Part shown: piece by piece, positions 1 to 64,000 of the stretch
Numbering within the stretch: the stretch's first letter is position 1
How the letters are laid out: each line of letters starts with the position of its first letter
DNA from: Luteolibacter pohnpeiensis
Lineage (GTDB): Bacteria; Verrucomicrobiota; Verrucomicrobiia; Verrucomicrobiales; Akkermansiaceae
Direction: 5' to 3'
Assembly: GCF_016595435.1 (NCBI RefSeq)
Contig: NZ_JAENIJ010000005.1
Span: 62,001 to 126,000, forward strand
Length of the DNA: 64,000 nucleotides
Position numbers and translations under genes: made by a program
Notes under the pieces: generated by a model
Databases searched by the model: none
What the model was told of the DNA's origin: nothing
Seen by the model: the letters and a program-made list of their open reading frames with translations, nothing else

Positions 1-486
1 CCGAAGTGGCGTTTCCGGGCCGGAGTGCGATAACTTCAAATCCTTCACTTCGAAAATCGTGCGAAAGATTTCGTGGGATAATGGAATGTCCTGCAGCTTG
101 TCGTTGCCAAAAATGGATTTGACCTCGCGCTCAAATGCTTGGCTCCAGGCTTCATTGGAGCAGGACGCCGAGGCTAGGAGGAAACCACCATTCTCAAGAT
201 ATTGTTTCAGGTTGACTCGCTCCTTCGATGTTAAACTGAAATCACCCGTGCCTGTCATGATGACAAAGGGAATTTTGAATAGCTCATCGTCCACCAGCTT
301 GACGGCTTTGAACCGGCGTTCCGTGGCGATTGACGTTTTCTGTTGGACCGTCGTCAGGAATTCATCGCTGAAACATTGCGAAGTACGGGTTCCGGCGTAG
401 ATGAGATTGCCGCATTCAACAGCGCCTTCCTTCGCCGACAGCGAAATGGTGAGCAGTGAGAGACATAGGAGAATTTTGCTTTTCAT
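1..486 (-). CDS. DUF4159 domain protein, C-terminal part outside window
   Basis: The minus frame is open from ATG at 486 to the window edge (162 codons), so the gene is 3'-truncated only by the window. It starts with a signal peptide (MKSKILLCLSLLTISLSAKEG). The mature part reads NLIYAGTRTSQCFSDEFLT, then KIPFVIMTGTGDFSLT and LKQYLENGGFLLASASCSNE, the pattern of DUF4159, which has a glutamine-amidotransferase-like fold with the catalytic residues usually lost. It lies 12 bp after the preceding gene and ends the visible part of the MoxR/VWA operon, the usual neighbourhood of DUF4159. The function is not established; an envelope or periplasmic role is inferred from the signal peptide and the operon. 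Confidence 0.8.
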   Translation of the reverse strand, partial: MKSKILLCLSLLTISLSAKEGAVECGNLIYAGTRTSQCFSDEFLTTVQQKTSIATERRFKAVKLVDDELFKIPFVIMTGTGDFSLTSKERVNLKQYLENGGFLLASASCSNEAWSQAFEREVKSIFGNDKLQDIPLSHEIFRTIFEVKDLKLSHSGPETPLR

Positions 487-498
487 GGCAATGGTGGA

Positions 499-3222
499 TC
501 AAGGGGTGAAATAGCCTTTGACGGCTTCACGGTAAGGTTCTGGAACTGGTTCCTCGGAAAGTTGCGGCGCATCACCCGATTGCAGATCTGTCGGGGTGAT
601 GCGACCCTGCTCGGCAGTTGTTGGGAGAGGGGCGATCAAGCCAGGTTTGCCTTTGCCGCCGTCCTGGCCGGAGCTTGAGGCGAGCGGTTGAAAATCGAGT
701 CGATCAGGTCCAACGACGGGCAAATTGGTGGAAAATCCAGACATGGGAGTGCCTGAGCCTCCGTTACCACCCGTGCCCATGTTATCCTGTCCATCGCCAC
801 CATTTCCTCTTTGGCCATTTCGCTGAGCGAACAATGACTCTAACATCTGCTCGATATTTTTGTTCACGTCCGGCGCTCCCTGGAAAGATGGCGGGATGCC
901 CTGCGTGGCCTGCGCAAAGGACTCAGGCTTGGACATCAGGCGAGCTAGAATCTCTTTTGCAAGTTCTGCATTGGTATAGGCATCATTTGCGCGACCCGCA
1001 TGACCGTGCTCTGCCGCGGCATCCATCAGTGTCTCCGGGGCAGCTAGATCCAGATCATTCAAAAACGAAATGGCGGAGTCGATGAGTGGCGCCAGTTCAT
1101 CATGCTTCCCTTGGAGTTGGTTCACTCTTGCCCGAAGGTCGGCCTTGAATTGGTCCAGTGCTTGTCGGTTCTTTGCCTGCGTATCTGCGAGCGATGGAAT
1201 CAGGCGCCGATTCTGTGCCTGGCCGTTTCGAAGTTCTTTGACGATGGTTTCGAGGCGTTTGGCAATCGATACCTGGGTCTCGTAGATTTCGCGAAAGCGG
1301 CTCGCCATTTCGAGCAAACTGGAGACGTCATCGGTGAATTGAACATCGTCGGCCAATTGCTTTTCTTCAGGTTCCTGCCTGCCTAACCGATCCAGCATTT
1401 CGTCCAGATCTTGCGGCTGGAAATGCTCCAGTTGTTGCAAGTTCTCGCGCAGCCCTTCCGCTTGTTTTCTGGCCAGGTCTTGCAGTCTTTTTTCTAAATC
1501 GAACGCGGTAAAGTCGTCGGCAATTTTTTCTAACAGCTCAGCAGCTTCGCGCTGGGCCTTGCGTGCCGATTCGAGCGCCTTCGGGTCATCCGGCGATTCC
1601 TTCAATTTCTGTAACGATTCGCGTGCCTGTCTCATCGCATCCTGCGCCGCACGAAATCTCGCGTCAAACTGCGCCAGGGTCGTCTTCGCCCGAATGTATT
1701 CGGCGTATTGATCTTCTGAAATGATCTGGATGCGGGAGATGCTCGACGAGCCATAACCGAGCAACGAGGGGTTGTGGTCGCTTGCCTCCAGCATCAATTC
1801 GATCGTTTGCCCGGCTTCCAATCCAAGCTCGTCGAGATCGAACCGATCTGTGAAATCATAGGATCTTTCTGATATCTCGGGTGCCACGGTTTTGACGCGA
1901 TCCCTGAACCCTTGCAAAGTCCGGACAAACTGAAGCTGCGATAACATGAAATCATCCTCGGCATGGCCACGGATCGGAATCACGGATCGCGGCGTTGCCA
2001 GCAGCAGGGGTGGTGGTGAGCTAAGCTCAACCACGGGCGCTTGATCCGGAATGATTCGTAAATTCAACTCAAGTGGCTCTGCACAAGAGGTGCCACGGAT
2101 ATCTTTCAGGGTGGCGCTCAAACGCCCCGGACGGACCGCCTGCCAGGAAAATGCTACGGCGGATTCCGTAGTTACGGTCCCGGGATAGATTTCAGCTTCC
2201 GGTTCGGAACCAGGAACGGAAGCCGGGGTGAAGGTAAGCTCTCCTGAGCCAAGTGGCCGGTTGCTGCTGAGCTCAAGCGTTACGGTGGAGCCTTCGATCG
2301 CGGAGATTTCATTGGTGTCGAGTGGCCGCACCATTTCCGGCATGCCGGTGTAGGCGGGGGGAGTGATCCGCACTTTTCCCGCCAGAATGTTTGGCTGGAG
2401 CATCACTTCTACGGGAATCCACTTGGACCGTGCTTTGCCACAAGCGAAAGCAATCTCAACCGGCTCGGTAACTCCGTCCAATTTTCGGGAAAACCGAGTG
2501 GGAGATTCGCGGAAAGCTGGGAGTCGCAAATGAGTTCCATTTCGTTGAAGCCGGACTCGGCACTCCACAGGATGCTCCAGGGCGCCGCCGGTAATTCTGG
2601 CGTGGAGCAATAACTCATCTCCGTAAACAACCGCAGGTTGTGCGGGGTCGATCTCAAAGACCAGATGGCTGAAAGGTGGGGTATCCGCAGTTGGATGCAG
2701 CAAGCGATTCGCAACCGTGACAAAGGCGCCGGGGAAGCCCAGCCACAGAGCCAGCATCACTAGCAACAATGCCATGACTGCAATGAGTGGCAGTTTGGAA
2801 AGTCTCCACGGCACGGTTTTCTGCCACGGCAACTGGTTTAAGGCCGTCGCCGCCGCAGTTGAAGATCGATCCGCAAGTAGCTTTCCTAAGGGTGAGTCCG
2901 ATGAGCTGGAATCCAGCGACAGCGCCGCTGAAATCGGCCGTCTTGAGTCGCCCAGCGCGAGGTCGGCTTGATCCGCAGCAGCTCGTTTCCGGACCGGAAG
3001 AAATCGGATGCCAGCGAGGACCACTGCGATGGTGGTTAAAATCCACAATGCCCAAGTGATGGCGATCCTCGCAGGGGACTCAAAGGCATGGATCGCATCG
3101 AGCCATCCGAAGCACAGCCAGAGCAATGCAATCCATGCGAGTCCGCCCAATAGGATTGCCAGCAGTCTGCCGAGCTGCTGGCGCAGCTGAAATCGACTAA
3201 GTGCTTTATGGTATTCGGACAT
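499..3222 (-). CDS. DUF4175-like membrane protein with long coiled coil
   Basis: This 907-residue protein has hydrophobic segments near residues 18-42, 52-72 and 146-170. A large extracytoplasmic region with beta-rich stretches follows to about residue 510. A charged, Gln/Glu/Lys/Ala-rich coiled coil spans roughly 510-720, and the tail is Gly/Asn-rich and low in complexity. Three N-terminal membrane segments plus a long coiled coil match DUF4175-type proteins found beside MoxR/BatA/DUF4159 genes; I assign this by architecture and place, not by a catalytic motif. The ATG at 3222 lies 24 bp after the VWA gene. A structural or assembly role at the inner membrane is inferred. Confidence 0.7.
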   Translation of the reverse strand: MSEYHKALSRFQLRQQLGRLLAILLGGLAWIALLWLCFGWLDAIHAFESPARIAITWALWILTTIAVVLAGIRFLPVRKRAAADQADLALGDSRRPISAALSLDSSSSDSPLGKLLADRSSTAAATALNQLPWQKTVPWRLSKLPLIAVMALLLVMLALWLGFPGAFVTVANRLLHPTADTPPFSHLVFEIDPAQPAVVYGDELLLHARITGGALEHPVECRVRLQRNGTHLRLPAFRESPTRFSRKLDGVTEPVEIAFACGKARSKWIPVEVMLQPNILAGKVRITPPAYTGMPEMVRPLDTNEISAIEGSTVTLELSSNRPLGSGELTFTPASVPGSEPEAEIYPGTVTTESAVAFSWQAVRPGRLSATLKDIRGTSCAEPLELNLRIIPDQAPVVELSSPPPLLLATPRSVIPIRGHAEDDFMLSQLQFVRTLQGFRDRVKTVAPEISERSYDFTDRFDLDELGLEAGQTIELMLEASDHNPSLLGYGSSSISRIQIISEDQYAEYIRAKTTLAQFDARFRAAQDAMRQARESLQKLKESPDDPKALESARKAQREAAELLEKIADDFTAFDLEKRLQDLARKQAEGLRENLQQLEHFQPQDLDEMLDRLGRQEPEEKQLADDVQFTDDVSSLLEMASRFREIYETQVSIAKRLETIVKELRNGQAQNRRLIPSLADTQAKNRQALDQFKADLRARVNQLQGKHDELAPLIDSAISFLNDLDLAAPETLMDAAAEHGHAGRANDAYTNAELAKEILARLMSKPESFAQATQGIPPSFQGAPDVNKNIEQMLESLFAQRNGQRGNGGDGQDNMGTGGNGGSGTPMSGFSTNLPVVGPDRLDFQPLASSSGQDGGKGKPGLIAPLPTTAEQGRITPTDLQSGDAPQLSEEPVPEPYREAVKGYFTP

Positions 3223-3246
3223 GATAGACGAAGATATGATGACATA

Positions 3247-5469
3247 TTATGCCAGACCCAGCCTCCGACGGAAGAACCATTCCGCAGAGAGTAGGGCGGC
3301 GATCAAGATCGCGACGGTAGCTAGATTCCAACTTGGCTTCCAAACTGCCCCGGTTTCCCTGGTCGCAAGTTTCTTTGGCAGCAGGTTTTGACGGATGAAT
3401 GCTTCTGCAGTTTCCGCGGTTAAAGCGGTTCCTCCGGTCGCGGTGGCGATGTGGTTGAGAAAGTCGGGATCGGCAGAAAGATCATCCTGTTCGCTTGGCG
3501 GATGAGGTACGGTAAATACCGTTTCAGGGACTGACGGCGCGTGGTCGCGGGGATCAAGAATCGAAAGGTGCCAATCGCCAGGACTTGTCGGAGTGAATGA
3601 ACCTCGCCACATCGGTCTGCCATATGCGTCGGTAAGCAATGCCGGATGGACTAGCGATTCCTCTCCATTTGGAGCGATCACTTTCAGCTGGATATCAGGT
3701 AATGGGGTGGTGCCACGGTATGAAATGGTTGCCGCCACAGCGGAGCCGGCCGTGCCGTGTGAGGCGGGCAGGCGTAATGAGAAATCCTGGCCCGGAAGAA
3801 ATTCAGAATAAGTCGCCATCCACTGGATGAGCTGAATCCAGAAGTCATCATAGCAGTTGCCGAGTTCGCGGGCTTCCGGGAAAAAGTCCCAGCGCCACAG
3901 CCCGTCTCCATTCAATAAACCGACCACTCCCTGGCCGTGACGTCGAACCATCAGGGCGGGGAATTTGCCAGATGCGCTCGCGCTCGTGTTAGACTGCCCA
4001 TTGGCCAGCACGCGTGTGAATGGTTTGATCAATGAAACCTGGCGACCGTCCTTCAGCGTTGGCAGCGACTTCCAAAGCGAGGCATCGGGTGGCGGCAAAG
4101 CTTGCCCAAAGAGCCCGGTATTTTCTCCCTCGGCTGATGGCTCGAATTGGAATTCTGAAATTCGGGCAGAACCCCAGATGACAGGTTCAAGATCATCCAG
4201 CGCCGGAACATCCCCGGTCGTCGGTTTGCCACGCGAGAGGAGCACGGCACCTCCCCGATCGCGCACGTATTGGCGGAGTGCTTCCGCGCGCTCGGGGGTG
4301 AGGAAGGGGTCGACGTTTTTGCCAAAGACGATTAGGTCGTATCGTCCCAGTTCGTCCAAAGTGGCCGGGAAGACCGGGTGCTCGGACTCGGTTGTTTCAT
4401 CACTTCCGGTATCGATCCGAAAGTAGCGTTCGTCCGATAATCGGTGGACCGAGTGAACTTCCATCTGGGGTTGCTGGCGAAGCAGCTGCGCCAAAAATTT
4501 GCTATCCCAATATGGCGCACCTTCCGCGAGAAAGACTCGGGTCTTCGATTCAACGATCCGGATGTTTGCCCCGGCTCGGTTGTTAGACTTTCTCGATTCG
4601 CCGGCGACGACCGGGGTTTCCAATGTCCAGCGGCAGGATACGGATGGAGCGGTGAGATCGAAAGTCCCGACACTGGTTCCGCCCGATTCGACTTCGAGCG
4701 ACAGTTGTTGCAAAGGCGATCCGTTCTCGTCCAACAACGAGACTTGTGCTTTCAACGGCTCAAGCCCGGTTGATTTGAGCGCGAAAGGAATGCGCAGGTG
4801 TTGTCCTGGAAATGCAGTGATGGCAGAGCGATTGAGTTGCAGAGCAAGATCCGCTGCTGGTTGGTCTGCTCCGATGGCGACTGTGTGAATGTTGGTATTT
4901 TGGCTGTTTGCGCGCAGCGCGATATCAGCCAGCGCATCAGGACCAGAGCCGGAGGTATCACGACCATCACTTAAGACCATGATTCCAGCCAGAGACTCAC
5001 CCGTAGATGCCGCATTTTGCAGAACCTGAGAAAGTGACATCAGGATTTGACTGCCGTCTTTGTCTGAAGATGGAAGTTGATCTGGTTCCAGCGGTGCCTC
5101 CAAGGCTTCAGCGAATGGGTGGATGCGGATTGGAACGTCTGCCTCGTTTGCTTGCTTCACCGCTTGAGCGAGCACATTGCGTGCGACTTGAGCGCGGGAT
5201 TTACCGTCGCTGGCAGCTTGTGCCATGGATGCGGAATGGTCCGCTAAAATGATCCATGCGGGTGGTTTTTGATTCGTTGGGTTAACCCATTTTCCCGGGT
5301 TCCACAGCGTGATCAGGATCACTGCCACGCCTCCCAGCCTTAGAGCAATTAGTAGCATCCTGCTTCTGATTGCCAGACCGTGAGATGTTTTCCATGCGCC
5401 GAAAAAGCTGATCGCCAATAAGGCGAAGGCCAGCGGATAGAGGACGATCGGTTGGAAGAATGGGTTCAA
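3247..5469 (-). CDS. VWA domain membrane protein with amidotransferase-like fold
   Basis: This 740-residue protein has two N-terminal membrane helices (about 8-26 and 37-57) and one at the C-terminus (about 715-735). A von Willebrand A domain begins at DHSAS (residues 77-81, a MIDAS DxSxS motif). About residues 365-410 a segment with YDLIVFGKNVDPFLT and a following GGAVLLSRG resembles the class-I amidotransferase-like domain that often follows VWA in PVC proteins. The start is TTG at 5469, in a 4-bp TTGA overlap with the upstream stop, which suggests translational coupling. As in other MoxR operons it probably works as an envelope metal-dependent adhesion or assembly protein; the substrate is unknown. 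Confidence 0.82.
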   Translation of the reverse strand: MNPFFQPIVLYPLAFALLAISFFGAWKTSHGLAIRSRMLLIALRLGGVAVILITLWNPGKWVNPTNQKPPAWIILADHSASMAQAASDGKSRAQVARNVLAQAVKQANEADVPIRIHPFAEALEAPLEPDQLPSSDKDGSQILMSLSQVLQNAASTGESLAGIMVLSDGRDTSGSGPDALADIALRANSQNTNIHTVAIGADQPAADLALQLNRSAITAFPGQHLRIPFALKSTGLEPLKAQVSLLDENGSPLQQLSLEVESGGTSVGTFDLTAPSVSCRWTLETPVVAGESRKSNNRAGANIRIVESKTRVFLAEGAPYWDSKFLAQLLRQQPQMEVHSVHRLSDERYFRIDTGSDETTESEHPVFPATLDELGRYDLIVFGKNVDPFLTPERAEALRQYVRDRGGAVLLSRGKPTTGDVPALDDLEPVIWGSARISEFQFEPSAEGENTGLFGQALPPPDASLWKSLPTLKDGRQVSLIKPFTRVLANGQSNTSASASGKFPALMVRRHGQGVVGLLNGDGLWRWDFFPEARELGNCYDDFWIQLIQWMATYSEFLPGQDFSLRLPASHGTAGSAVAATISYRGTTPLPDIQLKVIAPNGEESLVHPALLTDAYGRPMWRGSFTPTSPGDWHLSILDPRDHAPSVPETVFTVPHPPSEQDDLSADPDFLNHIATATGGTALTAETAEAFIRQNLLPKKLATRETGAVWKPSWNLATVAILIAALLSAEWFFRRRLGLA

Positions 5470-7406
5470 AACTTAGCGAAGCGGGTGAGGAATAAGCTTT
5501 CGGCGGCAAGTGCCAGCAAGGATGCCAGCAAAAGCCATGGCCAAAGTGGGATGCCGCGAGCGATTGCAGCGAGCCGCTCTAACGAATGCTCGGTTGAGGA
5601 ATCGATGCCAAAGGATGGCGCTTCCGGTAGTGGGCGGAGATCGGATTCGGACACCGGGAAATTGACTGCAGTGAACTCAATCGCCTGGCCGGATATCTGC
5701 CATTGATACATGCCCGGTGTGGATGAGGCGATCGATTGCCATTGCACGCCGTCTGCGGTGGTGGCTTCACGGAGTTCTAACAGATTCGAATCCGGGCCAA
5801 TCAATGAAATCGAGTTGGTTTGCTCAGGCTCGGTTGATACATAGCTGAGCCTCGATCCCGAAGGCAATTGAGCTGCTTCCGATTGCGATGCGGGTCTGGT
5901 CCGTAGCAGCATTTCTGCGAGCGCGGGAAGGAAGACACTTTTTTCGGTCCAGTCGGTTTGGCCCGGATCAAGCGATAGATTCATCACCAAAATCGGTGCG
6001 CCTGGAGTTGGGATTTCGAAAATCGCTGGCACACCATCTTCATAGGTCGCGATGGATTTGGCACCGGGAATCGGAGATAGCGGGATGCGCTCATGGAACC
6101 GACCCGCAAATGGATTGCCAAAGTCACCGGAGCGAAACATGCCGACTGCCGGATGGCTTTCGGAAGGTAAGATTTGCCAGCCCGATTCTGAGTGCTCAAG
6201 AGATAGGGGAGTGGGAGAGTTCGGCCACGATTGCGCACTGTGAATGAGGATGGTGATGCCGCTCGCTGCCTTTTTTTGCAAAGCATCCAGATCCGCTCCA
6301 TCCCAGTTGGGAATTACCAACAGGTCCCCGTCAGCTGCTTTTGGTGTCGTCTCCAGCCAGGGTAAATTTGCAATAACACGTTGAATCGAATGCTGAACCG
6401 CGCCTTCAACCCGGATCGCACCACGCACGTGCACCACGCTATGTCTCGCATCGTCCCCCGGGAATGAGTCTCCCTCAAGTGACACGGTGACCGGAAGACT
6501 TCCTGCGTTGGCGGATTTTACCTTGAAGGCGATTTCCGCTTCACCCCAGGCGGCAAGATCGACCGGTTGCGATTGGCGGGAACCACCGGCATTCAGGGTG
6601 ACCTGGGTCCGGACGGGTTCTGAGGCATAACTCCGCACATTCGCCAAAATGGTGATGTCCTGACCTGCGACGGGTTCTGTAGGTTGGCATAACAGCCGGG
6701 TGATGGCGAAATTGGGTGGCGCTTCATCGGCCACTTTACGAATCTTCAGTTTTAGACCTTTTGGCAGGGAGGGATGGAAATCCTTCCAGGCATTGGCTTG
6801 AAAATCTGAGATCACAACGAGTTCACGGCGCCCTTGGATGGTGCCGAATTGACGAAGAGCCAGATCAAATGCCGAGGCCAACGCGCCCGATTCCTGTTCT
6901 GGCTCCGACTGCTTGAGAAGATCTGTTAGATAGGAAAGATTTGGTCCCGGTGCCGGAAATGCCGAGTCGGGTTCCGCGTCAATCCACACGAGGTTTGCAT
7001 GGCTCGGCTTCAGTGAATCGAGGTAATTGCTTGCTTCCGCACAGGCGATTTCAAATCGGCTGGCCGCGCCATGGTCGCGTGCTGCCATCGAGGCCGAGCG
7101 GTCGATCATGATCACGACCGTGGATGCCTCACCAGGGAGTGGTGCCGAGTCCGAAACTAACAATGGCAGCGAGAAAGCCGCCGCCAATAGCAGTAAGGCA
7201 AGGGTTCGCAGGGCCAAAAGCAGCCAGTCTTTTGGTCGGCGGATTCTAGCTGTCAGGCGAGTGATGCGGCGCAGGAATTCGACATTTGAAAATCGATACT
7301 CCGGTGGCTTGGCGCGAGAAAGCAGATGCACAAGCAATGGCAGTCCTGCCAAGGCGAGCAGGCCGAGCAATGCGGGATGTTGGAATAGAATCGACACGGG
7401 AATCAA
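5466..7406 (-). CDS. BatA-like aerotolerance-type VWA membrane protein
   Basis: The N-terminus has the BatA signature: a helix at about 8-28, then PEYRFSNVEFLRRI, then a second helix at about 60-84. The VWA domain follows at once with IDRSAS, whose MIDAS Asp is residue 102. The long remainder (to 646 residues) is periplasmic and ends in a C-terminal helix (about 620-642). The start is TTG at 7406, overlapping the DUF58 stop by TTGA. BatA proteins anchor MoxR-AAA systems at the inner membrane with VWA domains facing the periplasm. The specific client here is not known. Confidence 0.85.
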   Translation of the reverse strand: MIPVSILFQHPALLGLLALAGLPLLVHLLSRAKPPEYRFSNVEFLRRITRLTARIRRPKDWLLLALRTLALLLLAAAFSLPLLVSDSAPLPGEASTVVIMIDRSASMAARDHGAASRFEIACAEASNYLDSLKPSHANLVWIDAEPDSAFPAPGPNLSYLTDLLKQSEPEQESGALASAFDLALRQFGTIQGRRELVVISDFQANAWKDFHPSLPKGLKLKIRKVADEAPPNFAITRLLCQPTEPVAGQDITILANVRSYASEPVRTQVTLNAGGSRQSQPVDLAAWGEAEIAFKVKSANAGSLPVTVSLEGDSFPGDDARHSVVHVRGAIRVEGAVQHSIQRVIANLPWLETTPKAADGDLLVIPNWDGADLDALQKKAASGITILIHSAQSWPNSPTPLSLEHSESGWQILPSESHPAVGMFRSGDFGNPFAGRFHERIPLSPIPGAKSIATYEDGVPAIFEIPTPGAPILVMNLSLDPGQTDWTEKSVFLPALAEMLLRTRPASQSEAAQLPSGSRLSYVSTEPEQTNSISLIGPDSNLLELREATTADGVQWQSIASSTPGMYQWQISGQAIEFTAVNFPVSESDLRPLPEAPSFGIDSSTEHSLERLAAIARGIPLWPWLLLASLLALAAESLFLTRFAKF

Positions 7407-8284
7407 TGGGCGCGCATTCGATCAAAAAGGGAGAAATAGGAATCTGCTGTCGAACAGAGTGCGTAATCCACCTGTCGTGATGCTGCGAGGGCGCGCAGTG
7501 ATCGGGAATGCCGGACGATTTCCTCATTCCATGCCTTTCGGATCGATTGCGGGTGAACGGTGACCTGGGATGCGGATTCCATGTCAACGAATCGCGATAG
7601 GCCGCGTTCTTCCAACTGAATCTCCGCCGGGTCTAACAGATGGAACAGATGGATTCGGAAACCTCGATGGATGTAGGCGTTCAGCGCTCTGAAAAGTTCG
7701 GCAGGATCACAAAAGAAATCCGACAAAATCACCAAGGTGCCTCGGCGCTTTAGCAATGGCTGGGCTTTAGCCAATGCTTCGACGATGGAAGTGCCGGAAC
7801 CCGCGCGTGTTTCCTCAAGTGTGTTGAGAAGATCATGCAAATGCTTTCTGGTAGAACCGGGTGGAAGAAATCGCCGAATTCCTTGATCGAATAGCGCTAG
7901 GGAAACCCGGTCGTTTTTGGAAATCACCCACCAGGCAAGTGCAGCGGCAAAATACGAAGCATACTCCAGTTTGGAGAGCCTCTCGCTGTTTTCGGGAAAT
8001 CCCATCGATGCCGAGCAGTCCAGAAAGAGGTGACATTCCAGATTGGTTTCTTGCTCGAAGGTTTTGAGGAACAGTTTGTCGTTTCTTGCAAAAATCCGCC
8101 AATCGACTTTCGCGAGATCATCGCCCTCGGCGTAAACACGGAACTCGTGAAATTCAATGGATGAGCCACGTTGGTGCGAGCGATGACGGCCGGATAAATA
8201 TCCTTCAACCATGGCTTTCGCGCCAAATTCGTAGTTCTTCAGCCGTCGGATGTCGGCTGGATCCAGATATTTGAACCGTGACAT
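7403..8284 (-). CDS. DUF58 domain protein of MoxR system
   Basis: This 293-residue soluble protein is of normal family length. The DUF58 core RVYAEGDDLAKVDWRIFAR lies at about residues 49-67, and a VWA-like MIDAS motif DCSAS starts at Asp89. DUF58 proteins pair with MoxR ATPases as cytosolic adaptors. The ATG at 8284 overlaps the moxR stop by one base (TAATG), so translation is very likely coupled. There are no membrane segments or signal peptide, in keeping with a cytoplasmic partner. Confidence 0.9.
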   Translation of the reverse strand: MSRFKYLDPADIRRLKNYEFGAKAMVEGYLSGRHRSHQRGSSIEFHEFRVYAEGDDLAKVDWRIFARNDKLFLKTFEQETNLECHLFLDCSASMGFPENSERLSKLEYASYFAAALAWWVISKNDRVSLALFDQGIRRFLPPGSTRKHLHDLLNTLEETRAGSGTSIVEALAKAQPLLKRRGTLVILSDFFCDPAELFRALNAYIHRGFRIHLFHLLDPAEIQLEERGLSRFVDMESASQVTVHPQSIRKAWNEEIVRHSRSLRALAASRQVDYALCSTADSYFSLFDRMRAH

Positions 8285-9264
8285 TAAAGTGCTTGGATGA
8301 GTTTCGTCACGATGTCATCTGTCGTAATTCCTTCTCCGGTTGCATTGTAATTCGGAATAACGCGGTGTCTCAGAACTGGGAGTGCCACGGCTTTTACCTC
8401 TTCGATCGATGCCGTAGATTGCCCGCGCAAAAGAGCTAGCGCCCGAGCCGCGCGGGCCAGGCATTGGGATGCTCGTGGGCCGGCTCCAAATGAGACATAG
8501 TTTTTCACATCTGGGGTTGCGTATTCCGAGTCCGGCCTGGTGGCATGAACAAGCTTCAGGATCGACTCGATTACGGTGTCAGGGAGTGGCATATCAAGTG
8601 AAGCCTCCTGCAAGGCAGTCACCTTGGACGCATCGAGCAAGGCTTCGGCTTGATCTACGGAATGTCCAGTAGTTCGGCGGATGATTTCAGCTTCCTGGGC
8701 AAATGTTGGGTAGCCGATGTTAAGCTGGAAGAAGAAGCGGTCGAGTTGCGCCTCCGGCAGGGGATAAGTGCCCTCATGTTCAATCGGGTTTTGCGTGGCA
8801 AAAACCGTGAAGGGTTGTTCAAGTTGTCGGGTCTGCCCGTTTACCGTGACCTGCTTTTCCTGCATGGCCTCAAGTAGGGCTGCCTGGGTTTTTGGGGGAG
8901 TCCGATTGATTTCATCGGCAAGGATCAGATTCGAAAAGACCGGTCCGGGCACAAATCTGAAACTGCGTTCTCCTTCGGCTGAAGTTTGTAAAATTTCCGA
9001 GCCAAGAATATCGGTCGGCATCAGATCCGGAGTGAACTGAATGCGTTGAAATTTGAGCCCGAGGATTTGTCCGAGTGTCGAAACAAGCAGGGTTTTTGCC
9101 AACCCGGGGACACCGACAATCAGGCAGTGACCTTTGCAGATCAACGCGGTCAGCAGCATTTCGACGACTTCTTCTTGGCCCACGATGACTCGTCCGGTTT
9201 CAGAACGGATTTTCGTGATGAGTTCCTGGAGTTGGTCCCATTGGGCGGATGCGGATTCGGACAT
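8284..9264 (-). CDS. MoxR-family AAA+ ATPase
   Basis: This is a MoxR AAA+ ATPase of 327 residues from ATG at 9264. Walker A is GVPGLAKT (51-58) and Walker B is LILADE (113-118), followed by the MoxR stretch NRTPPKTQAALLEAMQE. A longer frame from 9333 exists but would overlap the preceding gene; the downstream ATG (MSESASAQWD) leaves a 31-bp gap and gives the family's usual length. MoxR ATPases act as chaperones or remodellers with the DUF58 and VWA proteins encoded directly downstream. Confidence 0.93.
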   Translation of the reverse strand: MSESASAQWDQLQELITKIRSETGRVIVGQEEVVEMLLTALICKGHCLIVGVPGLAKTLLVSTLGQILGLKFQRIQFTPDLMPTDILGSEILQTSAEGERSFRFVPGPVFSNLILADEINRTPPKTQAALLEAMQEKQVTVNGQTRQLEQPFTVFATQNPIEHEGTYPLPEAQLDRFFFQLNIGYPTFAQEAEIIRRTTGHSVDQAEALLDASKVTALQEASLDMPLPDTVIESILKLVHATRPDSEYATPDVKNYVSFGAGPRASQCLARAARALALLRGQSTASIEEVKAVALPVLRHRVIPNYNATGEGITTDDIVTKLIQAL

Positions 9265-9295
9265 GATCAGTTGGCTTGGGGTGGAGAGAGGTGGT

Positions 9296-12148
9296 TCAGT
9301 TGTCGTCTTCCGCTGCACGGATGGCTTCGGCATCGGCCCGACTTAGAATTTGAACGTCGAGATCGAAACTCTCGGAACTGCTGGCTGCGGCTTCAAGCGC
9401 GTCGCTGAGCGGAGCCTTGAACTCGCTGTAGCGCGCCTTTCCATCCACGATCTGGATTGGAAAATCGAAGTTTTGGTCAGCCGTATAGAGTTCCAAGTAA
9501 ATGACGCCGGTTGAGTCAGCGGGGGCTTCCTCACCGACCAGAGCGTCAAAAGAGCTGTAAAAAAGTCTTGAAAGGGAGGGGCGTTCTGATTCGGTCTCGC
9601 TTTCTTCGGCTGGCTCAAGGTTTGACCGGAAGGCCAAAATTTCCAAACCCGGACCGATTGCAGTGCTGGTAAGGTTGATGTAGGTTCTGGAATGGTCGGG
9701 CAGATTGCGGGCGATTTCCTCCATCCAGGATTCCAGCGCCTGCGGCGTGATTTCAAATCCAACTCCGATGTTGCCAACGCCAGGTTGGTCCGGATAGCTG
9801 AGATAGCCCTTCGAGCGTTTGATGATTTGTAGTCTTAGTTTTTGTAATGACTGGGGGAAGGCGGGAGTTTGCGGGTCTTCGAGCCAATCGATCCAAGCCA
9901 TGAGTTCATCGGGCGATAAGTTCGTTAGATAGGGATGAACTTCGTTCGTGGGTAATGAACCGGCGTGATGAACCATTTCCTCCAGCCTCGACGCATCAAC
10001 GCGTGAAGCATCGGGCAACGGAGGAATGGGTTTACCCTTGAGCCTGGCGGATGCCCGTTCGTAAGCAAGCTCTCCGGCGCTTTTGTGCAGGACCAGCGAA
10101 GCGCGTTGGAAATCCATGAACATTCCCTCGAGGGAAGTTTCCAAGGCAATGGCTGCGAGCTGCCCCACCGTATCGCTGTCATCCGTGTAGCGATTCATTT
10201 CCGCCGGGATATCGTTTTTGTCAGCGAGAAGTGCCTGCCAAACTTTCTTTTCTGAACTGGAAAGCTTTCTTGGATTCTTTTCCGGGGCGAACTCGTCATT
10301 CAGCGAGCGCGAATGGTAGTTGATGCAGTAAGCTAGGAAATAGCTCCGGGTTCTGGGCTCCGTTGCTGCTTTAGCCCCGGCCAGCATGGCGAGGAACTGT
10401 TTTGCCAACGGTTCTTCCTTGATCGAGTTATAAAATGCACGGATCGAAATCTCTGGATTTTCCAAATTCTCCCGTGCCAGTTCCCGCGCTCGGCCTTGAA
10501 TCGAAAGGCCCTCGGCCTTGGCACCCATTTGCTTCATTATCTCCATCGCCATTTTCCGATCCATGCCGAGCTCATAGTCTTCACTGGGCTCGATCTGTTG
10601 GTATTGCGCGATGACTGCGGATCGGTAGACTTTGAAAAATTCAGTGGTGGGTGTTTTTCTTTTACGGATGTATGTGGCAACCGTCTCAATTTCCTTTACG
10701 GGTGAAACTGAATTTAATATCTGCGCTTCGAATTTCTGATGCAGTGATTCATCCGATGAGGTTGCGATGATGGAGGCTGCTGCAATTTTTTGTTCTTTGG
10801 AGCTGCTTGTTAGATATGCATATGCCAACTGGTCCCGGCTATCATTCTGATGTTGCTGCCAGAAATCGAGTGCAGCAGATTTGGTTTGAGAAGCATCCAT
10901 CTCACGGACATAATCATCGGAAGCAGGAAGCATCGCATCCAGAAGTTGAGTGGCAATATCACTGCGCCTAAGAGGATGATTGAGATGCGCGAGTTGTTGT
11001 TGCATATTCTCAACCGGACCCAAGTCTGAATCAAAACTCATGGAGAAAGAATTAGCAGGTGAGTTCGGGAAATAGGTGAGGTAATCGTCCTCCGCCAAAG
11101 CGATCAGGACGGGAATCGCCTTCATGCCTAATCGCAGAGTTGGGACTGCAATTGACTTGCTCTCATCGAAAGTTTTTTTATCTGCGAGCAACCAGTTCCT
11201 GAGATCGTCCGTCAATATTCGATTCCCAGCGTTAGACATTTGGCTGAGATATTGTTGACGAGCTGAGGCTGGCAATTGGCTCAGCTGCTCGGCAAGTTCT
11301 TCAGGGATTTCAAAATCGTTGGAGGAAGGAGCCTTCAACATCCAGTCGATCGATTGGACCGCCTCAGGATCAAGTGAAATCCCATCCAAGGTGAGAGGGC
11401 GGGGTGGTTGGCTTTCCGCTCTTGCTTTTGATGGCTCCAGCAACAAACCCACTGCATTGCGAGCTTGCCAGCCACGCGGGAATTTCTGAACGAGTTCCAT
11501 CAAGCCTTGATGGAGTGCTTTCCAGTCCTGCGACTGATAGAATTGCTCAATCAATTTTGAATAAGCCTGGTCAGCGATCAAATTGATGCCGGAGTCCAAA
11601 ACCACTTCACGATTGGGAGCTGCCAGGAAGAGTGCGTTTACCAACTGATTCGCCAACTCCGCATCGCCATGCTGATGGAGTTGAACGGCAAAAATGAAGA
11701 AAGGGCCTGCTTCTTCTGACGAGAAATTGCCGTATCCCTTAAGGAAATACTCAGGACTATCTTCTTTTCTGGCTTGCTGGATCGATTCGATGAGCTTTTC
11801 GACGTCAGCCCTGAGATCCACTTTTTTGGCTTTGAAATGCGAGTTCTGAGGAATCTCGGTGTTATCGAGACTTCCCAAGCCGCGTAGAATCGTGGGCTCA
11901 TCATGACCTGATGGTAAGCTCCACCCGTTTCCTTTCAGATTAGCCAGATAGTCACGGATGTGGTAATCAAAGTATACTGTCTGATCGGGAATTTTAGTCC
12001 AAGTAGCCTCTGGTGAGATCTGCGGAATCTCCAAAGCATCGATCAATGCAAAGCCTTCACTGAAGTCTGGTGCCGCTGGCTCCATCGCACCGCAGCGGAG
12101 CCAGAGCAGAGTGAAGAACAGAACTGTTAGAAGCTTTCGAACGGGCAC
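9296..12148 (-). CDS. Large secreted protein of unknown function heading the MoxR operon
   Basis: This 950-residue protein has a signal peptide (a hydrophobic run at about 6-18 ending near CGAMEPAAP). The mature part is mostly helical and Ala/Leu/Glu-rich, with repeat-like helical segments that could be TPR- or HEAT-like, and an acidic C-terminus. I recognise no catalytic motif. It is the first gene of the minus-strand MoxR/DUF58/VWA operon, 31 bp before moxR, so it may be a periplasmic partner or client of that system. That role is inferred from position alone. Confidence 0.6.
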   Translation of the reverse strand: MPVRKLLTVLFFTLLWLRCGAMEPAAPDFSEGFALIDALEIPQISPEATWTKIPDQTVYFDYHIRDYLANLKGNGWSLPSGHDEPTILRGLGSLDNTEIPQNSHFKAKKVDLRADVEKLIESIQQARKEDSPEYFLKGYGNFSSEEAGPFFIFAVQLHQHGDAELANQLVNALFLAAPNREVVLDSGINLIADQAYSKLIEQFYQSQDWKALHQGLMELVQKFPRGWQARNAVGLLLEPSKARAESQPPRPLTLDGISLDPEAVQSIDWMLKAPSSNDFEIPEELAEQLSQLPASARQQYLSQMSNAGNRILTDDLRNWLLADKKTFDESKSIAVPTLRLGMKAIPVLIALAEDDYLTYFPNSPANSFSMSFDSDLGPVENMQQQLAHLNHPLRRSDIATQLLDAMLPASDDYVREMDASQTKSAALDFWQQHQNDSRDQLAYAYLTSSSKEQKIAAASIIATSSDESLHQKFEAQILNSVSPVKEIETVATYIRKRKTPTTEFFKVYRSAVIAQYQQIEPSEDYELGMDRKMAMEIMKQMGAKAEGLSIQGRARELARENLENPEISIRAFYNSIKEEPLAKQFLAMLAGAKAATEPRTRSYFLAYCINYHSRSLNDEFAPEKNPRKLSSSEKKVWQALLADKNDIPAEMNRYTDDSDTVGQLAAIALETSLEGMFMDFQRASLVLHKSAGELAYERASARLKGKPIPPLPDASRVDASRLEEMVHHAGSLPTNEVHPYLTNLSPDELMAWIDWLEDPQTPAFPQSLQKLRLQIIKRSKGYLSYPDQPGVGNIGVGFEITPQALESWMEEIARNLPDHSRTYINLTSTAIGPGLEILAFRSNLEPAEESETESERPSLSRLFYSSFDALVGEEAPADSTGVIYLELYTADQNFDFPIQIVDGKARYSEFKAPLSDALEAAASSSESFDLDVQILSRADAEAIRAAEDDN

Positions 12149-12237
12149 TTAAAGCAAACAAGCTGATCTCCGTCGTAAACGGAAGCTTCTTTTGCCCGTT
12201 AGCGAAAAAAAGTCGCCGCTCGCGACTGCACTTGAAA

Positions 12238-13431
12238 TCAAGAGCAGCCGTGCAGGGCCCGATGATGCAATTTTTCCATCACACCATCAGGAACTGGAGT
12301 CGGATCCGGATATTCGAACAGATTTCCCTCGTAGTTGCGAAGCGTGACTTTTCCAGGAACGGAATCGATCATGTAGTTCGGGTTGATCGGAATTTTTCCA
12401 CCACCGCCCGGTCCGTCGATCACATACTGCGGGATGGCATAGCCGGTGGTGTGGCCGCGCAATCCCTCAATAATTTCGACCCCTTCGGCGACGGAAGTTC
12501 GCAGGTGAGTCGAGCCAGTGATGAGGTCGCATTGATAGAGGTAATACGGCCGAACACGGCACATCAAAAGTTTGTGAACGAGGGCCTTTTGAACCTCCAC
12601 GGAGTCATTGATGCCACGTAGCAGGACACTCTGATTGCCCATCGGGATACCCGCATCTGCCAATCTCCCCAGGCCGTCGCGCACTTCAGAAGTCAGCTCG
12701 CGCGGATGATTGGTGTGGATGGAAATGAAGAGCGGGTGATGTTTGCGCAGCATTTGGCACAATTCCGGCGTGATCCGCTGAGGCAGGAAAATCGGAATAC
12801 GAGAGCCAATCCGGACAAACTGGATGTGCGGGATCGATCTCAAGCGGGTGAGCAAGCGATCGAGAATCGTGTCCGACAACAACAGCGGATCACCGCCGGA
12901 GAGCAGCACGTCCCGTACTTCGGTGTGTTGTTCCAGATACTTGAAAGCGGCTTCCCAGTTCATTTCCAGGTGCTGTTCTCCTACGCCTGATACCACGCGT
13001 GAGCGGGTGCAGTAGCGACAATAGGACGCACAGCGATCGGTGACCAAAAACAAAACCCGGTCCGGATAGCGATGCACGAGTCCTGGGACCGGCATGTGTG
13101 AATCTTCGCCACAGGGATCCGCCAATTCCTCTGGGGCGGTCCAGCCTTCTTCGATGCGAGGGATGATCTGGCGGCGGATCGGGCAATTCGGATCATCGCG
13201 ATCGACCAGATTGAAGAAATGAGGGGTGATCGACATCGCCAGCTTGTTCCCGGCAAGTAGGACTCCGGCGCGTTCGACGTCCGTTAGATTGATGCGGGAT
13301 TCCAGATCGCTGAGGGTATTGACGCGATTGCGAAGCTGCCATTTGTAATCGCTCCATTTTTCCGTGTCTTCGTCGGCCCAATAGCCGGGCGCGTGCGAAA
13401 TGAAGGTTGGGTCAAGGTCGGTTGCTCGCAT
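12238..13431 (-). CDS. kamA: Lysine 2,3-aminomutase (radical SAM, PLP)
   Basis: The protein interconverts L-lysine and L-beta-lysine using a [4Fe-4S] cluster, SAM and PLP. The radical-SAM motif CASYCRYC is at Cys134/138/141. The PLP lysine is in PGGGGK (Lys346). The two Asp expected to hold the lysine side-chain amine are present in QCDL (Asp302) and IDGPGGGGK (Asp339), which favours true lysine aminomutase. The length of 397 is normal for KamA and longer than most EpmB. No elongation factor P gene is adjacent, so whether it feeds EF-P modification, lysine catabolism or osmolyte synthesis cannot be told here. Confidence 0.9.
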   Translation of the reverse strand: MRATDLDPTFISHAPGYWADEDTEKWSDYKWQLRNRVNTLSDLESRINLTDVERAGVLLAGNKLAMSITPHFFNLVDRDDPNCPIRRQIIPRIEEGWTAPEELADPCGEDSHMPVPGLVHRYPDRVLFLVTDRCASYCRYCTRSRVVSGVGEQHLEMNWEAAFKYLEQHTEVRDVLLSGGDPLLLSDTILDRLLTRLRSIPHIQFVRIGSRIPIFLPQRITPELCQMLRKHHPLFISIHTNHPRELTSEVRDGLGRLADAGIPMGNQSVLLRGINDSVEVQKALVHKLLMCRVRPYYLYQCDLITGSTHLRTSVAEGVEIIEGLRGHTTGYAIPQYVIDGPGGGGKIPINPNYMIDSVPGKVTLRNYEGNLFEYPDPTPVPDGVMEKLHHRALHGCS

Positions 13432-13565
13432 GGATTTATGGTTGAAGGCAATAAAACGTCAGGTAGGGGACCCTCTTAGAGATATTCCCTGCCTTTGGCT
13501 GGGAAATTCTGGACCGGGGATCTATTTCTGCAACGGACAATTTTAATGCTGGGGAAAGTGTCCAC

Positions 13566-14477
13566 CTACTTGGCGGCACAGCGGCGTATCAGATCCACCA
13601 ATCTTCCGGCAGAAGCTGCTACGGTTGTGGGTGGTGCGGGTTGGTCATCCGGCTCTGAAACAGCCACGGCGGGACGTGTTGCAACCCGTAAGGTTGGCAG
13701 GCCGGTTGAAAACAGCACTTTTGCGAAATCGGCAGCGTTTCCATCCGGAAATGCCTCATCCATAGCGATTACCGCTCCGATTTCACCGGTATTCGAAAGA
13801 GCTGCGAGGTTTGGATCGGGCGCGGTCAGCCAGAGTGATTCGCGCGCGCCCATCGCCTCAACATAGATCACCACGGATGGATCGGCGGATTTCGCAATCA
13901 GCTGTTTCAGACCATCAAGCGTCTTTTCTTTGGGGGCTGTCGGATCGTTGGCGTGTGGGAGGAAAACAAAATGAACCGATCGCAGGGGAGTATCGCCAGC
14001 CATGGCTTGAGCAGCGGCGATGGTGGCCGTGAGTCCAGTGGCATTGGCTTCCACCCCAGGTGAGCCTGGCCTGGAGTCGTAGCTGGTCACGACCCAGATC
14101 GGTGATTGATCCGATTTCCCGGTGATGCGGACCTGAATGATGGGAAAATCACCGGTCGAGCGCTCCAGCATGATCGCGTAGCCCGTGTTGGATGGTCCGA
14201 GTGAGCCTTGGATCATGGCTGATGCTTTGCCAAGATTCGCCGCGGCCTTTTCTGAAGACAAATTTCGCTCACCAATGATCTGCACGAATTTTGTCAGATC
14301 ATCCTGCAAGCTTGGGACCGAGATATTCTGAGTGAATCTAGCCTGCTCGATCGCCTTCTCCTTCCCTTCATTCCAAAAGTAAAGCCAGAGGCCTGCTAAG
14401 GCGGAGATCAGCAACCACGCGGGAACTCCTACCAGTAGGATCGCTACCCAACGCTTCCGGGTTCGGGGATTTGACAT
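13566..14477 (-). CDS. M28-peptidase-like membrane protein lacking zinc ligands
   Basis: One N-terminal membrane anchor (about 11-34) precedes a domain with the course of an M28 aminopeptidase. SYDSRPGSPGVEANATG (about 132-148) aligns with the family's HYDS...DNASG segment, and EPDDQ near the C-terminus aligns with its HTPDD segment. The zinc-binding His and Asp are replaced (Ser132, Glu143), the usual EE pair is missing (PHANDP in its place), and the C-terminal His is lost. I therefore predict a non-catalytic, membrane-tethered M28 homologue. It sits 9 bp after the pssA stop, probably in one transcript. At 303 residues it is of about domain length. Confidence 0.6.
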   Translation of the reverse strand: MSNPRTRKRWVAILLVGVPAWLLISALAGLWLYFWNEGKEKAIEQARFTQNISVPSLQDDLTKFVQIIGERNLSSEKAAANLGKASAMIQGSLGPSNTGYAIMLERSTGDFPIIQVRITGKSDQSPIWVVTSYDSRPGSPGVEANATGLTATIAAAQAMAGDTPLRSVHFVFLPHANDPTAPKEKTLDGLKQLIAKSADPSVVIYVEAMGARESLWLTAPDPNLAALSNTGEIGAVIAMDEAFPDGNAADFAKVLFSTGLPTLRVATRPAVAVSEPDDQPAPPTTVAASAGRLVDLIRRCAAK

Positions 14478-14486
14478 GGATCAGTA

Positions 14487-15416
14487 TCAATCAGGATTAC
14501 TGGCCGGTGCCTTCTTTTCTTCCTCCACCTTAGTCGCTAGAGCAGGGGGCGAGGCGGCATTCGCATCAGGATCCGGCTCCGTCTCCACTTCGATGCCTTT
14601 GCGAAGTTTGGCGGAAAGCCAAGGACGGATGAAACCGTAGCCAAGATAAATGCTGAACAGCACCACTGGCATCACGTAGCGGAACTGGACCGTGATCACG
14701 AGCAGCAGGATGGCGAAGATCACGGCGCTCAAGGTACCGCGCGTTTTCCAATCCACTTTTTTAAAGCTCGGGTATCGGATGTCGCTGATCATCAACCAGG
14801 AGAGTCCGAGCATGACGCCCGCGAGAACGAATTTCCAGGCGCCGAGCTGGCGGTCGTTTTCGTGTAAATCGATGATCAGGAAAGTCAGCGAGGCGATGAA
14901 ACCGGCAGCCATCGGAATCGGGATGCCACGGAAGTCATTGTCGACAACCGCCCCGGGCTTTTTCGGGATGGCTGCCAAGCAGTTGAATCGAGCCAATCGC
15001 ATGGCTCCGCAGAGAAGATAAACCAGTGCAATTCCCCAGCCGATGTTGCCCAATGGGAAAAGAACGGCTTTTGAAACCAGCATGGCGGGGGCCATGCCGA
15101 ACGAGATGATGTCGGCCAGCGAGTCGAATTCCCGGCCGAAGGGGGAATCTTGTCCGCCAAGCCGCGCCAGTCTGCCGTCCAGCAAGTCAAACAGGCAGGA
15201 CCCAAAGATCAGCAGAATCGCGTATTCGTAGTAATTGTGGGAGATTTCGTAGTATTCCTTGGCGGTGAGAACCCCGTTCCCAGAGCTTTTTTGCACCTCG
15301 ATCATGCCTTTGAAAATCATCAGCACCGCGAAAAATCCGCATGCGAGGTTCGCCCCGGTCATGAGATTGGGGAGAAAATAAATCTTGGGTTCGTCTGGAT
15401 CACGTTGCCTTGGCAT
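14487..15416 (-). CDS. pssA: CDP-diacylglycerol-serine O-phosphatidyltransferase
   Basis: This integral membrane CDP-alcohol phosphatidyltransferase makes phosphatidylserine, the precursor of phosphatidylethanolamine. The family motif is complete: DLLDGRLARLGG followed by GREFDSLADIISFG (the DGxxAR...GxxxDSxxD pattern). The leading FLPNLMTGANLACGFFAV is typical of the bacterial type-II PssA N-terminus. There are about eight hydrophobic segments and a charged Glu/Pro/Ala tail. I prefer ATG at 15416 (310 residues) to the GTG at 15482, because the family starts just before the PNLMT segment; neither has a good ribosome site. Confidence 0.9.
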   Translation of the reverse strand: MPRQRDPDEPKIYFLPNLMTGANLACGFFAVLMIFKGMIEVQKSSGNGVLTAKEYYEISHNYYEYAILLIFGSCLFDLLDGRLARLGGQDSPFGREFDSLADIISFGMAPAMLVSKAVLFPLGNIGWGIALVYLLCGAMRLARFNCLAAIPKKPGAVVDNDFRGIPIPMAAGFIASLTFLIIDLHENDRQLGAWKFVLAGVMLGLSWLMISDIRYPSFKKVDWKTRGTLSAVIFAILLLVITVQFRYVMPVVLFSIYLGYGFIRPWLSAKLRKGIEVETEPDPDANAASPPALATKVEEEKKAPASNPD

Positions 15417-15500
15417 GCGGCGGAACTGTGGCACAGGGGGGGCGGATGAAACAGTGCAAAATCGGTTTGGGAATTCGACCACTCCTGAATGGCCCCCTTG

Positions 15501-15875
15501 TCAGCATGAGAGTCCTGATTCAAATTTTGCCAGAAACTCCGCGATCGGGGCGATTGCATCGTGAAATCCCAAGTGATTCATAATCAGCAAGCTCAGTAAC
15601 ACGATCGCGGTCGAAAACGAGAAAATCACGTAAAATAGGGCCAGTCTTGAGAATGTGATTCCCCATTTGCGGATGATGGAGCCGTCTCGATCGTTCTGGA
15701 AAAGAATGGCGAGTGGATGCTCGGCAATTCGGCGTATCCAACGTTTCCGGAATTCTTCCGGTGATCGCACCATTTGTCCTGCTGCCTGCCGTGCCATCAG
15801 GCTGAGAATCCCAACAGCTAAAGCGAGCAGCAGCAGACTCAGAGCATGTCTTGTGTCAAGATAAGCAAGATTCAT
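15501..15875 (-). CDS. Small two-helix membrane protein, unknown function
   Basis: This 124-residue protein has two hydrophobic segments, about 11-28 and 78-102, with a basic loop (KRWIRRIAEHP) between them and an amphipathic C-terminus. No family motif is recognised. It is upstream of pssA in the same direction with an 84-bp gap, so it may be cotranscribed with the phospholipid gene. It diverges from the secreted phosphatase at 16027. Confidence 0.55.
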   Translation of the reverse strand: MNLAYLDTRHALSLLLLALAVGILSLMARQAAGQMVRSPEEFRKRWIRRIAEHPLAILFQNDRDGSIIRKWGITFSRLALFYVIFSFSTAIVLLSLLIMNHLGFHDAIAPIAEFLAKFESGLSC

Positions 15876-15910
15876 GATGAAGCATTAACGGTTATGCAGA
15901 ACATTTACTC

Positions 15911-15933
15911 ATTTGTGGGTATTATGCACAAAT
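15911..15933. promoter_or_regulatory. Inverted repeat in divergent promoter region
   Basis: ATTTGTG and CACAAAT form a perfect 7-bp dyad with a 9-base spacer. It lies between the minus-strand membrane-protein gene (ATG at 15875) and the plus-strand phosphatase (ATG at 16027). The surroundings are AT-rich, as expected of a promoter. It could be an operator for either gene; no cognate regulator is adjacent. Confidence 0.3.
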
Positions 15934-16026
15934 TATAGATTGATCAAGAGTGGAAGATTTTTGCTTCTTCTTAATACGCCAATTAGGGGTGACTGCCAAG
16001 CGGCGGACTGCTATTTCGGTCCCGAG

Positions 16027-17433
16027 ATGATCTTAAAATTGTTCTGCATAGGTCTAATCAGTCTTGGCACTCTCACTGCACAGACTACCCGTACCCTACC
16101 TAACTTCAATGAATGGCGCAAAGCCTGTGAAAAAATGCCTACGAATCGCCAAATGAAAGGGAAGTTTCCCGACTCTGATACGCTACCTCTCAAGAGTTAT
16201 GAGGAATTTGATCAGATGCTCGACACCTTCATTCAAGCGGAGCGGGACGGTTCAATCGGGGATCGGAAACTATGGGTTGGCGCTTCTCCCAAAGCGGAAT
16301 TTTTCAAATATGAGTCTGGATTCTATCAGGATAAGAAATTCAATTTTCAACCTTTTGCTAAGAAGTTAATACTTCCGGTTGGCTCAAAGGTTTATATTCA
16401 AGGAGATTTGCATGGTGATATTCACTCACTCTTGATCACTCTCGATGAGTTGCGCAAACGCAAGGTGCTGGATGGTTTTAAGGTAATAGATCCGTCCGCT
16501 TATCTATGCTTTACCGGTGATTTCACAGATAGAGGTTCATACGGTGTGGAAGTTCTTTACACCCTGATGCGCCTTAAACTTGCCAATCCTGAACGAGTTC
16601 AGTTCGCGCGCGGCAATCACGAGCACTTCGGGATGAATGCGAAGTATGGATTCGTCAAGGAGCTTCAGGCAAAATACGGTTCTGATATTGATATATCAAA
16701 AACCATGCACCTCTATGATCTTTTGCCCGTTGTTATCTATCTGGGAACGGAATCGGATTTTGTGCAAATGAATCATGGTGGCATGGAGCCTGGATACGAT
16801 CCGAAGACATTGTTGGCTTCGTCCGGAACGACCCGATATCAATTCCTTGGAGAAATCCACCAGAAAACCTACTCCGAGAGTCATCAGGGCTGGCTGGGGG
16901 ATGATCCGAAAGTCCTGAATTTGGCAGAGACCAGGTTGAAGGATTTCACGCCACAAGGCCCAACTTCGCCTAATTTGTTAGGCTTTATGTGGAGTGATTT
17001 TACGGTTTTTGGTGATGAACCATCGCTAGGATATGGACGCTCATTGATCTTTGGTGAGTCCAGTACGGCTTATCTGTTGAAATCCTTCAGCACGGAAAAA
17101 CAGAAGATTCACGCAGTGCTTCGAGGTCACCAACATGCTTCCGGACCCAATCCATTGATGAACCGCATTGTCGCCAGTGGTGGGCTGTTCCGTCATTGGC
17201 AGGAACAGCATGAGGAGGGAAATGCAGATTTAACTCCGAAAGAGCTGGAACGTAAAATTGAGACGAGTCCCGTCCGATCCATTCCGGATGGATCAGTATG
17301 GACCTTCAATGTTTCCGCCGACAGCGTCTACGGTGAAGGTTGCCATTATGATTTCGGAACCTTTGGAATCATGAGCCTGAAAAAATCCTTCTCCGATTGG
17401 ACGATGGAGGTGGTGAAGTATGATGTGTTCTAA
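16027..17433 (+). CDS. Secreted PPP-family metallophosphatase
   Basis: This calcineurin-like phosphoesterase of the PPP type carries all the metal-binding signatures in order: GDLHGD, GDFTDRG, RGNHEH and a late RGHQH. From ATG at 16027 (468 residues) the protein begins with a clean signal peptide (MILKLFCIGLISLGTLTAQT). The longer frame from 15913 would bury that peptide behind 38 residues, so I reject that start. It probably hydrolyses phosphoesters or phosphoproteins in the periplasm or outside the cell. The gene is monocistronic, with nadA convergent downstream. Confidence 0.85.
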   Translation: MILKLFCIGLISLGTLTAQTTRTLPNFNEWRKACEKMPTNRQMKGKFPDSDTLPLKSYEEFDQMLDTFIQAERDGSIGDRKLWVGASPKAEFFKYESGFYQDKKFNFQPFAKKLILPVGSKVYIQGDLHGDIHSLLITLDELRKRKVLDGFKVIDPSAYLCFTGDFTDRGSYGVEVLYTLMRLKLANPERVQFARGNHEHFGMNAKYGFVKELQAKYGSDIDISKTMHLYDLLPVVIYLGTESDFVQMNHGGMEPGYDPKTLLASSGTTRYQFLGEIHQKTYSESHQGWLGDDPKVLNLAETRLKDFTPQGPTSPNLLGFMWSDFTVFGDEPSLGYGRSLIFGESSTAYLLKSFSTEKQKIHAVLRGHQHASGPNPLMNRIVASGGLFRHWQEQHEEGNADLTPKELERKIETSPVRSIPDGSVWTFNVSADSVYGEGCHYDFGTFGIMSLKKSFSDWTMEVVKYDVF

Positions 17434-17556
17434 CATCTGATCACTTCAGCTCTCTGATTAGGCCGAAAAATCGATGAGAGTCCTAACTCGGGGCATGGCG
17501 ATTCCATCAGTCATGCGCCGAGGCAGGCCTTCACTGGGTGATTTGAAAGATCACTC

Positions 17557-18492
17557 TTACTTCGATTGCTCAAGCATGCGGAGCAGTGGGGCTTCTGCGC
17601 GCTTGCGAATCGATTCGTCCATCTCCACGCGTGGCTCGAGATTTTCCAAGCAATCGCGGAGTTTCTCCAAGGTATTCATTTTCATGTAGCGGCAATCGGC
17701 GCAAGCGCATCGATCGGTAGGGCCCGCGATGAGATTTTTATCCGGGGCTTCTTTGCGCAAGCGGTGCAACATGCCGCTTTCGGTGACGACAATGATGTTT
17801 TTTACCGGCGCGTTTTTCACGTAGGTCACCATTTTTTCGGTCGAACAAACCTCGTCCGCCAAGAGTCGCACGGCTTGGGTGCATTCCGGGTGGGCGACGA
17901 CCAATGCGTCGGGAAACTCTGCCTTGATGGCATGGATCGAGTCGCGCGTGAACTCGACGTGGACGTAGCAATTGCCTTTCCAGAGATCCATCTTGCGGCC
18001 GGTTTGCTCCATGACCCATGCACCGAGGTTTTCGTCCGGGACGAAGAGAATCGGGCGATCCGCAGGTGCTTGATTCACGATTTTCACCGCATTGCCGGAA
18101 GTGCAAATCACGTCACAAAGTGCTTTTACCGCTCCGGAGCAGTTGATGTAAGCGATGACGTAGTAATTCTTGTCCGCGTTTTCTTTGAGAAATGCCTCAA
18201 GTTGTGGAGCGGGGCAGGATTGTTCCAACGAGCAACCGGCATCTTTGTCTGGTAGAACGACAATTTTCTCCGGATTCACAATCTTCGCTGTCTCCGCCAT
18301 GAAATGCACGCCGCAGAACACAATGACGTCGGCATCGGTTTCTTTCGCTTGATAAGCGAGGCCGAGCGAATCTCCGACGTAGTCACCGAGGTCCTGAATG
18401 TCACCAGTCTGGTAGTTGTGCACCAAAATGACGGCATTGCGGGATTTTTTGAGGGCGAGAATTTCCTCTTTGAGGTCCAGGGAGGCTTGCAT
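17557..18492 (-). CDS. nadA: Quinolinate synthase A
   Basis: NadA condenses iminoaspartate with dihydroxyacetone phosphate to make quinolinate for NAD synthesis, using a [4Fe-4S] cluster. The sequence shows HNYQTGDIQDLGDYVGDS near the start and the three cluster cysteines in CGVHFMAETAK, INCSGAVKALCD and the C-terminal CACADCRYMKMNTL. The length of 311 is normal. It is the only NAD gene here (no nadB or nadC nearby). The strand agrees with the bactofilin genes upstream, with a 30-bp gap. Confidence 0.95.
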   Translation of the reverse strand: MQASLDLKEEILALKKSRNAVILVHNYQTGDIQDLGDYVGDSLGLAYQAKETDADVIVFCGVHFMAETAKIVNPEKIVVLPDKDAGCSLEQSCPAPQLEAFLKENADKNYYVIAYINCSGAVKALCDVICTSGNAVKIVNQAPADRPILFVPDENLGAWVMEQTGRKMDLWKGNCYVHVEFTRDSIHAIKAEFPDALVVAHPECTQAVRLLADEVCSTEKMVTYVKNAPVKNIIVVTESGMLHRLRKEAPDKNLIAGPTDRCACADCRYMKMNTLEKLRDCLENLEPRVEMDESIRKRAEAPLLRMLEQSK

Positions 18493-18522
18493 GACAGATG
18501 GTTAGAACAAATTAAGGCTGGA

Positions 18523-19350
18523 TCAAGCAGACGGGCGAACCATTTCGATCGTTCCGGTATGCTTGGCACCACTTTTCACCACCAGGGAAGTGGTGCGGAC
18601 CAATCCCTGAAGGCGGGCGCGTTTTTCCAGAGTCACCGGTCCGCTGCAACTAATTTGGCCACGAACTTGACCATCGATGTATGCACTGCGGGCGCTGACC
18701 GGGTTGAGGAATTCGACTTTGGCCCCTTTTTCGACGCGGAGCTGGTCGCAATTGACCTTGCCGAGAATTTTGCCGTGCGAGCGGATGATCAAATTCCCCG
18801 AACAATCAACGGATCCCGCGAGCTCGCCGAGAACCGTAAGGTGGTGGCATTGAATGGTAATTCCGGAAACATGGCCGGTCTTGAGGATGACCACATTGCC
18901 ACGAGTTTGAATCCGTCGATTCCATGCCTCAGCGATTTCGTAATCCTGGAGGCTGATGTAGCCGCTGCAGCGCGGGCACTGGCTTGATTGGGCCTCGGCT
19001 GGTGCCTGGTGGACAAAGCCACAGCTGAAGCAGGTGATTTCCCGCATCTGTTTCCTGCCCCAAAGAAATCGCAACAGTGGATGCTGCGGTTTGGGGAGGG
19101 ATCGGGGGATGAGAGAAGAACCCAATGATTCCGCCTTGGGTTGGCGAGTAGGCTCTTGCGGCTGGACTGGTTTTTTCGCAACCAGTCGAGTGGATGGTTT
19201 GGGGCGGGAGACGGCAGCACCATCACGCACTTGAAAATTGGCGCGACAGCCCCGGCATTGGGTAGAGACTACCAATGCCGGTTCCCATTGACGGTGCCCG
19301 CATTCGGGGCACGTCAACTCAATGCGATGGCGCTTCGGCTCATCGGCCAT
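18523..19350 (-). CDS. Bactofilin-domain protein with two N-terminal zinc ribbons
   Basis: Residues 1-45 contain a zinc ribbon (CPECGH...CRGC) and residues about 105-135 a second one (CFSCGF...CPRC), joined by a Pro/Lys-rich linker. About residues 150-270 form a bactofilin (polymer-forming) beta-helix: successive short repeats such as GKILGKVNCDQLRVEKGAKVE. Bactofilins polymerise without nucleotide; the added zinc ribbons are unusual and may bind nucleic acid or protein. The next gene in the same direction upstream (19378-19950) encodes a conventional bactofilin, so the two may co-polymerise. Confidence 0.75.
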   Translation of the reverse strand: MADEPKRHRIELTCPECGHRQWEPALVVSTQCRGCRANFQVRDGAAVSRPKPSTRLVAKKPVQPQEPTRQPKAESLGSSLIPRSLPKPQHPLLRFLWGRKQMREITCFSCGFVHQAPAEAQSSQCPRCSGYISLQDYEIAEAWNRRIQTRGNVVILKTGHVSGITIQCHHLTVLGELAGSVDCSGNLIIRSHGKILGKVNCDQLRVEKGAKVEFLNPVSARSAYIDGQVRGQISCSGPVTLEKRARLQGLVRTTSLVVKSGAKHTGTIEMVRPSA

Positions 19351-19377
19351 TTTTTTAGCTATGAAGCGGCGTGAAGG

Positions 19378-19950
19378 TTAGGACTTGGAGGTCCCGGCAA
19401 GGGTGCCCTGCTGTGGAGCGCTCGTTGCGGCAGCTGGCTTGCTGGCCGATGATTTATCGGATGCAGGGGCTTGAGCTGGAGTGCCGACGGTGGACTTACC
19501 GACGAAGATGGCACCGGCTTCGATCGAAAGCGTTTTTGCTTTGATGTCGCCGACGACTTCAGCGCTGGCTTTCAGTTCGATGCGATCTGCAGCGGTGAGG
19601 TTGCCGTGCACTTTGCCGTAAACCACGATGGTTCCGGTTTTGACTTCGGCTTTGATGCGAGCATTTTCGCCGATCGTAAGATTTCCTTCGGAGGTGATTT
19701 CGCCTTCGATTTTGCCATCGACGACAAGATCATTGGTGAACTTGACAGTGCCTTTGATTTCGACGTCGGAAGAGAGAACGTTGCGAGTCGTAGCAGCCTG
19801 CGGGCGTGCGGCTGGCGCAGGGGCGGCAGCTGGAGCAGCGGCTGCGTAGGCAGGAGCCGCAGGGGCAACAGGAGCTGCTGGTTGTGGTGCTTCTGGAGGA
19901 GTTGGGCGAGATGGATCGCCGAGATCTTGGCCAATTACTTTTTTGAACAC
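19378..19950 (-). CDS. Bactofilin (polymer-forming cytoskeletal protein)
   Basis: This 190-residue protein has a central bactofilin beta-helix (about 58-150: VEIKGTVKFTNDLVVDGKIE and similar turns). An Ala/Pro-rich N-terminal linker and an Ala/Ser/Thr-rich C-terminal tail flank it, which is the classic bactofilin layout. The start is GTG at 19950 with no in-frame ATG close by. Bactofilins form filaments that place peptidoglycan and envelope enzymes. It is followed 27 bp later by the zinc-ribbon bactofilin and preceded by the TPR membrane protein. Confidence 0.9.
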   Translation of the reverse strand: MFKKVIGQDLGDPSRPTPPEAPQPAAPVAPAAPAYAAAAPAAAPAPAARPQAATTRNVLSSDVEIKGTVKFTNDLVVDGKIEGEITSEGNLTIGENARIKAEVKTGTIVVYGKVHGNLTAADRIELKASAEVVGDIKAKTLSIEAGAIFVGKSTVGTPAQAPASDKSSASKPAAATSAPQQGTLAGTSKS

Positions 19951-19998
19951 GGTGCTAACAAATGGTTGAGGTGAATGGATGTCAAATCGAATTAAGAA

Positions 19999-20889
19999 TC
20001 ATGACCCGGAAGGAGGATTTCCCTCATTGCCCGGCATTGCTGGAGTTGGCTCAACCGGTAATTCCGGAGCTGTAGGAGGCTCTGGAGTAGTTGGGAGCAA
20101 ATCTTCGGGTGTTGGATCTGCCGGCACATCACCTTCCGTCGGGAACATTCCCGCAGGCGGATTGGTGGATGGCTGGAGAAATGGGGAAGAGGTAGGATTG
20201 CCCGGAGTCGGCAGGGTTGGATCCGGAGCCGGTGGCGCATCAATTTCAACGGGCGGCTTGGCTTTCAAGCTCGAGATCCGATCGTTTGCGGTGCTGAAAA
20301 ATGAGCTCGAAGGATACTCGTTGCGAGCACGCTCATAGTAGGATTGCGCTTGGTCCAGATCGTTCGCCACTTTGGAAATATCGCCCAGTGAGATAAGTGC
20401 GTAGGGGGCGATGTAGCGGGCGGATGGGTCGGCTACCAGTTCTTCGAGAAGCTTCTTGGCTTCGTCGGATTTGCCCTGGGAAACCAATTTGGAGGCGAGA
20501 CTGGCTTTTGCCGTTGGTTTGGCGGGGTGGTCAGGATGGCTGCTGAGGAAATCCTTCAAGGTTTTGACCGAATCGTCAGGATTGCCTTCTGTCCACTGCT
20601 GGTCGGCCAAAAGCATCATCGCGCTACCGGCGGCCGTGGTGTCCGGGCTTTCTTTGATCACGGCTTGGAAATCAGCGATTTTCTCAGCTTTGACCAAGGC
20701 TTCACCGGCGGTGATCTCCTTGTTGTTTTCCAAGCTCCGATAGATCAAAAACGAAGCTGCCCCCAGCACGGCGACAACGGCGAGGACCGCGACTCCTTTT
20801 TGGTGGCGGTCCATGAACTGCTCGAATTTTCCGGTGTTCAGGCTGGATTCACCAAATGGGCTTGCTGTGTCAAAACGGTCTAGAGACAT
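19999..20889 (-). CDS. YfgM-like membrane-anchored TPR protein
   Basis: A cytoplasmic N-terminus of about 30 residues precedes one membrane helix (about 34-52). A TPR-type helical region (about 60-225) follows, with pieces such as ALISLGDISKVANDLDQAQS. A Pro-rich tail of about 65 residues ends the 296-residue protein. This matches the YfgM/TPR_21 layout (ancillary translocon or envelope chaperone factor), but the Pro tail is extra. It is the first gene of the short minus-strand set with the two bactofilins, 48 bp upstream. Confidence 0.65.
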   Translation of the reverse strand: MSLDRFDTASPFGESSLNTGKFEQFMDRHQKGVAVLAVVAVLGAASFLIYRSLENNKEITAGEALVKAEKIADFQAVIKESPDTTAAGSAMMLLADQQWTEGNPDDSVKTLKDFLSSHPDHPAKPTAKASLASKLVSQGKSDEAKKLLEELVADPSARYIAPYALISLGDISKVANDLDQAQSYYERARNEYPSSSFFSTANDRISSLKAKPPVEIDAPPAPDPTLPTPGNPTSSPFLQPSTNPPAGMFPTEGDVPADPTPEDLLPTTPEPPTAPELPVEPTPAMPGNEGNPPSGS

Positions 20890-21021
20890 GATCGGGATTT
20901 GCGTTCCTGCGGAGGACTTGATGGAAATGCGTTGTGGCTATGAAAGCAACCCGGAACTTTCGGGATCGATAACTTGTCAGTTTTCAGTTTTCAGATGGGA
21001 CAATTGAACGAAGATCAGCGC

Positions 21022-22152
21022 ATGTCCAATCGGTTGTATGTGGTAGCGGGAGAATTGAGCGGGGATGCGCATGGTGCAGGACTGTTGCGATCCCTTACAG
21101 AACTGTGCCCGGGGGTGGAAATAGCCGGCCGTGGTGGCCCAAAAATGCGGGAAATTGCTGGCGATCGCTTGATCGATTGGGTGGAGGATGCCGCAGTCAT
21201 GGGGATCTGGGAGGTGCTGAAGCGTTATAGCTGGTTCAAGCAAAGATTCAATGAAATGTTGGATGAGGTGCGTGAATTCCGTCCTCAAGTTTTACTGTTC
21301 GTTGATTATCCGGGATTTAACCTTCGGTTTTCCAAGGCGGTGAAAGCGGAATTCCCGGAGATCCGGCAGGTCTATTACATCAGTCCTCAAGTATGGGCCT
21401 GGAACAAGCGCAGGATCCCGAGAATGGTGGAGCAATTGGATCAAATGCTGTGTCTGTTCCCATTCGAGCAGCCGATCCTTCAGGATGCGGGTCTACTGAC
21501 CACTTTTGTGGGCCATCCGTTGGTGGATGAACTGGAGCCATTGCGGAGCAATGGGCTGCTGCGTGATGAAAATCTGGTCGGTCTGTTCCCGGGAAGCCGC
21601 GAACGGGAATTGGCGGGGTTGTTTCCGTTGATGATCGAATCCGCCAAGCAACTTCGCGAATGGCGACCCGATTTGAAATTTGAGGTGCCCGCGGCTTCGA
21701 TGAAGCTTGGCCAGCAATTGGACCAGCTACTCGCCGAGGCAGAGGCTGCGGATTTGATCAAAGTCACCCAAGGCGGCGCCCACGAATTGATGCAGCGGGC
21801 GGGATGCGGGGTGATCGCAAGTGGCACCGCAACCCTGGAGGCTGCCTACTTCGGACTTCCTTACTGCCTGGTTTACAAGGTGGCAGGTCTGACCTACGTG
21901 CTGGCAAAATTGCTGGTGAAAATTCGTTTCATCGGCATCGTCAACATTCTGGCGGATGAAGAAGTGGTCCGCGAGTTCATACAGGCGGAGGCAGAAGCTG
22001 AGAAGGTGGTGCCGGTGCTGAAAAACTTTCTTCAAGATCCAACTGAGCGGCACGAATTGCAGCACCGTCTTCTGGAAACGGCGGCGAGGCTCGGTGATCC
22101 CGGAACTCATGAACGCGCGGCTCGGGAGGTCGCGAATTGGTTCGAAAAATGA
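21022..22152 (+). CDS. lpxB: Lipid-A-disaccharide synthase
   Basis: LpxB (GT19) joins UDP-2,3-diacylglucosamine and lipid X to form the lipid A disaccharide at the inner membrane. The sequence has the family start LYVVAGELSGDAHGAGLL, the segment YYISPQVWAWNKRRI, FVGHPLVDEL, GLFPGSRERELAGL and the C-terminal SGTATLEAAYFGLPYCLVYK. At 376 residues from ATG 21022 the length is normal. An upstream TTG at 20974 is less likely. Its presence shows that the organism makes lipopolysaccharide. Confidence 0.95.
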   Translation: MSNRLYVVAGELSGDAHGAGLLRSLTELCPGVEIAGRGGPKMREIAGDRLIDWVEDAAVMGIWEVLKRYSWFKQRFNEMLDEVREFRPQVLLFVDYPGFNLRFSKAVKAEFPEIRQVYYISPQVWAWNKRRIPRMVEQLDQMLCLFPFEQPILQDAGLLTTFVGHPLVDELEPLRSNGLLRDENLVGLFPGSRERELAGLFPLMIESAKQLREWRPDLKFEVPAASMKLGQQLDQLLAEAEAADLIKVTQGGAHELMQRAGCGVIASGTATLEAAYFGLPYCLVYKVAGLTYVLAKLLVKIRFIGIVNILADEEVVREFIQAEAEAEKVVPVLKNFLQDPTERHELQHRLLETAARLGDPGTHERAAREVANWFEK

Positions 22153-22271
22153 ATTCTACCGCGCATCCGGTATCAACAAAATTGCCAACTTGAACATTTG
22201 GGGGCACTTCGATGACTGGATTCGCGTGTTGGGGGTTGCGTTCGGATTCCCAGAAGCTATGAAGGCCCCCT

Positions 22272-22451
22272 ATGAAATTTTTGTTGATCGCCTTGTCTAT
22301 CGGTTTTCTAGGAGTTTCGTGCGAACGCCACGATTTCAGTGAAACCCGGAAGCTGCACGAGCCGGAAGAGCACGAGCATGAAGCCGGGCCTGCCGAACCG
22401 GGGCACGATTCGCCTCAAGGTGAGCCAGCTGGCAAAGAGCATGCTGAGTAA
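22272..22451 (+). CDS. Small His/Glu-rich lipoprotein (59 residues)
   Basis: ATG at 22272 opens a 59-codon frame ending with TAA at 22449-22451. It encodes MKFLLIALSIGFLGVSCERH, a lipoprotein-type signal peptide with Cys17 as the likely lipidated residue. A short acidic, His-rich tail follows (six His, many Glu and Pro, for example EEHEHE). A GAAGG sequence about 7 bases upstream could serve as ribosome site. The tail looks able to bind metal ions, but that is inference. It lies 119 bp after lpxB and 7 bp before the convergent reductase gene. Confidence 0.6.
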   Translation: MKFLLIALSIGFLGVSCERHDFSETRKLHEPEEHEHEAGPAEPGHDSPQGEPAGKEHAE

Positions 22452-22457
22452 GCCGGT

Positions 22458-23081
22458 CTAAGCTCGCGAGTAGCTCAAAAAGCACTCGCCGAGGTCGGTT
22501 CTTGGCTCGAAATAGCTGATTTTAAAGTGGCGGGATGCCGGCAAAAAGTTCGCCGGTTTTCCCGTGGTGGTGGGTGATTCCGCGCCGCCAAAAAGGGTGT
22601 GCGCTGCGACGGTGAGATGAAATTCATCGATCAAGTCCAGCTGCGCGAGTTCGTTGACCAACTGGCCGCCGCCTTCACAGTGGAGGTTTTTCACGTGATG
22701 GGTTTCCGCCAAGGAATGGATGAAATCCTTCAAGGTTCCGGTGTGGATCGTGAGTCTGGGGTCTTGAGGTAATGACTTTCCTTCGCCGTTCGTCACCAAA
22801 AGGTGGATGGGGCCGCCCGGTTTCGAAAAAATCGGGTGAGTTGGATCAAGCTCTCCAGTTCTCGAAATGATGCAACGGAGCGGGTTGCGCGGGCCGGTAA
22901 GAGTCATTTGGTCATGCTCCAAGGTTCCGCGACCAACCATCAGGGCATCGGCATTTTGCCGCAGCTCAAGGAGTCGCTGGTGATCTTGTTTGGAAGTCCA
23001 GCCGGACGGTCGATGGTGGATCGAGGATATTTTTCCATCAGCCGAAATGGCAAAGTTGGTGGAAATTCTGGGGCGGACCAT
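22458..23081 (-). CDS. RibD C-terminal-domain reductase (DHFR-like)
   Basis: This protein of about 207 residues begins MVRPRISTNFAISADGKI, typical of stand-alone RibD C-terminal (dihydrofolate-reductase-like) domains that bind NADPH. Further landmarks are NADALMVGRGTLEHD and LHCEGGGQLVNELAQLDLIDEFHLTVAAH split by short loops, the family's C-terminal half. The deaminase half of RibD is absent, so it is a single-domain reductase; the substrate may be a riboflavin-pathway pyrimidine or another pterin-like compound. The start at 23081 is preferred to one 19 codons upstream. Confidence 0.82.
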   Translation of the reverse strand: MVRPRISTNFAISADGKISSIHHRPSGWTSKQDHQRLLELRQNADALMVGRGTLEHDQMTLTGPRNPLRCIISRTGELDPTHPIFSKPGGPIHLLVTNGEGKSLPQDPRLTIHTGTLKDFIHSLAETHHVKNLHCEGGGQLVNELAQLDLIDEFHLTVAAHTLFGGAESPTTTGKPANFLPASRHFKISYFEPRTDLGECFLSYSRA

Positions 23082-23223
23082 CACCGAGAATGTTTCAGTA
23101 CGGTGATGGCGGCAAGAGCCGGTTCCTGCAAATGGCAATTTCCGAGGGTCGCTTCATACGAACCTTGCCAAACGGCGACCGGCGATTCATTGGAGTAAGC
23201 CTCTCGCGGAAACCCATCCACTG

Positions 23224-25059
23224 ATGACTTTGCCCATCGCGCTCACCTTGCTGGTGATTCTCCTCACACTCATCGCCTTCATTCGCGAATGGGCCACTCC
23301 GGATGTGCTTGCCGTCAGCATCCTGTGTCTGACGGTTGCCCTTGGCCTGGTGCCGATGGGGGAAATGGCCTCCGTTTTCAGCAATGAAGCGCCGCTCACC
23401 ATTGCAGCCCTATTCATCATCGGCGGTGCCTTGGAACAGTCGGGCGCGGTGGATCACATCGGCCGCATCCTCAAAAGCCGCCTGTCTGGCAATCTACGGA
23501 TCGCAATTTTCTCATTCGCCGTGCTCTCTGCCTTCTTTAGCGCGTGGATGAACAACACCGCGATCGTGGCCATTTTGCTGCCGGTGACTCTTGGATTTGC
23601 CCGTAGCAAGGACATCCCAGCTTCGAAACTTTTGATGCCACTGTCCTATGCGTCGATTCTCGGCGGATGCTGCACCTTGATCGGCAGCTCAACCAACTTG
23701 CTGGTGAACGGGACCCTGCAGAACATGGGGGAAAAGCCGATGGGCATGTTTGAACTCGCCCCGATCGGTGTCCCGGTGGCGATTGCGGGGATCGGCTATC
23801 TGGTGATTTTCGGGCCGAAATTGATGCCGTCCCGTTCGTCGATCACCGGCAGCCTGGAAATCGACCATCGGACTTCGCCGCTTTACCATTTGCTCATCAC
23901 CGGCGATTCGGAACTCGTCGGGAAGAAGTTTTTCGAAACCCTGCTCGCCGATCGCGATTCCGGCATCCACGTGATGGAAGTTCGCCGAAAAGGCACGCGG
24001 CTCATGATTCCGCTGTCGAAATTGGTGGTGGAAGAAAATGACCGGTTTCTGGTTGCCCTTCACCGTCGCAAGGGAGGCGGTGCCAAGGCGGGGGAGCTTT
24101 TTTCGCAAATCGGTGCGCAATTGCTTTCGACCGTCGATGGGATTGTCTCGGAATTGGTGGTCAGGGATGAATCGTCGGTGCTCGGAAAGACGCTTGCCGC
24201 TTCGGATTTCCGCCAAAAATACAACTGCGTGGTTCTCGCAGTCCATCGGGGTGGCCTGAATATCACCAGTCGCATTGCCGAGGTTCCGCTCGAAAGCGCG
24301 GATACCTTGTTGGTGATTACAGCGCTGAATAACCTTGAGGCGCTCAAGGCGACCCGCGATTTCGTTCTGACGGATACGCCCGATGATAAGCTGCCAAAGC
24401 CCGAGAAGCCCGCGGGTTCACGACGGCATGTGATTTATTCCTGGGCCGCGCTCATCGGCGTGGTGCTCACCGCCACCCTCACGGATTTTCTGCATCCGCT
24501 GGTGCCGATTATTCCGAAAATTCCGATTCACTACGCAGCATTGGTCGGGGCACTGTGCTTGCTCTGGTTGAAGGTGATGTCGCCGCGTGAGGCCTATGCG
24601 AGTGTGGATTGGCAGGTATTGCTGATGCTCTACGGACTGCTGGGGCTCGGGATGGCGATGCAAAATACCGGAACCGCTGACTTTTTGGCGAGAGGCGTGG
24701 TGAGTTTGGCGGAAGGCGTTGTCCCGGTTTCGCACATGCCCATCGTGATGCTGTGGCTGGCATTTTTGCTGACCGTGCTGCTCACGGAGATTTTATCGAA
24801 CAACGCGACGGCGGTGATGATGGTGCCCATCGCTGTCACCTTGGCCCACGAACTCGGCGTCAATCCGCGTCCCTTCATCATTGCTGTCACCGTAGGCTCC
24901 TCGATGGCGTTTTCGATGCCTATGGGATATCAAACTCACATGATGGTCTATGGTCCGGGCGGCTATCGATTCACGGACTTCCTGCGAGTCGGGATTCCGC
25001 TTAACATCACTTGCTGGGTCATCGCCTGCTCGATCATCCCGATGGTTTGGCCGTTTTAA
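23224..25059 (+). CDS. SLC13/DASS-type permease with two RCK_C domains
   Basis: This 611-residue protein has two blocks of membrane helices (about 1-200 and 405-611) around a soluble insert (about 215-380) that looks like two RCK_C/TrkA-C domains. The helices carry family features such as AWMNNTAIVAILLPVTLG and TEILSNNATAVMMVPIAV, the paired Asn motifs of the DASS/citT fold. Such proteins move sulfate, dicarboxylates or similar anions with Na+; the substrate cannot be read from sequence. It begins 142 bp from the divergent reductase gene. Confidence 0.88.
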   Translation: MTLPIALTLLVILLTLIAFIREWATPDVLAVSILCLTVALGLVPMGEMASVFSNEAPLTIAALFIIGGALEQSGAVDHIGRILKSRLSGNLRIAIFSFAVLSAFFSAWMNNTAIVAILLPVTLGFARSKDIPASKLLMPLSYASILGGCCTLIGSSTNLLVNGTLQNMGEKPMGMFELAPIGVPVAIAGIGYLVIFGPKLMPSRSSITGSLEIDHRTSPLYHLLITGDSELVGKKFFETLLADRDSGIHVMEVRRKGTRLMIPLSKLVVEENDRFLVALHRRKGGGAKAGELFSQIGAQLLSTVDGIVSELVVRDESSVLGKTLAASDFRQKYNCVVLAVHRGGLNITSRIAEVPLESADTLLVITALNNLEALKATRDFVLTDTPDDKLPKPEKPAGSRRHVIYSWAALIGVVLTATLTDFLHPLVPIIPKIPIHYAALVGALCLLWLKVMSPREAYASVDWQVLLMLYGLLGLGMAMQNTGTADFLARGVVSLAEGVVPVSHMPIVMLWLAFLLTVLLTEILSNNATAVMMVPIAVTLAHELGVNPRPFIIAVTVGSSMAFSMPMGYQTHMMVYGPGGYRFTDFLRVGIPLNITCWVIACSIIPMVWPF

Positions 25060-25183
25060 GGCCCATGGTTTTGCATGATGGTGCTCGGAAAGCTGACCTG
25101 ATCCACGCGCGTGGCCCATCTCGGTGAAAAAGCCAATGGACGGGAGCGGAAGCGGCCTCTACAACCTCGGCGCAAGTTGCCCC

Positions 25184-26293
25184 ATGCCTGATCCACTCCG
25201 TTTGCTTATCGTTACTGCCGCCTTCGGAGAAGGGCACAACAGCGCCGCCAGAAATCTCGGACTTGCTTTCGATATGGAAGGCATTGAGGCAAAGGTGTGC
25301 GATCCGTGCATGCTGGCTGGCCCTCGTGCGACCCGATTGATCAGCAGTATTTACCGCTACATCACCACGCATTTCCCGAAACTTTGGGAGCGGATCTACC
25401 AATCGACAGGCGAGTGCGATTTCCGCCGCCAGAGATTTCCGCTGATGCGCAAGCCGGAGCGTTATCTTGCGCGTTTGGTCGATGAATACCAACCGGCTGC
25501 GGTGATCAGCACCTATCCGATTTACCCCTATTTCCTGGAACGGCATTTTGAGAAATCCGGCAAACGCGTGCCCGTGTTCACCGTGGTGACCGATTCGCTT
25601 GAAATCAATGCCGCCTGGTCGCGTGCTCCGACGGATCATTTTCTGGTCACGGATTCGGCGACGAAGGACATGCTCGTTCATGAAGGCATTGCCGCCGATC
25701 AGGTTGCGGACACAGGATTCCCGGTTCATCCGGATTTTTCGCGATTGGAGCCAGTTTGCCATACCAACGACTGTAGCACCTTCCGCGTGCTTTATTTCCC
25801 GACAGCCAGCAAACCGTTCATCCGTCGGCATAGTCGCGCGATTTTGGATGCTTCTCCAAGTTCAAAGCTCACCATCGTTCTCGGTAAAAACGTCCGGTTG
25901 CTCTACAAGCGGGCGCGCGAAATTCAGTTGGAATATCCAGGGCGGGTGAAATTGATCGGCTGGACACGCAAAGTACCACGCCTGCTCAACAGCCACCATC
26001 TGGTGGTGGGAAAAGCGGGTGGCGCGACCGTCCACGAAGCGATCGCCGCGCGGTGCCCGATGTTGATTCATCATCTGGTTCCCGGCCAGGAGGAGGGGAA
26101 TCTCCGATTGTTGGAAATGCTGGGCGCTGGTGGTTTGGCGGAATCCCCGGAACAATTGCAGGGCCAGATTTCCAAAATGTTAGAGAACGACGCCCAGGGT
26201 TGGCGTCAGATGAAAGACTCCCTCGTTCGCCATAATCGCAATTCGGGTGCCATGGTGGGCGCCCGTTACATTCTCGACCAACTGCAAAAATGA
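25184..26293 (+). CDS. MGDG-synthase-like glycosyltransferase (GT28)
   Basis: From ATG at 25184 (369 residues) the protein begins LRLLIVTAAFGEGHNSAARN, the acceptor-side motif of the MGDG synthase N-terminal domain. The C-terminal half has VVGKAGGATVHEAIAARCPM, the donor-site loop of GT28 enzymes such as MurG and diacylglycerol glycosyltransferases. It probably glycosylates diacylglycerol or a related lipid at the inner membrane. It overlaps the following HAD gene by ATGA, so the pair is translated together. An upstream in-frame start at 25124 adds 20 residues without family similarity. Confidence 0.85.
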   Translation: MPDPLRLLIVTAAFGEGHNSAARNLGLAFDMEGIEAKVCDPCMLAGPRATRLISSIYRYITTHFPKLWERIYQSTGECDFRRQRFPLMRKPERYLARLVDEYQPAAVISTYPIYPYFLERHFEKSGKRVPVFTVVTDSLEINAAWSRAPTDHFLVTDSATKDMLVHEGIAADQVADTGFPVHPDFSRLEPVCHTNDCSTFRVLYFPTASKPFIRRHSRAILDASPSSKLTIVLGKNVRLLYKRAREIQLEYPGRVKLIGWTRKVPRLLNSHHLVVGKAGGATVHEAIAARCPMLIHHLVPGQEEGNLRLLEMLGAGGLAESPEQLQGQISKMLENDAQGWRQMKDSLVRHNRNSGAMVGARYILDQLQK

Positions 26294-26898
26294 CCTTCCT
26301 CTTCGATATCGGCCGGGTGCTGCTCGATTTTGATTTTGAATCCTCACTCAGCAAATTGCTGCCCCCGGGCGTGCAAAATCCGGGTGAAAAACTCGGTGTG
26401 CTGCTGGAGCGCAAGGATGAGTTTGAAACCGGTAAAATCGGAGCGGATGCCTACATCGATTGGGCACTCGACATTCTCGAAAGTGAGGCAACTCCCGAGC
26501 AATTCCGTGATTCATGGCGCGGAATTTTCACCCCCAACGAGCCGATGTGGGCGGTTGCCCGCTCGCTCGCAGCGGATGGTCACCGGTTGATTCTGTTTTC
26601 CAACATCAACGCCATCCATCATCCGTGGATTCTGAGCCACTATCCGGACTTTCAGGTTTTTTCAGGTGCGATTTTTTCACACGAAACCGGATTCATTAAG
26701 CCCCAGCCGGAGATTTATCACCACGCGATCCAGAAATACGATCTCGATCCGAGCCGCACGATTTACATGGATGACATGCCTGCCAATGCGGAGGCCGGTC
26801 GGAAATTTGGCTTCCGGACCTGGCAGTATGACTTGAACGACCACGCTGCGTTCGAGGTTTGGCTCAAACAGGAAATGGCAATGCTCTCTGACGCTTGA
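26290..26898 (+). CDS. HAD-superfamily hydrolase (IA subfamily)
   Basis: This 202-residue protein has motif I at the very start in altered form (FDIGRVLLDFDF; HAD enzymes normally have DxDxT/V and here the first Asp is in FDIG). The motif II region reads LILFSNINAIH. Motif III/IV reads HETGFIKPQPEIY with the Lys, then IYMDDMPANAEAGRKFGF. This resembles YihX-type alpha-glucose-1-phosphate phosphatases or 2-haloacid-dehalogenase-like enzymes. It overlaps the upstream glycosyltransferase by 4 bp and precedes thiG by 33 bp. Confidence 0.85.
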   Translation: MTFLFDIGRVLLDFDFESSLSKLLPPGVQNPGEKLGVLLERKDEFETGKIGADAYIDWALDILESEATPEQFRDSWRGIFTPNEPMWAVARSLAADGHRLILFSNINAIHHPWILSHYPDFQVFSGAIFSHETGFIKPQPEIYHHAIQKYDLDPSRTIYMDDMPANAEAGRKFGFRTWQYDLNDHAAFEVWLKQEMAMLSDA

Positions 26899-26931
26899 TC
26901 CCGGCGGCCTCCAGCCCCATTCTTTCCGCAC

Positions 26932-27714
26932 ATGACCTCATCGCCACTGATCATCGCCGACCGTGAAATCCGTTCTCGGCTTTTCGTAGGGACCGGAAAG
27001 TTTTCTTCGAACGAAAACATGCGCGATGCGCTCGATGCCAGTGGCGCGGAAATCGTCACCGTCGCCCTGCGCCGTGCCGATTTAACCGGCAAGCACGACC
27101 CCTACGCCAATATTCTCGAGTTCATTGATGCGGAGAAATACCTGCTCCTGCCGAATACCAGTGGCGCGATGAATGCCGAGGAAGCGGTTCGTCTAGCCCG
27201 GCTGGCCGCAGCTGCTGGCTTGCCGAAATGGGTGAAACTCGAGATCCATCCGGACCCGACGTATTTGCTGCCGGACCCGATTGAAACTCTGAAAGCCGCT
27301 GAAATTCTCGTGAAAGAGGGCTTCACCGTGCTGCCTTATATCAATGCCGATCCGGTGTTGGCGAAACGCCTGCAGGAAGTGGGTGTCGCCACCGTGATGC
27401 CACTTGGTTCTCCGATCGGCTCAAACCGCGGCATCGCAACTCGTGACCAGATTCGTATCATCATCGAGCAAGCTACGGTGCCTGTCGTAGTTGATGCGGG
27501 AATTGGTGCGCCAAGCCACGCTGCTGAAGCGATGGAGATGGGGGCGGATGCGGTTCTGGTGAATACCGCCATCGCCATTGCCAGTGATCCATCGCGCATG
27601 GCGATCGCTTTCAAGCATGCCGTCAACGCCGGGCGTGAAGCATTTGAGCTCGGCCTGCCTGAAGTTCTCGACGAAGCCAGTGCGACCAGTCCCCTAACGG
27701 GATTTTTGGGTTAA
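26932..27714 (+). CDS. thiG: Thiazole synthase
   Basis: ThiG forms the thiamin thiazole phosphate from deoxyxylulose-5-phosphate, a glycine-derived imine and ThiS thiocarboxylate. The sequence shows [55 protein letters not shown] (the Schiff-base Lys is in VKLE) and [20 protein letters not shown]. The length of 260 is normal. No thiS, thiF or thiH is next to it, and I see no TPP riboswitch before it. It follows the HAD gene by 33 bp, so it may be expressed from that operon. Confidence 0.95.
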
Positions 27715-27756
27715 GCCGGGCGATGCGGCGGGTTTAGCTCAATCGATTCGGGGCAT

Positions 27757-27969
27757 CTAGATTTGAGAATGGATTCCGCGACCGCCGCCACGCTGGTTCC
27801 GGTATTCTCCCGGAGCCATGCCGAGCAAGCGTTGGAAAACCACACGCATCTGCTCGGTATTGTTGAAGCCTACCAGCCAGCAAACATTTTTGATCGGGAG
27901 GTCGGTTCGTTCGAGGAAAAGTTGCGCCCGTCCTCTTGTGGAGATTTTTTCAGGGCCGTGTTTCGTGAT
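27757..27969 (-). pseudogene. AraC-family regulator, C-terminal HTH remnant
   Basis: The minus frame reads RAQLFLERTDLPIKNVCWL, then VGFNNTEQMRVVFQRLLGMAP and GEYR. This is the second helix-turn-helix and signature of an AraC/XylS regulator, ending at a normal stop (27757-27759). A TGA (27970-27972) immediately precedes it in frame, and neither the ligand domain nor the first HTH is present. It is therefore the 3' stump of a regulator, cut off near the transposase remnant that begins 33 bp away, probably when the mobile element inserted. Confidence 0.7.
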
Positions 27970-28001
27970 TCACCAAGCTGATTGAACGAATACATGTTGG
28001 G

Positions 28002-28581
28002 ATGTTCATCCCCATCGAAGAACTCTACCCTCACTCCCAAAACCGCGACGAATGCCGCGCCTTGAGCGATCCCGACTTCACGGTGCTCGGCATTTAGCGC
28101 TGCATCAGCCACACAAAAACCGGCCACTTCTTTCGCATCAACCTCCGCAACCACCACCTGAGTTATATCGACTCAAGCCGCCCGGCCGATGGCAAAAAGA
28201 AAGAACACGACGCCACCATCATCCAGCGAACCACGGTAGAATCCCTGCGCTATCAAGCCCGGAAAGGTGAAAAAGTCATCTACTTCTGGGACAAAGCCTG
28301 CATCGACTACGCCACCTGGGCCCGCCTCAAGCATCGAGGCATCAACTTCGTCACCCGGCAAAAATCCAACAGCGCCATGAAGACCCTTTCGATTGAAAGG
28401 CATAACCGCAAAGATCCGCGAAGGCGAACCCTACCAGCAAGCGAATAACTTCATCAACCAAGCCTTCCCGCGAGTCACTCAGAGGACCGTTCGATTTTTA
28501 CGATGGCTACGCACCTGGCTCTATCAAGAAGCTCCCTGGAGCAAAGCTCTAGCCCGCCTAACCCATATCTGGACCTGCTAA
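28002..28581 (+). pseudogene. Decayed DDE (IS4-type) transposase
   Basis: From ATG at 28002 the frame reads MFIPIEELYPHSQNRDECRA and DPDFTVLGI, then a TAG at 28095. The same frame continues with HTKTGHFFRINLRNHHLSYI and KVIYFWDKACIDYATWARLK and GINFVTRQKSN to a stop at 28446. WDKACIDY..W..LK..GI.F..R.K is the core of IS4-like DDE transposases. A further frameshift leads to the C-terminal piece in another frame (FLRWLRTWLYQEAPWSKA, ending at 28581). One internal stop plus one frameshift and a missing N-terminus make it non-functional. Confidence 0.75.
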
Positions 28582-28611
28582 AACACGAAGTTTTCTACAC
28601 CGATCCATGCG
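28478..28611 (+). repeat. Left copy of inverted IS 3' end
   Basis: About 134 bp covering the transposase C-terminal codons and the 45 bp after its stop match 31062-31197 on the opposite strand at roughly 85-90% by eye. Several differences fall at third codon positions in the reading frame that ends at 28581, which supports that frame as the once-coding one. Similarity stops just after CACCGATCCATG, the probable outer end of the element. Confidence 0.75.
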
Positions 28612-28653
28612 ACTTAATCCCGTGCCATTCGGGACAGGCCTGAATGGCACGAG
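28611..28653. repeat. Palindromic extragenic repeat, copy A
   Basis: The copy holds CGTGCCATTC (28621-28630) and its inverse GAATGGCACG (28642-28651), separated by GGGACAGGCCT. The same words recur at 30512-30540 and 31213-31275. It begins exactly where similarity between the two IS ends stops. It looks like a REP-type element. Confidence 0.7.
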
Positions 28654-28722
28654 AACAAAATCGAATTTCAGGATACCGCGATTGATACTGGGCTGGCTAG
28701 ATGCTGTTATGCAAATAAAACC

Positions 28723-29466
28723 TTGCACAAGGAGCCAAATCTGGATAGTGTCACCGACATGCTCTACCTGTACGATGGTTGGAACCCGGTAGCGATCGGC
28801 ACTCGGACTGGCACCGCCAGCTCGATGGGAGCGATGAGCCTCAAATGGAACAACCTGTGGGGGCCAGACATGGGATCTTCAGGGAAAGTAATAGGACCAG
28901 CTGATTTCCAGGCCGCAGGTGGTGTCGGAGGTTTGCTGGCAAGCAGCTACTACAGTTCCTCCACGACCGCTCCGGACAATCACTTCGTTCCAAGCTATGA
29001 CGCGAATGGCAACCTTCTCGCCTGGACCAGCCAGACCGGAGCGTTAGCCCGTCAAAACGACTACGATCCATTTGGCAATGTGGTGATGAAACGTAGTCTG
29101 CTTTCCGGCGTGCCGGACTTCGGCTTCTCAACCAAACTTCAGGACACTGAGACAGGACTACTGTATTACGGTTATCGTTTCTACGATCCAATCACCGGCA
29201 GATGGCCATCAAGGGATCCGATTGAGGAGAGGGGTGGGATGAACCTGTATGGATTCATCGGGAACGACAGTGTAGATCGTTGGGATTTCCTAGGCTTGGA
29301 CTTCTGGGACTGGGTGAATCGCAGAGAAGGTTGGATTCCAGGCTCTGGAACACGAAGGTCAGTTGAAGAAGCTGAGCGCGAGGCTCGCGAGTACGCGGAA
29401 GACGTCGAGGCTCTAGCCACCCTGAACGCGGCCGCGGAGGCATCAAGAAAATCCCCCGCCCGCTAA
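28723..29466 (+). pseudogene. RHS repeat-associated core, 5'-truncated fragment
   Basis: The frame encodes the end of an RHS/YD-repeat shell. It has LYLYDGWNPVAI, then SYDANGNLLAWTSQTG, YDPFGNVV, and the RHS core signature DTETGLLYYGYRFYDPITGR followed by WPSRDPIEERGGMNLYGFIG and NDSVDRWDFLGL. Full RHS proteins are over 1000 residues; here only about 240 remain and there is no proper start (first ATG at 28759). After the core a variable tip begins (EEAEREAREYAEDVEA) but the frame stops at 29464-29466, and the tip appears to go on one frame away (next entry). I infer a dead RHS toxin carrier. Confidence 0.8.
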
Positions 29467-29474
29467 CCTCGAAG

Positions 29475-30014
29475 TTGCTGAGACACTACCTGCACGGCGG
29501 CGGAAACGATCTCACCCTGAATGGAACTGATATGGATCGAATTTGGGACAACCCCGGCTTCAATGAGGTTTACGAAGATGAGCTTGCACGCGTGATCAGA
29601 GCGAATGGTGAGGGAGATATAGACCATAAGGGCACGTTCATTAACCACAATTTAGATCCGAGTCAGGGGGATCTCTTCTCAGCCTTCCATGATATCCGAT
29701 GGAAGATTAACGTAAAAGGATGCACGGTTAGCGAGCAGGAAAACTGGTTCTTTGAAGGTGACGTGACACTCTCAGTGGAAGATCGGTATGGGTTTAGTGA
29801 CCCCCGTATGGCGCACAGGACCCCGTTCTTTCGGCAAGAGTGGCTTCATGATCGGTATCAGTTCATGCAAGAAGGACGCTTCCTCAGGCTAGAGAGAAGA
29901 GGTTGGGTTCACCCTTTCAATGTCAAAGGCAGCAAGACTAGATCGATGGCCGCCCTTGTCCCTAAGACTGGCGGGGCGCCTCGTGTAGAAATTGCACCGA
30001 TCGATACTTACTAA
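29475..30014 (+). CDS. Putative RHS C-terminal tip domain, out of frame with core
   Basis: This 179-residue frame is open upstream of 29475 as well and reads KKIPRPLTSKLLRHYLHGGG straight across the stop of the RHS core frame. A single-base slip in the AAGAAAATC stretch near 29445-29452 would fuse the two. The domain has HYLHGGGNDLTL, a charged middle and DVTLSVEDRYGFSDP; I do not recognise the fold. The first in-frame ATG is at 29532. By position it should be the variable toxin tip of the RHS protein; no catalytic residues can be named. It may be silent now. Confidence 0.5.
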   Translation: MLRHYLHGGGNDLTLNGTDMDRIWDNPGFNEVYEDELARVIRANGEGDIDHKGTFINHNLDPSQGDLFSAFHDIRWKINVKGCTVSEQENWFFEGDVTLSVEDRYGFSDPRMAHRTPFFRQEWLHDRYQFMQEGRFLRLERRGWVHPFNVKGSKTRSMAALVPKTGGAPRVEIAPIDTY

Positions 30015-30031
30015 AGAGCAACCTAGATAAC

Positions 30032-30487
30032 ATGAAGATATTTTCGCTCCCTCTTCTGGCCTCAGCCGTGTTCTTAACCCTTCATTCCATATCCTGTTCA
30101 GGAAGATCCAGGAAGCCAGACTTTCCGAGAGCGGTAGAGCTGCTCAATCAGCGTGATATTGCGGAATTCAAAAGGGCCGTCTCAACTAGTCCTAGACTAA
30201 CGAAGCAAACAGATGGGTTTGAAGGCAGAACCCTTTTGCATCTTGTCTTTTCCAAAGGAGTGTTTAACGGAGGCTTGAAAGATTTCGCGGATTTTCTGAT
30301 TCGCGCGGGCAGCGATGTTGATGCGCAAGACTTCCAAGGGATGACGCCTGCTCACTGTGCGAGTTTCTATGGAGGGGGAGGAAAGGAAGCCTTGGATTAC
30401 CTTACTTCCGAAGGCGCCGACTTATCCATCAAGGATGTTTCAGGCAAATCACCGCTAGACTATCTGAACGTGAAGACTAGCCCTTGA
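30032..30487 (+). CDS. Ankyrin-repeat lipoprotein, possible immunity protein
   Basis: ATG at 30032 starts a signal peptide ending at a lipoprotein-type Cys (TLHSISCSG, Cys about 23). The mature part carries about three ankyrin repeats, for example GRTLLHLVFSKGVFNGG, then DVDAQDFQGMTPAHCASFYG and DLSIKDVSGKSPLDYL. Ankyrin proteins are frequent immunity proteins of polymorphic toxins and sit directly after the toxin tip, as here (17-bp gap). The lipid anchor would place it in the periplasm. Immunity function is inferred from context; the length of 151 fits. Confidence 0.7.
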   Translation: MKIFSLPLLASAVFLTLHSISCSGRSRKPDFPRAVELLNQRDIAEFKRAVSTSPRLTKQTDGFEGRTLLHLVFSKGVFNGGLKDFADFLIRAGSDVDAQDFQGMTPAHCASFYGGGGKEALDYLTSEGADLSIKDVSGKSPLDYLNVKTSP

Positions 30488-30496
30488 TCGAGGATT

Positions 30497-30540
30497 CATG
30501 ACAGAGGGACACATGACAGAGGGACAGGCCTGAATGGCAC
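30497..30540. repeat. Repeat copy B with 15-bp tandem duplication
   Basis: CATGACAGAGGGACA occurs twice in tandem (30497-30511 and 30512-30526) and is followed by GGCCTGAATGGCAC (30527-30540), the shared word of the extragenic repeat. The other palindrome arm is missing here. The following sequence turns abruptly AT-rich. Confidence 0.75.
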
Positions 30541-30583
30541 AAATTTTTTAATATTATAACGGAGTCGATAGTTGAAATAAGGT

Positions 30584-31039
30584 ATGGAGCTTCTTTCTAA
30601 AGTTTTGATTTTGTTCATTGTGTCAGTTTTTCCAGTTAAAGCTGTTGAAAGACTCGTTCCTGAGCAAGCATTTCGTATCAATAATTCGATTTTAATTCGG
30701 TTGATAGATGTCCGTGAAAAGCCGATTTGGGATTTTCAGACTTTAGTTAGGATAAGAGGGCGCATTTTTAGAGCAAGACACTATGATGGTTTTGGTCATA
30801 AAGATTTGAAGGGTAGACCCGTAATGTGGATTTTTTTGGATAGTTTGGAAGAGTATGACAATTACGGTAATGCCCGAGCAATAGATGTGGTTATAGATTC
30901 TGAGTTTGATGCGTTAAAGGTATTGGATGTTGCTATTATCGATTCCGGTGCTGATATTTCAGAGTTTCTTAAGAACCCAGAAAAGGATTTCAAGGCATTG
31001 GAAATTATCACTATTCCTCCCGCACTTACCGAAAAATGA
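30584..31039 (+). CDS. Secreted protein of unknown function, AT-rich gene
   Basis: This 151-residue protein has an N-terminal signal peptide (a hydrophobic run at about 5-18, then VKAVERLVPEQ). The mature part includes FQTLVRIRGRIFRARHYDGF and a C-terminal half with many Asp and Ile. The gene is far richer in A and T than its chromosomal surroundings and uses TTA, ATA and AGA codons freely, which points to recent transfer. It lies between repeat copy B and the inverted IS end. It could be an orphan immunity protein left from a past toxin cassette, but nothing in the sequence proves that. Confidence 0.5.
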   Translation: MELLSKVLILFIVSVFPVKAVERLVPEQAFRINNSILIRLIDVREKPIWDFQTLVRIRGRIFRARHYDGFGHKDLKGRPVMWIFLDSLEEYDNYGNARAIDVVIDSEFDALKVLDVAIIDSGADISEFLKNPEKDFKALEIITIPPALTEK

Positions 31040-31061
31040 GGTAAGCATATTCTTAGTAATG

Positions 31062-31197
31062 ACACATGGATCGGTGTAAAAAACTTTGTTTTTTTAGCAG
31101 GTCCAGATATGGGTTAGGCGGACTAGAGCTTTACTCCAAGGAGCTTCTTGATAGAGCCAGGTGCGTAGCTATCGCAAAAATCGAACGGTCTCCTGAG
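31062..31197 (-). repeat. Right copy of inverted IS 3' end
   Basis: Read on the minus strand this repeats 28478-28611, including FLR-stop-LRTWLYQEAPWSKAL and the following GGACCTGCTAA. In this copy the Trp codon after FLR has become TAG, so it cannot be coding. The element's 5' part is lost to the right, where repeat copy C begins 16 bp later. Confidence 0.75.
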
Positions 31198-31212
31198 TGG
31201 CGCGCTGGAATA

Positions 31213-31275
31213 TTCATGACAAAGTGGACAGGCCCGAATGGCACGGGCTTAATCCCGTGCCATTCGGGACAGGCC
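31213..31275. repeat. Palindromic extragenic repeat, copy C (long hairpin)
   Basis: The arms CCCGAATGGCACGGG (31233-31247) and CCCGTGCCATTCGGG (31254-31268) are perfect 15-bp complements around the loop CTTAAT. Flanking words GACAGGCC occur on both sides (left as TGGACAGGCC, right as GGGACAGGCC). The copy opens with CATGACAAAGTGGACA, a variant of the tandem unit in copy B. This is the most complete version of the repeat. Confidence 0.8.
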
Positions 31276-31362
31276 TTTTATAAGAATCGAGCTTGCCGAA
31301 TTCCGTAGGCTGGGTAAACGCATCGAGGGGTTAGTTTAAGGATAAAAGTAGAGCGCTGAAAA

Positions 31363-31667
31363 ATGAAATTAATGTCTATTGCTCTGATTTTTCCTGCTTG
31401 CTCTTGACCGAATGTGATGAGGATGAAAAGTATCCTCGGGAAGTGCTGAACTCTTACATCGAAGCGTGTCGAGATGAGGATATTGTATTGGCCGCAAGTT
31501 GCTGGGCTAAGGATTCATTGAGGCGTTTTGATGAAGGTTTCGATGATGGTGGTAGGTCTAATGTCGCTTCGGATTTTATCTTCAGTCGTCTGCATAAGGG
31601 CAACGACCGCTCCGTCACGCTAAGTGAATCTGATGTGGGTGATCGAATGTTTTTGGCGATATCATAA
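31363..31667 (+). pseudogene. Small lipoprotein gene broken by a poly-T frameshift
   Basis: ATG at 31363 gives MKLMSIALIFPACS and stops at TGA. Adding one T to the T-run at 31388-31392 would fuse it to the next frame as MKLMSIALIFSCLLLTEC, a textbook lipoprotein signal, followed by DEDEKYPREVLNSYIEACRD to the stop at 31665-31667. The remaining tail of about 75 residues has no family I recognise. The gene is AT-rich like its neighbours in the island. Either the gene is dead or the base call in the homopolymer is wrong. Confidence 0.5.
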
Positions 31668-31706
31668 AAAATCGGGCGAACCTGGTAAAAGGCTCGCCCG
31701 AAAGGT
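31665..31706 (-). terminator. Rho-independent terminator of the beta-galactosidase gene
   Basis: On the minus strand TCGGGCGA and TCGCCCGA (31672-31679 / 31694-31701) form a stem extended by GG/CC past one mismatch. The stem is followed by TTTTTT. It lies 35 bp beyond the stop of the gene at 31736. Confidence 0.8.
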
Positions 31707-31735
31707 GATTCAAAAACTATAGGCTCGATCTGCGA

Positions 31736-34700
31736 TCAATCGACCGGGACGATGCTGAGGTCCGCGACGGAGCCGAAATCGCCATTCGAGTGGTCATCCA
31801 GAATGACAAACTTGATATAGCGAACGGACTGCGGGCTTTTCAGCATGATGGTCTGGCGGGAGTCTTCGTTTGGAAGCGAGCCTTTCGCAGCTGGGTCACC
31901 CCATGATTTACCATCGGTGCTGCAATAAACCTCATAGTGATTCGCGCGACCGTTTGAGCTGTCATTTCGTGCAAGCTCGCTGATGCCTTGAATCTTGGTT
32001 TCTTCGCCGAGATCGAGAATGAGATCGTGAGGACCATTCACTTGTGGGTTGTAGCTGCTGTGCCAAATCGTGGAGTTGTCGTCGTCAATGGCATGCTCAG
32101 GCTCGCCTTCGTTCTTCTGATAGCTGCTTGCGCGGATTTTCCAATTGCGTCGATCCACAAAAGCAGGGAAGTGAACGGAATTCTCAATACTCTGCCCATT
32201 TGCCGCATTGCTGCGGACAGAAAGCAAGGCCGCTTTCTTCAACGGAAATGGCTTCGAGTACGAGGTCCATAGTTTACCGTCAGTGGAATAGGAGATTTTG
32301 TCTCCCTCGGCACTCAGTTCGACGTTTCCGTCCTTATCGCGTGAAGCGAGCACCGGATGCGCGCGGTTTTGCGGAGGAAGCTCGCGGGCGATCTCACGAA
32401 CATTGGTTTCGCCTTCCGGCAGAACCCTCAGGCTGTAGGAAAATTCCGCTGGTTCAGAGTAGACGCGATATTGGGGCAGGGGGCGAGGCCCGCAGCTGTT
32501 TGAACCGACTCCGAGAGTTTTGGAACCGAGGCAAAGCACGGTTTGACTGCTTTCCGGAAGATCGACCAAATACTCGGCTGGGTCCATTTCTTCATCGGAA
32601 TAAGGCAAGGCGGAGAATTGCATCGGCTGCCCAAGTGCCTGGACTAAAAGTTGTGGCATGCCATCACCGCCGAGTGCCAACCAGTGAAGATCCTCGTGAT
32701 TGCCATTTTCCATCGGTTTGGAATACGGAGTCATCATGTCTGGAACCGTGCTGGTATAGAAACCGATGTCCGATCCACGTTTGCGATCAGAATAGTTTTC
32801 CATCGGACCACGAGCCAGATAGGCAACGCCATTCAGGCGTTTATCCAGCAACATGCGAACGCCCATTCTTGCGAGATTCACTTGTGTGTCAGAGCATACC
32901 ACCGCGTTGTCCACGGTGACGGAGCCATCGCCACACACCAGAAATGCAGCGGTGTGGTTGACGGTGAAACCACGATTTCCGGTTAGAAGAATCGAGGAAG
33001 TGACACGGACGGTTTTGTCATCCACTTGATCGGCTTTGATCGATAACACATCGGTCTTCATGGTGCCCAAACCAAGTTGGCTCCAGAGGCCGGCGGCGTA
33101 GTCGTCGTCGTTGCGGTGTGCGGAGCGCCAGAGATGAAGTTTGGGTCCACCATTCGGAAGTAGAAGGTTGGTATTCCCTTCGATCAATTTGGAAATGGTG
33201 CCGGAGTTTTTATCAAAACTCACAGAGAATCCTTCACCGGTGACGTTGATTTCGTCCGATCCGTCTTCAAGCTTGAGCGGCTTCATCGTCGCTTCAGATG
33301 CGACTTCCGCAGGGCGGGAAACCGGAATTTCGAATTGGCCGTTCGCAATATCGTAACCCGCCTTTGCCCATGGCTCGTCTTTCGCGAGGGAAACGGTTAA
33401 ATTCAGATGATAGATGGCACCGGGTTTCGCTTGGATGTTTTTTACGCCGAGTGTCATCGCTTTCTCTTTACCTGGTGCGAGATCAAGCGCTGGCATTTCT
33501 CCGGATTGAATCACCTTGCCATCCTCAGTGATGTTCCAGGTGCCGGTGTATTTGCCGATGTTGGTGAAAGCGAATTTGTTCTTAACTTTGATTTTACCAG
33601 TTGCGGCATCCACTGCATCGAAAGCGATCCATTGATAGGCGCGCTTCATCTCCGGGTAGTGGGGTTTCGGTGAGCGATCCGAGAAGACGACACCTTTGTG
33701 GATGAAATAATGGTTGTTTGGATATTCACCAAATCCACCACCGTAGGCGAGATAGATCCGGTTTGGATTGCGGCGATTCCACAAGCCTTGATCCATCCAC
33801 TCCCAAACTGCTCCGCCCATCAATTGCGGATATTTGTCGAATACATCGTTGTATTCGCCGATGGAACCCATCGAATTGAACATCGCGTGGGCGTATTCGC
33901 ACTGATAAAATGGCTTTGTTAGATTATTGGAAAGGGCTGCCTGTTTCATCTCATCGATGGAGGCATACATCCGGCTGTCGATGTCTGCGGGATTGCCGCC
34001 ACCAATGCCAAATCCTTCGTAGTGAGTCGGCCGGGTATCATCGATTGCTTTGACTGCAGCCAGCGCGCTCCGCAGATTCTGACCTCTGCCACATTCGTTA
34101 CCGAGTGACCAGATGACGACGGATGGATGATTTTTGAAGTTCTCAACATTCGCCACATTGCGATCGACGAATGCTTTTTCGAATTGCTTGTCATCGGAGA
34201 TCGATTGCATGCCGTGGCATTCAACGTTTGCCTCAGCAACCAAATAGAGGCCGTATTCATCGCAGAGTTCATACCATTGTGGATCGTCGGAATAATGGCA
34301 GGTCCGGACGTGATTGCAGTTCGCTTGCTTGAGGACCTCGATATCGCGGATCATTTGCTCACGGGTGACCGTGTGTCCGCTATCGGGCCAATGTTCGTGG
34401 CGATTGGCACCTTTGAGTTTAACCGGGACGCCGTTGATGGTGAAGACCCGATCCTTGATCTCCACTTTGCGAAATCCAACCCGTGATGAAATGGGTGAAT
34501 CACCAGTAAAGCCGAGCACCACGGTGTAAAGATTCGGAGTTTCCGCAGTCCATTTCAACGGATCCGAAACCTTAAGGTTCACCGAAACGGTGGTCTCGCT
34601 GTTCGGGTCCAAGGCGTCGACCGTGACTTTACCCGAAACGCCAGGCACGGGTTTGCCTGATTGATCGTACAAACCGACGATCAGTTGCTTGGATTTTGAT

Positions 34701-35539
34701 CGTTCTTTACCGGAATTCCGAATGATGGCGCTCACTTTCAATTCGGCATCGCGGTAGGCCTTGTCGAGATCTGTGACGACGGTGAAATCGCGGATGGCCA
34801 CCTCGTTGGGCGCCCAGAGAGTCACGTTGCGGAAGATGCCGGAGAGCCGCCACATGTCCTGATCCTCCAAGTAAGATCCTGAGCAATACCGATAGACTTC
34901 CGCCGCAAGCGTGTTGGTTTCGCCACGCTTGATGTAAGGAGTGATGTCAAACTCGGCGACGTTGCGCGAGTTGGTGGAGTAGCCGACTTTTTGGCCGTTG
35001 ATCCAAAGGAAAAAGGCGGAGTCGACGCCATCGAAATTAATGTGCACCCGGCGACCCTCCCAGTTCTCAGGGATCTCGAAGGTTTTGACATAACTGCCAA
35101 CTGGATTGCGCTCTTCGTAGGCCGTGTAGTTGCGCGGTGGCTCGGACATGACCCTTGGCGGGTCGATCTTGAAGGTATATCCGAAGTTGCGATAATAGGG
35201 AGTGCCGTATCCCTTCACCTGCCAGTTCGATGGGACTGCAATATCGTCCCATCCGCTTACATCATACTCTGGTTTGTAAAAATCTTCAGGTCGGTCTTTC
35301 GGCCAATTGACATAATGAAACTTCCATGTCCCGTTCAGCGATTTGGCATAACTTGATGTATATCGGTCAGCGGTGAGTGCTTCCTTTAAATCGGCATACG
35401 GCATCAAAGTCGCATGCCAGGCTTCCTTGTTCTCTCCAAGGGCTTCGGCATTTTCGATTTCTGGAGGTAACGGAGCAGCTCTCATCAATTGGGTCAAAGA
35501 AAGTGCCAGCAGGGCGGAACGGATGATCGTTGAATTCAT
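31736..35539 (-). CDS. Secreted GH2 beta-galactosidase with F5/8C domain
   Basis: This glycoside hydrolase family 2 enzyme has about 1267 residues from ATG at 35539, where the signal peptide MNSTIIRSALLALSLTQLMR starts; the frame continues upstream to 35623 without similarity. The sugar-binding domain includes PSNWQVKGYGTPYYRN. The catalytic acid/base Glu is in IWSLGNECG and the nucleophile Glu in QCEYAHAMFNSMGS. A beta-galactosidase small-chain domain follows. The last about 150 residues are a discoidin (F5/8 type C) carbohydrate-binding domain (EPEHAIDDDNSTIWHSSYN). It probably releases galactose from polysaccharides outside the cytoplasm. Confidence 0.92.
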   Translation of the reverse strand: MNSTIIRSALLALSLTQLMRAAPLPPEIENAEALGENKEAWHATLMPYADLKEALTADRYTSSYAKSLNGTWKFHYVNWPKDRPEDFYKPEYDVSGWDDIAVPSNWQVKGYGTPYYRNFGYTFKIDPPRVMSEPPRNYTAYEERNPVGSYVKTFEIPENWEGRRVHINFDGVDSAFFLWINGQKVGYSTNSRNVAEFDITPYIKRGETNTLAAEVYRYCSGSYLEDQDMWRLSGIFRNVTLWAPNEVAIRDFTVVTDLDKAYRDAELKVSAIIRNSGKERSKSKQLIVGLYDQSGKPVPGVSGKVTVDALDPNSETTVSVNLKVSDPLKWTAETPNLYTVVLGFTGDSPISSRVGFRKVEIKDRVFTINGVPVKLKGANRHEHWPDSGHTVTREQMIRDIEVLKQANCNHVRTCHYSDDPQWYELCDEYGLYLVAEANVECHGMQSISDDKQFEKAFVDRNVANVENFKNHPSVVIWSLGNECGRGQNLRSALAAVKAIDDTRPTHYEGFGIGGGNPADIDSRMYASIDEMKQAALSNNLTKPFYQCEYAHAMFNSMGSIGEYNDVFDKYPQLMGGAVWEWMDQGLWNRRNPNRIYLAYGGGFGEYPNNHYFIHKGVVFSDRSPKPHYPEMKRAYQWIAFDAVDAATGKIKVKNKFAFTNIGKYTGTWNITEDGKVIQSGEMPALDLAPGKEKAMTLGVKNIQAKPGAIYHLNLTVSLAKDEPWAKAGYDIANGQFEIPVSRPAEVASEATMKPLKLEDGSDEINVTGEGFSVSFDKNSGTISKLIEGNTNLLLPNGGPKLHLWRSAHRNDDDYAAGLWSQLGLGTMKTDVLSIKADQVDDKTVRVTSSILLTGNRGFTVNHTAAFLVCGDGSVTVDNAVVCSDTQVNLARMGVRMLLDKRLNGVAYLARGPMENYSDRKRGSDIGFYTSTVPDMMTPYSKPMENGNHEDLHWLALGGDGMPQLLVQALGQPMQFSALPYSDEEMDPAEYLVDLPESSQTVLCLGSKTLGVGSNSCGPRPLPQYRVYSEPAEFSYSLRVLPEGETNVREIARELPPQNRAHPVLASRDKDGNVELSAEGDKISYSTDGKLWTSYSKPFPLKKAALLSVRSNAANGQSIENSVHFPAFVDRRNWKIRASSYQKNEGEPEHAIDDDNSTIWHSSYNPQVNGPHDLILDLGEETKIQGISELARNDSSNGRANHYEVYCSTDGKSWGDPAAKGSLPNEDSRQTIMLKSPQSVRYIKFVILDDHSNGDFGSVADLSIVPVD

Positions 35540-35721
35540 AGCAGGCTGTGGAAAATGTTCGGGATTCTCCACCCGGAGATTGAGTTGGCGGATGATCTCA
35601 CACAAGCCGCGAGCACTCCCCAAATGGGTAGTTATAGGGTGAGCAAGGACTTACAGTTGTCAAACAAGCAGACTTTCAGAGCCGCCTTGACGGCATGCGG
35701 ATGGGTTCTCAGGCTTTGGGC

Positions 35722-36552
35722 ATGAGGTTGTTTCTTTTTCTGACATGGGTGACCCTCGGAGGATTGCTTCAAGCAAATGCCGAGACAAAAACGGCGGTCG
35801 AAACTGGTATTTCATACTATGACTCCAAAGCTCTGGCAACTGCCACCGAGTATCAGAAGGAGCAGTGCAAACTGGATATCTATCACGTGGTGGATGCCCC
35901 TGCAGCCCCAACACTGATCTGGTTCCACGGTGGGGGATTGACTGGTGGACATCGGGAATTTCCGAATCTCAAGGATCATGGAATCAATCTGGTGGCTGTA
36001 GGCTATCGTTTATCCCCCAAGGGTGAGTTACCCTGCTTCCTGGAAGATGCGGCTGCCGCAACGGCATGGACGATTCAGAATATTTCGAAGTATGGCGGTG
36101 ACCCGAAAAAAGTTTTTGTCGGCGGCCATTCCGCTGGCGGCTATCTCACCTTGATGATCGGCATGGATCCGCAGTGGTTGAAGCCATATGGCATTTCGAT
36201 CCATGATCTCGCCGGTTTGATCCCGGTGAGCGCGCAGGTCACAACGCATTTCACGGTGAAAAAGTTAAGAGGCGACACAGGCGATTCGCTTCGCCCGATC
36301 ATCGATGAATACGCACCGCTTTATTATTCAGCGAAAGAGCTTCCACCCATCTGCCTGATCACCGGAGACCGGAAAATTGAATGGAAATCTCGGGTCGAAG
36401 AGAACGCGTTGTTAGATATCACATTGACCAATCTCGGCCAGCCAATGCACGAATTCCATGAAATGCCGGGATTCGATCATGGTTCGATCTTGAACGGATC
36501 CATGCCACTCATCGAACCCTTCATTGATAAGGTCGTCTCTTCCAAAAAATGA
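35722..36552 (+). CDS. Secreted alpha/beta-hydrolase (BD-FAE/esterase type)
   Basis: From ATG at 35722 a signal peptide (MRLFLFLTWVTLGGLLQANA) leads a 276-residue protein. The oxyanion-hole motif is WFHGGGL, the nucleophile elbow GGHSAGG, and the C-terminal His lies in GFDHGS. The likely acid is the Asp of ITGDRK. The layout matches carboxylesterases and feruloyl-esterase-like (BD-FAE) enzymes. It is divergent from the beta-galactosidase gene with a 182-bp shared promoter region, so both may serve carbohydrate use by removing ester groups and galactose. Confidence 0.85.
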   Translation: MRLFLFLTWVTLGGLLQANAETKTAVETGISYYDSKALATATEYQKEQCKLDIYHVVDAPAAPTLIWFHGGGLTGGHREFPNLKDHGINLVAVGYRLSPKGELPCFLEDAAAATAWTIQNISKYGGDPKKVFVGGHSAGGYLTLMIGMDPQWLKPYGISIHDLAGLIPVSAQVTTHFTVKKLRGDTGDSLRPIIDEYAPLYYSAKELPPICLITGDRKIEWKSRVEENALLDITLTNLGQPMHEFHEMPGFDHGSILNGSMPLIEPFIDKVVSSKK

Positions 36553-36564
36553 TCGGTTAGAACC

Positions 36565-38415
36565 TCATGCCGTAGGTGGAAGTTCGGTTGGCGGAACCAA
36601 GGCGTAAAGCGCGGTTCCTTCCGCGACTTTGGTCAACTCCGATGGCGCGGGTCGGAGGCCTTTCAGGTCTTTCATGAATAGAATCAGCGCCGATGGATAG
36701 GACTCGCGATATTTGTCGAAATCGAACTTCTCGGTGATCATCGACTTTTTCATCACTGCTCCACTTTGCACATAGGAGGTGAGCTGGCTGTGATCTGGAC
36801 CACCGACAAAGCAAACCCGGCTGCGCAGCTCGTGAGCGATGGATTTGGTATGATGTTCGTTTCGATCTGCGGGGGCGATTTGCCAGACTCCGGCGCGTCC
36901 GAATTGGTGAATGAAACGGGTTGCCGCCATGGAGTTAACCTCATCGTTCGGAGTGCCAGCGACAAGGTGTCCGATGCCGTTAAAGTCGATCGATTCCTCT
37001 GCAAATTCGGATAGGATGTTGGCTCTCCGTGCATCGAGTCCGAGCATTTTGGCGGTCGCGATGTTTTTGAAGTTTGTATCTAACAAAAGCACCCGGTGAC
37101 CATCTTCCTGCAGCGGCTTTGCTGCGAGTCTGGCCCAGGCATCCGCTCCAGCGAAGAGCACTCCATCGGAGGTTTTGGATGCCAGGCCAAGCCGCCTGGC
37201 CAATGGAGCTGCGGCGAGACCGTAAATACTGACGGTGCCGATGATGATGAGGAATATCAGCGCGACCAACTCTCGCGATTGTTCGGCAATAAGCGGTGAC
37301 AACTGGACACCAAACCGTCCGTGAACTGCAGCTTCCTCGAACTCGAGGGCAAAGATGGAGGTTACCGCAGCAGCGACGATTCCGCGCGGTGCCAAAAACG
37401 CGAGGAAAGTTCTCTCTTTGAACGTGGTTTGCTTTGATCTCCACAAGGACAGATAGACGGATAGGGGACGGCCGATCAAAACCAGAAATGCCAGTAGAAT
37501 CAGTCCCTTCTCCAACGATGCATGCAAGTCTGCTGCGGAAATCCGACCTGATAGAATGATAAACAGGGAAGAAATGATGAGCGTGCGGAGGTTTTCCTTA
37601 AACTCAAGAATATGGCGGACTGAGACACTTTTCTGGTTCGCCAAAGCAACTCCGAGCACGGTCACAGTCAGCAGGCCTGCCTCGTTTTCGATTTGATTCG
37701 AGCCAGTGAAGGCAATCGCAACCACGGCCAACAAGAAGACGGGTTGCAAGTAGTCTGGAACCAAATGGTTTTTGAGCAGGAACTCAACGCCTTTTGCGAT
37801 CAGAAGGGCACCGATAATTCCAACGAGGATCATCACGCCAATTGACTGAAGAAGCTCGGTTCGAGCGGTTACGAAGTCGCTGGCGATCGCAATTTTGAAA
37901 ACCAGCACTCCTAGGATTGCACCAATCGGGTCGACAACAATGCCTTCCCATTTGACGATCGATCCCATTTTGCGCGTCGGGTTCACATGGCGCAGCAATG
38001 GAGCGATCACGGTAGGACCGGTAACTGTTAGAATGCAGCCGATCAGTCCCGCGATGCGGATGTTATATCCAAGCGCATACGTCATGAAGGCGGTGGTCAG
38101 TGCAAAAGACAGCACCACGGCAAAGGTGCAGAGCCGCAGAATCGGTAGGCCGGATTCCTTCAACTCTTGGAATTTCAGGGTCAGTCCGCCCTCGAACAGG
38201 ATGATGGCGACGAACAAACCAACCACCGAGAGAAGTGGGCTGGAATGACCATCGCCTGGTGCGAGAAAGTCATCAATTCGAACGCCGGACCATTGGCCGA
38301 AGGCAAACCCGAATCCCAACAGGAGCAGGATCGACGGCAGCTTGAACTTCCAGGCAAGCCACTGGGCAAGGATGCCCAGGGCCAGAATCATGGTCAGGAA
38401 TACGAGAGGTGACAT
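36565..38415 (-). CDS. CPA1-type cation:proton antiporter with TrkA-N domain
   Basis: This protein of 616 residues has about twelve hydrophobic segments (residues 1-405). They include TGPTVIAPLLRHVNP and WEGIVVDPIGAILGVLV, the ion-site region of NhaP-like antiporters. The soluble C-terminal part has an NAD-binding RCK/TrkA-N domain (GVLFAGADAWARLAAKPLQE). It exchanges Na+ or K+ for H+ at the inner membrane, probably gated by nucleotide. The ATG at 38415 has a clear ribosome site, GGGAGGT, four bases upstream, which fixes the start over the GTG at 38421. Confidence 0.9.
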   Translation of the reverse strand: MSPLVFLTMILALGILAQWLAWKFKLPSILLLLGFGFAFGQWSGVRIDDFLAPGDGHSSPLLSVVGLFVAIILFEGGLTLKFQELKESGLPILRLCTFAVVLSFALTTAFMTYALGYNIRIAGLIGCILTVTGPTVIAPLLRHVNPTRKMGSIVKWEGIVVDPIGAILGVLVFKIAIASDFVTARTELLQSIGVMILVGIIGALLIAKGVEFLLKNHLVPDYLQPVFLLAVVAIAFTGSNQIENEAGLLTVTVLGVALANQKSVSVRHILEFKENLRTLIISSLFIILSGRISAADLHASLEKGLILLAFLVLIGRPLSVYLSLWRSKQTTFKERTFLAFLAPRGIVAAAVTSIFALEFEEAAVHGRFGVQLSPLIAEQSRELVALIFLIIIGTVSIYGLAAAPLARRLGLASKTSDGVLFAGADAWARLAAKPLQEDGHRVLLLDTNFKNIATAKMLGLDARRANILSEFAEESIDFNGIGHLVAGTPNDEVNSMAATRFIHQFGRAGVWQIAPADRNEHHTKSIAHELRSRVCFVGGPDHSQLTSYVQSGAVMKKSMITEKFDFDKYRESYPSALILFMKDLKGLRPAPSELTKVAEGTALYALVPPTELPPTA

Positions 38416-38456
38416 GTGCACCTCCCATTAATCGCGAATCTACTTTTTTCGACGAG

Positions 38457-41400
38457 TTATTTCGATGAAATCTCGGTTTCGCCAACCACCCGAACATGGA
38501 GGAAACCGGTATCTCCAACTGGGACCGGGGCGCGCCAGGTTTCCGTCATGGTGCCATCGTAGTGGTTGGTCTGCTCGATCAGGATTGGGGAATCTTCCCA
38601 TGATTCGAGATCAGTCGAGAATTCCACATGATACGTGAGATCGGTTGCCGCGATGTTGCGCAAGAAGGTGATGGTCAAGTAGGTCTCCACATTGCCATCG
38701 ACCGTGAGTTGCTGAAGGCCGGAATCCGGTCCCTGATTGGTCGAAGCGGGATCTGAGTTAAACGCGTATTCCAATAAATTGACGAGGCCATCGCCATCGT
38801 CGTCATCCAAAGATGAACCTGTTAGATTTTGATGGGATGCCCAGGTTTCGAATGATAACTGATCTTGATAGCCAGGTGTGCCGCCAGGGTAGGGGCTTGC
38901 CATCCAATTTTCAGGCAGTGAAGGATCAGGCTGCGAATCCGGATGGATCAGCACCAAGCTGCGACCATCGGTATCCGCTTCCGTAGGCCAAGGGGCCGAA
39001 TCCGAATAGGTGAAATCCACCAGTGGCAGTCCTGCAGCAGATAGCAGCTGGATTCTTTCGCCGGAATTTTTCAAGGCACCGACGTAGGTGCCTGCGATGT
39101 TTCGGCCCGGCCCATAGCGGAAGGCAAAGGCATGGGCATTGGGAACGATGACGCATGATTCGCCGGGCGCGAGAATGAAACCCGAGGGGAATGTGAAGGT
39201 GATGCCTTTTTCAAAATACGCACCTGTTAGATCATAGGATTCACTTCCCACATTTCGAATTTCCATGAATTCGAAAAGCTCCTGGTCATCAAATCCTGCC
39301 GAAATTTCGGCAAGTGTCGGATTGCTGGGTTTGTAGAGCATTTCGCTGACTACAATCGGGCCCGGGGCAGGGGCGACTCCAGCGATGAATTGGATGGGCT
39401 CCGACCAGTGACTCCAACGCCCGGTTTGATCCTGATGGCGAACCCGGGCGCGATAAGCGTGGCCGGATTTACAAACGGTCGCGGGAATCAATATCGAGCT
39501 ATTGAAAGTATCGATCGGACCGCTGTCGAAATCGCTGTTCCACTCCAGTTTTACTTGATCGGCTGGATCGTATGCGGGAGCGGTAGGATTTGTGACTTCG
39601 GCGATCCGCCACTGCATGGCTGCAAAATCTCCGGTACCTTGTGGGTCGGAAAAGGCGCTGCTGGAGAAACTCAGCGATGAGGTCACGAAATCGCCGGGAC
39701 CGGTGTAGGTGATCACCGGTGTGTTGGGGATGGTGTTCGCTTCGCTGGAGTCCACTCCGCGTTGAAGTTGATCCATGAATGCAGCTCTTCCTCCGCTCGC
39801 GACATCACCGCCAGGCCAGCTGCCACCAACCCAGGCGAATTGTTTCATGTCGATGACGAGATTCTCAAGCGAGGTGGCACCCGCTCCACCGAGGCCGTCG
39901 TAATTTCCTGCGGAAGATGGAGCTCCTTTCCAACGGATGGAATCGGCCGGAACGAATGGAGCGATTTTTGCGGCGAATTCATCAAGCAGGGGATCAATTT
40001 GATCTTCCTGCCACAACAGATCACGGACCTCGCGAACCGCGTTGAAATATTGCGGGTAGAGTCCGGAATTGGCAGGATTGTCAAAAATCGCGGCGTAGAC
40101 GACGTCCTTGCCTTCGTTCCAGGTTGGCCCCCAGGTGGCGTCGACATCGTTCGGCATGGTCCACAGTTTGCCCAAGTGATCGGTTTGGTCGGTGAAATCC
40201 GGTTCAAAGTAATAAGCCGCATTGTTGTCACCAGTTGGCCAATAGTCGTAATGGCGCACTGCCTGGCAGAGGGCGTGGTAATACGACCACTTTTCAACAT
40301 TCACATATCTGCGGATGAAGGCTTCATCCTTGCTGCTATTTAGATTCTGATAGATGTTGTCATGATCCGAGCCATCGCTCACGGCATCCGGGGCTTGATA
40401 TCTTTGCTCTTCTAGCCCTGCCGTTTCATCCCGTGTCAGCTTGTAAACGTTGCCTTTTTCAAGTTCGTGGGAGTCGAGGAAATTGCTGTCATAATCCTCG
40501 TGGATCATAATCAGTCCCCAAAAGTCGCCATGGTAGGCATCCGCTTGTTCTTGCGCGGTCGTTACAGTGCGGAAGTGTCCCCAATTCGCGCGGGGCGAGG
40601 GAATGCCGATCGTTTCCCAGAGATGGAAGTTGATCATTTCGTTCAGTGAATAGGTCAACGTTCCGCGATTTTCCCAGCAGTTTTCGGTGGTCATGCTGTT
40701 CCATTTCGTGGGTAGCAGATTTCCGTCATTATCCCGGTTTTGGAAGTCGTAGCCTTTATTGAAAAAGAATCGGAACCCGCGCTTGCTGGTGTAATAGTAG
40801 CGTCCGTTTCCGCCGTGGAGGCGATACTTGATATGATCGTAAACGACTCCTTCGAATACAAACGCGCCTTCCCAGTTTTCGTATGTCCAGCTCGGGGTGT
40901 TCCCGCTAAGTTGGTCTGCGGAATTATAGGCCACGCACTGATCGTAATCCTGTTGACGGGTGAGGAATTGATAAACAGGCAAGGTCTGTAAAGTTGAGGC
41001 GGATACTCCCTGATAATCGGGCACTCCGTCGTAGACATAACAAGCAAAGTTTTTTGATTCGTCGTCGTCAAATGGTGCGCGTGCAGATTCGTTTTGCAGG
41101 TCGGTTGCGGAGACCCGGTAACGAACCAATGTCCGGTTGTTCTGGCCGGGGATCACCGCCGTGAAAATCCCGTCACCCGGAACTGCGTCTCCATGAGTGC
41201 CATCGTCCCACATGGGGATGTTGGTCCAGTTCGCCGGATCTTCAAAAGCGGGATTCGGCGTGCGGGGGAGGTTGGTGTTAAATTGATGATCGACGATCGG
41301 AAGTGGCAAATAGGCCGGGATGTAATTGCCCGGTGAAACGATCTGATAAGAGAGCGTCGCGGAGGCGATCCCATCTGCGTCGCTTAACTTAGCGGTGACA

Positions 41401-42995
41401 ACCATGGCTTCGTTCGAGGTTGGTTGAGTCGGAGCATGCACAACCTCCTCAATGTTCGGTGCAGGATTGATTTTGAACTGATAGTTTTGTGCTCCCGGAG
41501 AAGCGATTTCCATGGTGGCTTCGCCATCCGGAACGATGGAGGCACGCCAGGAACTTCCAAGATTTGGATCGAGAAGCGGATTGACCAATTCCGCAGAGGC
41601 TCCGTCGCCATTGGCCGCGCATGGCCATGGAAATCCGGAACGATAACTGACCTCGGCGACGGTCTGCTCGGATGTATCTGTTAGAGTGATCGTTTCGCCG
41701 TCCGAGCTGAGGGATTTTTCATAAGGACCCAGCGCCGATACGTTCCATAATGCTGCCACCGTGGCGGGGTTTTGAGCGATGACGAGATAGCCACCAGCTT
41801 GCATGGTCGTGCCTGCTGGGAAGGTGAAGTCAATCGCGCCACTGAGGGTCCAGCCACTGATATCGACCGGTGATTGATCGAAATTGAATAGCTCAATGAA
41901 ATCGCTGTGAACCGTGTTATTCAGTCCGTTGTAGTGGATCTCATTGATCAGAACCCGACCATTCTCCGGGAGTTCGGGGAGGATGGACTCGACGATCGCG
42001 GAGGCTGAACCAGTTCCAGCTGAGTTTTCCGCTTCAATTCGATAGTAATGGGTTTGTCCACCGCTGGCCGTGGTATCGAGGTATGAGGTGCTGGTCATTC
42101 CCGTTGCGATCGGATTGAATGGGCCGCTTTCAGAATCGGAGCGGAGCACGGTGTAACTGGTGGCACCTGCCGTTTCCGCCCAGGAGATGCGCGCTCCATT
42201 CGCAGCCACTCGAGTTGGAACGAGCGGAGTGCTGCCTCCTGAAAGACTGTATTTTCCTAAAATGGCGGATTCGTATGCTGATAACTCGGATGAGTCTAGT
42301 ACTTCATCGAGGACGATGATCTCGGCGATGTCACCCGTTAGAAAATTATAAGGCCCAGGTTGGGCTCCTATGGCAATTTGTTGGAAGGCGTCCAATGACT
42401 GATTGCCTACATCCGTCGAAACATCGCGCAGTGACTGATCGACGTAGAGCGAAATGGTAGAACTCGCCGTATTGCGCACGAAACTTAGCAAATGGGGAGC
42501 GCCATCATCGAATCCCTGCGGGGAACGAATGGTCACGTCTGGAGATCCCGTGCCGGCGATGACCCGGCCGCTTTCACTCAAAGCGATGCCAAAGTCATCG
42601 GTGACCCCAGGGGTTTCCGCGCTTACCAGACCGGCCCCTGAATAGAAATTGCTGGAGGAGCCTGATCCTGCGGAAGATTTGAACAACACCAGTATGGTGA
42701 AATCGCCATCGATCGGGCGGGAAAAGGACATCGATTGGCTACCATCGAAATGCACCGAGGGGAGTCCGTTCATGCCTTGCAGATCCAGCGTGGGGGCTGC
42801 TCCGACGGCCTGCGCGAGATGCCCATTTTGGCTGGAGTCGATCCATTGGCTGACTGCGGATTCCGCTTCAGATTGAATGGAATCAGCTTTGAACCAGGCC
42901 ACTGGATCGGCGATGGATTCAGAATAGCCAAACAGTAGCAATGCCATGGGAGCAACGGCGGGAAAGTGCCGTAGCGCGGTGCGATATAAATTCAT
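38457..42995 (-). CDS. Giant secreted LamG / lamin-tail / CotH-kinase protein
   Basis: From ATG at 42995 the protein has about 1512 residues and an N-terminal signal region (AVAPMALLLFGYSES). In order it has a LamG/ConA-like domain (about 30-220), a fibronectin-III-like domain (about 235-320), a lamin-tail domain (VLINEIHYNGLNNTVHSDFI, about 330-460) and a CotH-kinase-like region (about 630-1010; RLHGGNGRYYYTSKRGF, WGLIMIHEDYDSNFL, LWTMPNDVDATWG). A second lamin-tail domain (about 1240-1380) and the tail DGDGLVNLLEYAFNSDP complete it. CotH domains phosphorylate surface proteins in spore formers; here the substrate is unknown. It is probably attached to or released from the cell surface. Confidence 0.85.
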   Translation of the reverse strand: MNLYRTALRHFPAVAPMALLLFGYSESIADPVAWFKADSIQSEAESAVSQWIDSSQNGHLAQAVGAAPTLDLQGMNGLPSVHFDGSQSMSFSRPIDGDFTILVLFKSSAGSGSSSNFYSGAGLVSAETPGVTDDFGIALSESGRVIAGTGSPDVTIRSPQGFDDGAPHLLSFVRNTASSTISLYVDQSLRDVSTDVGNQSLDAFQQIAIGAQPGPYNFLTGDIAEIIVLDEVLDSSELSAYESAILGKYSLSGGSTPLVPTRVAANGARISWAETAGATSYTVLRSDSESGPFNPIATGMTSTSYLDTTASGGQTHYYRIEAENSAGTGSASAIVESILPELPENGRVLINEIHYNGLNNTVHSDFIELFNFDQSPVDISGWTLSGAIDFTFPAGTTMQAGGYLVIAQNPATVAALWNVSALGPYEKSLSSDGETITLTDTSEQTVAEVSYRSGFPWPCAANGDGASAELVNPLLDPNLGSSWRASIVPDGEATMEIASPGAQNYQFKINPAPNIEEVVHAPTQPTSNEAMVVTAKLSDADGIASATLSYQIVSPGNYIPAYLPLPIVDHQFNTNLPRTPNPAFEDPANWTNIPMWDDGTHGDAVPGDGIFTAVIPGQNNRTLVRYRVSATDLQNESARAPFDDDESKNFACYVYDGVPDYQGVSASTLQTLPVYQFLTRQQDYDQCVAYNSADQLSGNTPSWTYENWEGAFVFEGVVYDHIKYRLHGGNGRYYYTSKRGFRFFFNKGYDFQNRDNDGNLLPTKWNSMTTENCWENRGTLTYSLNEMINFHLWETIGIPSPRANWGHFRTVTTAQEQADAYHGDFWGLIMIHEDYDSNFLDSHELEKGNVYKLTRDETAGLEEQRYQAPDAVSDGSDHDNIYQNLNSSKDEAFIRRYVNVEKWSYYHALCQAVRHYDYWPTGDNNAAYYFEPDFTDQTDHLGKLWTMPNDVDATWGPTWNEGKDVVYAAIFDNPANSGLYPQYFNAVREVRDLLWQEDQIDPLLDEFAAKIAPFVPADSIRWKGAPSSAGNYDGLGGAGATSLENLVIDMKQFAWVGGSWPGGDVASGGRAAFMDQLQRGVDSSEANTIPNTPVITYTGPGDFVTSSLSFSSSAFSDPQGTGDFAAMQWRIAEVTNPTAPAYDPADQVKLEWNSDFDSGPIDTFNSSILIPATVCKSGHAYRARVRHQDQTGRWSHWSEPIQFIAGVAPAPGPIVVSEMLYKPSNPTLAEISAGFDDQELFEFMEIRNVGSESYDLTGAYFEKGITFTFPSGFILAPGESCVIVPNAHAFAFRYGPGRNIAGTYVGALKNSGERIQLLSAAGLPLVDFTYSDSAPWPTEADTDGRSLVLIHPDSQPDPSLPENWMASPYPGGTPGYQDQLSFETWASHQNLTGSSLDDDDGDGLVNLLEYAFNSDPASTNQGPDSGLQQLTVDGNVETYLTITFLRNIAATDLTYHVEFSTDLESWEDSPILIEQTNHYDGTMTETWRAPVPVGDTGFLHVRVVGETEISSK

Positions 42996-43040
42996 GTAGA
43001 TGGGTTTTCTCCGGTTGAAAGCGTGGGTAGGGGCTTTCAC

Positions 43041-43367
43041 CGGTCGGATTTTGGATGGATTTTCCCGCGGGGGTTAGGGCGGGAGGCAATCAATCCTGGA
43101 GGGGTTCGGGGTCTGGAATTTGACAAAAAAATCGGGTTCGCCAAGCACGTTCGCGGAAAGTTGAGATTTCCCTTATTTCTGGATTCGAACGCTGAGGTAA
43201 TAATCCAGCGATGATTCCGAACCCATTATCTTCTGATCGGTTGACTGGGAGTAATGATGGAATCCCATGTTTTTGCATCTGGGTCGCGCAATTTGCAATA
43301 TTTTCGACTCGTCTTCATTTCTTCAGCTGTTTATTCAAATTGCCAGAAATGAGATGGTTAAACGAAT
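43041..43367. other. Divergent intergenic region, no gene seen
   Basis: This stretch of about 330 bp separates the CotH gene (minus) from the DUF883-like genes (plus) and should hold both promoters. A 77-codon plus frame from 43211 has no family likeness and runs into the next gene, so I do not call it. No strong hairpin or repeat was seen. Confidence 0.5.
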
Positions 43368-43793
43368 ATGATGCAGATTCTCAAAGAGGGCCTGGATTAT
43401 GCGAAGGGATTCGTAGCTATGACGAACGAACCATCCTTAAGTGACGCTGAATCCAACCTTCGCAGCTTCGCAGAAAAAGAAGCGCAGGTTGTGAAAGAAA
43501 AATCCGCAGAATTGTATCACAACGTGAAGAGCAAAGGCGAAGACGCCGCAGCTTGTGCGGATGAATACATTCGCAAGCGCCCGCTGCCAGTTGTCGCCGG
43601 GGCCTTGGTCTTCGGCCTCGCAATCGGTTATCTGGCTTCCGCTTCCCGCCGTGAACCTGCATGTCTTTGCAGCCGGCTTCGTGGCCATCTTGACGATGCC
43701 ACAGATCAAGCGCGGGATCTAATTCCTGCTGATCTTTTGGGCGACCTTTCGTCCGGCCTGAGCCGCTTCACCCACCATCTTAAATTCTGGTAA
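43368..43793 (+). CDS. DUF883/YqjD-like membrane-anchored protein
   Basis: This 141-residue protein has a charged, helical N-terminal half (SNLRSFAEKEAQVVKEKSAE), then RKRPLPVVAGALVFGLAIGY, a single membrane helix preceded by a basic motif. That is the layout of ElaB/YqjD/DUF883 proteins, which tether soluble helices (and in E. coli ribosomes) to the inner membrane. A Cys/Arg stretch and an amphipathic tail of about 45 residues follow. The start could be ATG 43368 or ATG 43419; the latter has AAGGG about 11 bases upstream. It is followed 4 bp later by a related gene. Confidence 0.6.
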   Translation: MMQILKEGLDYAKGFVAMTNEPSLSDAESNLRSFAEKEAQVVKEKSAELYHNVKSKGEDAAACADEYIRKRPLPVVAGALVFGLAIGYLASASRREPACLCSRLRGHLDDATDQARDLIPADLLGDLSSGLSRFTHHLKFW

Positions 43794-43797
43794 TTTT

Positions 43798-44109
43798 ATG
43801 TCTGAATACACTCCAAATCCCAGCGAACCACCCACTATCGAAGAAGGGGTCTATGCATTGTTTGATGATGCGAAGAAGACCTTGAAGGAAAAGTATCACC
43901 AGTGCGAAGCCTGTGTGTCAGAGTCGCCAACGAAGGCGATGATTGCAGCAGTCGCCGCTGGATATGTTTTGCACCGGCTACCGATTCGCTCGATTGTTGT
44001 CGCCAACGTGCGACTTGTCTCAGCTTTGGCCGGGCCAGCCTTGTTGGCCTTTGGTGCGGCAAAAGCTTGCGAGTTCCTGCAGAAGGAAGCTCGCAAGCAT
44101 GCCGAGTGA
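43798..44109 (+). CDS. Small DUF883-like membrane protein
   Basis: This 103-residue protein has an acidic, helical N-terminus (EEGVYALFDDAKKTLKEKYH). It then has ESPTKAMIAAVAAGYVLHRL, a pattern like the membrane-proximal part of DUF883 proteins, and a second hydrophobic segment (VSALAGPALLAFGAAKA). It starts 4 bp after the preceding gene and is surely cotranscribed. A terminator hairpin follows at 44140. Together the two look like a stress- or stationary-phase membrane pair, which is inference from the family. Confidence 0.6.
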   Translation: MSEYTPNPSEPPTIEEGVYALFDDAKKTLKEKYHQCEACVSESPTKAMIAAVAAGYVLHRLPIRSIVVANVRLVSALAGPALLAFGAAKACEFLQKEARKHAE

Positions 44110-44139
44110 GTTCGTTAAAAACGGCTTAAGCCATTTTCA

Positions 44140-44173
44140 AACCCCATCCGTCGCTCAGATGGTTGGGGTTTTT
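44140..44173 (+). terminator. Terminator hairpin over the end of the RND pump gene
   Basis: AACCCCA (44140-44146) pairs with TGGGGTT (44164-44170), and the T-run reaches 44173. It ends the plus-strand DUF883-like pair and overlaps the last codons and stop (44155) of the convergent RND gene. Confidence 0.6.
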
Positions 44174-47100
44174 CCGTGGGTTTCGAGTCCCGGATCGTGA
44201 CCGATGATGCGGTGCACGATCTTCATCACGACCACAAAGAAGATCGGAACGAAGAAAATCGCGAGGATCGTGCCGGAAAGCATCCCCCCGGCAACACCGG
44301 TGCCGATCGCGTTCTGGCTTGCAGAACCAGCGCCGGTGCTCAGGACGAGAGGCACCACACCGAGGATGAATGCCATGGAGGTCATCAAAATCGGGCGCAA
44401 GCGCAGCTTCACCGCTTCGAGAATCGCCGGGATGAGCGCCTTGCCCTCTTTCATCAGATCCAGGGCGAACTCGATGATCAGAATCGCGTTTTTCGTCGAC
44501 AGACCGACGGTGGTGAGGAGACCGACTTTGAAATACACGTCGTTTGGCAGATCCCGATAGGTCGCGGCAAGAAGTGCGCCGAAAATCCCAAGTGGAACCA
44601 CCAGGACCACCGCGATGGGAATCGACCAGCTTTCGTAGAGCGCTGCCAAGCAGAGGAACACGATCAGGAACGACACCGAATAGAGCATGGGGGCCTGGTT
44701 TCCGGAGATTTTCTCTTCCAGAGATTGTCCGGACCACGAGTAGCCGATTCCATTGGGCATTTTGCTGGCGATCCGCTCCATCTCAGCCATCGCATCACCC
44801 GATGATTTGCCAGGGGCTGCGGCGCCGACGATGTTGACCGCTGGCACGCCGTTGTAGCGTTGCAGCTGGGGCGAACCGAATGACCACTCGATTTTGGTCA
44901 CTGCGGAAAGCGGAACCATTTTTCCTTGGTCGTTGCGCACATAGACTTTGCCGATGTCTTCGGGAGTCATTCGGAATTTGGCGTCGAGTTGGACGATTAC
45001 GCGTTGCACCCGCGGGCCGTTCACGAAGTTGTTCACGTAGTTGGACCCGAATGCGGTTTGCATGGTCGTGTTGATCGAGGCAAGGGAGACGCCCAGGGCA
45101 GCTGCCTTGTCCTGATCAAGCTCGATTTTCATCTGTCCGGCATCGGCCAAACCTTGGACACGAACCCCGGCTAGAACTTTGCTGTTCGCTGCTTCTGCGA
45201 GCAATTGCTTCTGCGCCGCGATGAGTTTGTCGTGACCGACGTTTCCGTTGTCCTGCAGCCAGAAGTCGAAACCGGCGGACGTTCCGAGCTCGGGAATCGC
45301 GGGTGGGTTGAGGGCGACTACAAATGCGTCCTTGATGCCTCCGAGATGGGCCATGGCGCGTCCGATGATGGCATGGACCTTATGCTCTTTGCCTTCACGT
45401 TCTTCCCACGGTTTGAGGCGGACGAAGGCAAGTGCGGAGTTTTGGCCACGGCCGTTGAAACTGAAACCGGCGACGGTCAGATAGCCGTCCACTTCCGGCT
45501 GCTTGCTGAAGTAGTCTTCCACTTGGAGGATCACTTCGTGGGCACGCTCAGCGGTGGCACCGGTTGGCAGCGAAATGTTGGTCAGGAAGTAGCCTTGGTC
45601 TTCTTCTGGCAAGAATGCGGAAGGCATTTTCTTATAAAGATTGGCCACGGCGAACAACACGCCCAGGAAGACCACGAAGCCAATGACTCCGTGTTTGACG
45701 AACCGGGCGACCACGGATTGATAGCCGGTGGAGGTTTTGTCGAACGTGCGGTTGAACCAACCGAAGAAGCCACGCTTCTCGTGATGATGTCCGGCTTCAA
45801 CCTGCTTCAGCAGCACCCCGCAAAGTGCCGGAGTCAGCGTGAGGGCGAGGAAAATGGAGAACACCATGCAGGAAACCATCGATACCGAAAACTGACGGTA
45901 AATGGTTCCCACCGAGCCGCCGAAGAAGGCCATCGGGATGAACACAGCGGTCAGCACCAGAGTGATGCCGACCAGCGCGCCGGTGATCTGGCCCATGGCT
46001 TTCTTGGTGGCCTCTTTCGCGGTGAGACCTTCCTCACTCATGATCCGTTCGACGTTTTCAACCACCACGATGGCGTCGTCCACCAGAATCCCGATAGCGA
46101 GCACCATGCCGAACATGGTCAGCACGTTGAGCGAGAAGCCCATGGCGAGCATCAAGCCGCAGGTTCCGAGCAATGCGACCGGAACCACGATCGTGGGAAT
46201 CAAGGTGGCGCGGAAGTTCTGCAAGAACAGGAACATCACGAGGAACACCAGAATGATGGCTTCGACCAGGGTGTGGATCACGGTTTCGACCGAAATTTTG
46301 ACGAAGGTGGAAGTATCAAGCGGGAAGAAAACTTTCACCCCAGGCGGGAAGAATTTCTCCAGACGCTCGACTTCGGCCTTGATGGCGTTTGCCGTGTTGA
46401 GCGCGTTGGCACCTGGTGACAACTTGATCGCGGCGGCGACCGATGGGGTTCCATTGATCCGGGCTTCGGGAGTGTAGGCCTGACCACCCATTTCGACGCG
46501 GGCGACGTCTTTCAGATAGACCCGTGAGCCGTCGGTGTTGACGCGAAGGACGATGTTGTTGAACTGCTCAACCGTCGCAAGTGTGGAGCGGCCTTGGAGA
46601 ATGATATTCATCTCCTGGCCGGGCGCGGCTGGCAGGTCGCCAATCTGCCCGACTGCCACCTGGGTGTTTTGAGCTTGGAGAGCCTCGTTCACTTCCAGCG
46701 GTGTCAGATTGTAGCTGAACAACTTGTTGGGATCCAGCCACACGCGCATGGCGTATTCCGTGCCGAATTGGTTGATCTCACCGACGCCTTGCACCCGGCG
46801 GAGCGGATCAAGCATGGAGGCGGACATGTAGTTGCCGAGTGCAACCGAGTCCATGCTGCCATCTTCCGATCCGAGGGCGATGATCATGAAGAAGTTCCGG
46901 GTCGCTTTGGCCACCACCACACCGGATTGCTGCACGGTTTGTGGTAAGCTGGGGGTTGCGAGCTGAACCTTGTTCTGCACCTGGACTTGCGCCGTGTCGG
47001 GATCGGTCCCCGGTTGGAAATACAGGGTGATGACTGCCCGGCCGGTGGCATCACTGGCGGAGGAGATGTAGAGCAGGTTATCGATACCGTTGAGCTGCTG

Positions 47101-47298
47101 CTCGATGACCGAAGTCACGGTGTCGCTCAACGTTTCGGAGGAAGCACCGGCGTAAGTCGCGGTGACCGAGATCGAGGGTGGCGCGACGCTCGGATATTGA
47201 GCGACCGGCAGCTGGGTGATGGAGATCACGCCCAGAAGGCAGATCAAGATGGAGACGACGACCGCGAAAATCGGGCGTTCGATGAAGAATCGGGCCAT
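44155..47298 (-). CDS. RND multidrug efflux pump, HAE1 (AcrB/MexB) type
   Basis: This 1047-residue pump matches the AcrB length. It begins MARFFIERPIFAVVVSILIC and shows VDDAIVVVENVERIM (transmembrane helix 4 with the paired Asp of proton relay), GASSETLSDTVTSVIEQQLN and the C-terminal repeat segment KNAILIIEFALDLMKEGK. It exports toxic or amphiphilic compounds from the periplasm and inner leaflet using proton flow. It is the second gene after the adaptor (64-bp gap). No outer-membrane factor gene is present in the window, so the pump must borrow one encoded elsewhere. Confidence 0.96.
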   Translation of the reverse strand: MARFFIERPIFAVVVSILICLLGVISITQLPVAQYPSVAPPSISVTATYAGASSETLSDTVTSVIEQQLNGIDNLLYISSASDATGRAVITLYFQPGTDPDTAQVQVQNKVQLATPSLPQTVQQSGVVVAKATRNFFMIIALGSEDGSMDSVALGNYMSASMLDPLRRVQGVGEINQFGTEYAMRVWLDPNKLFSYNLTPLEVNEALQAQNTQVAVGQIGDLPAAPGQEMNIILQGRSTLATVEQFNNIVLRVNTDGSRVYLKDVARVEMGGQAYTPEARINGTPSVAAAIKLSPGANALNTANAIKAEVERLEKFFPPGVKVFFPLDTSTFVKISVETVIHTLVEAIILVFLVMFLFLQNFRATLIPTIVVPVALLGTCGLMLAMGFSLNVLTMFGMVLAIGILVDDAIVVVENVERIMSEEGLTAKEATKKAMGQITGALVGITLVLTAVFIPMAFFGGSVGTIYRQFSVSMVSCMVFSIFLALTLTPALCGVLLKQVEAGHHHEKRGFFGWFNRTFDKTSTGYQSVVARFVKHGVIGFVVFLGVLFAVANLYKKMPSAFLPEEDQGYFLTNISLPTGATAERAHEVILQVEDYFSKQPEVDGYLTVAGFSFNGRGQNSALAFVRLKPWEEREGKEHKVHAIIGRAMAHLGGIKDAFVVALNPPAIPELGTSAGFDFWLQDNGNVGHDKLIAAQKQLLAEAANSKVLAGVRVQGLADAGQMKIELDQDKAAALGVSLASINTTMQTAFGSNYVNNFVNGPRVQRVIVQLDAKFRMTPEDIGKVYVRNDQGKMVPLSAVTKIEWSFGSPQLQRYNGVPAVNIVGAAAPGKSSGDAMAEMERIASKMPNGIGYSWSGQSLEEKISGNQAPMLYSVSFLIVFLCLAALYESWSIPIAVVLVVPLGIFGALLAATYRDLPNDVYFKVGLLTTVGLSTKNAILIIEFALDLMKEGKALIPAILEAVKLRLRPILMTSMAFILGVVPLVLSTGAGSASQNAIGTGVAGGMLSGTILAIFFVPIFFVVVMKIVHRIIGHDPGLETHGKTPTI

Positions 47299-47362
47299 GA
47301 AGGATGAGGAATTTGGATGGGAAAGGAACGCGGATGGGGATGTGCAGCATGAAGGCTACAAC

Positions 47363-48520
47363 TCAGCCTTCACCGGTTTTTTTGTCCGGTGCTTTGGGGG
47401 TGTAGGGCTCGGTCACGACTTTCGTTCCAGGGAACGCTTTCATGCCCTCAATGATCACGGTATCGCCTTTTTGCAGGCCGGAAGTTACGACCCACTTGTC
47501 GCCGACGGGATCTGCCGTCTCGATCATCTTCAGCTGGGCCTCGTTTTTGTCGTTCACGACCATGACGCTGGCCTTGCCATTTTGCTGACGGGTAACAGCG
47601 CGCTGAAGCACGGTAACCGCATCTTTGCGAATCGCTTCGACGACGCGAATGCGGGCAAACATGCCCGGCAGCAGGACGCGGTCAGGGTTTGGAAATTCCG
47701 CACGCAGCGTGACCATGCCTGTCGTTTCATCGACTGTCACTTCGGAGAACAAAATGCGTCCTTTGACGGAATATTCCGTGCCGTTTTCGAGGATCAAAGT
47801 CGCACCGGTCTGATCGTCAGGAACTTTACCCAGCGAGCCTTTTTCCATGGCCTGGCGCAGGGAGATCATATCGCCGCTTGGTTGGGTGAAGTCGAAATAG
47901 ATCGGATCCAATTGCTGGATGGTGGCGAGAAGGGTTGCTTCTCCTTCGCCAACCAAGGCTCCTTCTGTCACGATGGCACGACCGATCCGACCGGAAATCG
48001 GTGCGGTGACGGTGGCGTAGCCGAGGTTCAGCTCGGCAGTTTTCAACGCGGCTTCAGCGCCTTGAATCTGGGCATTTGCAAGGGCGACCGCGTTTTCCGC
48101 ATCATCGAGATCCTGCTGACTGACTGCGTTTGAGGCGGAAAGACCACGCAGACGTTTCACATTCACCTCGGCGATAGAGGAATTGGCTTTGGCAGTTGCC
48201 AGCGAGGCGGCGGCACTGTCGCGTGCGGCTTGCAGTGGCTCGGGATCGATCTGGAACAGAACGTCGCCTTTCTGAACTTCAGCGCCTTCGACAAATTTCT
48301 TTTGCAGCAGAATGCCGGGGACACGTGCGCGGACATCCGCGGTGCGGACGGCATCGATGCGGCCAGGGTATTCGCGAGTGATGCTAACGTCTTCAGTACC
48401 AGCTGGAAGTACGGATACGGCAGTTGGTCCGGGTGGTGGGCCTGCGGCCTCCTCTTTCTTGCAGGATGGCAGGATCAGGAAAGTCGCAAGGGTGAGTGGA
48501 ATGAACAGGTGGGGCTGCAT
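47363..48520 (-). CDS. RND periplasmic adaptor lipoprotein (AcrA/MexA type)
   Basis: From ATG at 48520 the 385-residue protein has a lipoprotein signal (PLTLATFLILPSCKKEE). The lipoyl/barrel-sandwich halves are VRTADVRARVPGILLQKKFV and LNLGYATVTAPISGRIGRAI, separated by a coiled-coil hairpin (about 85-165). A beta-barrel and a membrane-proximal domain follow. It links the pump encoded downstream to an outer-membrane channel. It diverges from a LysR gene with two palindromes in the gap. Confidence 0.93.
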   Translation of the reverse strand: MQPHLFIPLTLATFLILPSCKKEEAAGPPPGPTAVSVLPAGTEDVSITREYPGRIDAVRTADVRARVPGILLQKKFVEGAEVQKGDVLFQIDPEPLQAARDSAAASLATAKANSSIAEVNVKRLRGLSASNAVSQQDLDDAENAVALANAQIQGAEAALKTAELNLGYATVTAPISGRIGRAIVTEGALVGEGEATLLATIQQLDPIYFDFTQPSGDMISLRQAMEKGSLGKVPDDQTGATLILENGTEYSVKGRILFSEVTVDETTGMVTLRAEFPNPDRVLLPGMFARIRVVEAIRKDAVTVLQRAVTRQQNGKASVMVVNDKNEAQLKMIETADPVGDKWVVTSGLQKGDTVIIEGMKAFPGTKVVTEPYTPKAPDKKTGEG

Positions 48521-48571
48521 GGTGGGTAAGAAATTGGACAAACGAATGTTTGATGGCGGGCTAGTTAGCAT

Positions 48572-48629
48572 CGAATCGAACGATTCGGAATGATTTTGAA
48601 GTTTGCACCCTAGTAACCAGCAGTTACTA
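48572..48629. promoter_or_regulatory. Two palindromes between pump operon and LysR gene
   Basis: CGAATCG-AA-CGATTCG lies at 48572-48587. TAGTAAC-N5-GTTACTA lies at 48611-48629, ending 10 bases before the LysR ATG. The second has the T-N11-A form expected of LysR-family binding sites. Placed in the 120-bp divergent gap, they are the likely operators for both autoregulation and control of the pump. Confidence 0.6.
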
Positions 48630-48639
48630 CTGCGGCGGG

Positions 48640-49530
48640 ATGGAACTCAGACATTTGAGATATTTCGTGGCGGTCGCGGAGGACCTCAGTTTTCGGAAAG
48701 CGGCAAATCGGTTGCATGTCAGTGGTCCGGCGTTGAGCAAGCAAATCCGGAACCTGGAGGAGGAAACCGGAGTGAAGCTTTTGGAGCGGACAACGGTGGC
48801 GGTATCATTAACAGAGGCGGGAAAGGTGTTCTTGGCGGACGCCAGGCAGCTCCTGACGCAGTCGGAGATGGCTGTGGCGCGGGCGTTGCAAACCCAGTCT
48901 GGGCAGAGCCGGGCGCTCCGGATCGGCAGCGTTGGGATCATTGCCACTGATTTCCTTCCGCTGACGCTGAAGAAATTCAGGGACCGATACCCTGGAGTCG
49001 AGATTCAATTTGTCGAAATGCTTCCGCTTGAGCAGTTGGAGGGGCTGAAACGGGGAACCATCGACATCGGGTTTGCCTATGGCCAGGATGCCTTGGCGAA
49101 TTCCGGGCTGCGCAGCTTGTGCGTGGTGCATTCGCAATTTGGCGTCGCCGTCTCTTCGCAACATGCCTGGGCGGGGCGCAAATCCGTGGCACTGCCAGAA
49201 ATCCGCGATCTGGTGATTTACAGTATCGGCAAGGAGCCTCGCTCGGTTCATCAGGAGGATGTATGCGGATTCTGTGCCAGGGAAGGTTTCACGCCGACCA
49301 ACCTCCGGCGGGTGGCGGGATTTGATTCACTGATCAATCTGATCGCGGCCGATCAGGGGATTTCATTGCTGCCCCAGGTCCTGGATCTGAAAAATCAGGG
49401 CATCCACATCATTCCACTGGAAGAAAGCTCGAATTACGATTTTCGGATGTGGGCGGCGTGGAATCATCAATCGCGCAATCCTGCGGTGGATTATTTCGTG
49501 CATCTGTTAGAGAAGCGGGAACCTTCATGA
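48640..49530 (+). CDS. LysR-family transcriptional regulator
   Basis: This 296-residue protein has the canonical N-terminal HTH ([20 protein letters not shown] ... [20 protein letters not shown]) and a substrate-binding domain (IEFVEML-like segment, then the periplasmic-binding fold to the end). It is transcribed away from the RND adaptor and pump genes and probably activates or represses them in response to a small molecule. Its 3' end overlaps the convergent monooxygenase gene by 122 bp. Confidence 0.92.
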
Positions 49531-50497
49531 CTTCCGCGAGGATTTCGAAAGAGCGAAGCCGGGCGGTTTGATCAAAGATTTGTGCGGTGGCGATGACTTC
49601 ATCTGCTGCCGTATCCTTGATGAAATTCGTTAAATCCTGCTGCACGGTTTCCGCGCTTCCAACCATGGAGCAGCGCGACATTCTGCCGACTTGCTGTTGT
49701 TCCGCCAGTGTCCAGTGAAGGTGCCTGGCGGGTGGCGGGAGCTGCTGCGGTCCCCGGCGAATCAAGTTGAGGAATTGCTGCTGCAGGGTGGTGAAGAGGA
49801 AACGGGCCTCATCATCGGTATCGGCCGCGACGACGTTCACACAGACCATGGCGTGTGGCTCGGGATGGGCTGCGGATGGACGATAGTTTTTCCGATAAAG
49901 CGAAAGGGCGGTGTGCAGGTAATCGGGGGCGAAATGCGAAGCAAAGGCAAACGGCAAACCAAGCTCTGCTGCCAATCTTGCGCTGAAATCACTGGAGCCT
50001 AACAAATAGAGTGGAACCTTTGAGCCAACCCCTGGGATCGCCTTCAAAGCTTGTCCCGGTTCAGCATCATCCAGGTAGCCCTGAAGTTCTAACACATCCT
50101 GCGGGAAGGTATCGCCACTGCTGCCCAGATTGCGGCGCAGTGCTTTTGCGGTTAGCGGATCTCCGCCGGGAGCGCGCCCGAGGCCGAGATCGATTCGCCC
50201 CGGAAACAAAGCTTCCAGAGTTCCAAATTGTTCAGCGATCACCAAGGGCGCGTGATTTGGTAGCATGATGCCACCGGAGCCAACCCGGATGGATTGGGTG
50301 CCAGCTGCAACATGACCGATCAGCACGGAGGTGGCGGCGCTGGCGACACCGGGGATGTTGTGGTGCTCCGCCAACCAGAACCGGTGATAACCGAGCGATT
50401 CGACATGCCGCGCCAAGGCCAGCGTGTGAGCAAAAGATTGAGAAACACCTTCGCCCTGGAGGATGGGGGAAAGGTCGAGCACCGAGAGAGGAATCAT
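49409..50497 (-). CDS. Luciferase-like (LLM) flavin-dependent monooxygenase
   Basis: The start is ATG 50497 ([19 protein letters not shown]), giving 362 residues; the frame extends far upstream but through the mfd gene, which I reject. Landmarks are [53 protein letters not shown] and [20 protein letters not shown], typical of the MsnO8-type bacterial LLM class. It is predicted to use FMNH2 and O2 on an unknown substrate. The last about 35 residues, beyond the usual family end, overlap the LysR gene on the other strand. Confidence 0.88.
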
Positions 50498-50596
50498 GCC
50501 GGACCGTATCGCGGTTTCAGCAGATAGCAAAAATCCGAATCTTTGTGGTTTGTCAGTTTCCTTGCGCGAGCGCTGGATCGCGCCTATTCCTGCGGC

Positions 50597-53500
50597 GTGG
50601 CCCAAACGGACCCCATCACGCGCGGCCTGCTGCGGCGCGCCATCACGCTGCCGGAATTTGCCGAACGCCTGGCCCCATTGGCTGCTGGCGATGGAGAGGT
50701 CGTGCTCGATCACTCGGCCGAGGCGGCTCACGCGTTTTTGTTGGCGGTTTCGATCGGTGCCGCGCGCGACGCGAAAAAATCCCGCTGCTGGGTGGTTTGT
50801 GATCTCCCACGGCAACGCGAACGCCTCGCGGCAGAATTGGAACTCTGGAACATCCGTGCGCTTTGCCTTCCGGAACCGCCTGCGGAAACGGGGGATGGAA
50901 CGGTGGCCGATCCGGAGTCGGCAGCGGAATGGTTTGCCGTGCTGGAAGTTCTGGCCCGATCGGAAAGCTGTGTGGTGCTTTGCGGAAGCGATGCCTTCGA
51001 TGGGCCTGCGCCATCGCCCGGCTCCTTGCGAGCCAGCCGCACCGCGCTGAAGCCTGGGCTTACGTTGGACCCGGTCGAGCTCGCCGAAACTCTCACCGGA
51101 GCCGGTTATGAAAGGGTGCCGACCGTTGCCGCCCGCGGCCAATTTGCGGTTCGTGGTGGGATTCTCGACTTGTTTGCTTGGCAGGCACCGAAGCCACTCC
51201 GGCTTGAGTTTTTTGATACCGAACTGGAATCCGTCCGCGAATTTGACCTCGATTCCCAAGCATCGACGCGGAAATTGTTAGAAGCGGATCTGTTGCTGGC
51301 GGAACCGGTGTCCGAAGCGACGGTCGCCGACTACCGACGCCCTGATGATGTTTTCATTTCCCTGGCTGCGGATGTTTCACGGCCGGATGTCCGGATTTTG
51401 GAAGGGGCTGCGGAATACAACTCCGAGGAAGATTTCACGCTCGCTTGTTTCGGCAGTCCGCTTGGGTCGTTCGAGGCTGGCGATTTCGTGTTGGAGCAAT
51501 CACGGCGCGATCATTTCTTCCGGCAGCTCAATGATTGGAAACGCGATGGCTGGGACGTGGCGATGGTCTTTTCCAACAAGGGCGAGCAGGAGCGCTTCGC
51601 GGAACTCGCGGGCAAGGATTTGCAGCGCGATCTGGGATTGCAACCGGTGCGCGGTGAACTCCTGGCAGGTTTCACGGTGCCGGTTCTCAAACTGGCGGTT
51701 CTTTCTTCGTCCGAACTTTTCGGCCGATATCGCAGTGGCGGGCCGCGTCGCTCCTCACTGGATCAAGCGCGCGCCGCCCGCGCCCGGGCAACCGTCGATG
51801 AGATGGAAGAGGGCGATCTGGTGGTTCACTATGAATACGGCGTTGCTCGATTCCGCGGCATCCAGCAAGGCGACGAGGGCGAGGAATTGGTTCTGGAATA
51901 TCGCGATGGCTCCTTGCTCGGAGTGCCGCTCGAACAGGCGCATCTGGTCGGCAAGTACGTGGGTCTTGGCGGCAAAACCCCGGAACTGAACAAGCTCGGC
52001 AGCACCGCATGGAAAAACGCCAGAAAGGCCGCGGAAAAATCGATTCTCGACTACGCGGCGCAGCTGCTGCGGGTGCAGGCCGAGCGCCAATCCGAAAGTG
52101 GCTTTGCGCATCCGCCGGATTCCAAGTGGATGTGGGAATTCGAAAATTCATTCCACTACACCGAAACCGCAGACCAACGGCGCTCAATCGAAGAAACGAA
52201 GCTGGACATGGAGTCCGGCAAACCGATGGACCGGCTCATTTGCGGTGACGTCGGATTTGGTAAAACCGAGGTCGCAATCCGCGCCGCGTTCAAGGCGATC
52301 ACCGGCGGCAAGCAAGTCGCGCTGTTGGTGCCGACCACAGTGCTCGCGGAGCAACATTGGCGCACCTTCCGCGAACGAATGTCGGATTATCCGATGCGGG
52401 TCGATTTGCTGAACCGATTCCGCACGGCTGCGGAAGTGCGCGAAACCTTGGCCGGTCTGAAGGACGGTTCGGTGGACATGGTCATCGGCACCCATCGTCT
52501 GGTTTCCGGCGATGTTCAATTCAAGGACCTCGGCTTGGTGGTGATCGATGAGGAGCAACGCTTTGGCGTCGCCCACAAAGAAAAGTTCAAGCAGCTGTTC
52601 CGTCAGGTGGATGTGTTGACGCTTTCCGCGACCCCGATTCCGCGGACGCTTTACATGGCTCTCATGGGCGCGCGTGACATGTCGACCATCGAGACCCCGC
52701 CGCCGAATCGGGTGCCGGTGGCGACGACGGTTTGCGCGTACGATGAGAGGGTGATCCGCGATGCGATCCGGCGTGAAATGAAACGCGGTGGTCAGGTGTT
52801 TTTCCTGCACAACCGGGTTAAAACCATTGAGCTGATGGCCTCGAAGCTCCGTCAGTTGGTGCCGGAGGCGCGAATTGTGATCGGCCACGGGCAAATGGAC
52901 AAATCCGACCTCGAAGTGGTGATGCATTCGTTCGTCCGGGGTGAGGCGGATATTCTTTTGGCAACCACGATCATCGAAACCGGGATCGATATTCCCAATG
53001 CCAACACGATTCTCATCGATCGCGCCGATCGGTTTGGCCTTGCCGATTTGTATCAGCTTCGCGGTCGGGTCGGCCGGGCGGGGGAGAAGGCGTATGCGAT
53101 TCTTTTGTTGCCGCGTGATATGATGACAGTGGGTGATGCGCGAAAACGGATTCACGCGATCAAGCAATACACCGCCTTGGGTTCGGGATTCAAAATTGCG
53201 ATGCGTGACCTGGAAATTCGCGGCGCGGGTAATTTGCTAGGGACCAAGCAATCGGGCCACATTTCACAAATCGGATTCGATCTTTACTGCCAGCTGCTTC
53301 GCCAATCGGTCGATCGTCTCAAAGGGCGTAAAAACGCGCCGCAGGGTGAGACCAACTTTAAAGCCGATTTCGTCGCCTTTTCCGAGTCCAGCTGGTCGCG
53401 CGCCGATCCGAAGACCACGCTTCCGGCGTTCCTGCCAGCCGGGTGGTTGGAGGAAACCAAAATCCGGATTTCCGCGTTTCGCGAGCTTTCCGAAGCCGGG

Positions 53501-53770
53501 ACCGAGAAAGCGGTGCAGGCACTGGAAACTGCTTGGCGTGACAAATTTGGCAGAATCCCTGATCCGGCTGCCAATTTGCTAAAAATTGCACAAATTAAGG
53601 CAATTGCTGCCGCTGAGGGGATAGCATCCGTGGAAATTCAGGGTCAAAGGCTGATGTTGCATCGCAATGGCGATTACATCATGCTCGAAGGCCGCAGGTT
53701 TCCCCGCTTGCAATCGGCTAGTCCCCAAGGGAAGCTGGCCGAGGCCATTACTCTTTTGCTAAACTTCTAA
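50597..53770 (+). CDS. mfd: Transcription-repair coupling factor Mfd
   Basis: Mfd removes stalled RNA polymerase and recruits UvrA to damaged template DNA. In order the protein has a UvrB-like N-terminal module, an RNA-polymerase-interaction domain ([19 protein letters not shown]), the RecG-like helicase with Walker [13 protein letters not shown] and DEEQRFGV, the [12 protein letters not shown] motif VI region, and the C-terminal TRCF domain. From GTG at 50597 it has about 1057 residues, slightly shorter than average; the TTG at 50543 is a less likely start. It is followed 13 bp later by the SurA-like gene. Confidence 0.95.
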
Positions 53771-53783
53771 ATTACTCTTGTTC

Positions 53784-54788
53784 ATGAAATTCCGCCTTCT
53801 TTGTGCCCTTTCTGTGGCGGTCGCCTGCGGCCCGATGACGGTCCTCGGCCAACCTCAAGGACCGATTGAAGTCAACGGCATCGCCGCCAAAGTGAACGGC
53901 CAGGTAATTACCCGAAGCGAGGTCAATATGTTGTTAGCTCCCAGCTATTTGCAGCTGGTTTCAAAATTCCCACGGCGTGGCGAAGAGTTTGAGCGCCAGT
54001 TCAAAGAGGAGAAAGCACGCGTGATTCAGGAATTGATCGACCGTCAGATCATTCTGGATGAGTTCAAGCAACTTGGTGCCACCATCAAACCGAGCTACAT
54101 CGACGAGGAAATTGATCGTCAGATTCGTGATCAATTCAATGGCAGTGAAGAGAGATTCCGTGAGGAATTAAAGAAAAGCCGTTTAACGATGGAAGGCTAT
54201 CGCCGAATGACTCGTGACAAACTGGTGGTCGACGCCATGAAACAGCAGCAGGCGATTCTCAATGCTCCACCACCCCTTCCAGACGAAATTCGCAAGGAAT
54301 ACAACAACATCAAGTTGCAGATTCGGGACACCACGAAGGACCAGATTTCCTTCATGAAAATCTACATCCCACGTGTGGATCCGCAAAACCCCTTGTCGAC
54401 GCCGGAGACCCAACTCGCCCTTGCGGAAAGTTTGGTTAAGCAGCTGAAAGACGGCAAAGATTTCGCAGAGCTGGCAAAAAGCTATTCGCGCGATGCATTT
54501 GCAGAAGCCGGCGGCGTCCAGGAGGACGTGCCACGGATGGATTTATCCTCAGAGTTCGCGGCAATCATTTTCGATGCGAAAGAGGGTGAACTTCTGGGAC
54601 CACTCGAAGATCCTCAAGGATTCACCATCGTGAAAGTGACTCACAAAGATCTGGGACCATCTCCAGCACTCAGTGAAGTTCGCGATATGGTGGAAAACCG
54701 TGTCCGGGCTGATAAAAGTGTAGCTCAATACAACCGCTGGATCGAAAGTCGCCGCAAACGCGCGATGATCGATATCAAGGATGATTGA
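53784..54788 (+). CDS. SurA-like periplasmic peptidyl-prolyl isomerase
   Basis: From ATG at 53784 the protein has 334 residues and a signal peptide (FRLLCALSVAVACGPMTVLG). A helical SurA-N-like chaperone region (VNGQVITRSEVNMLL) follows. One parvulin domain lies at about 190-290 (LKDGKDFAELAKSYSRDAFA, AGGVQEDVPRMDL). E. coli SurA has two parvulin domains; this has one. It should assist folding of outer-membrane proteins. Close spacing to mfd suggests a shared transcript. Confidence 0.85.
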   Translation: MKFRLLCALSVAVACGPMTVLGQPQGPIEVNGIAAKVNGQVITRSEVNMLLAPSYLQLVSKFPRRGEEFERQFKEEKARVIQELIDRQIILDEFKQLGATIKPSYIDEEIDRQIRDQFNGSEERFREELKKSRLTMEGYRRMTRDKLVVDAMKQQQAILNAPPPLPDEIRKEYNNIKLQIRDTTKDQISFMKIYIPRVDPQNPLSTPETQLALAESLVKQLKDGKDFAELAKSYSRDAFAEAGGVQEDVPRMDLSSEFAAIIFDAKEGELLGPLEDPQGFTIVKVTHKDLGPSPALSEVRDMVENRVRADKSVAQYNRWIESRRKRAMIDIKDD

Positions 54789-54817
54789 TCGGACTTGCCG
54801 CAATGGGTCTCATCAAA

Positions 54818-55279
54818 TCAAAGGTCGGTAATGACCAGATTGAGATGAGGCTCTAGGCACTCGAGCATCTTCGCCATGTAATGCGGGAGCTTGTAGTAGG
54901 TGCCGAATTTTTCGATCGCGAGATACAGCTGACTCTTTTCAGATAGAGTGGTGGTGCTGGCGTGAAAAACCGCGATTTCTGTGTCCGGATTTTCGATCTC
55001 GAGCCAGGCACTCTTCGGGCAGCCCATATGCATGGATGCGCCCTTCAGGGCGATGGCGATCATGACGTCTCTTTCTGTGAAAATTTCCGGTGCTTCTTTG
55101 TTCGAGCGGTTCGGTTCGAAGCGGCAATCCTGAGTCATCAGAACGGAATTCTTGCCGCGATCGAAGATCATCCACACGGAATGCGGGACGGGTGACCACT
55201 CATAACCGACGAAGAGATAATGATTAAGTCCAGAATCCGCTGTAGAACGAAAAACGATGAACGCGCTGGCTTTCTTCAT
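54818..55279 (-). CDS. Conserved-looking cytoplasmic protein, unknown function
   Basis: This 153-residue protein has no signal peptide or membrane segment. Recognisable stretches are YLFVGYEWSPVPHSVWMIFD and FHASTTTLSEKSQLYLAIEK, but I know no family for them. It runs convergent to the SurA-like gene and divergent from the AraC regulator (136-bp gap). Codon use matches the chromosome, so it is probably a resident gene. Confidence 0.5.
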   Translation of the reverse strand: MKKASAFIVFRSTADSGLNHYLFVGYEWSPVPHSVWMIFDRGKNSVLMTQDCRFEPNRSNKEAPEIFTERDVMIAIALKGASMHMGCPKSAWLEIENPDTEIAVFHASTTTLSEKSQLYLAIEKFGTYYKLPHYMAKMLECLEPHLNLVITDL

Positions 55280-55389
55280 TCAATCATCTATTCAACTTCG
55301 ATCGGGTTTGGCAAGTGGGAGCTTGATGCAAAATTCGAAATTCAGCGTCTAACAAGCCGATGCTTCTCCATTTAGGCGGAGCAAGTCAC

Positions 55390-55411
55390 CGTTTTGGAAA
55401 TAGGCAAAACG
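55390..55411. promoter_or_regulatory. Palindrome just before the AraC gene start
   Basis: CGTTTTG and CAAAACG form a perfect 7-bp inverted repeat with an 8-base spacer, ending 4 bases before ATG 55416. Its position suggests a site where the regulator or another repressor blocks transcription or translation start. Confidence 0.45.
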
Positions 55412-55415
55412 AACC

Positions 55416-56318
55416 ATGGACCGAAAATCAATTCCAGCGATCCGACTCGCGGACGGAGACCAACTCCGGTTGCGGGAAAAGGGAATTGTCTCGGTGTCAT
55501 TTAATGAGCTGATGGACAACGATCCGATCCGTCGGATGCCGCATTACCATGACTATTTCCAAGTCTCGATCATGAAGGGGCGCGGTCAGTTAATGCACGA
55601 TTTCAGGGAAATTGAGATCACGGGCACGACCGTATTTTTCCTGAGTCCCGGTCAGGTGCATACCGCCAAGCCAGAGGCCGGGATGAGCGGATCCATTGTC
55701 TCATTTACCCGTGAGTTTTTTGAATCGTCTCCAGACGCTGAAATCAGCGGGCTCTATCAACTTCCGTTTTTCCATGGGTCGACCGGATTGCCATGGCTGT
55801 CTCTGGATTCCCATCAGTCAGAAGTGGCACACCGGATCTTCCATGAGATCCAGAGTGAGTTTGATCAAGCGGAGCCCGGCGCTGAGTCATTGATCCGCTC
55901 ATTGCTCAATATCCTGTTCATCAAATGCTCTCGCTGGCATGCGGAGATTCACCCGAATCCAGCGAACGGCCGTGCGGCGCGGCTTGTGGCACGATTCCAC
56001 CAGACCGTGGAAATGCACTTCGCGGAATGGCATCAACTTTCGCCTTATGCGAAGGCCTTGGGAGTGACAGAAAATCATTTGAACTATGTGATTCGTGACG
56101 AGTTGGGGGAGTCGGCAGGCAGTCTCATCCGGAAACGTAGGCAATTGGACGCCAAACGGATGCTGTTGCACTCCGATCTTAGTATTTCAGAAATTTGTTA
56201 TCGGCTTGGATTTAAAGATCCTTCCTATTTTGCCCGCTTCTTCCGGCGATATGAAAAACTGACTCCAGCTGCTTTTCGTGATCGAATCCGAGAAAAATAC
56301 CAGAAGATCCCCGAATAA
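55416..56318 (+). CDS. AraC-family transcriptional regulator
   Basis: This 300-residue protein has a cupin-like N-terminal sensor domain (HYHDYFQVSIMKGRGQLMHD, FFLSPGQVHTAKPEAG). A C-terminal double HTH ends with ISEICYRLGFKDPSYFARFF and RRYEKLTPAAFRDR. It is followed by a Fsr-like MFS exporter gene after 54 bp on the same strand and likely controls it. A palindrome sits immediately before its start codon. The ligand is unknown. Confidence 0.93.
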   Translation: MDRKSIPAIRLADGDQLRLREKGIVSVSFNELMDNDPIRRMPHYHDYFQVSIMKGRGQLMHDFREIEITGTTVFFLSPGQVHTAKPEAGMSGSIVSFTREFFESSPDAEISGLYQLPFFHGSTGLPWLSLDSHQSEVAHRIFHEIQSEFDQAEPGAESLIRSLLNILFIKCSRWHAEIHPNPANGRAARLVARFHQTVEMHFAEWHQLSPYAKALGVTENHLNYVIRDELGESAGSLIRKRRQLDAKRMLLHSDLSISEICYRLGFKDPSYFARFFRRYEKLTPAAFRDRIREKYQKIPE

Positions 56319-56372
56319 CACCAGCTCCTTCGGTTGAACTTCGGATGGAGATCCAGCAGGTTCATCGCCCTC

Positions 56373-57596
56373 ATGCGAACCTCTGGATCAACCCCTGCCG
56401 ACATAGCCCAGCCCCCCGTTACTTCCACGGTGTTCGGCCTGCTATTTGCGATCAGTGCTTCGCATTTGATGAATGATATGATCCAGGCCTTGTTGCCATC
56501 GATCTATCCATTGCTGCGGAATTCCTATGCATTGTCCTTTACTCAGCTGGGACTCATTACTTTTACCTTTCAGGTGACGGCTTCGTTGCTTCAGCCGGTG
56601 GTGGGATTGATCACCGACCGCAAATCGTTGCCCTATTCTTTACCGATCGGCATGACATTGACGACGGTGGGACTGGTGTCTCTTTCCTCCGCCAGCAGCT
56701 TTGCCACCATTTTGTTTTCCGCCGGATTGATTGGTGCTGGGTCGGCGGTGTTTCACCCGGAAGCTTCGCGGATCGCCCACATGGCTGCAGGGAAGCGGCG
56801 CGGGCTTGCCCAATCCTTGTTCCAGGTCGGAGGAAATGCTGGAAGCGCAATCGGGCCCTTGCTTGCTGCGCTGATCATCGTTCCCCATGGCCAACGTGCG
56901 ATCATTGGGTTTTCCGCTGTTTCGCTTTTGGCGATCTTGGTTCTGTGGAATGTCGGCAGATGGCAGGGTCGGAACCTTCATCGCATTCATCGCCGTAGCA
57001 CCAGCAAGGATGCGGAGGTGGAAAGCATCTATTCAAGGAAAACGGTGATCCGGGCGTTGCTGGTATTGGTGGTGTTGACGTTTTCGAAGTATGTCTATCT
57101 GGCGTCACTTTCCAGTTACTACACTTTTTATCTGATGGATCGTTTCCATATCTCCGTGCGTGATTCCCAGTATCATCTTTTCCTGTTATTGCTGGCAGTC
57201 GCGATTGGAACCATTGTGGGTGGTCCGGTGGGGGATCGGTTCGGCAGGAAGAAAGTCATTTGGGTTTCCATACTCGGCGTCGCGCCATTTTCACTGCTAT
57301 TGCCCCATGTCGGCCTCGGAATGACGGGCGTGTTGAGCGTGATCATCGGCTTGATACTAGCCTCGGCGTTTTCAGCCATCCTGGTTTATGCGCAGGAGCT
57401 GTTGCCCGGCAAAGTCGGGATGGTAGCTGGTTTGTTCTTCGGTCTGGCGTTTGGCATTGCAGGCATCGGCTCCGCAGCCCTTGGAAAACTGGCGGACATG
57501 CATGGAATCAATTTCGTCTTCCAGATTTGTGCGTTTCTTCCGCTGCTCGGATTCCTGACCGTTTTCCTACCGGAAATTCGTGCAGACAGGGACTGA
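56373..57596 (+). CDS. MFS exporter, fosmidomycin-resistance (Fsr) type
   Basis: From ATG at 56373 (407 residues) the protein has twelve hydrophobic segments. The sequence FAISASHLMNDMIQALLPSI with SYALSFTQLGLITFTFQVTA is typical of the Fsr/fosmidomycin resistance family. The GAGSAVFHPEASRIAH loop, conserved in that family, is also present. It probably exports a small antibiotic or metabolite in exchange for protons. It shares its strand with the AraC gene upstream. A TTG at 56334 is a weaker start. Confidence 0.88.
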   Translation: MRTSGSTPADIAQPPVTSTVFGLLFAISASHLMNDMIQALLPSIYPLLRNSYALSFTQLGLITFTFQVTASLLQPVVGLITDRKSLPYSLPIGMTLTTVGLVSLSSASSFATILFSAGLIGAGSAVFHPEASRIAHMAAGKRRGLAQSLFQVGGNAGSAIGPLLAALIIVPHGQRAIIGFSAVSLLAILVLWNVGRWQGRNLHRIHRRSTSKDAEVESIYSRKTVIRALLVLVVLTFSKYVYLASLSSYYTFYLMDRFHISVRDSQYHLFLLLLAVAIGTIVGGPVGDRFGRKKVIWVSILGVAPFSLLLPHVGLGMTGVLSVIIGLILASAFSAILVYAQELLPGKVGMVAGLFFGLAFGIAGIGSAALGKLADMHGINFVFQICAFLPLLGFLTVFLPEIRADRD

Positions 57597-57862
57597 AGTT
57601 CCAGCAAGATGCGCAGAGCATCAGCGAAGGCATGCGGAGCGGTTCTGCCCGGCTTGAGTAAGGTCTTCGCACCGATGAAAACTTCATCCACGACCACATC
57701 GAACGGAGTCGCTCCTGCGCAACCTGCAGCAGGCACCCAATACCAAAAATCCGCCTGCAAATCGTATGGCTCGAAGACCTGCTGTGCAGCCTGCCAGGCC
57801 ATGAAGGAACGCGAAAAAGCCGCAGCCATGGCGGAGCCGACGATGCCGGTGCGCTGATGCAC
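57386..57862 (-). CDS. Uncertain small protein between Fsr and PH-domain genes
   Basis: The 158-codon minus frame starts at ATG 57862. Its first about 90 residues (VFEPYDLQADFWYWVPAAGC, PHAFADALRILLEL) lie in otherwise empty DNA and look protein-like. The last about 70 residues are antisense to the exporter and Pro/Arg-rich, which suggests a chance extension. No family is recognised. It may be a real secreted or soluble protein whose end I cannot place, or a non-gene. Confidence 0.3.
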   Translation of the reverse strand: MHQRTGIVGSAMAAAFSRSFMAWQAAQQVFEPYDLQADFWYWVPAAGCAGATPFDVVVDEVFIGAKTLLKPGRTAPHAFADALRILLELQSLSARISGRKTVRNPSSGRNAQIWKTKLIPCMSASFPRAAEPMPAMPNARPKNKPATIPTLPGNSSCA

Positions 57863-57872
57863 CGGCGACCTT

Positions 57873-58460
57873 ATGCGGCTTGATCAAAATGACCTGATCC
57901 GAACGGTAGAAAATCCCCATGATTCTCCACTTGCAGGAAAGTGGTCTAAGCGACCATGTTGGGTCGTGAGTGACGAAGTCAGTTTTTGGAAAACCAGCCC
58001 ATCACAATGGTTGAATCTGGGAGCCTATTTGGTCTCCTTGATCGTAATCGCTGGAATCGTAGCCGGGGGGATCTTCTTTCCTCCGGCATTCATCGCCTTG
58101 GTTTTGCCGTTGGCTTGGATCATCTGGAAATACATGGTGGTGAAATGCCAGCAGTTCGAGTTGACCAATGAGCGCCTGAAAATCACATCAGGTGTCATCA
58201 ACCAGCACATCGAAGAAGTGGAACTGTATCGCGTGAAAGATACTCTAACCATTCGCCCTTGGTGGATGAGAGTTGTTGGCCTCGCGACCATCAAACTGGA
58301 AACTTCTGACCGTGGACAGCCGAAGGTTCTGATTCCCGGCGTGAAAAATGGCGTGGAGTTGCGCGAGACCCTGCGCAAGGAAGTGGAGCGCCAACGCGAC
58401 AAGAAGAGAGTCCGTGAGATGGACTTTAATGAAATCGAAGATGAGGTCGATTTGGCCTGA
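57873..58460 (+). CDS. Membrane protein with bacterial PH domain
   Basis: This 195-residue protein has two membrane helices (about 47-85). A bacterial PH (bPH_2) domain follows: FELTNERLKITSGVINQHIE and DTLTIRPWWMRVVGLATIKL are the characteristic strands. A charged tail rich in Lys, Arg and Glu closes it. Such proteins are found at the membrane in stress or secretion functions, without a known reaction. It starts 11 bp from the uncertain minus frame and stops 6 bp before the convergent methyltransferase gene. Confidence 0.8.
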   Translation: MRLDQNDLIRTVENPHDSPLAGKWSKRPCWVVSDEVSFWKTSPSQWLNLGAYLVSLIVIAGIVAGGIFFPPAFIALVLPLAWIIWKYMVVKCQQFELTNERLKITSGVINQHIEEVELYRVKDTLTIRPWWMRVVGLATIKLETSDRGQPKVLIPGVKNGVELRETLRKEVERQRDKKRVREMDFNEIEDEVDLA

Positions 58461-58465
58461 TTCGG

Positions 58466-59116
58466 TCAGCGGCTCATCACGATGAGATGATTGTTGAACG
58501 GGGTTCCACCCCAGAGCGGAGAAATATCGACCGTTCCATAGGGCGAGAGGATTTCCTGGAAATCCTCCGCCACCGGGTAGTGAACTGGGCCGGATCTCAT
58601 CCAGGACGTCGCCTTGGCGACAACATCGCCAAAAACGGTGATTTTGAATCGCAGTGACGAATCCCGCAATCCAGAACGGATCACGAGTTTCCCTCCTTGT
58701 TGTGCAACTCGCTCGGCAGCGAGCTTCAACAGCGTCCGTTGCTCCTCCGGGGCGATGAATTGCAGGATGTCGAGGATCGTCACATTTCCACAATGCTCCG
58801 GCAGGCCGGTTCGGGCATCATGAACCGAAAAATCCACATCGGTGGTGCCTACCTTTTTCGCGGCCAAGCGTGCGGCCTCAATTTTTCGTTCATCGTAATC
58901 GAGCCCGAGCATCGGAACCGCGACCCCGAGTTCTCGTAGAAAAAATTCGAGGACACCCAGGCCGCAACCCAAATCCAGCAACGGAAGTGAGGAGTCGGCG
59001 AGCTCCTGATGGATCCGCGCATAAAGTGGATCCGTGCGGACTTTCGTCGCGACATAGTGCTGATCCCAGCGGCCGCGGTAGAGCGATCCGATCTTTTTCG
59101 GCAAAGCAGTGGTCAT
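58466..59116 (-). CDS. SAM-dependent methyltransferase (class I)
   Basis: This 216-residue protein has motif I LLDLGCGLGVLEFF and motif II LGLDYDERKIEAAR. The following SVHDARTGLP and ILDILQFIAPEEQRTLLKLA complete a Rossmann methyltransferase. It overlaps the upstream glycosyltransferase by ATGA. In aryl polyene and related lipid clusters a methyltransferase of this size sits with GT2 and acyltransferase genes, as here. The acceptor molecule is unknown. Confidence 0.85.
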   Translation of the reverse strand: MTTALPKKIGSLYRGRWDQHYVATKVRTDPLYARIHQELADSSLPLLDLGCGLGVLEFFLRELGVAVPMLGLDYDERKIEAARLAAKKVGTTDVDFSVHDARTGLPEHCGNVTILDILQFIAPEEQRTLLKLAAERVAQQGGKLVIRSGLRDSSLRFKITVFGDVVAKATSWMRSGPVHYPVAEDFQEILSPYGTVDISPLWGGTPFNNHLIVMSR

Positions 59117-59886
59117 CGCGAAGGTGGATTTTCGGATTCCAGCGGATTATCCCCACGCAGCAGGAGGTAGGGAAATCGCAAGGCGAATCCAAGCATGAGA
59201 CGCAAGTGCATCCAGGTCAGCAGGGTATTGTCGCGCAAATACCGGAACTGTGAAATCCCGCCGTCTTCCGCCTTTGGGTAGAGCACCGGTGTCGGCAAAT
59301 TGATGATGGGAACACCCCGCCATGCCAAGCGAACCGCCACTTCCGGTTCGAAGTCGAATCTGCGGGCAAATTGGGTGGATTCCATCACCGCTAATAGATC
59401 GGCAGCTGGATAGAGGCGCATGCCGAACAAGGAATCATCAATGCCCCAGCCCAGAGTTTCCAGATTTGCCCAGAAATTGGAAATTTTGCGGCCATTCACC
59501 CGGAGTGCCGGTGCGGATGAATCAAACACCGGACGGCCGAAAATCGCCGCTTGAGGGAATTCGGCGGAAATGGCGAAAAATTCCCGGATTTTTTCCGCAG
59601 GATGCTGCCCATCGGCGTCCATGCTCAACACGTGGGTGAAACCTTCTGTCATTGCCGCCTTCAGCCCGTAGAGAACGGCGGATCCTTTGCCTGAGTTTTT
59701 TTCCAACGAAAGAACCTTCAGATGGGGTGAGGATAGGTCTTTGATGAGCTCAGGTGAGCCATCAGTTGAGCCGTCGAACACCACCCAGACCGGGACATTT
59801 GCTCGCAAGACCGCATCCAGAGTCTGGCGCAAAATGGGGCCGGTATTGTAACTGGGGATGAGAACAAGTGGGCGGTGATCCGGCAT
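59113..59886 (-). CDS. Family 2 glycosyltransferase
   Basis: This 257-residue cytoplasmic-face enzyme has the nucleotide-sugar site VLIPSYNTGPILRQTLDAVL and the metal-binding DADGQH (DxD-type, in HVLSMDADGQHPAEKI). The end is hydrophobic (RLMLGFALRFPYLLL), suiting membrane association. It is similar to dolichol-phosphate-mannose-synthase-like GT2 proteins. It is translationally coupled to the methyltransferase gene and lies 80 bp after the acyltransferase gene, the same order as in aryl polyene loci. Confidence 0.85.
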   Translation of the reverse strand: MPDHRPLVLIPSYNTGPILRQTLDAVLRANVPVWVVFDGSTDGSPELIKDLSSPHLKVLSLEKNSGKGSAVLYGLKAAMTEGFTHVLSMDADGQHPAEKIREFFAISAEFPQAAIFGRPVFDSSAPALRVNGRKISNFWANLETLGWGIDDSLFGMRLYPAADLLAVMESTQFARRFDFEPEVAVRLAWRGVPIINLPTPVLYPKAEDGGISQFRYLRDNTLLTWMHLRLMLGFALRFPYLLLRGDNPLESENPPSR

Positions 59887-59966
59887 GCGAGCCGAGGTCT
59901 ACAGCGACTGGCGGCGGCGGGCAAGCATTGGACGAATTCTGGCGTCGAAGTGCCTTACTAAAATTT

Positions 59967-60830
59967 CTAGTTTTCAACCGAGGCCACTTGGCGTCTCAAG
60001 GGATGCGGCTTGGCAAGTTCCGTTTCGTAAACCGCTTGCAGGCGCTGGTTGAAGTGGTGCGCGGATTCTCCCGCAACTGGAACCAAAGGTGGTGCGATCT
60101 CGAAACAGATTCTGATCGGAAATGCCGGTGGTCTCCAAATGGGCCAGCCTTTTTGCAAAAATCGGGTGTTGCTGCGGATGATGACCGGGATCACGGGAAC
60201 TCCGGCACGAATGGCGATCAAGGCACATCCTCCTTTGATCGGATTGATCCAACGGCTCTCCGGTCGGGTCCGGGTGCCCTCGGGGAAGACCACCAGATGA
60301 TCGGTGTCGCGCAATGCATTTGCCGAGGCGCGGATCATTCCGGTGATGGATTGGTTTGAAATGTAACCCGCTAACCGGGCGCCACCGCCGAGGAACGGAT
60401 TGCAGAGAATGGACTTTTTCATCACGCACAGCGCGTGAGGAATGGTGGCGATCAGGAAAATCGCATCCCACAGCGACGTGTGATTTGGCGCGATGATGAC
60501 GGGGTGGTCGATGTGGTTTAGCGACTCGAGCGGAGACAAATCCACCCTGATCAATCCCACCGCTTTGAGAAATGCGATGAAACGTTTCATGATCCCGTGG
60601 TGGAGGCACCGGCCGATGCGCTGGGATTTCGCTTTGCTGAAAAGGAGTGATATCGGCAGCGCAAGAAGCGAAACTGCCAGTCCGAGAATCCCCCAGGCGA
60701 CGACAGCGGTTGCCATCATCAGCCAGTCCCACGGGAGACGAATCCATGCCCGACCACCGGCAGATTCCGAAGGTGATTCCAGGGCGGTATGTTCGACAGG
60801 TGGCAAAATCGTGGGCAGATGGCGCACCAT
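59967..60830 (-). CDS. PlsC-type lysophospholipid acyltransferase
   Basis: This 287-residue protein has a membrane helix (about 37-66), the acyltransferase block HTSLWD (the HxxxxD catalytic pair) within IIAPNHTSLWDAIFLIATI, and FPEGTRTRPESRW (the acyl-acceptor motif). It transfers acyl chains to a lipid acceptor at the inner membrane. It is divergent from the FabZ-like gene by 83 bp and upstream of the GT2 and methyltransferase genes, so the four may form one lipid-modification set. Confidence 0.87.
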   Translation of the reverse strand: MVRHLPTILPPVEHTALESPSESAGGRAWIRLPWDWLMMATAVVAWGILGLAVSLLALPISLLFSKAKSQRIGRCLHHGIMKRFIAFLKAVGLIRVDLSPLESLNHIDHPVIIAPNHTSLWDAIFLIATIPHALCVMKKSILCNPFLGGGARLAGYISNQSITGMIRASANALRDTDHLVVFPEGTRTRPESRWINPIKGGCALIAIRAGVPVIPVIIRSNTRFLQKGWPIWRPPAFPIRICFEIAPPLVPVAGESAHHFNQRLQAVYETELAKPHPLRRQVASVEN

Positions 60831-60913
60831 ACCGACAGGAGCTGCATTCGGTCGACCCGATTTTTCAAGTCACCGGGATTGTAATTGTCCGTCATCTTTC
60901 ACATGAAACAGCG

Positions 60914-61336
60914 ATGGATTACTCGCATTTCCTCGATTCGTTGCCGCATGGCCCATCGTTTCGATTCGTCGACGAAATCAAGGCGCTCGAACCCGGAGTC
61001 AGCGGCACCGGACAATACCGCATTCTTGGAGATGAGGACTTTCTTGCCGGGCATTTTCCCGGCAATCCGATGATGCCAGGGGTGATTTTGCTGGAAGCAA
61101 TCGCGCAAATGGGAGGGATCGTCGCTCAAAGTGGTGAGCAGAAACTGGAAAATCTGCGGCTGACAGCCGTGAAAATGGCTAAAATTCTGGGGGCGGCAGT
61201 CCCGGGAGAAACACTGGATATTTCTGCCCGAGTGGAAGGAAGGTTAGGCGGACTGGTTCAGATTGCGGGTGAGGTGCACGGCCCTTCCGGGTTGTTGGCC
61301 AATGCGAAAATTGCGCTGAGTGGGGACGAAGTTTGA
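60914..61336 (+). CDS. FabZ-like 3-hydroxyacyl-ACP dehydratase (hot-dog fold)
   Basis: From ATG at 60914 the protein has 140 residues. It begins LDSLPHGPSFRFVDEIKALE and contains HFPGNPMMPGVILLEAIAQM, which carries the catalytic His and Glu of FabZ (HFPG..MPGVL.LE). The end (GLLANAKIALSGDEV) is the family's last strand. It dehydrates hydroxyacyl-ACP. The longer frame from 60647 runs over the acyltransferase start and is rejected. Beside an acyltransferase, it may be the dehydratase of a dedicated polyene or fatty-acyl pathway rather than the housekeeping FabZ. Confidence 0.88.
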   Translation: MDYSHFLDSLPHGPSFRFVDEIKALEPGVSGTGQYRILGDEDFLAGHFPGNPMMPGVILLEAIAQMGGIVAQSGEQKLENLRLTAVKMAKILGAAVPGETLDISARVEGRLGGLVQIAGEVHGPSGLLANAKIALSGDEV

Positions 61337-61374
61337 AGAATCAGTGGCAGCTGAGGTTGGGGGGATAAAAATCA

Positions 61375-61408
61375 CATACCCGCGCCAGCCATGCTGGACG
61401 CGGGTATG
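61375..61408. terminator. Bidirectional terminator hairpin
   Basis: CATACCCGCG (61375-61384) and CGCGGGTATG (61399-61408) pair, extended by CCAGC/GCTGG with one bulged A and a CAT loop. On the minus strand it is followed by GATTTTTA. It ends the FabZ-like gene (plus) and the PDZ gene (minus), which converge on it. Confidence 0.75.
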
Positions 61409-61445
61409 CTTTGCCTCCCTGGAAAATGAAACCTAGCGGAATTGG

Positions 61446-62483
61446 TCAGCGACCGCTACGGGTGCCGAATTGTAGATGGAACGCCTTGCCATTACCGCCG
61501 CCGGATAGATTGAATTTTTCAATCCGCTTGCGGATGTCTTCTGGCGCTTTGGACTTGTCGTCATCCGTATTCCACGGCCCGGACCAGACTTCTTTATTGT
61601 CCTGATCCCGCACGGTCACTTTGGTATCTCCATTGTTTGAACGGACTTCGATACTACCATCGTCATCGACGATGCTAAGGCTGGAGCCGGAATTGAATTC
61701 GAAGTTCCCATTGCCGCCTTGCTGTGGATCGATCATGTCATTCATGTCCGAAAATTGATCCTCCATTTGGCGCATCATATCCTCCATGTGAGAAGATAGT
61801 CCCATGGACATTTGAAGGCGGCGTGGATTTTGCAAATTCCGCTCAATAATGCGGCGAATCCGATCTGCCTGTTCGGGAGTAAAGCCTCCCAAGCGCTCGA
61901 AATCCAGATTCGGGGGGGAATCCTGAGCGCGTTGAGCCATTTGCGGATCCAAGCTATCATTGTTAGATAAGTCGAGATCTGTTGGCCGTTGTCCGAGGGT
62001 TACTGATTTGGTAATTCGATCGCCAGTATGGATTAAATCGATATTAACAGAATCGCCTGCTTTGTAATTCGCGAGACTATTTGAAAGTTCTTCGGGGGAT
62101 CCGATAGCTGTATCAGCTACTTTGAGGATAATATCATATTTGGCAAATCCACTCGTTATGGCTGGAGCACCAGGAACCAAACCATTCACCATCACTCCTT
62201 CACCCGTTTTCAAGCCTAGGTGCATGCGGAGCATTTCCGGGACTTCTTTGGTCATAAGGCCTAGAAAGCCACGGGAGTTGCTCGCGCGAGAAGTGGCTTG
62301 GGCGGCCGGTGCTATTGGTGCGGTGCTATCTTCTTGGGGGTTCTGGGCTATGGAATTCGAGGATGATCGAACTCTGGATTCCACCGATGGTGGCGGTGGC
62401 GCATTGTCAGGTGGGGGTTCAATCGCGAGAGCTGGAATAATACAGGCCAGGCCAATTCCAATATGATAGAGATTTTCTTTCAT
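61446..62483 (-). CDS. Secreted PDZ-domain protein
   Basis: This 345-residue protein has a signal peptide (LYHIGIGLACIIPALAIEPP). A low-complexity Pro/Ser/Ala region follows to about residue 65. The PDZ domain (about 70-165) shows GFLGLMTKEVPEMLRMHLGL, GEGVMVNGLVPGAPAITSGF and VNIDLIHTGDRITKSV. An Asp/Asn/Gln-rich acidic tail closes it. There is no protease domain, unlike DegP, so it is a PDZ protein only. It likely binds C-terminal peptides of envelope proteins. It is the gene after the sigma factor and its presumed partner, so it could belong to that stress response. Confidence 0.8.
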   Translation of the reverse strand: MKENLYHIGIGLACIIPALAIEPPPDNAPPPPSVESRVRSSSNSIAQNPQEDSTAPIAPAAQATSRASNSRGFLGLMTKEVPEMLRMHLGLKTGEGVMVNGLVPGAPAITSGFAKYDIILKVADTAIGSPEELSNSLANYKAGDSVNIDLIHTGDRITKSVTLGQRPTDLDLSNNDSLDPQMAQRAQDSPPNLDFERLGGFTPEQADRIRRIIERNLQNPRRLQMSMGLSSHMEDMMRQMEDQFSDMNDMIDPQQGGNGNFEFNSGSSLSIVDDDGSIEVRSNNGDTKVTVRDQDNKEVWSGPWNTDDDKSKAPEDIRKRIEKFNLSGGGNGKAFHLQFGTRSGR

Positions 62484-62550
62484 AAGCTTGATTGTTTACA
62501 AACTATAAGCGTGATGGAGTTGCGATTTTGTTTCCTGATATGAATTCTAA

Positions 62551-63225
62551 TTAGTCTACTTTTTCCGGAACTAAGATATATTGAGTGCGGGGCAAGTTGG
62601 TGGTGTAAGTTTTGCCGTCTTTGGATTTCATGATGTAATGATCCATATATTCGACGCGCAATACACGATGTGGCGTATTACTTGAGTCCCAATAAATGCC
62701 TTCGTCCCGTGTGCTGTTCAGTCCACGCTCAAATCCTGCAGGAACGAGGCTGGCATTCGTCGGCGAAACCCGATCTGCCAGTGGGGCGGGGACTGAGGCT
62801 GGCAAATGATTGGAAGCCTGCTGGATGGGGGAGACCGATGCTGACCGGTTCGGCAGCAAAAGCGCGGCAGAAGCACCAAGGATGGCGACCGCTGCGGCGG
62901 CAGACCACATGGAGCGGGAAAAACGCGCGGGTTTGACAGCTTCGGGGGCGGCTTTCGGGAAAAGTAGAATTTTCTTGTTAACGGGAAATGGGGTACTGGA
63001 AAGTTGCTGTTCCAGGCAGTTGAAGAAATTCTCAGGCAATGCTGAGGGTTTTACCCGGCGAAGGCTGGCCTCGAACTGCATTTCCTCAAGACTGAGCGAC
63101 TCTAACGAGCCATCAGCTGCTTGTTCGAGACGGTCCAGTAAATCCAGGTCCAATGCTTTTGGCGAAAGCTGCCGGAGCAGGGATTCGAGTTCTTTGGGAT
63201 CAGGAGTATCGGATTGCAATGACAT
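62551..63225 (-). CDS. Membrane protein with soluble N-terminus, probable sigma partner
   Basis: This 224-residue protein from ATG 63225 has a charged helical N-terminal part (about 1-95: ELESLLRQLSPKALDLDLLD, SLESLSLEEMQFEASLRRVK). A membrane helix follows (SMWSAAAAVAILGASAALLL, about 113-132), then a periplasmic domain ending in YMDHYIMKSKDGKTYTTNLP. The layout and its place 13 bp after the ECF sigma gene suggest an anti-sigma factor, although the usual zinc HxxxCxxC motif is absent. A GTG at 63255 would overlap the sigma gene by 17 bp. Confidence 0.65.
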   Translation of the reverse strand: MSLQSDTPDPKELESLLRQLSPKALDLDLLDRLEQAADGSLESLSLEEMQFEASLRRVKPSALPENFFNCLEQQLSSTPFPVNKKILLFPKAAPEAVKPARFSRSMWSAAAAVAILGASAALLLPNRSASVSPIQQASNHLPASVPAPLADRVSPTNASLVPAGFERGLNSTRDEGIYWDSSNTPHRVLRVEYMDHYIMKSKDGKTYTTNLPRTQYILVPEKVD

Positions 63226-63238
63226 GGGAAAGGGGAAA

Positions 63239-63832
63239 TCAGATGGATAGATCACCGCGGCGGCGGGCTCCGCCGAGCTGCTTTTTCAGCGCTTCAAGGC
63301 CATAGCGATACCGGGATGCGGCGGTGTTTTGAGAAATTTGTAAAGTTTCGCCAATTTCTGCGAAGGTCTTTTCACCCCAGATTTTGAGAACGATGACCTC
63401 GGAAAATTTGGCAGGTAAGTCCTTTAGACTTTCTTCGAGTTGGGAACGGGTTTCGTCGTCGGAAGCATCACTTTCGAACCAAGGATGAAAGGCGTCGCGT
63501 TGCTCAGCTTCCTGATCGGCGCTGACATTGTCTTCACGCCGCTTGCGACGATCATCCTTGCGGCTCAGATCAATCGCGAGGCGCCGAATGCTGGTGTAAA
63601 GATAGGGCATCCAGGATTCCTGGCCCCCGACGAATTCTCCGCTGCGGAGTTTTTCGACAAGTTTCACCAAAGCATCCTGCAGGACATCCTGAGCATCCTC
63701 GGTGGAACGAGTTTGCTGGCGCGCGAACAGGAATAACTTTGGACCGTTCTCTTCCAGCCAGGCTCGCCAGGCATTGGCGGCCGGTGATTTTTCCGGGGTC
63801 TGTAAACTTGCCATATCGGGAGGTGGTTCCAT
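63239..63832 (-). CDS. ECF sigma-70 RNA polymerase sigma factor
   Basis: From ATG 63832 the protein has about 197 residues. Region 2 includes DAQDVLQDALVKLVEKLRSG and SWMPYLYTSIRRLAIDLSRK. An acidic linker (about 105-130) follows. Region 4 reads LKDLPAKFSEVIVLKIWGEK, TFAEIGETLQISQNTAASRY, with the DNA-recognition helix. The longer frame to 63949 gives an N-terminus unlike the family. The next gene in the same direction is a membrane protein likely to hold it inactive at the membrane. Confidence 0.88.
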   Translation of the reverse strand: MEPPPDMASLQTPEKSPAANAWRAWLEENGPKLFLFARQQTRSTEDAQDVLQDALVKLVEKLRSGEFVGGQESWMPYLYTSIRRLAIDLSRKDDRRKRREDNVSADQEAEQRDAFHPWFESDASDDETRSQLEESLKDLPAKFSEVIVLKIWGEKTFAEIGETLQISQNTAASRYRYGLEALKKQLGGARRRGDLSI

Positions 63833-63921
63833 AGGCAAAGCGACATCATACCGGTTTTTTGTCTCGAATCCCAGATGGAATCCTCGCTGGCAGAGGAATC
63901 CTCCGCAAAAATAAGACCAGC

Positions 63922-64000
63922 CTACGGCTTCCAGCCCGCGAGTTTGCAAACCCGGGTGAAATGCACCTTCTCAACTGGGGTGATGGACAACCGCGAGCCG
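63922..64000 (-). CDS. C-terminal end of a probable EVE-domain protein (partial)
   Basis: The minus frame from the window edge reads SRLSITPVEKVHFTRVCKLA, then GWKP and a stop at 63922-63924. The final strand-plus-helix pattern (RLS-x-x-PV...F..V..LAG) is typical of EVE domain (YTH-like, modified-base-binding) proteins. Only about 25 codons are in the window, so the assignment is tentative. Confidence 0.45.
   Translation of the reverse strand, partial: GSRLSITPVEKVHFTRVCKLAGWKP

Follow-up and report, generated by a model that had tools for sequence, protein, structure and literature searches.

The question raised by this locus is why one of two neighbouring bactofilins should carry two cysteine ribbons in front of its bactofilin domain, and what such ribbons could contribute to a filament. 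The window analysed here is a stretch of 64,000 nucleotides from Luteolibacter pohnpeiensis (contig NZ_JAENIJ010000005.1, positions 62,001 to 126,000), in which genes are longest-ORF calls and coordinates are counted from the first letter. On the minus strand, running from 20889 to 17557, the order is a TPR_21 protein (19999..20889, TPR_21 47.5 bits), the plain bactofilin P0002 (19378..19950, GTG start, 190 aa), the ribbon bactofilin P0001 (18523..19350, 275 aa) and a gene at 17557..18492 that we take to be nadA-like. Gaps of 48, 27 and 30 bp separate the four genes, which form an apparent operon with the TPR_21 gene first; the nadA-like gene is found in the same place in 8 loci and is regarded as a neighbour only. 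Both bactofilins score well above the Pfam Bactofilin cut-off of 27.9 bits (PF04519; P0002 96.6 bits, P0001 84.8 bits). A plain bactofilin followed by a ribbon-bearing one, with a TPR protein in the same row, was what the sequence-only reading had described, and all three genes were found as described, the TPR gene lying upstream.

The same reading had placed two CxxC-CxxC ribbons at the N-terminus of P0001. Both are present, each with the spacing C-x2-C-x14-C-x2-C, but they are not adjacent. Ribbon 1 occupies residues 9-43 (19222..19326, minus strand; Cys 14, 17, 32 and 35) and is followed by a linker, residues 44-100 (19051..19221), modelled mostly at low confidence with pLDDT below 50 for most of residues 53-91. 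Ribbon 2, residues 101-134 (18949..19050; Cys 107, 110, 125 and 128), abuts the beta-helix of residues 135-271 (18538..18948). The AlphaFold models of P0001 and of the homologue from Chthoniobacter flavus (mean pLDDT 85.6 and 85.8) agree on this succession of ribbon 1, arm, ribbon 2 and then directly the beta-helix, with ribbon 2 and the helix reaching block means of roughly 90 pLDDT or higher in both; in P0001 the block means are 94-96 for residues 11-40 of ribbon 1 and 94-97 for ribbon 2. A right-handed beta-helix core is thus predicted, of which residues 170-271 match residues 12-112 of Thermus TtBac. This comparison, made by VIA-align, does not single out bactofilins, tapirin and other beta-helix proteins reaching equally high scores (P0001 against 6rib: Z 13.6, rmsd 1.8, 98 aligned; against 2n3d: Z 12.8; the C. 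flavus model: Z 13.3 and 12.5, respectively). In the model the helix of P0001 starts some 35 residues ahead of the part matching TtBac, residues 135-169 forming an N-terminal extension. Foldseek by itself returned no match at E ≤ 0.001. Three helix cysteines, at positions 168, 183 and 201, are spaced at about one per turn in P0001, with alanine as the main alternative among homologues, and probably form a buried stack.

Conservation of the ribbon cysteines, which the sequence-only reading presupposed, is complete for ribbon 2, and that reading survives in this respect. In an alignment of 68 of the 81 ribbon proteins then collected (A1), with 19-68% identity to P0001, the four ribbon-2 cysteines are kept in 68/68 and are the only invariant columns. 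Two further alignments, A4 and A6, comprised 47 and 32 of the 80 loci from a contig scan together with the sequence of the window. The exact ribbon spacing recurs in all 50 loci from other classes of Verrucomicrobiota, and with this degree of conservation the ribbon pattern exceeds chance. The two-ribbon form is found in 56 of the 68 homologues, with Chthoniobacter flavus Ellin428 and many Chthoniobacterales MAGs among its carriers, and ribbon 1 has conserved residues of its own (Q-x-E and S-T). In other classes, the ribbon proteins of the 40 loci examined (L244-L283) have a single ribbon with a short N-terminal segment ahead of it. Ribbon 2 thus seems to be the ancestral module, and ribbon 1 a later gain in the class of the window, most of whose ribbon proteins have both. 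The stretch that takes the place of the ribbon-1 region elsewhere is often DGF-like, 46/50 fitting a loose pattern.

The cysteine pattern suggests that both ribbons bind zinc. A weak profile similarity (E 7e-4) links ribbon 2 to a known four-Cys zinc ribbon, ribosomal eS27, the best non-bactofilin PDB match of the profile; P0001 itself stays under the cut-off for every Pfam ribbon model, the best being Anti-TRAP with 20.0 bits (cut-off 32) and zinc_ribbon_6 reaching 17.9 bits (cut-off 27). Net charge has a median of 0 in ribbon 2 and of +2 in ribbon 1, and by this measure a strong nucleic-acid charge signature was not seen in either.

The distribution of the ribbon protein was followed in whole-genome searches drawn within Verrucomicrobiota. 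A profile of the 68 homologues gave one match each in 136 of 285 genomes of the class at E ≤ 1e-20, leaving 149 without a ribbon protein; a single-protein search had matches, plain bactofilins included, in 147 of the 285. PF04519 itself was matched in 168 class genomes, in 6 of them below the Pfam cut-off. All 136 genomes with a ribbon protein are among these 168, the other 32 have a PF04519 match only, and no genome of the 285 combined a ribbon protein with the absence of any PF04519 match. A phylum-wide draw of 387 genomes, partly overlapping the class set, gave 140 with a match at E ≤ 0.001, again including plain bactofilins; the 50 other-class loci referred to throughout are the genomes of this draw counted by hand at E < 1e-20, all of which were taken. 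The contig scan, run with patterns from a few class members, yielded verrucomicrobial records, of which 80 of 96 were kept. Spread by plasmid or phage was considered and rejected: tblastn found no plasmid record, and the one phage record, with 23% identity over residues 153-268, was without ribbons.

Pairing with a plain bactofilin is close in nearly all ribbon loci. Among 206 of them, which include related species and some genomes twice as contig-scan loci repeat class genomes, 200 have a plain bactofilin immediately upstream in the same orientation, at a median gap of 25.5 bp. The six exceptions comprise three loci cut at a contig end and three in which the bactofilin-like ORF upstream is divergent, 94-103 aa long and below the threshold. 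In 11 loci of the same family as the window (L224-L234) the ribbon gene is absent while the TPR and plain bactofilin genes are kept in 11/11; a nadA-like gene lies downstream in 7 of them. A plain bactofilin without a ribbon protein thus occurs, and a ribbon protein without any bactofilin match does not, so that the ribbon protein appears to need the plain one and not the reverse. Four loci (L098, L102, L103 and L108) have a further plain bactofilin in convergent orientation directly behind the ribbon gene.

With the ribbons removed, the cores of 120 bactofilins (30 per group, of 245 in all) separated in a tree into ribbon and plain proteins with 0/120 misplaced and a support of 0.79, a split to which the different rules used for cutting the cores of the two kinds could have added. 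The split, which is moderately supported, is consistent with a single duplication before the classes of Verrucomicrobiota split. P0001 is best regarded as a specialised paralogue whose pairing with a plain bactofilin is old and has been closely kept across the phylum.

The specialisation extends to the residue on which polymerisation depends in a studied bactofilin. In the parts of PMC12448750 drawn on here, BacA of C. crescentus is reported to need F130 for polymerisation. Mapped via BacA and TtBac, in which the corresponding interface residue is Phe105, this position is F149 in P0002 and His264 in P0001 (codon 18559..18561, minus strand). Of 60 plain partners, 58 have phenylalanine here; 18 of the 68 ribbon proteins do so, the others having mainly leucine (24) or histidine (14). 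The position is often still hydrophobic, with L, V, I or Y in 34/68, and the ribbon proteins of Chthoniobacterales mostly keep F, so that some ribbon proteins may still be able to self-assemble. The C-terminal interface Phe, a trait of filament-forming members and not of the domain as such, is absent from P0001. P0002 begins with MFKKVIGQ, which resembles the membrane-targeting motif published with the consensus MFSKKKK, a motif common in bactofilins though not universal; P0001 starts with MADEPKRHRIELTCPECG and is without the motif, as are, by a loose pattern, many plain partners in the other classes. Compared with the classical bactofilins Caulobacter BacA and Thermus TtBac, P0001 shares the beta-helix domain of PF04519 over the Pfam cut-off but differs in the zinc ribbon or ribbons in front, the additional 35 or so residues of beta-helix, the missing membrane-targeting motif, the polymerisation Phe that is mostly replaced in its family and the plain bactofilin as a neighbour.

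Genes next to the pair differ between the class of the window and the rest of the phylum. Within the class, relatives of the TPR protein gave 29 hits near the pair among 161 loci (duplicates included), most of them within about 800 bp. They occur in two arrangements: 10 loci, every one from the family of the window, have the relative ahead of the pair on the same strand, and 19 of the 161 have it behind the pair in convergent orientation. The convergent form, immediately following the ribbon gene, is seen in several families of the class besides that of the window (L044, L047, L065, L067, L069, L071, L075, L077, L078, L082, L093 and others). Of six relatives checked, TPR_21 was over the cut-off in three, just under it in two and unlisted in one, and all six matched other TPR models; the 50 other-class loci yielded no relative of the TPR protein. 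The TPR protein had been read as standing in a row with the pair, and it does recur there, but the row takes two forms and exists without a ribbon gene as well. That it partners the ribbon protein specifically was rejected, since all 11 ribbon-less loci of the same family keep it beside the plain gene. It is a candidate partner of the bactofilin module in this class, and the only recurrent one there.

Other neighbours appear in the 50 loci of other classes. A Mur ligase gene lies directly downstream of the pair on the same strand in 24 of these loci and 9 of 24 families (7/24 loci confirmed by domain search), and parB lies downstream on the same strand in 14 loci and 11 of 24 families, with a gap below 300 bp in 13 and of 569 bp in one (9/14 confirmed by domain search, 5 by phmmer to one confirmed ParB). 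No relative of either was found near the pair in 161 class loci. The pair-linked ParB is the only ParB over the cut-off in nine of nine parB-linked genomes tested (G515, G521, G402, G324, G404, G429, G477, G412 and G396), where a strong ParA match is on another contig in seven, about 775 kb off in one and about 5 kb off in one (G515). In the genome of the window the strong parA and parB matches are likewise on different contigs (C243 and C199). The ligase linked to the pair belongs to the MurC family and scores under the murC cut-off. That it is the ordinary MurC was rejected, a separate MurC over the cut-off being present in 9 of 12 Mur-linked genomes searched; of the remaining three, G410 has another MurC at 325 bits (cut-off 335), G330 one at 228 bits, and G557 (88% complete) the linked one only. 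These neighbours make chromosome partition and peptidoglycan-precursor synthesis suggestive candidates for the functions served by clients of the ribbon module, as far as gene order can indicate. However, 12 of the 14 loci with parB have argC, an unrelated metabolic gene, in front of the pair, so that kept gene order alone is no proof of function. A comparable caution comes from M. xanthus, where bacM adjoins parAB yet is reported, in the sections of PMC5703909 consulted, to act only in cell shape.

Taken together, these observations lead us to propose, with a probability of about one half, that P0001 acts as an accessory subunit, entering or terminating the filament of the plain bactofilin, and that its ribbons are protein-docking modules. 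P0002 would make the filament, its polymerisation and membrane binding being suggested by features of its sequence. P0001, with its longer beta-helix, the obligatory ribbon 2 in front of it and, in most class members, a second ribbon on a flexible arm, would probably build no long filaments alone. That it joins or ends the filament of its neighbour is suggested by the loss of the polymerisation Phe in most members, the close pairing and the one-way dependence; the synteny likewise points to co-assembly of P0001 with P0002. The ribbons would then dock client proteins onto the bactofilin scaffold. The proposal made from the sequence of the window alone was that the ribbons tether nucleic acid or an envelope enzyme to the filament. 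Its general part, that they hold something, gains from the conservation of the pair and of the ribbon cysteines across the phylum; its two named partners fare differently, as set out below.

The main rival to the docking reading is that P0001 is a capping subunit, in which ribbon 2 has a structural role, as a lid closing the beta-helix at its N-terminal end, and one-ended binding limits filament length, with no recruitment involved. Two models confidently place ribbon 2 immediately ahead of the helix, the Phe at the opposite helix end is altered in most members, and ribbon 2 is universal while ribbon 1 is optional, all of which would suit a cap. A cap alone leaves unexplained the second ribbon, which sits on a flexible arm and shows Q-x-E and S-T conservation of its own, and we consider this reading possible but clearly the less probable one; docking and capping can both hold. 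A further proposal is that the ribbons bind DNA or RNA and so anchor the chromosome to a bactofilin filament bound at the membrane. The parB gene downstream in 14/50 other-class loci, encoding the sole ParB over the cut-off in the 9/9 genomes tested, and the weak similarity of ribbon 2 to eS27 would fit it. The median net charges of 0 and +2 and the absence of a parB relative from the 161 class loci argue against it, and zinc ribbons mediate protein-protein contacts as well. Nucleic acid as the tethered partner is thus not supported so far by charge or by the eS27 match (E 7e-4), and the nucleoid tether seems unlikely to us.

The ribbons might also act as zinc or redox sensors that lose zinc or oxidise under stress and thereby switch bactofilin assembly. 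Cysteine clusters together with frequent cysteines in the beta-helix (C168 in 42/68 homologues, C183 in 45/68) could be read in this way, but the helix cysteines alternate mainly with alanine, as buried small residues would, and four-Cys zinc ribbons are usually stable. We hold this explanation to be very improbable.

Returning to docking, the envelope enzyme named in the sequence-only reading finds indirect support in the MurC-like ligase behind the pair in 24/50 other-class loci and none in the 161 class loci. A bolder extension is that the ribbon subunit is a built-in adapter throughout the phylum, which would bind ParB (or ParB on parS) or the MurC-like ligase depending on the lineage; we regard this as speculative and rather doubtful. 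Were it true, chromosome partition or cell-wall precursor supply would be tied to the filament without a PadC or a Csd5, and wherever parB belongs to this operon instead of neighbouring parA, positioning of the chromosome origin would fall to the filament. Two known systems offer a comparison, each as presented in the parts of the source drawn on here. The BacNOP-PadC-ParABS system of M. xanthus resembles the present one in that several bactofilins are encoded together and, by adjacency in 14/50 loci, a link to ParB is suggested; in M. xanthus, however, ParA is recruited via PadC, a separate ParB-like adapter, and the bactofilins are typical in architecture, whereas the link here is genomic only (PMC5703909). 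The CcmA-Csd5-MurF shape complex of H. pylori also joins a bactofilin with a Mur ligase, but has one bactofilin and the membrane adapter Csd5, while the ligase here is MurC-like, below the murC cut-off, and linked by genomic position only (PMC9507126).

In the literature searched, outside the scope of which lay most subscription papers and bioRxiv preprints, no report was found of a bactofilin with a zinc ribbon or with zinc binding, nor of a bactofilin in Akkermansia, and Verrucomicrobiota bactofilins seem little studied. The bactofilin fold is known; as far as this literature goes, the zinc-ribbon bactofilin closely paired with a plain bactofilin is new. Client recognition by bactofilin scaffolds is described as still poorly understood in the parts of PMC12448750 used here. 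A bactofilin fused to an invariant, putative binding module and paired with a filament former would provide a direct handle on this recognition, as the ribbon could be deleted or altered while the filament is left alone.

The genome of the window holds two further genes of the kinds discussed. One is a second MurC-family ligase, at 285 bits under the murC cut-off (G000:C186:8099-9448), and the other a third bactofilin, which stands alone in a 138-aa open frame (G000:C122:29039-29326).
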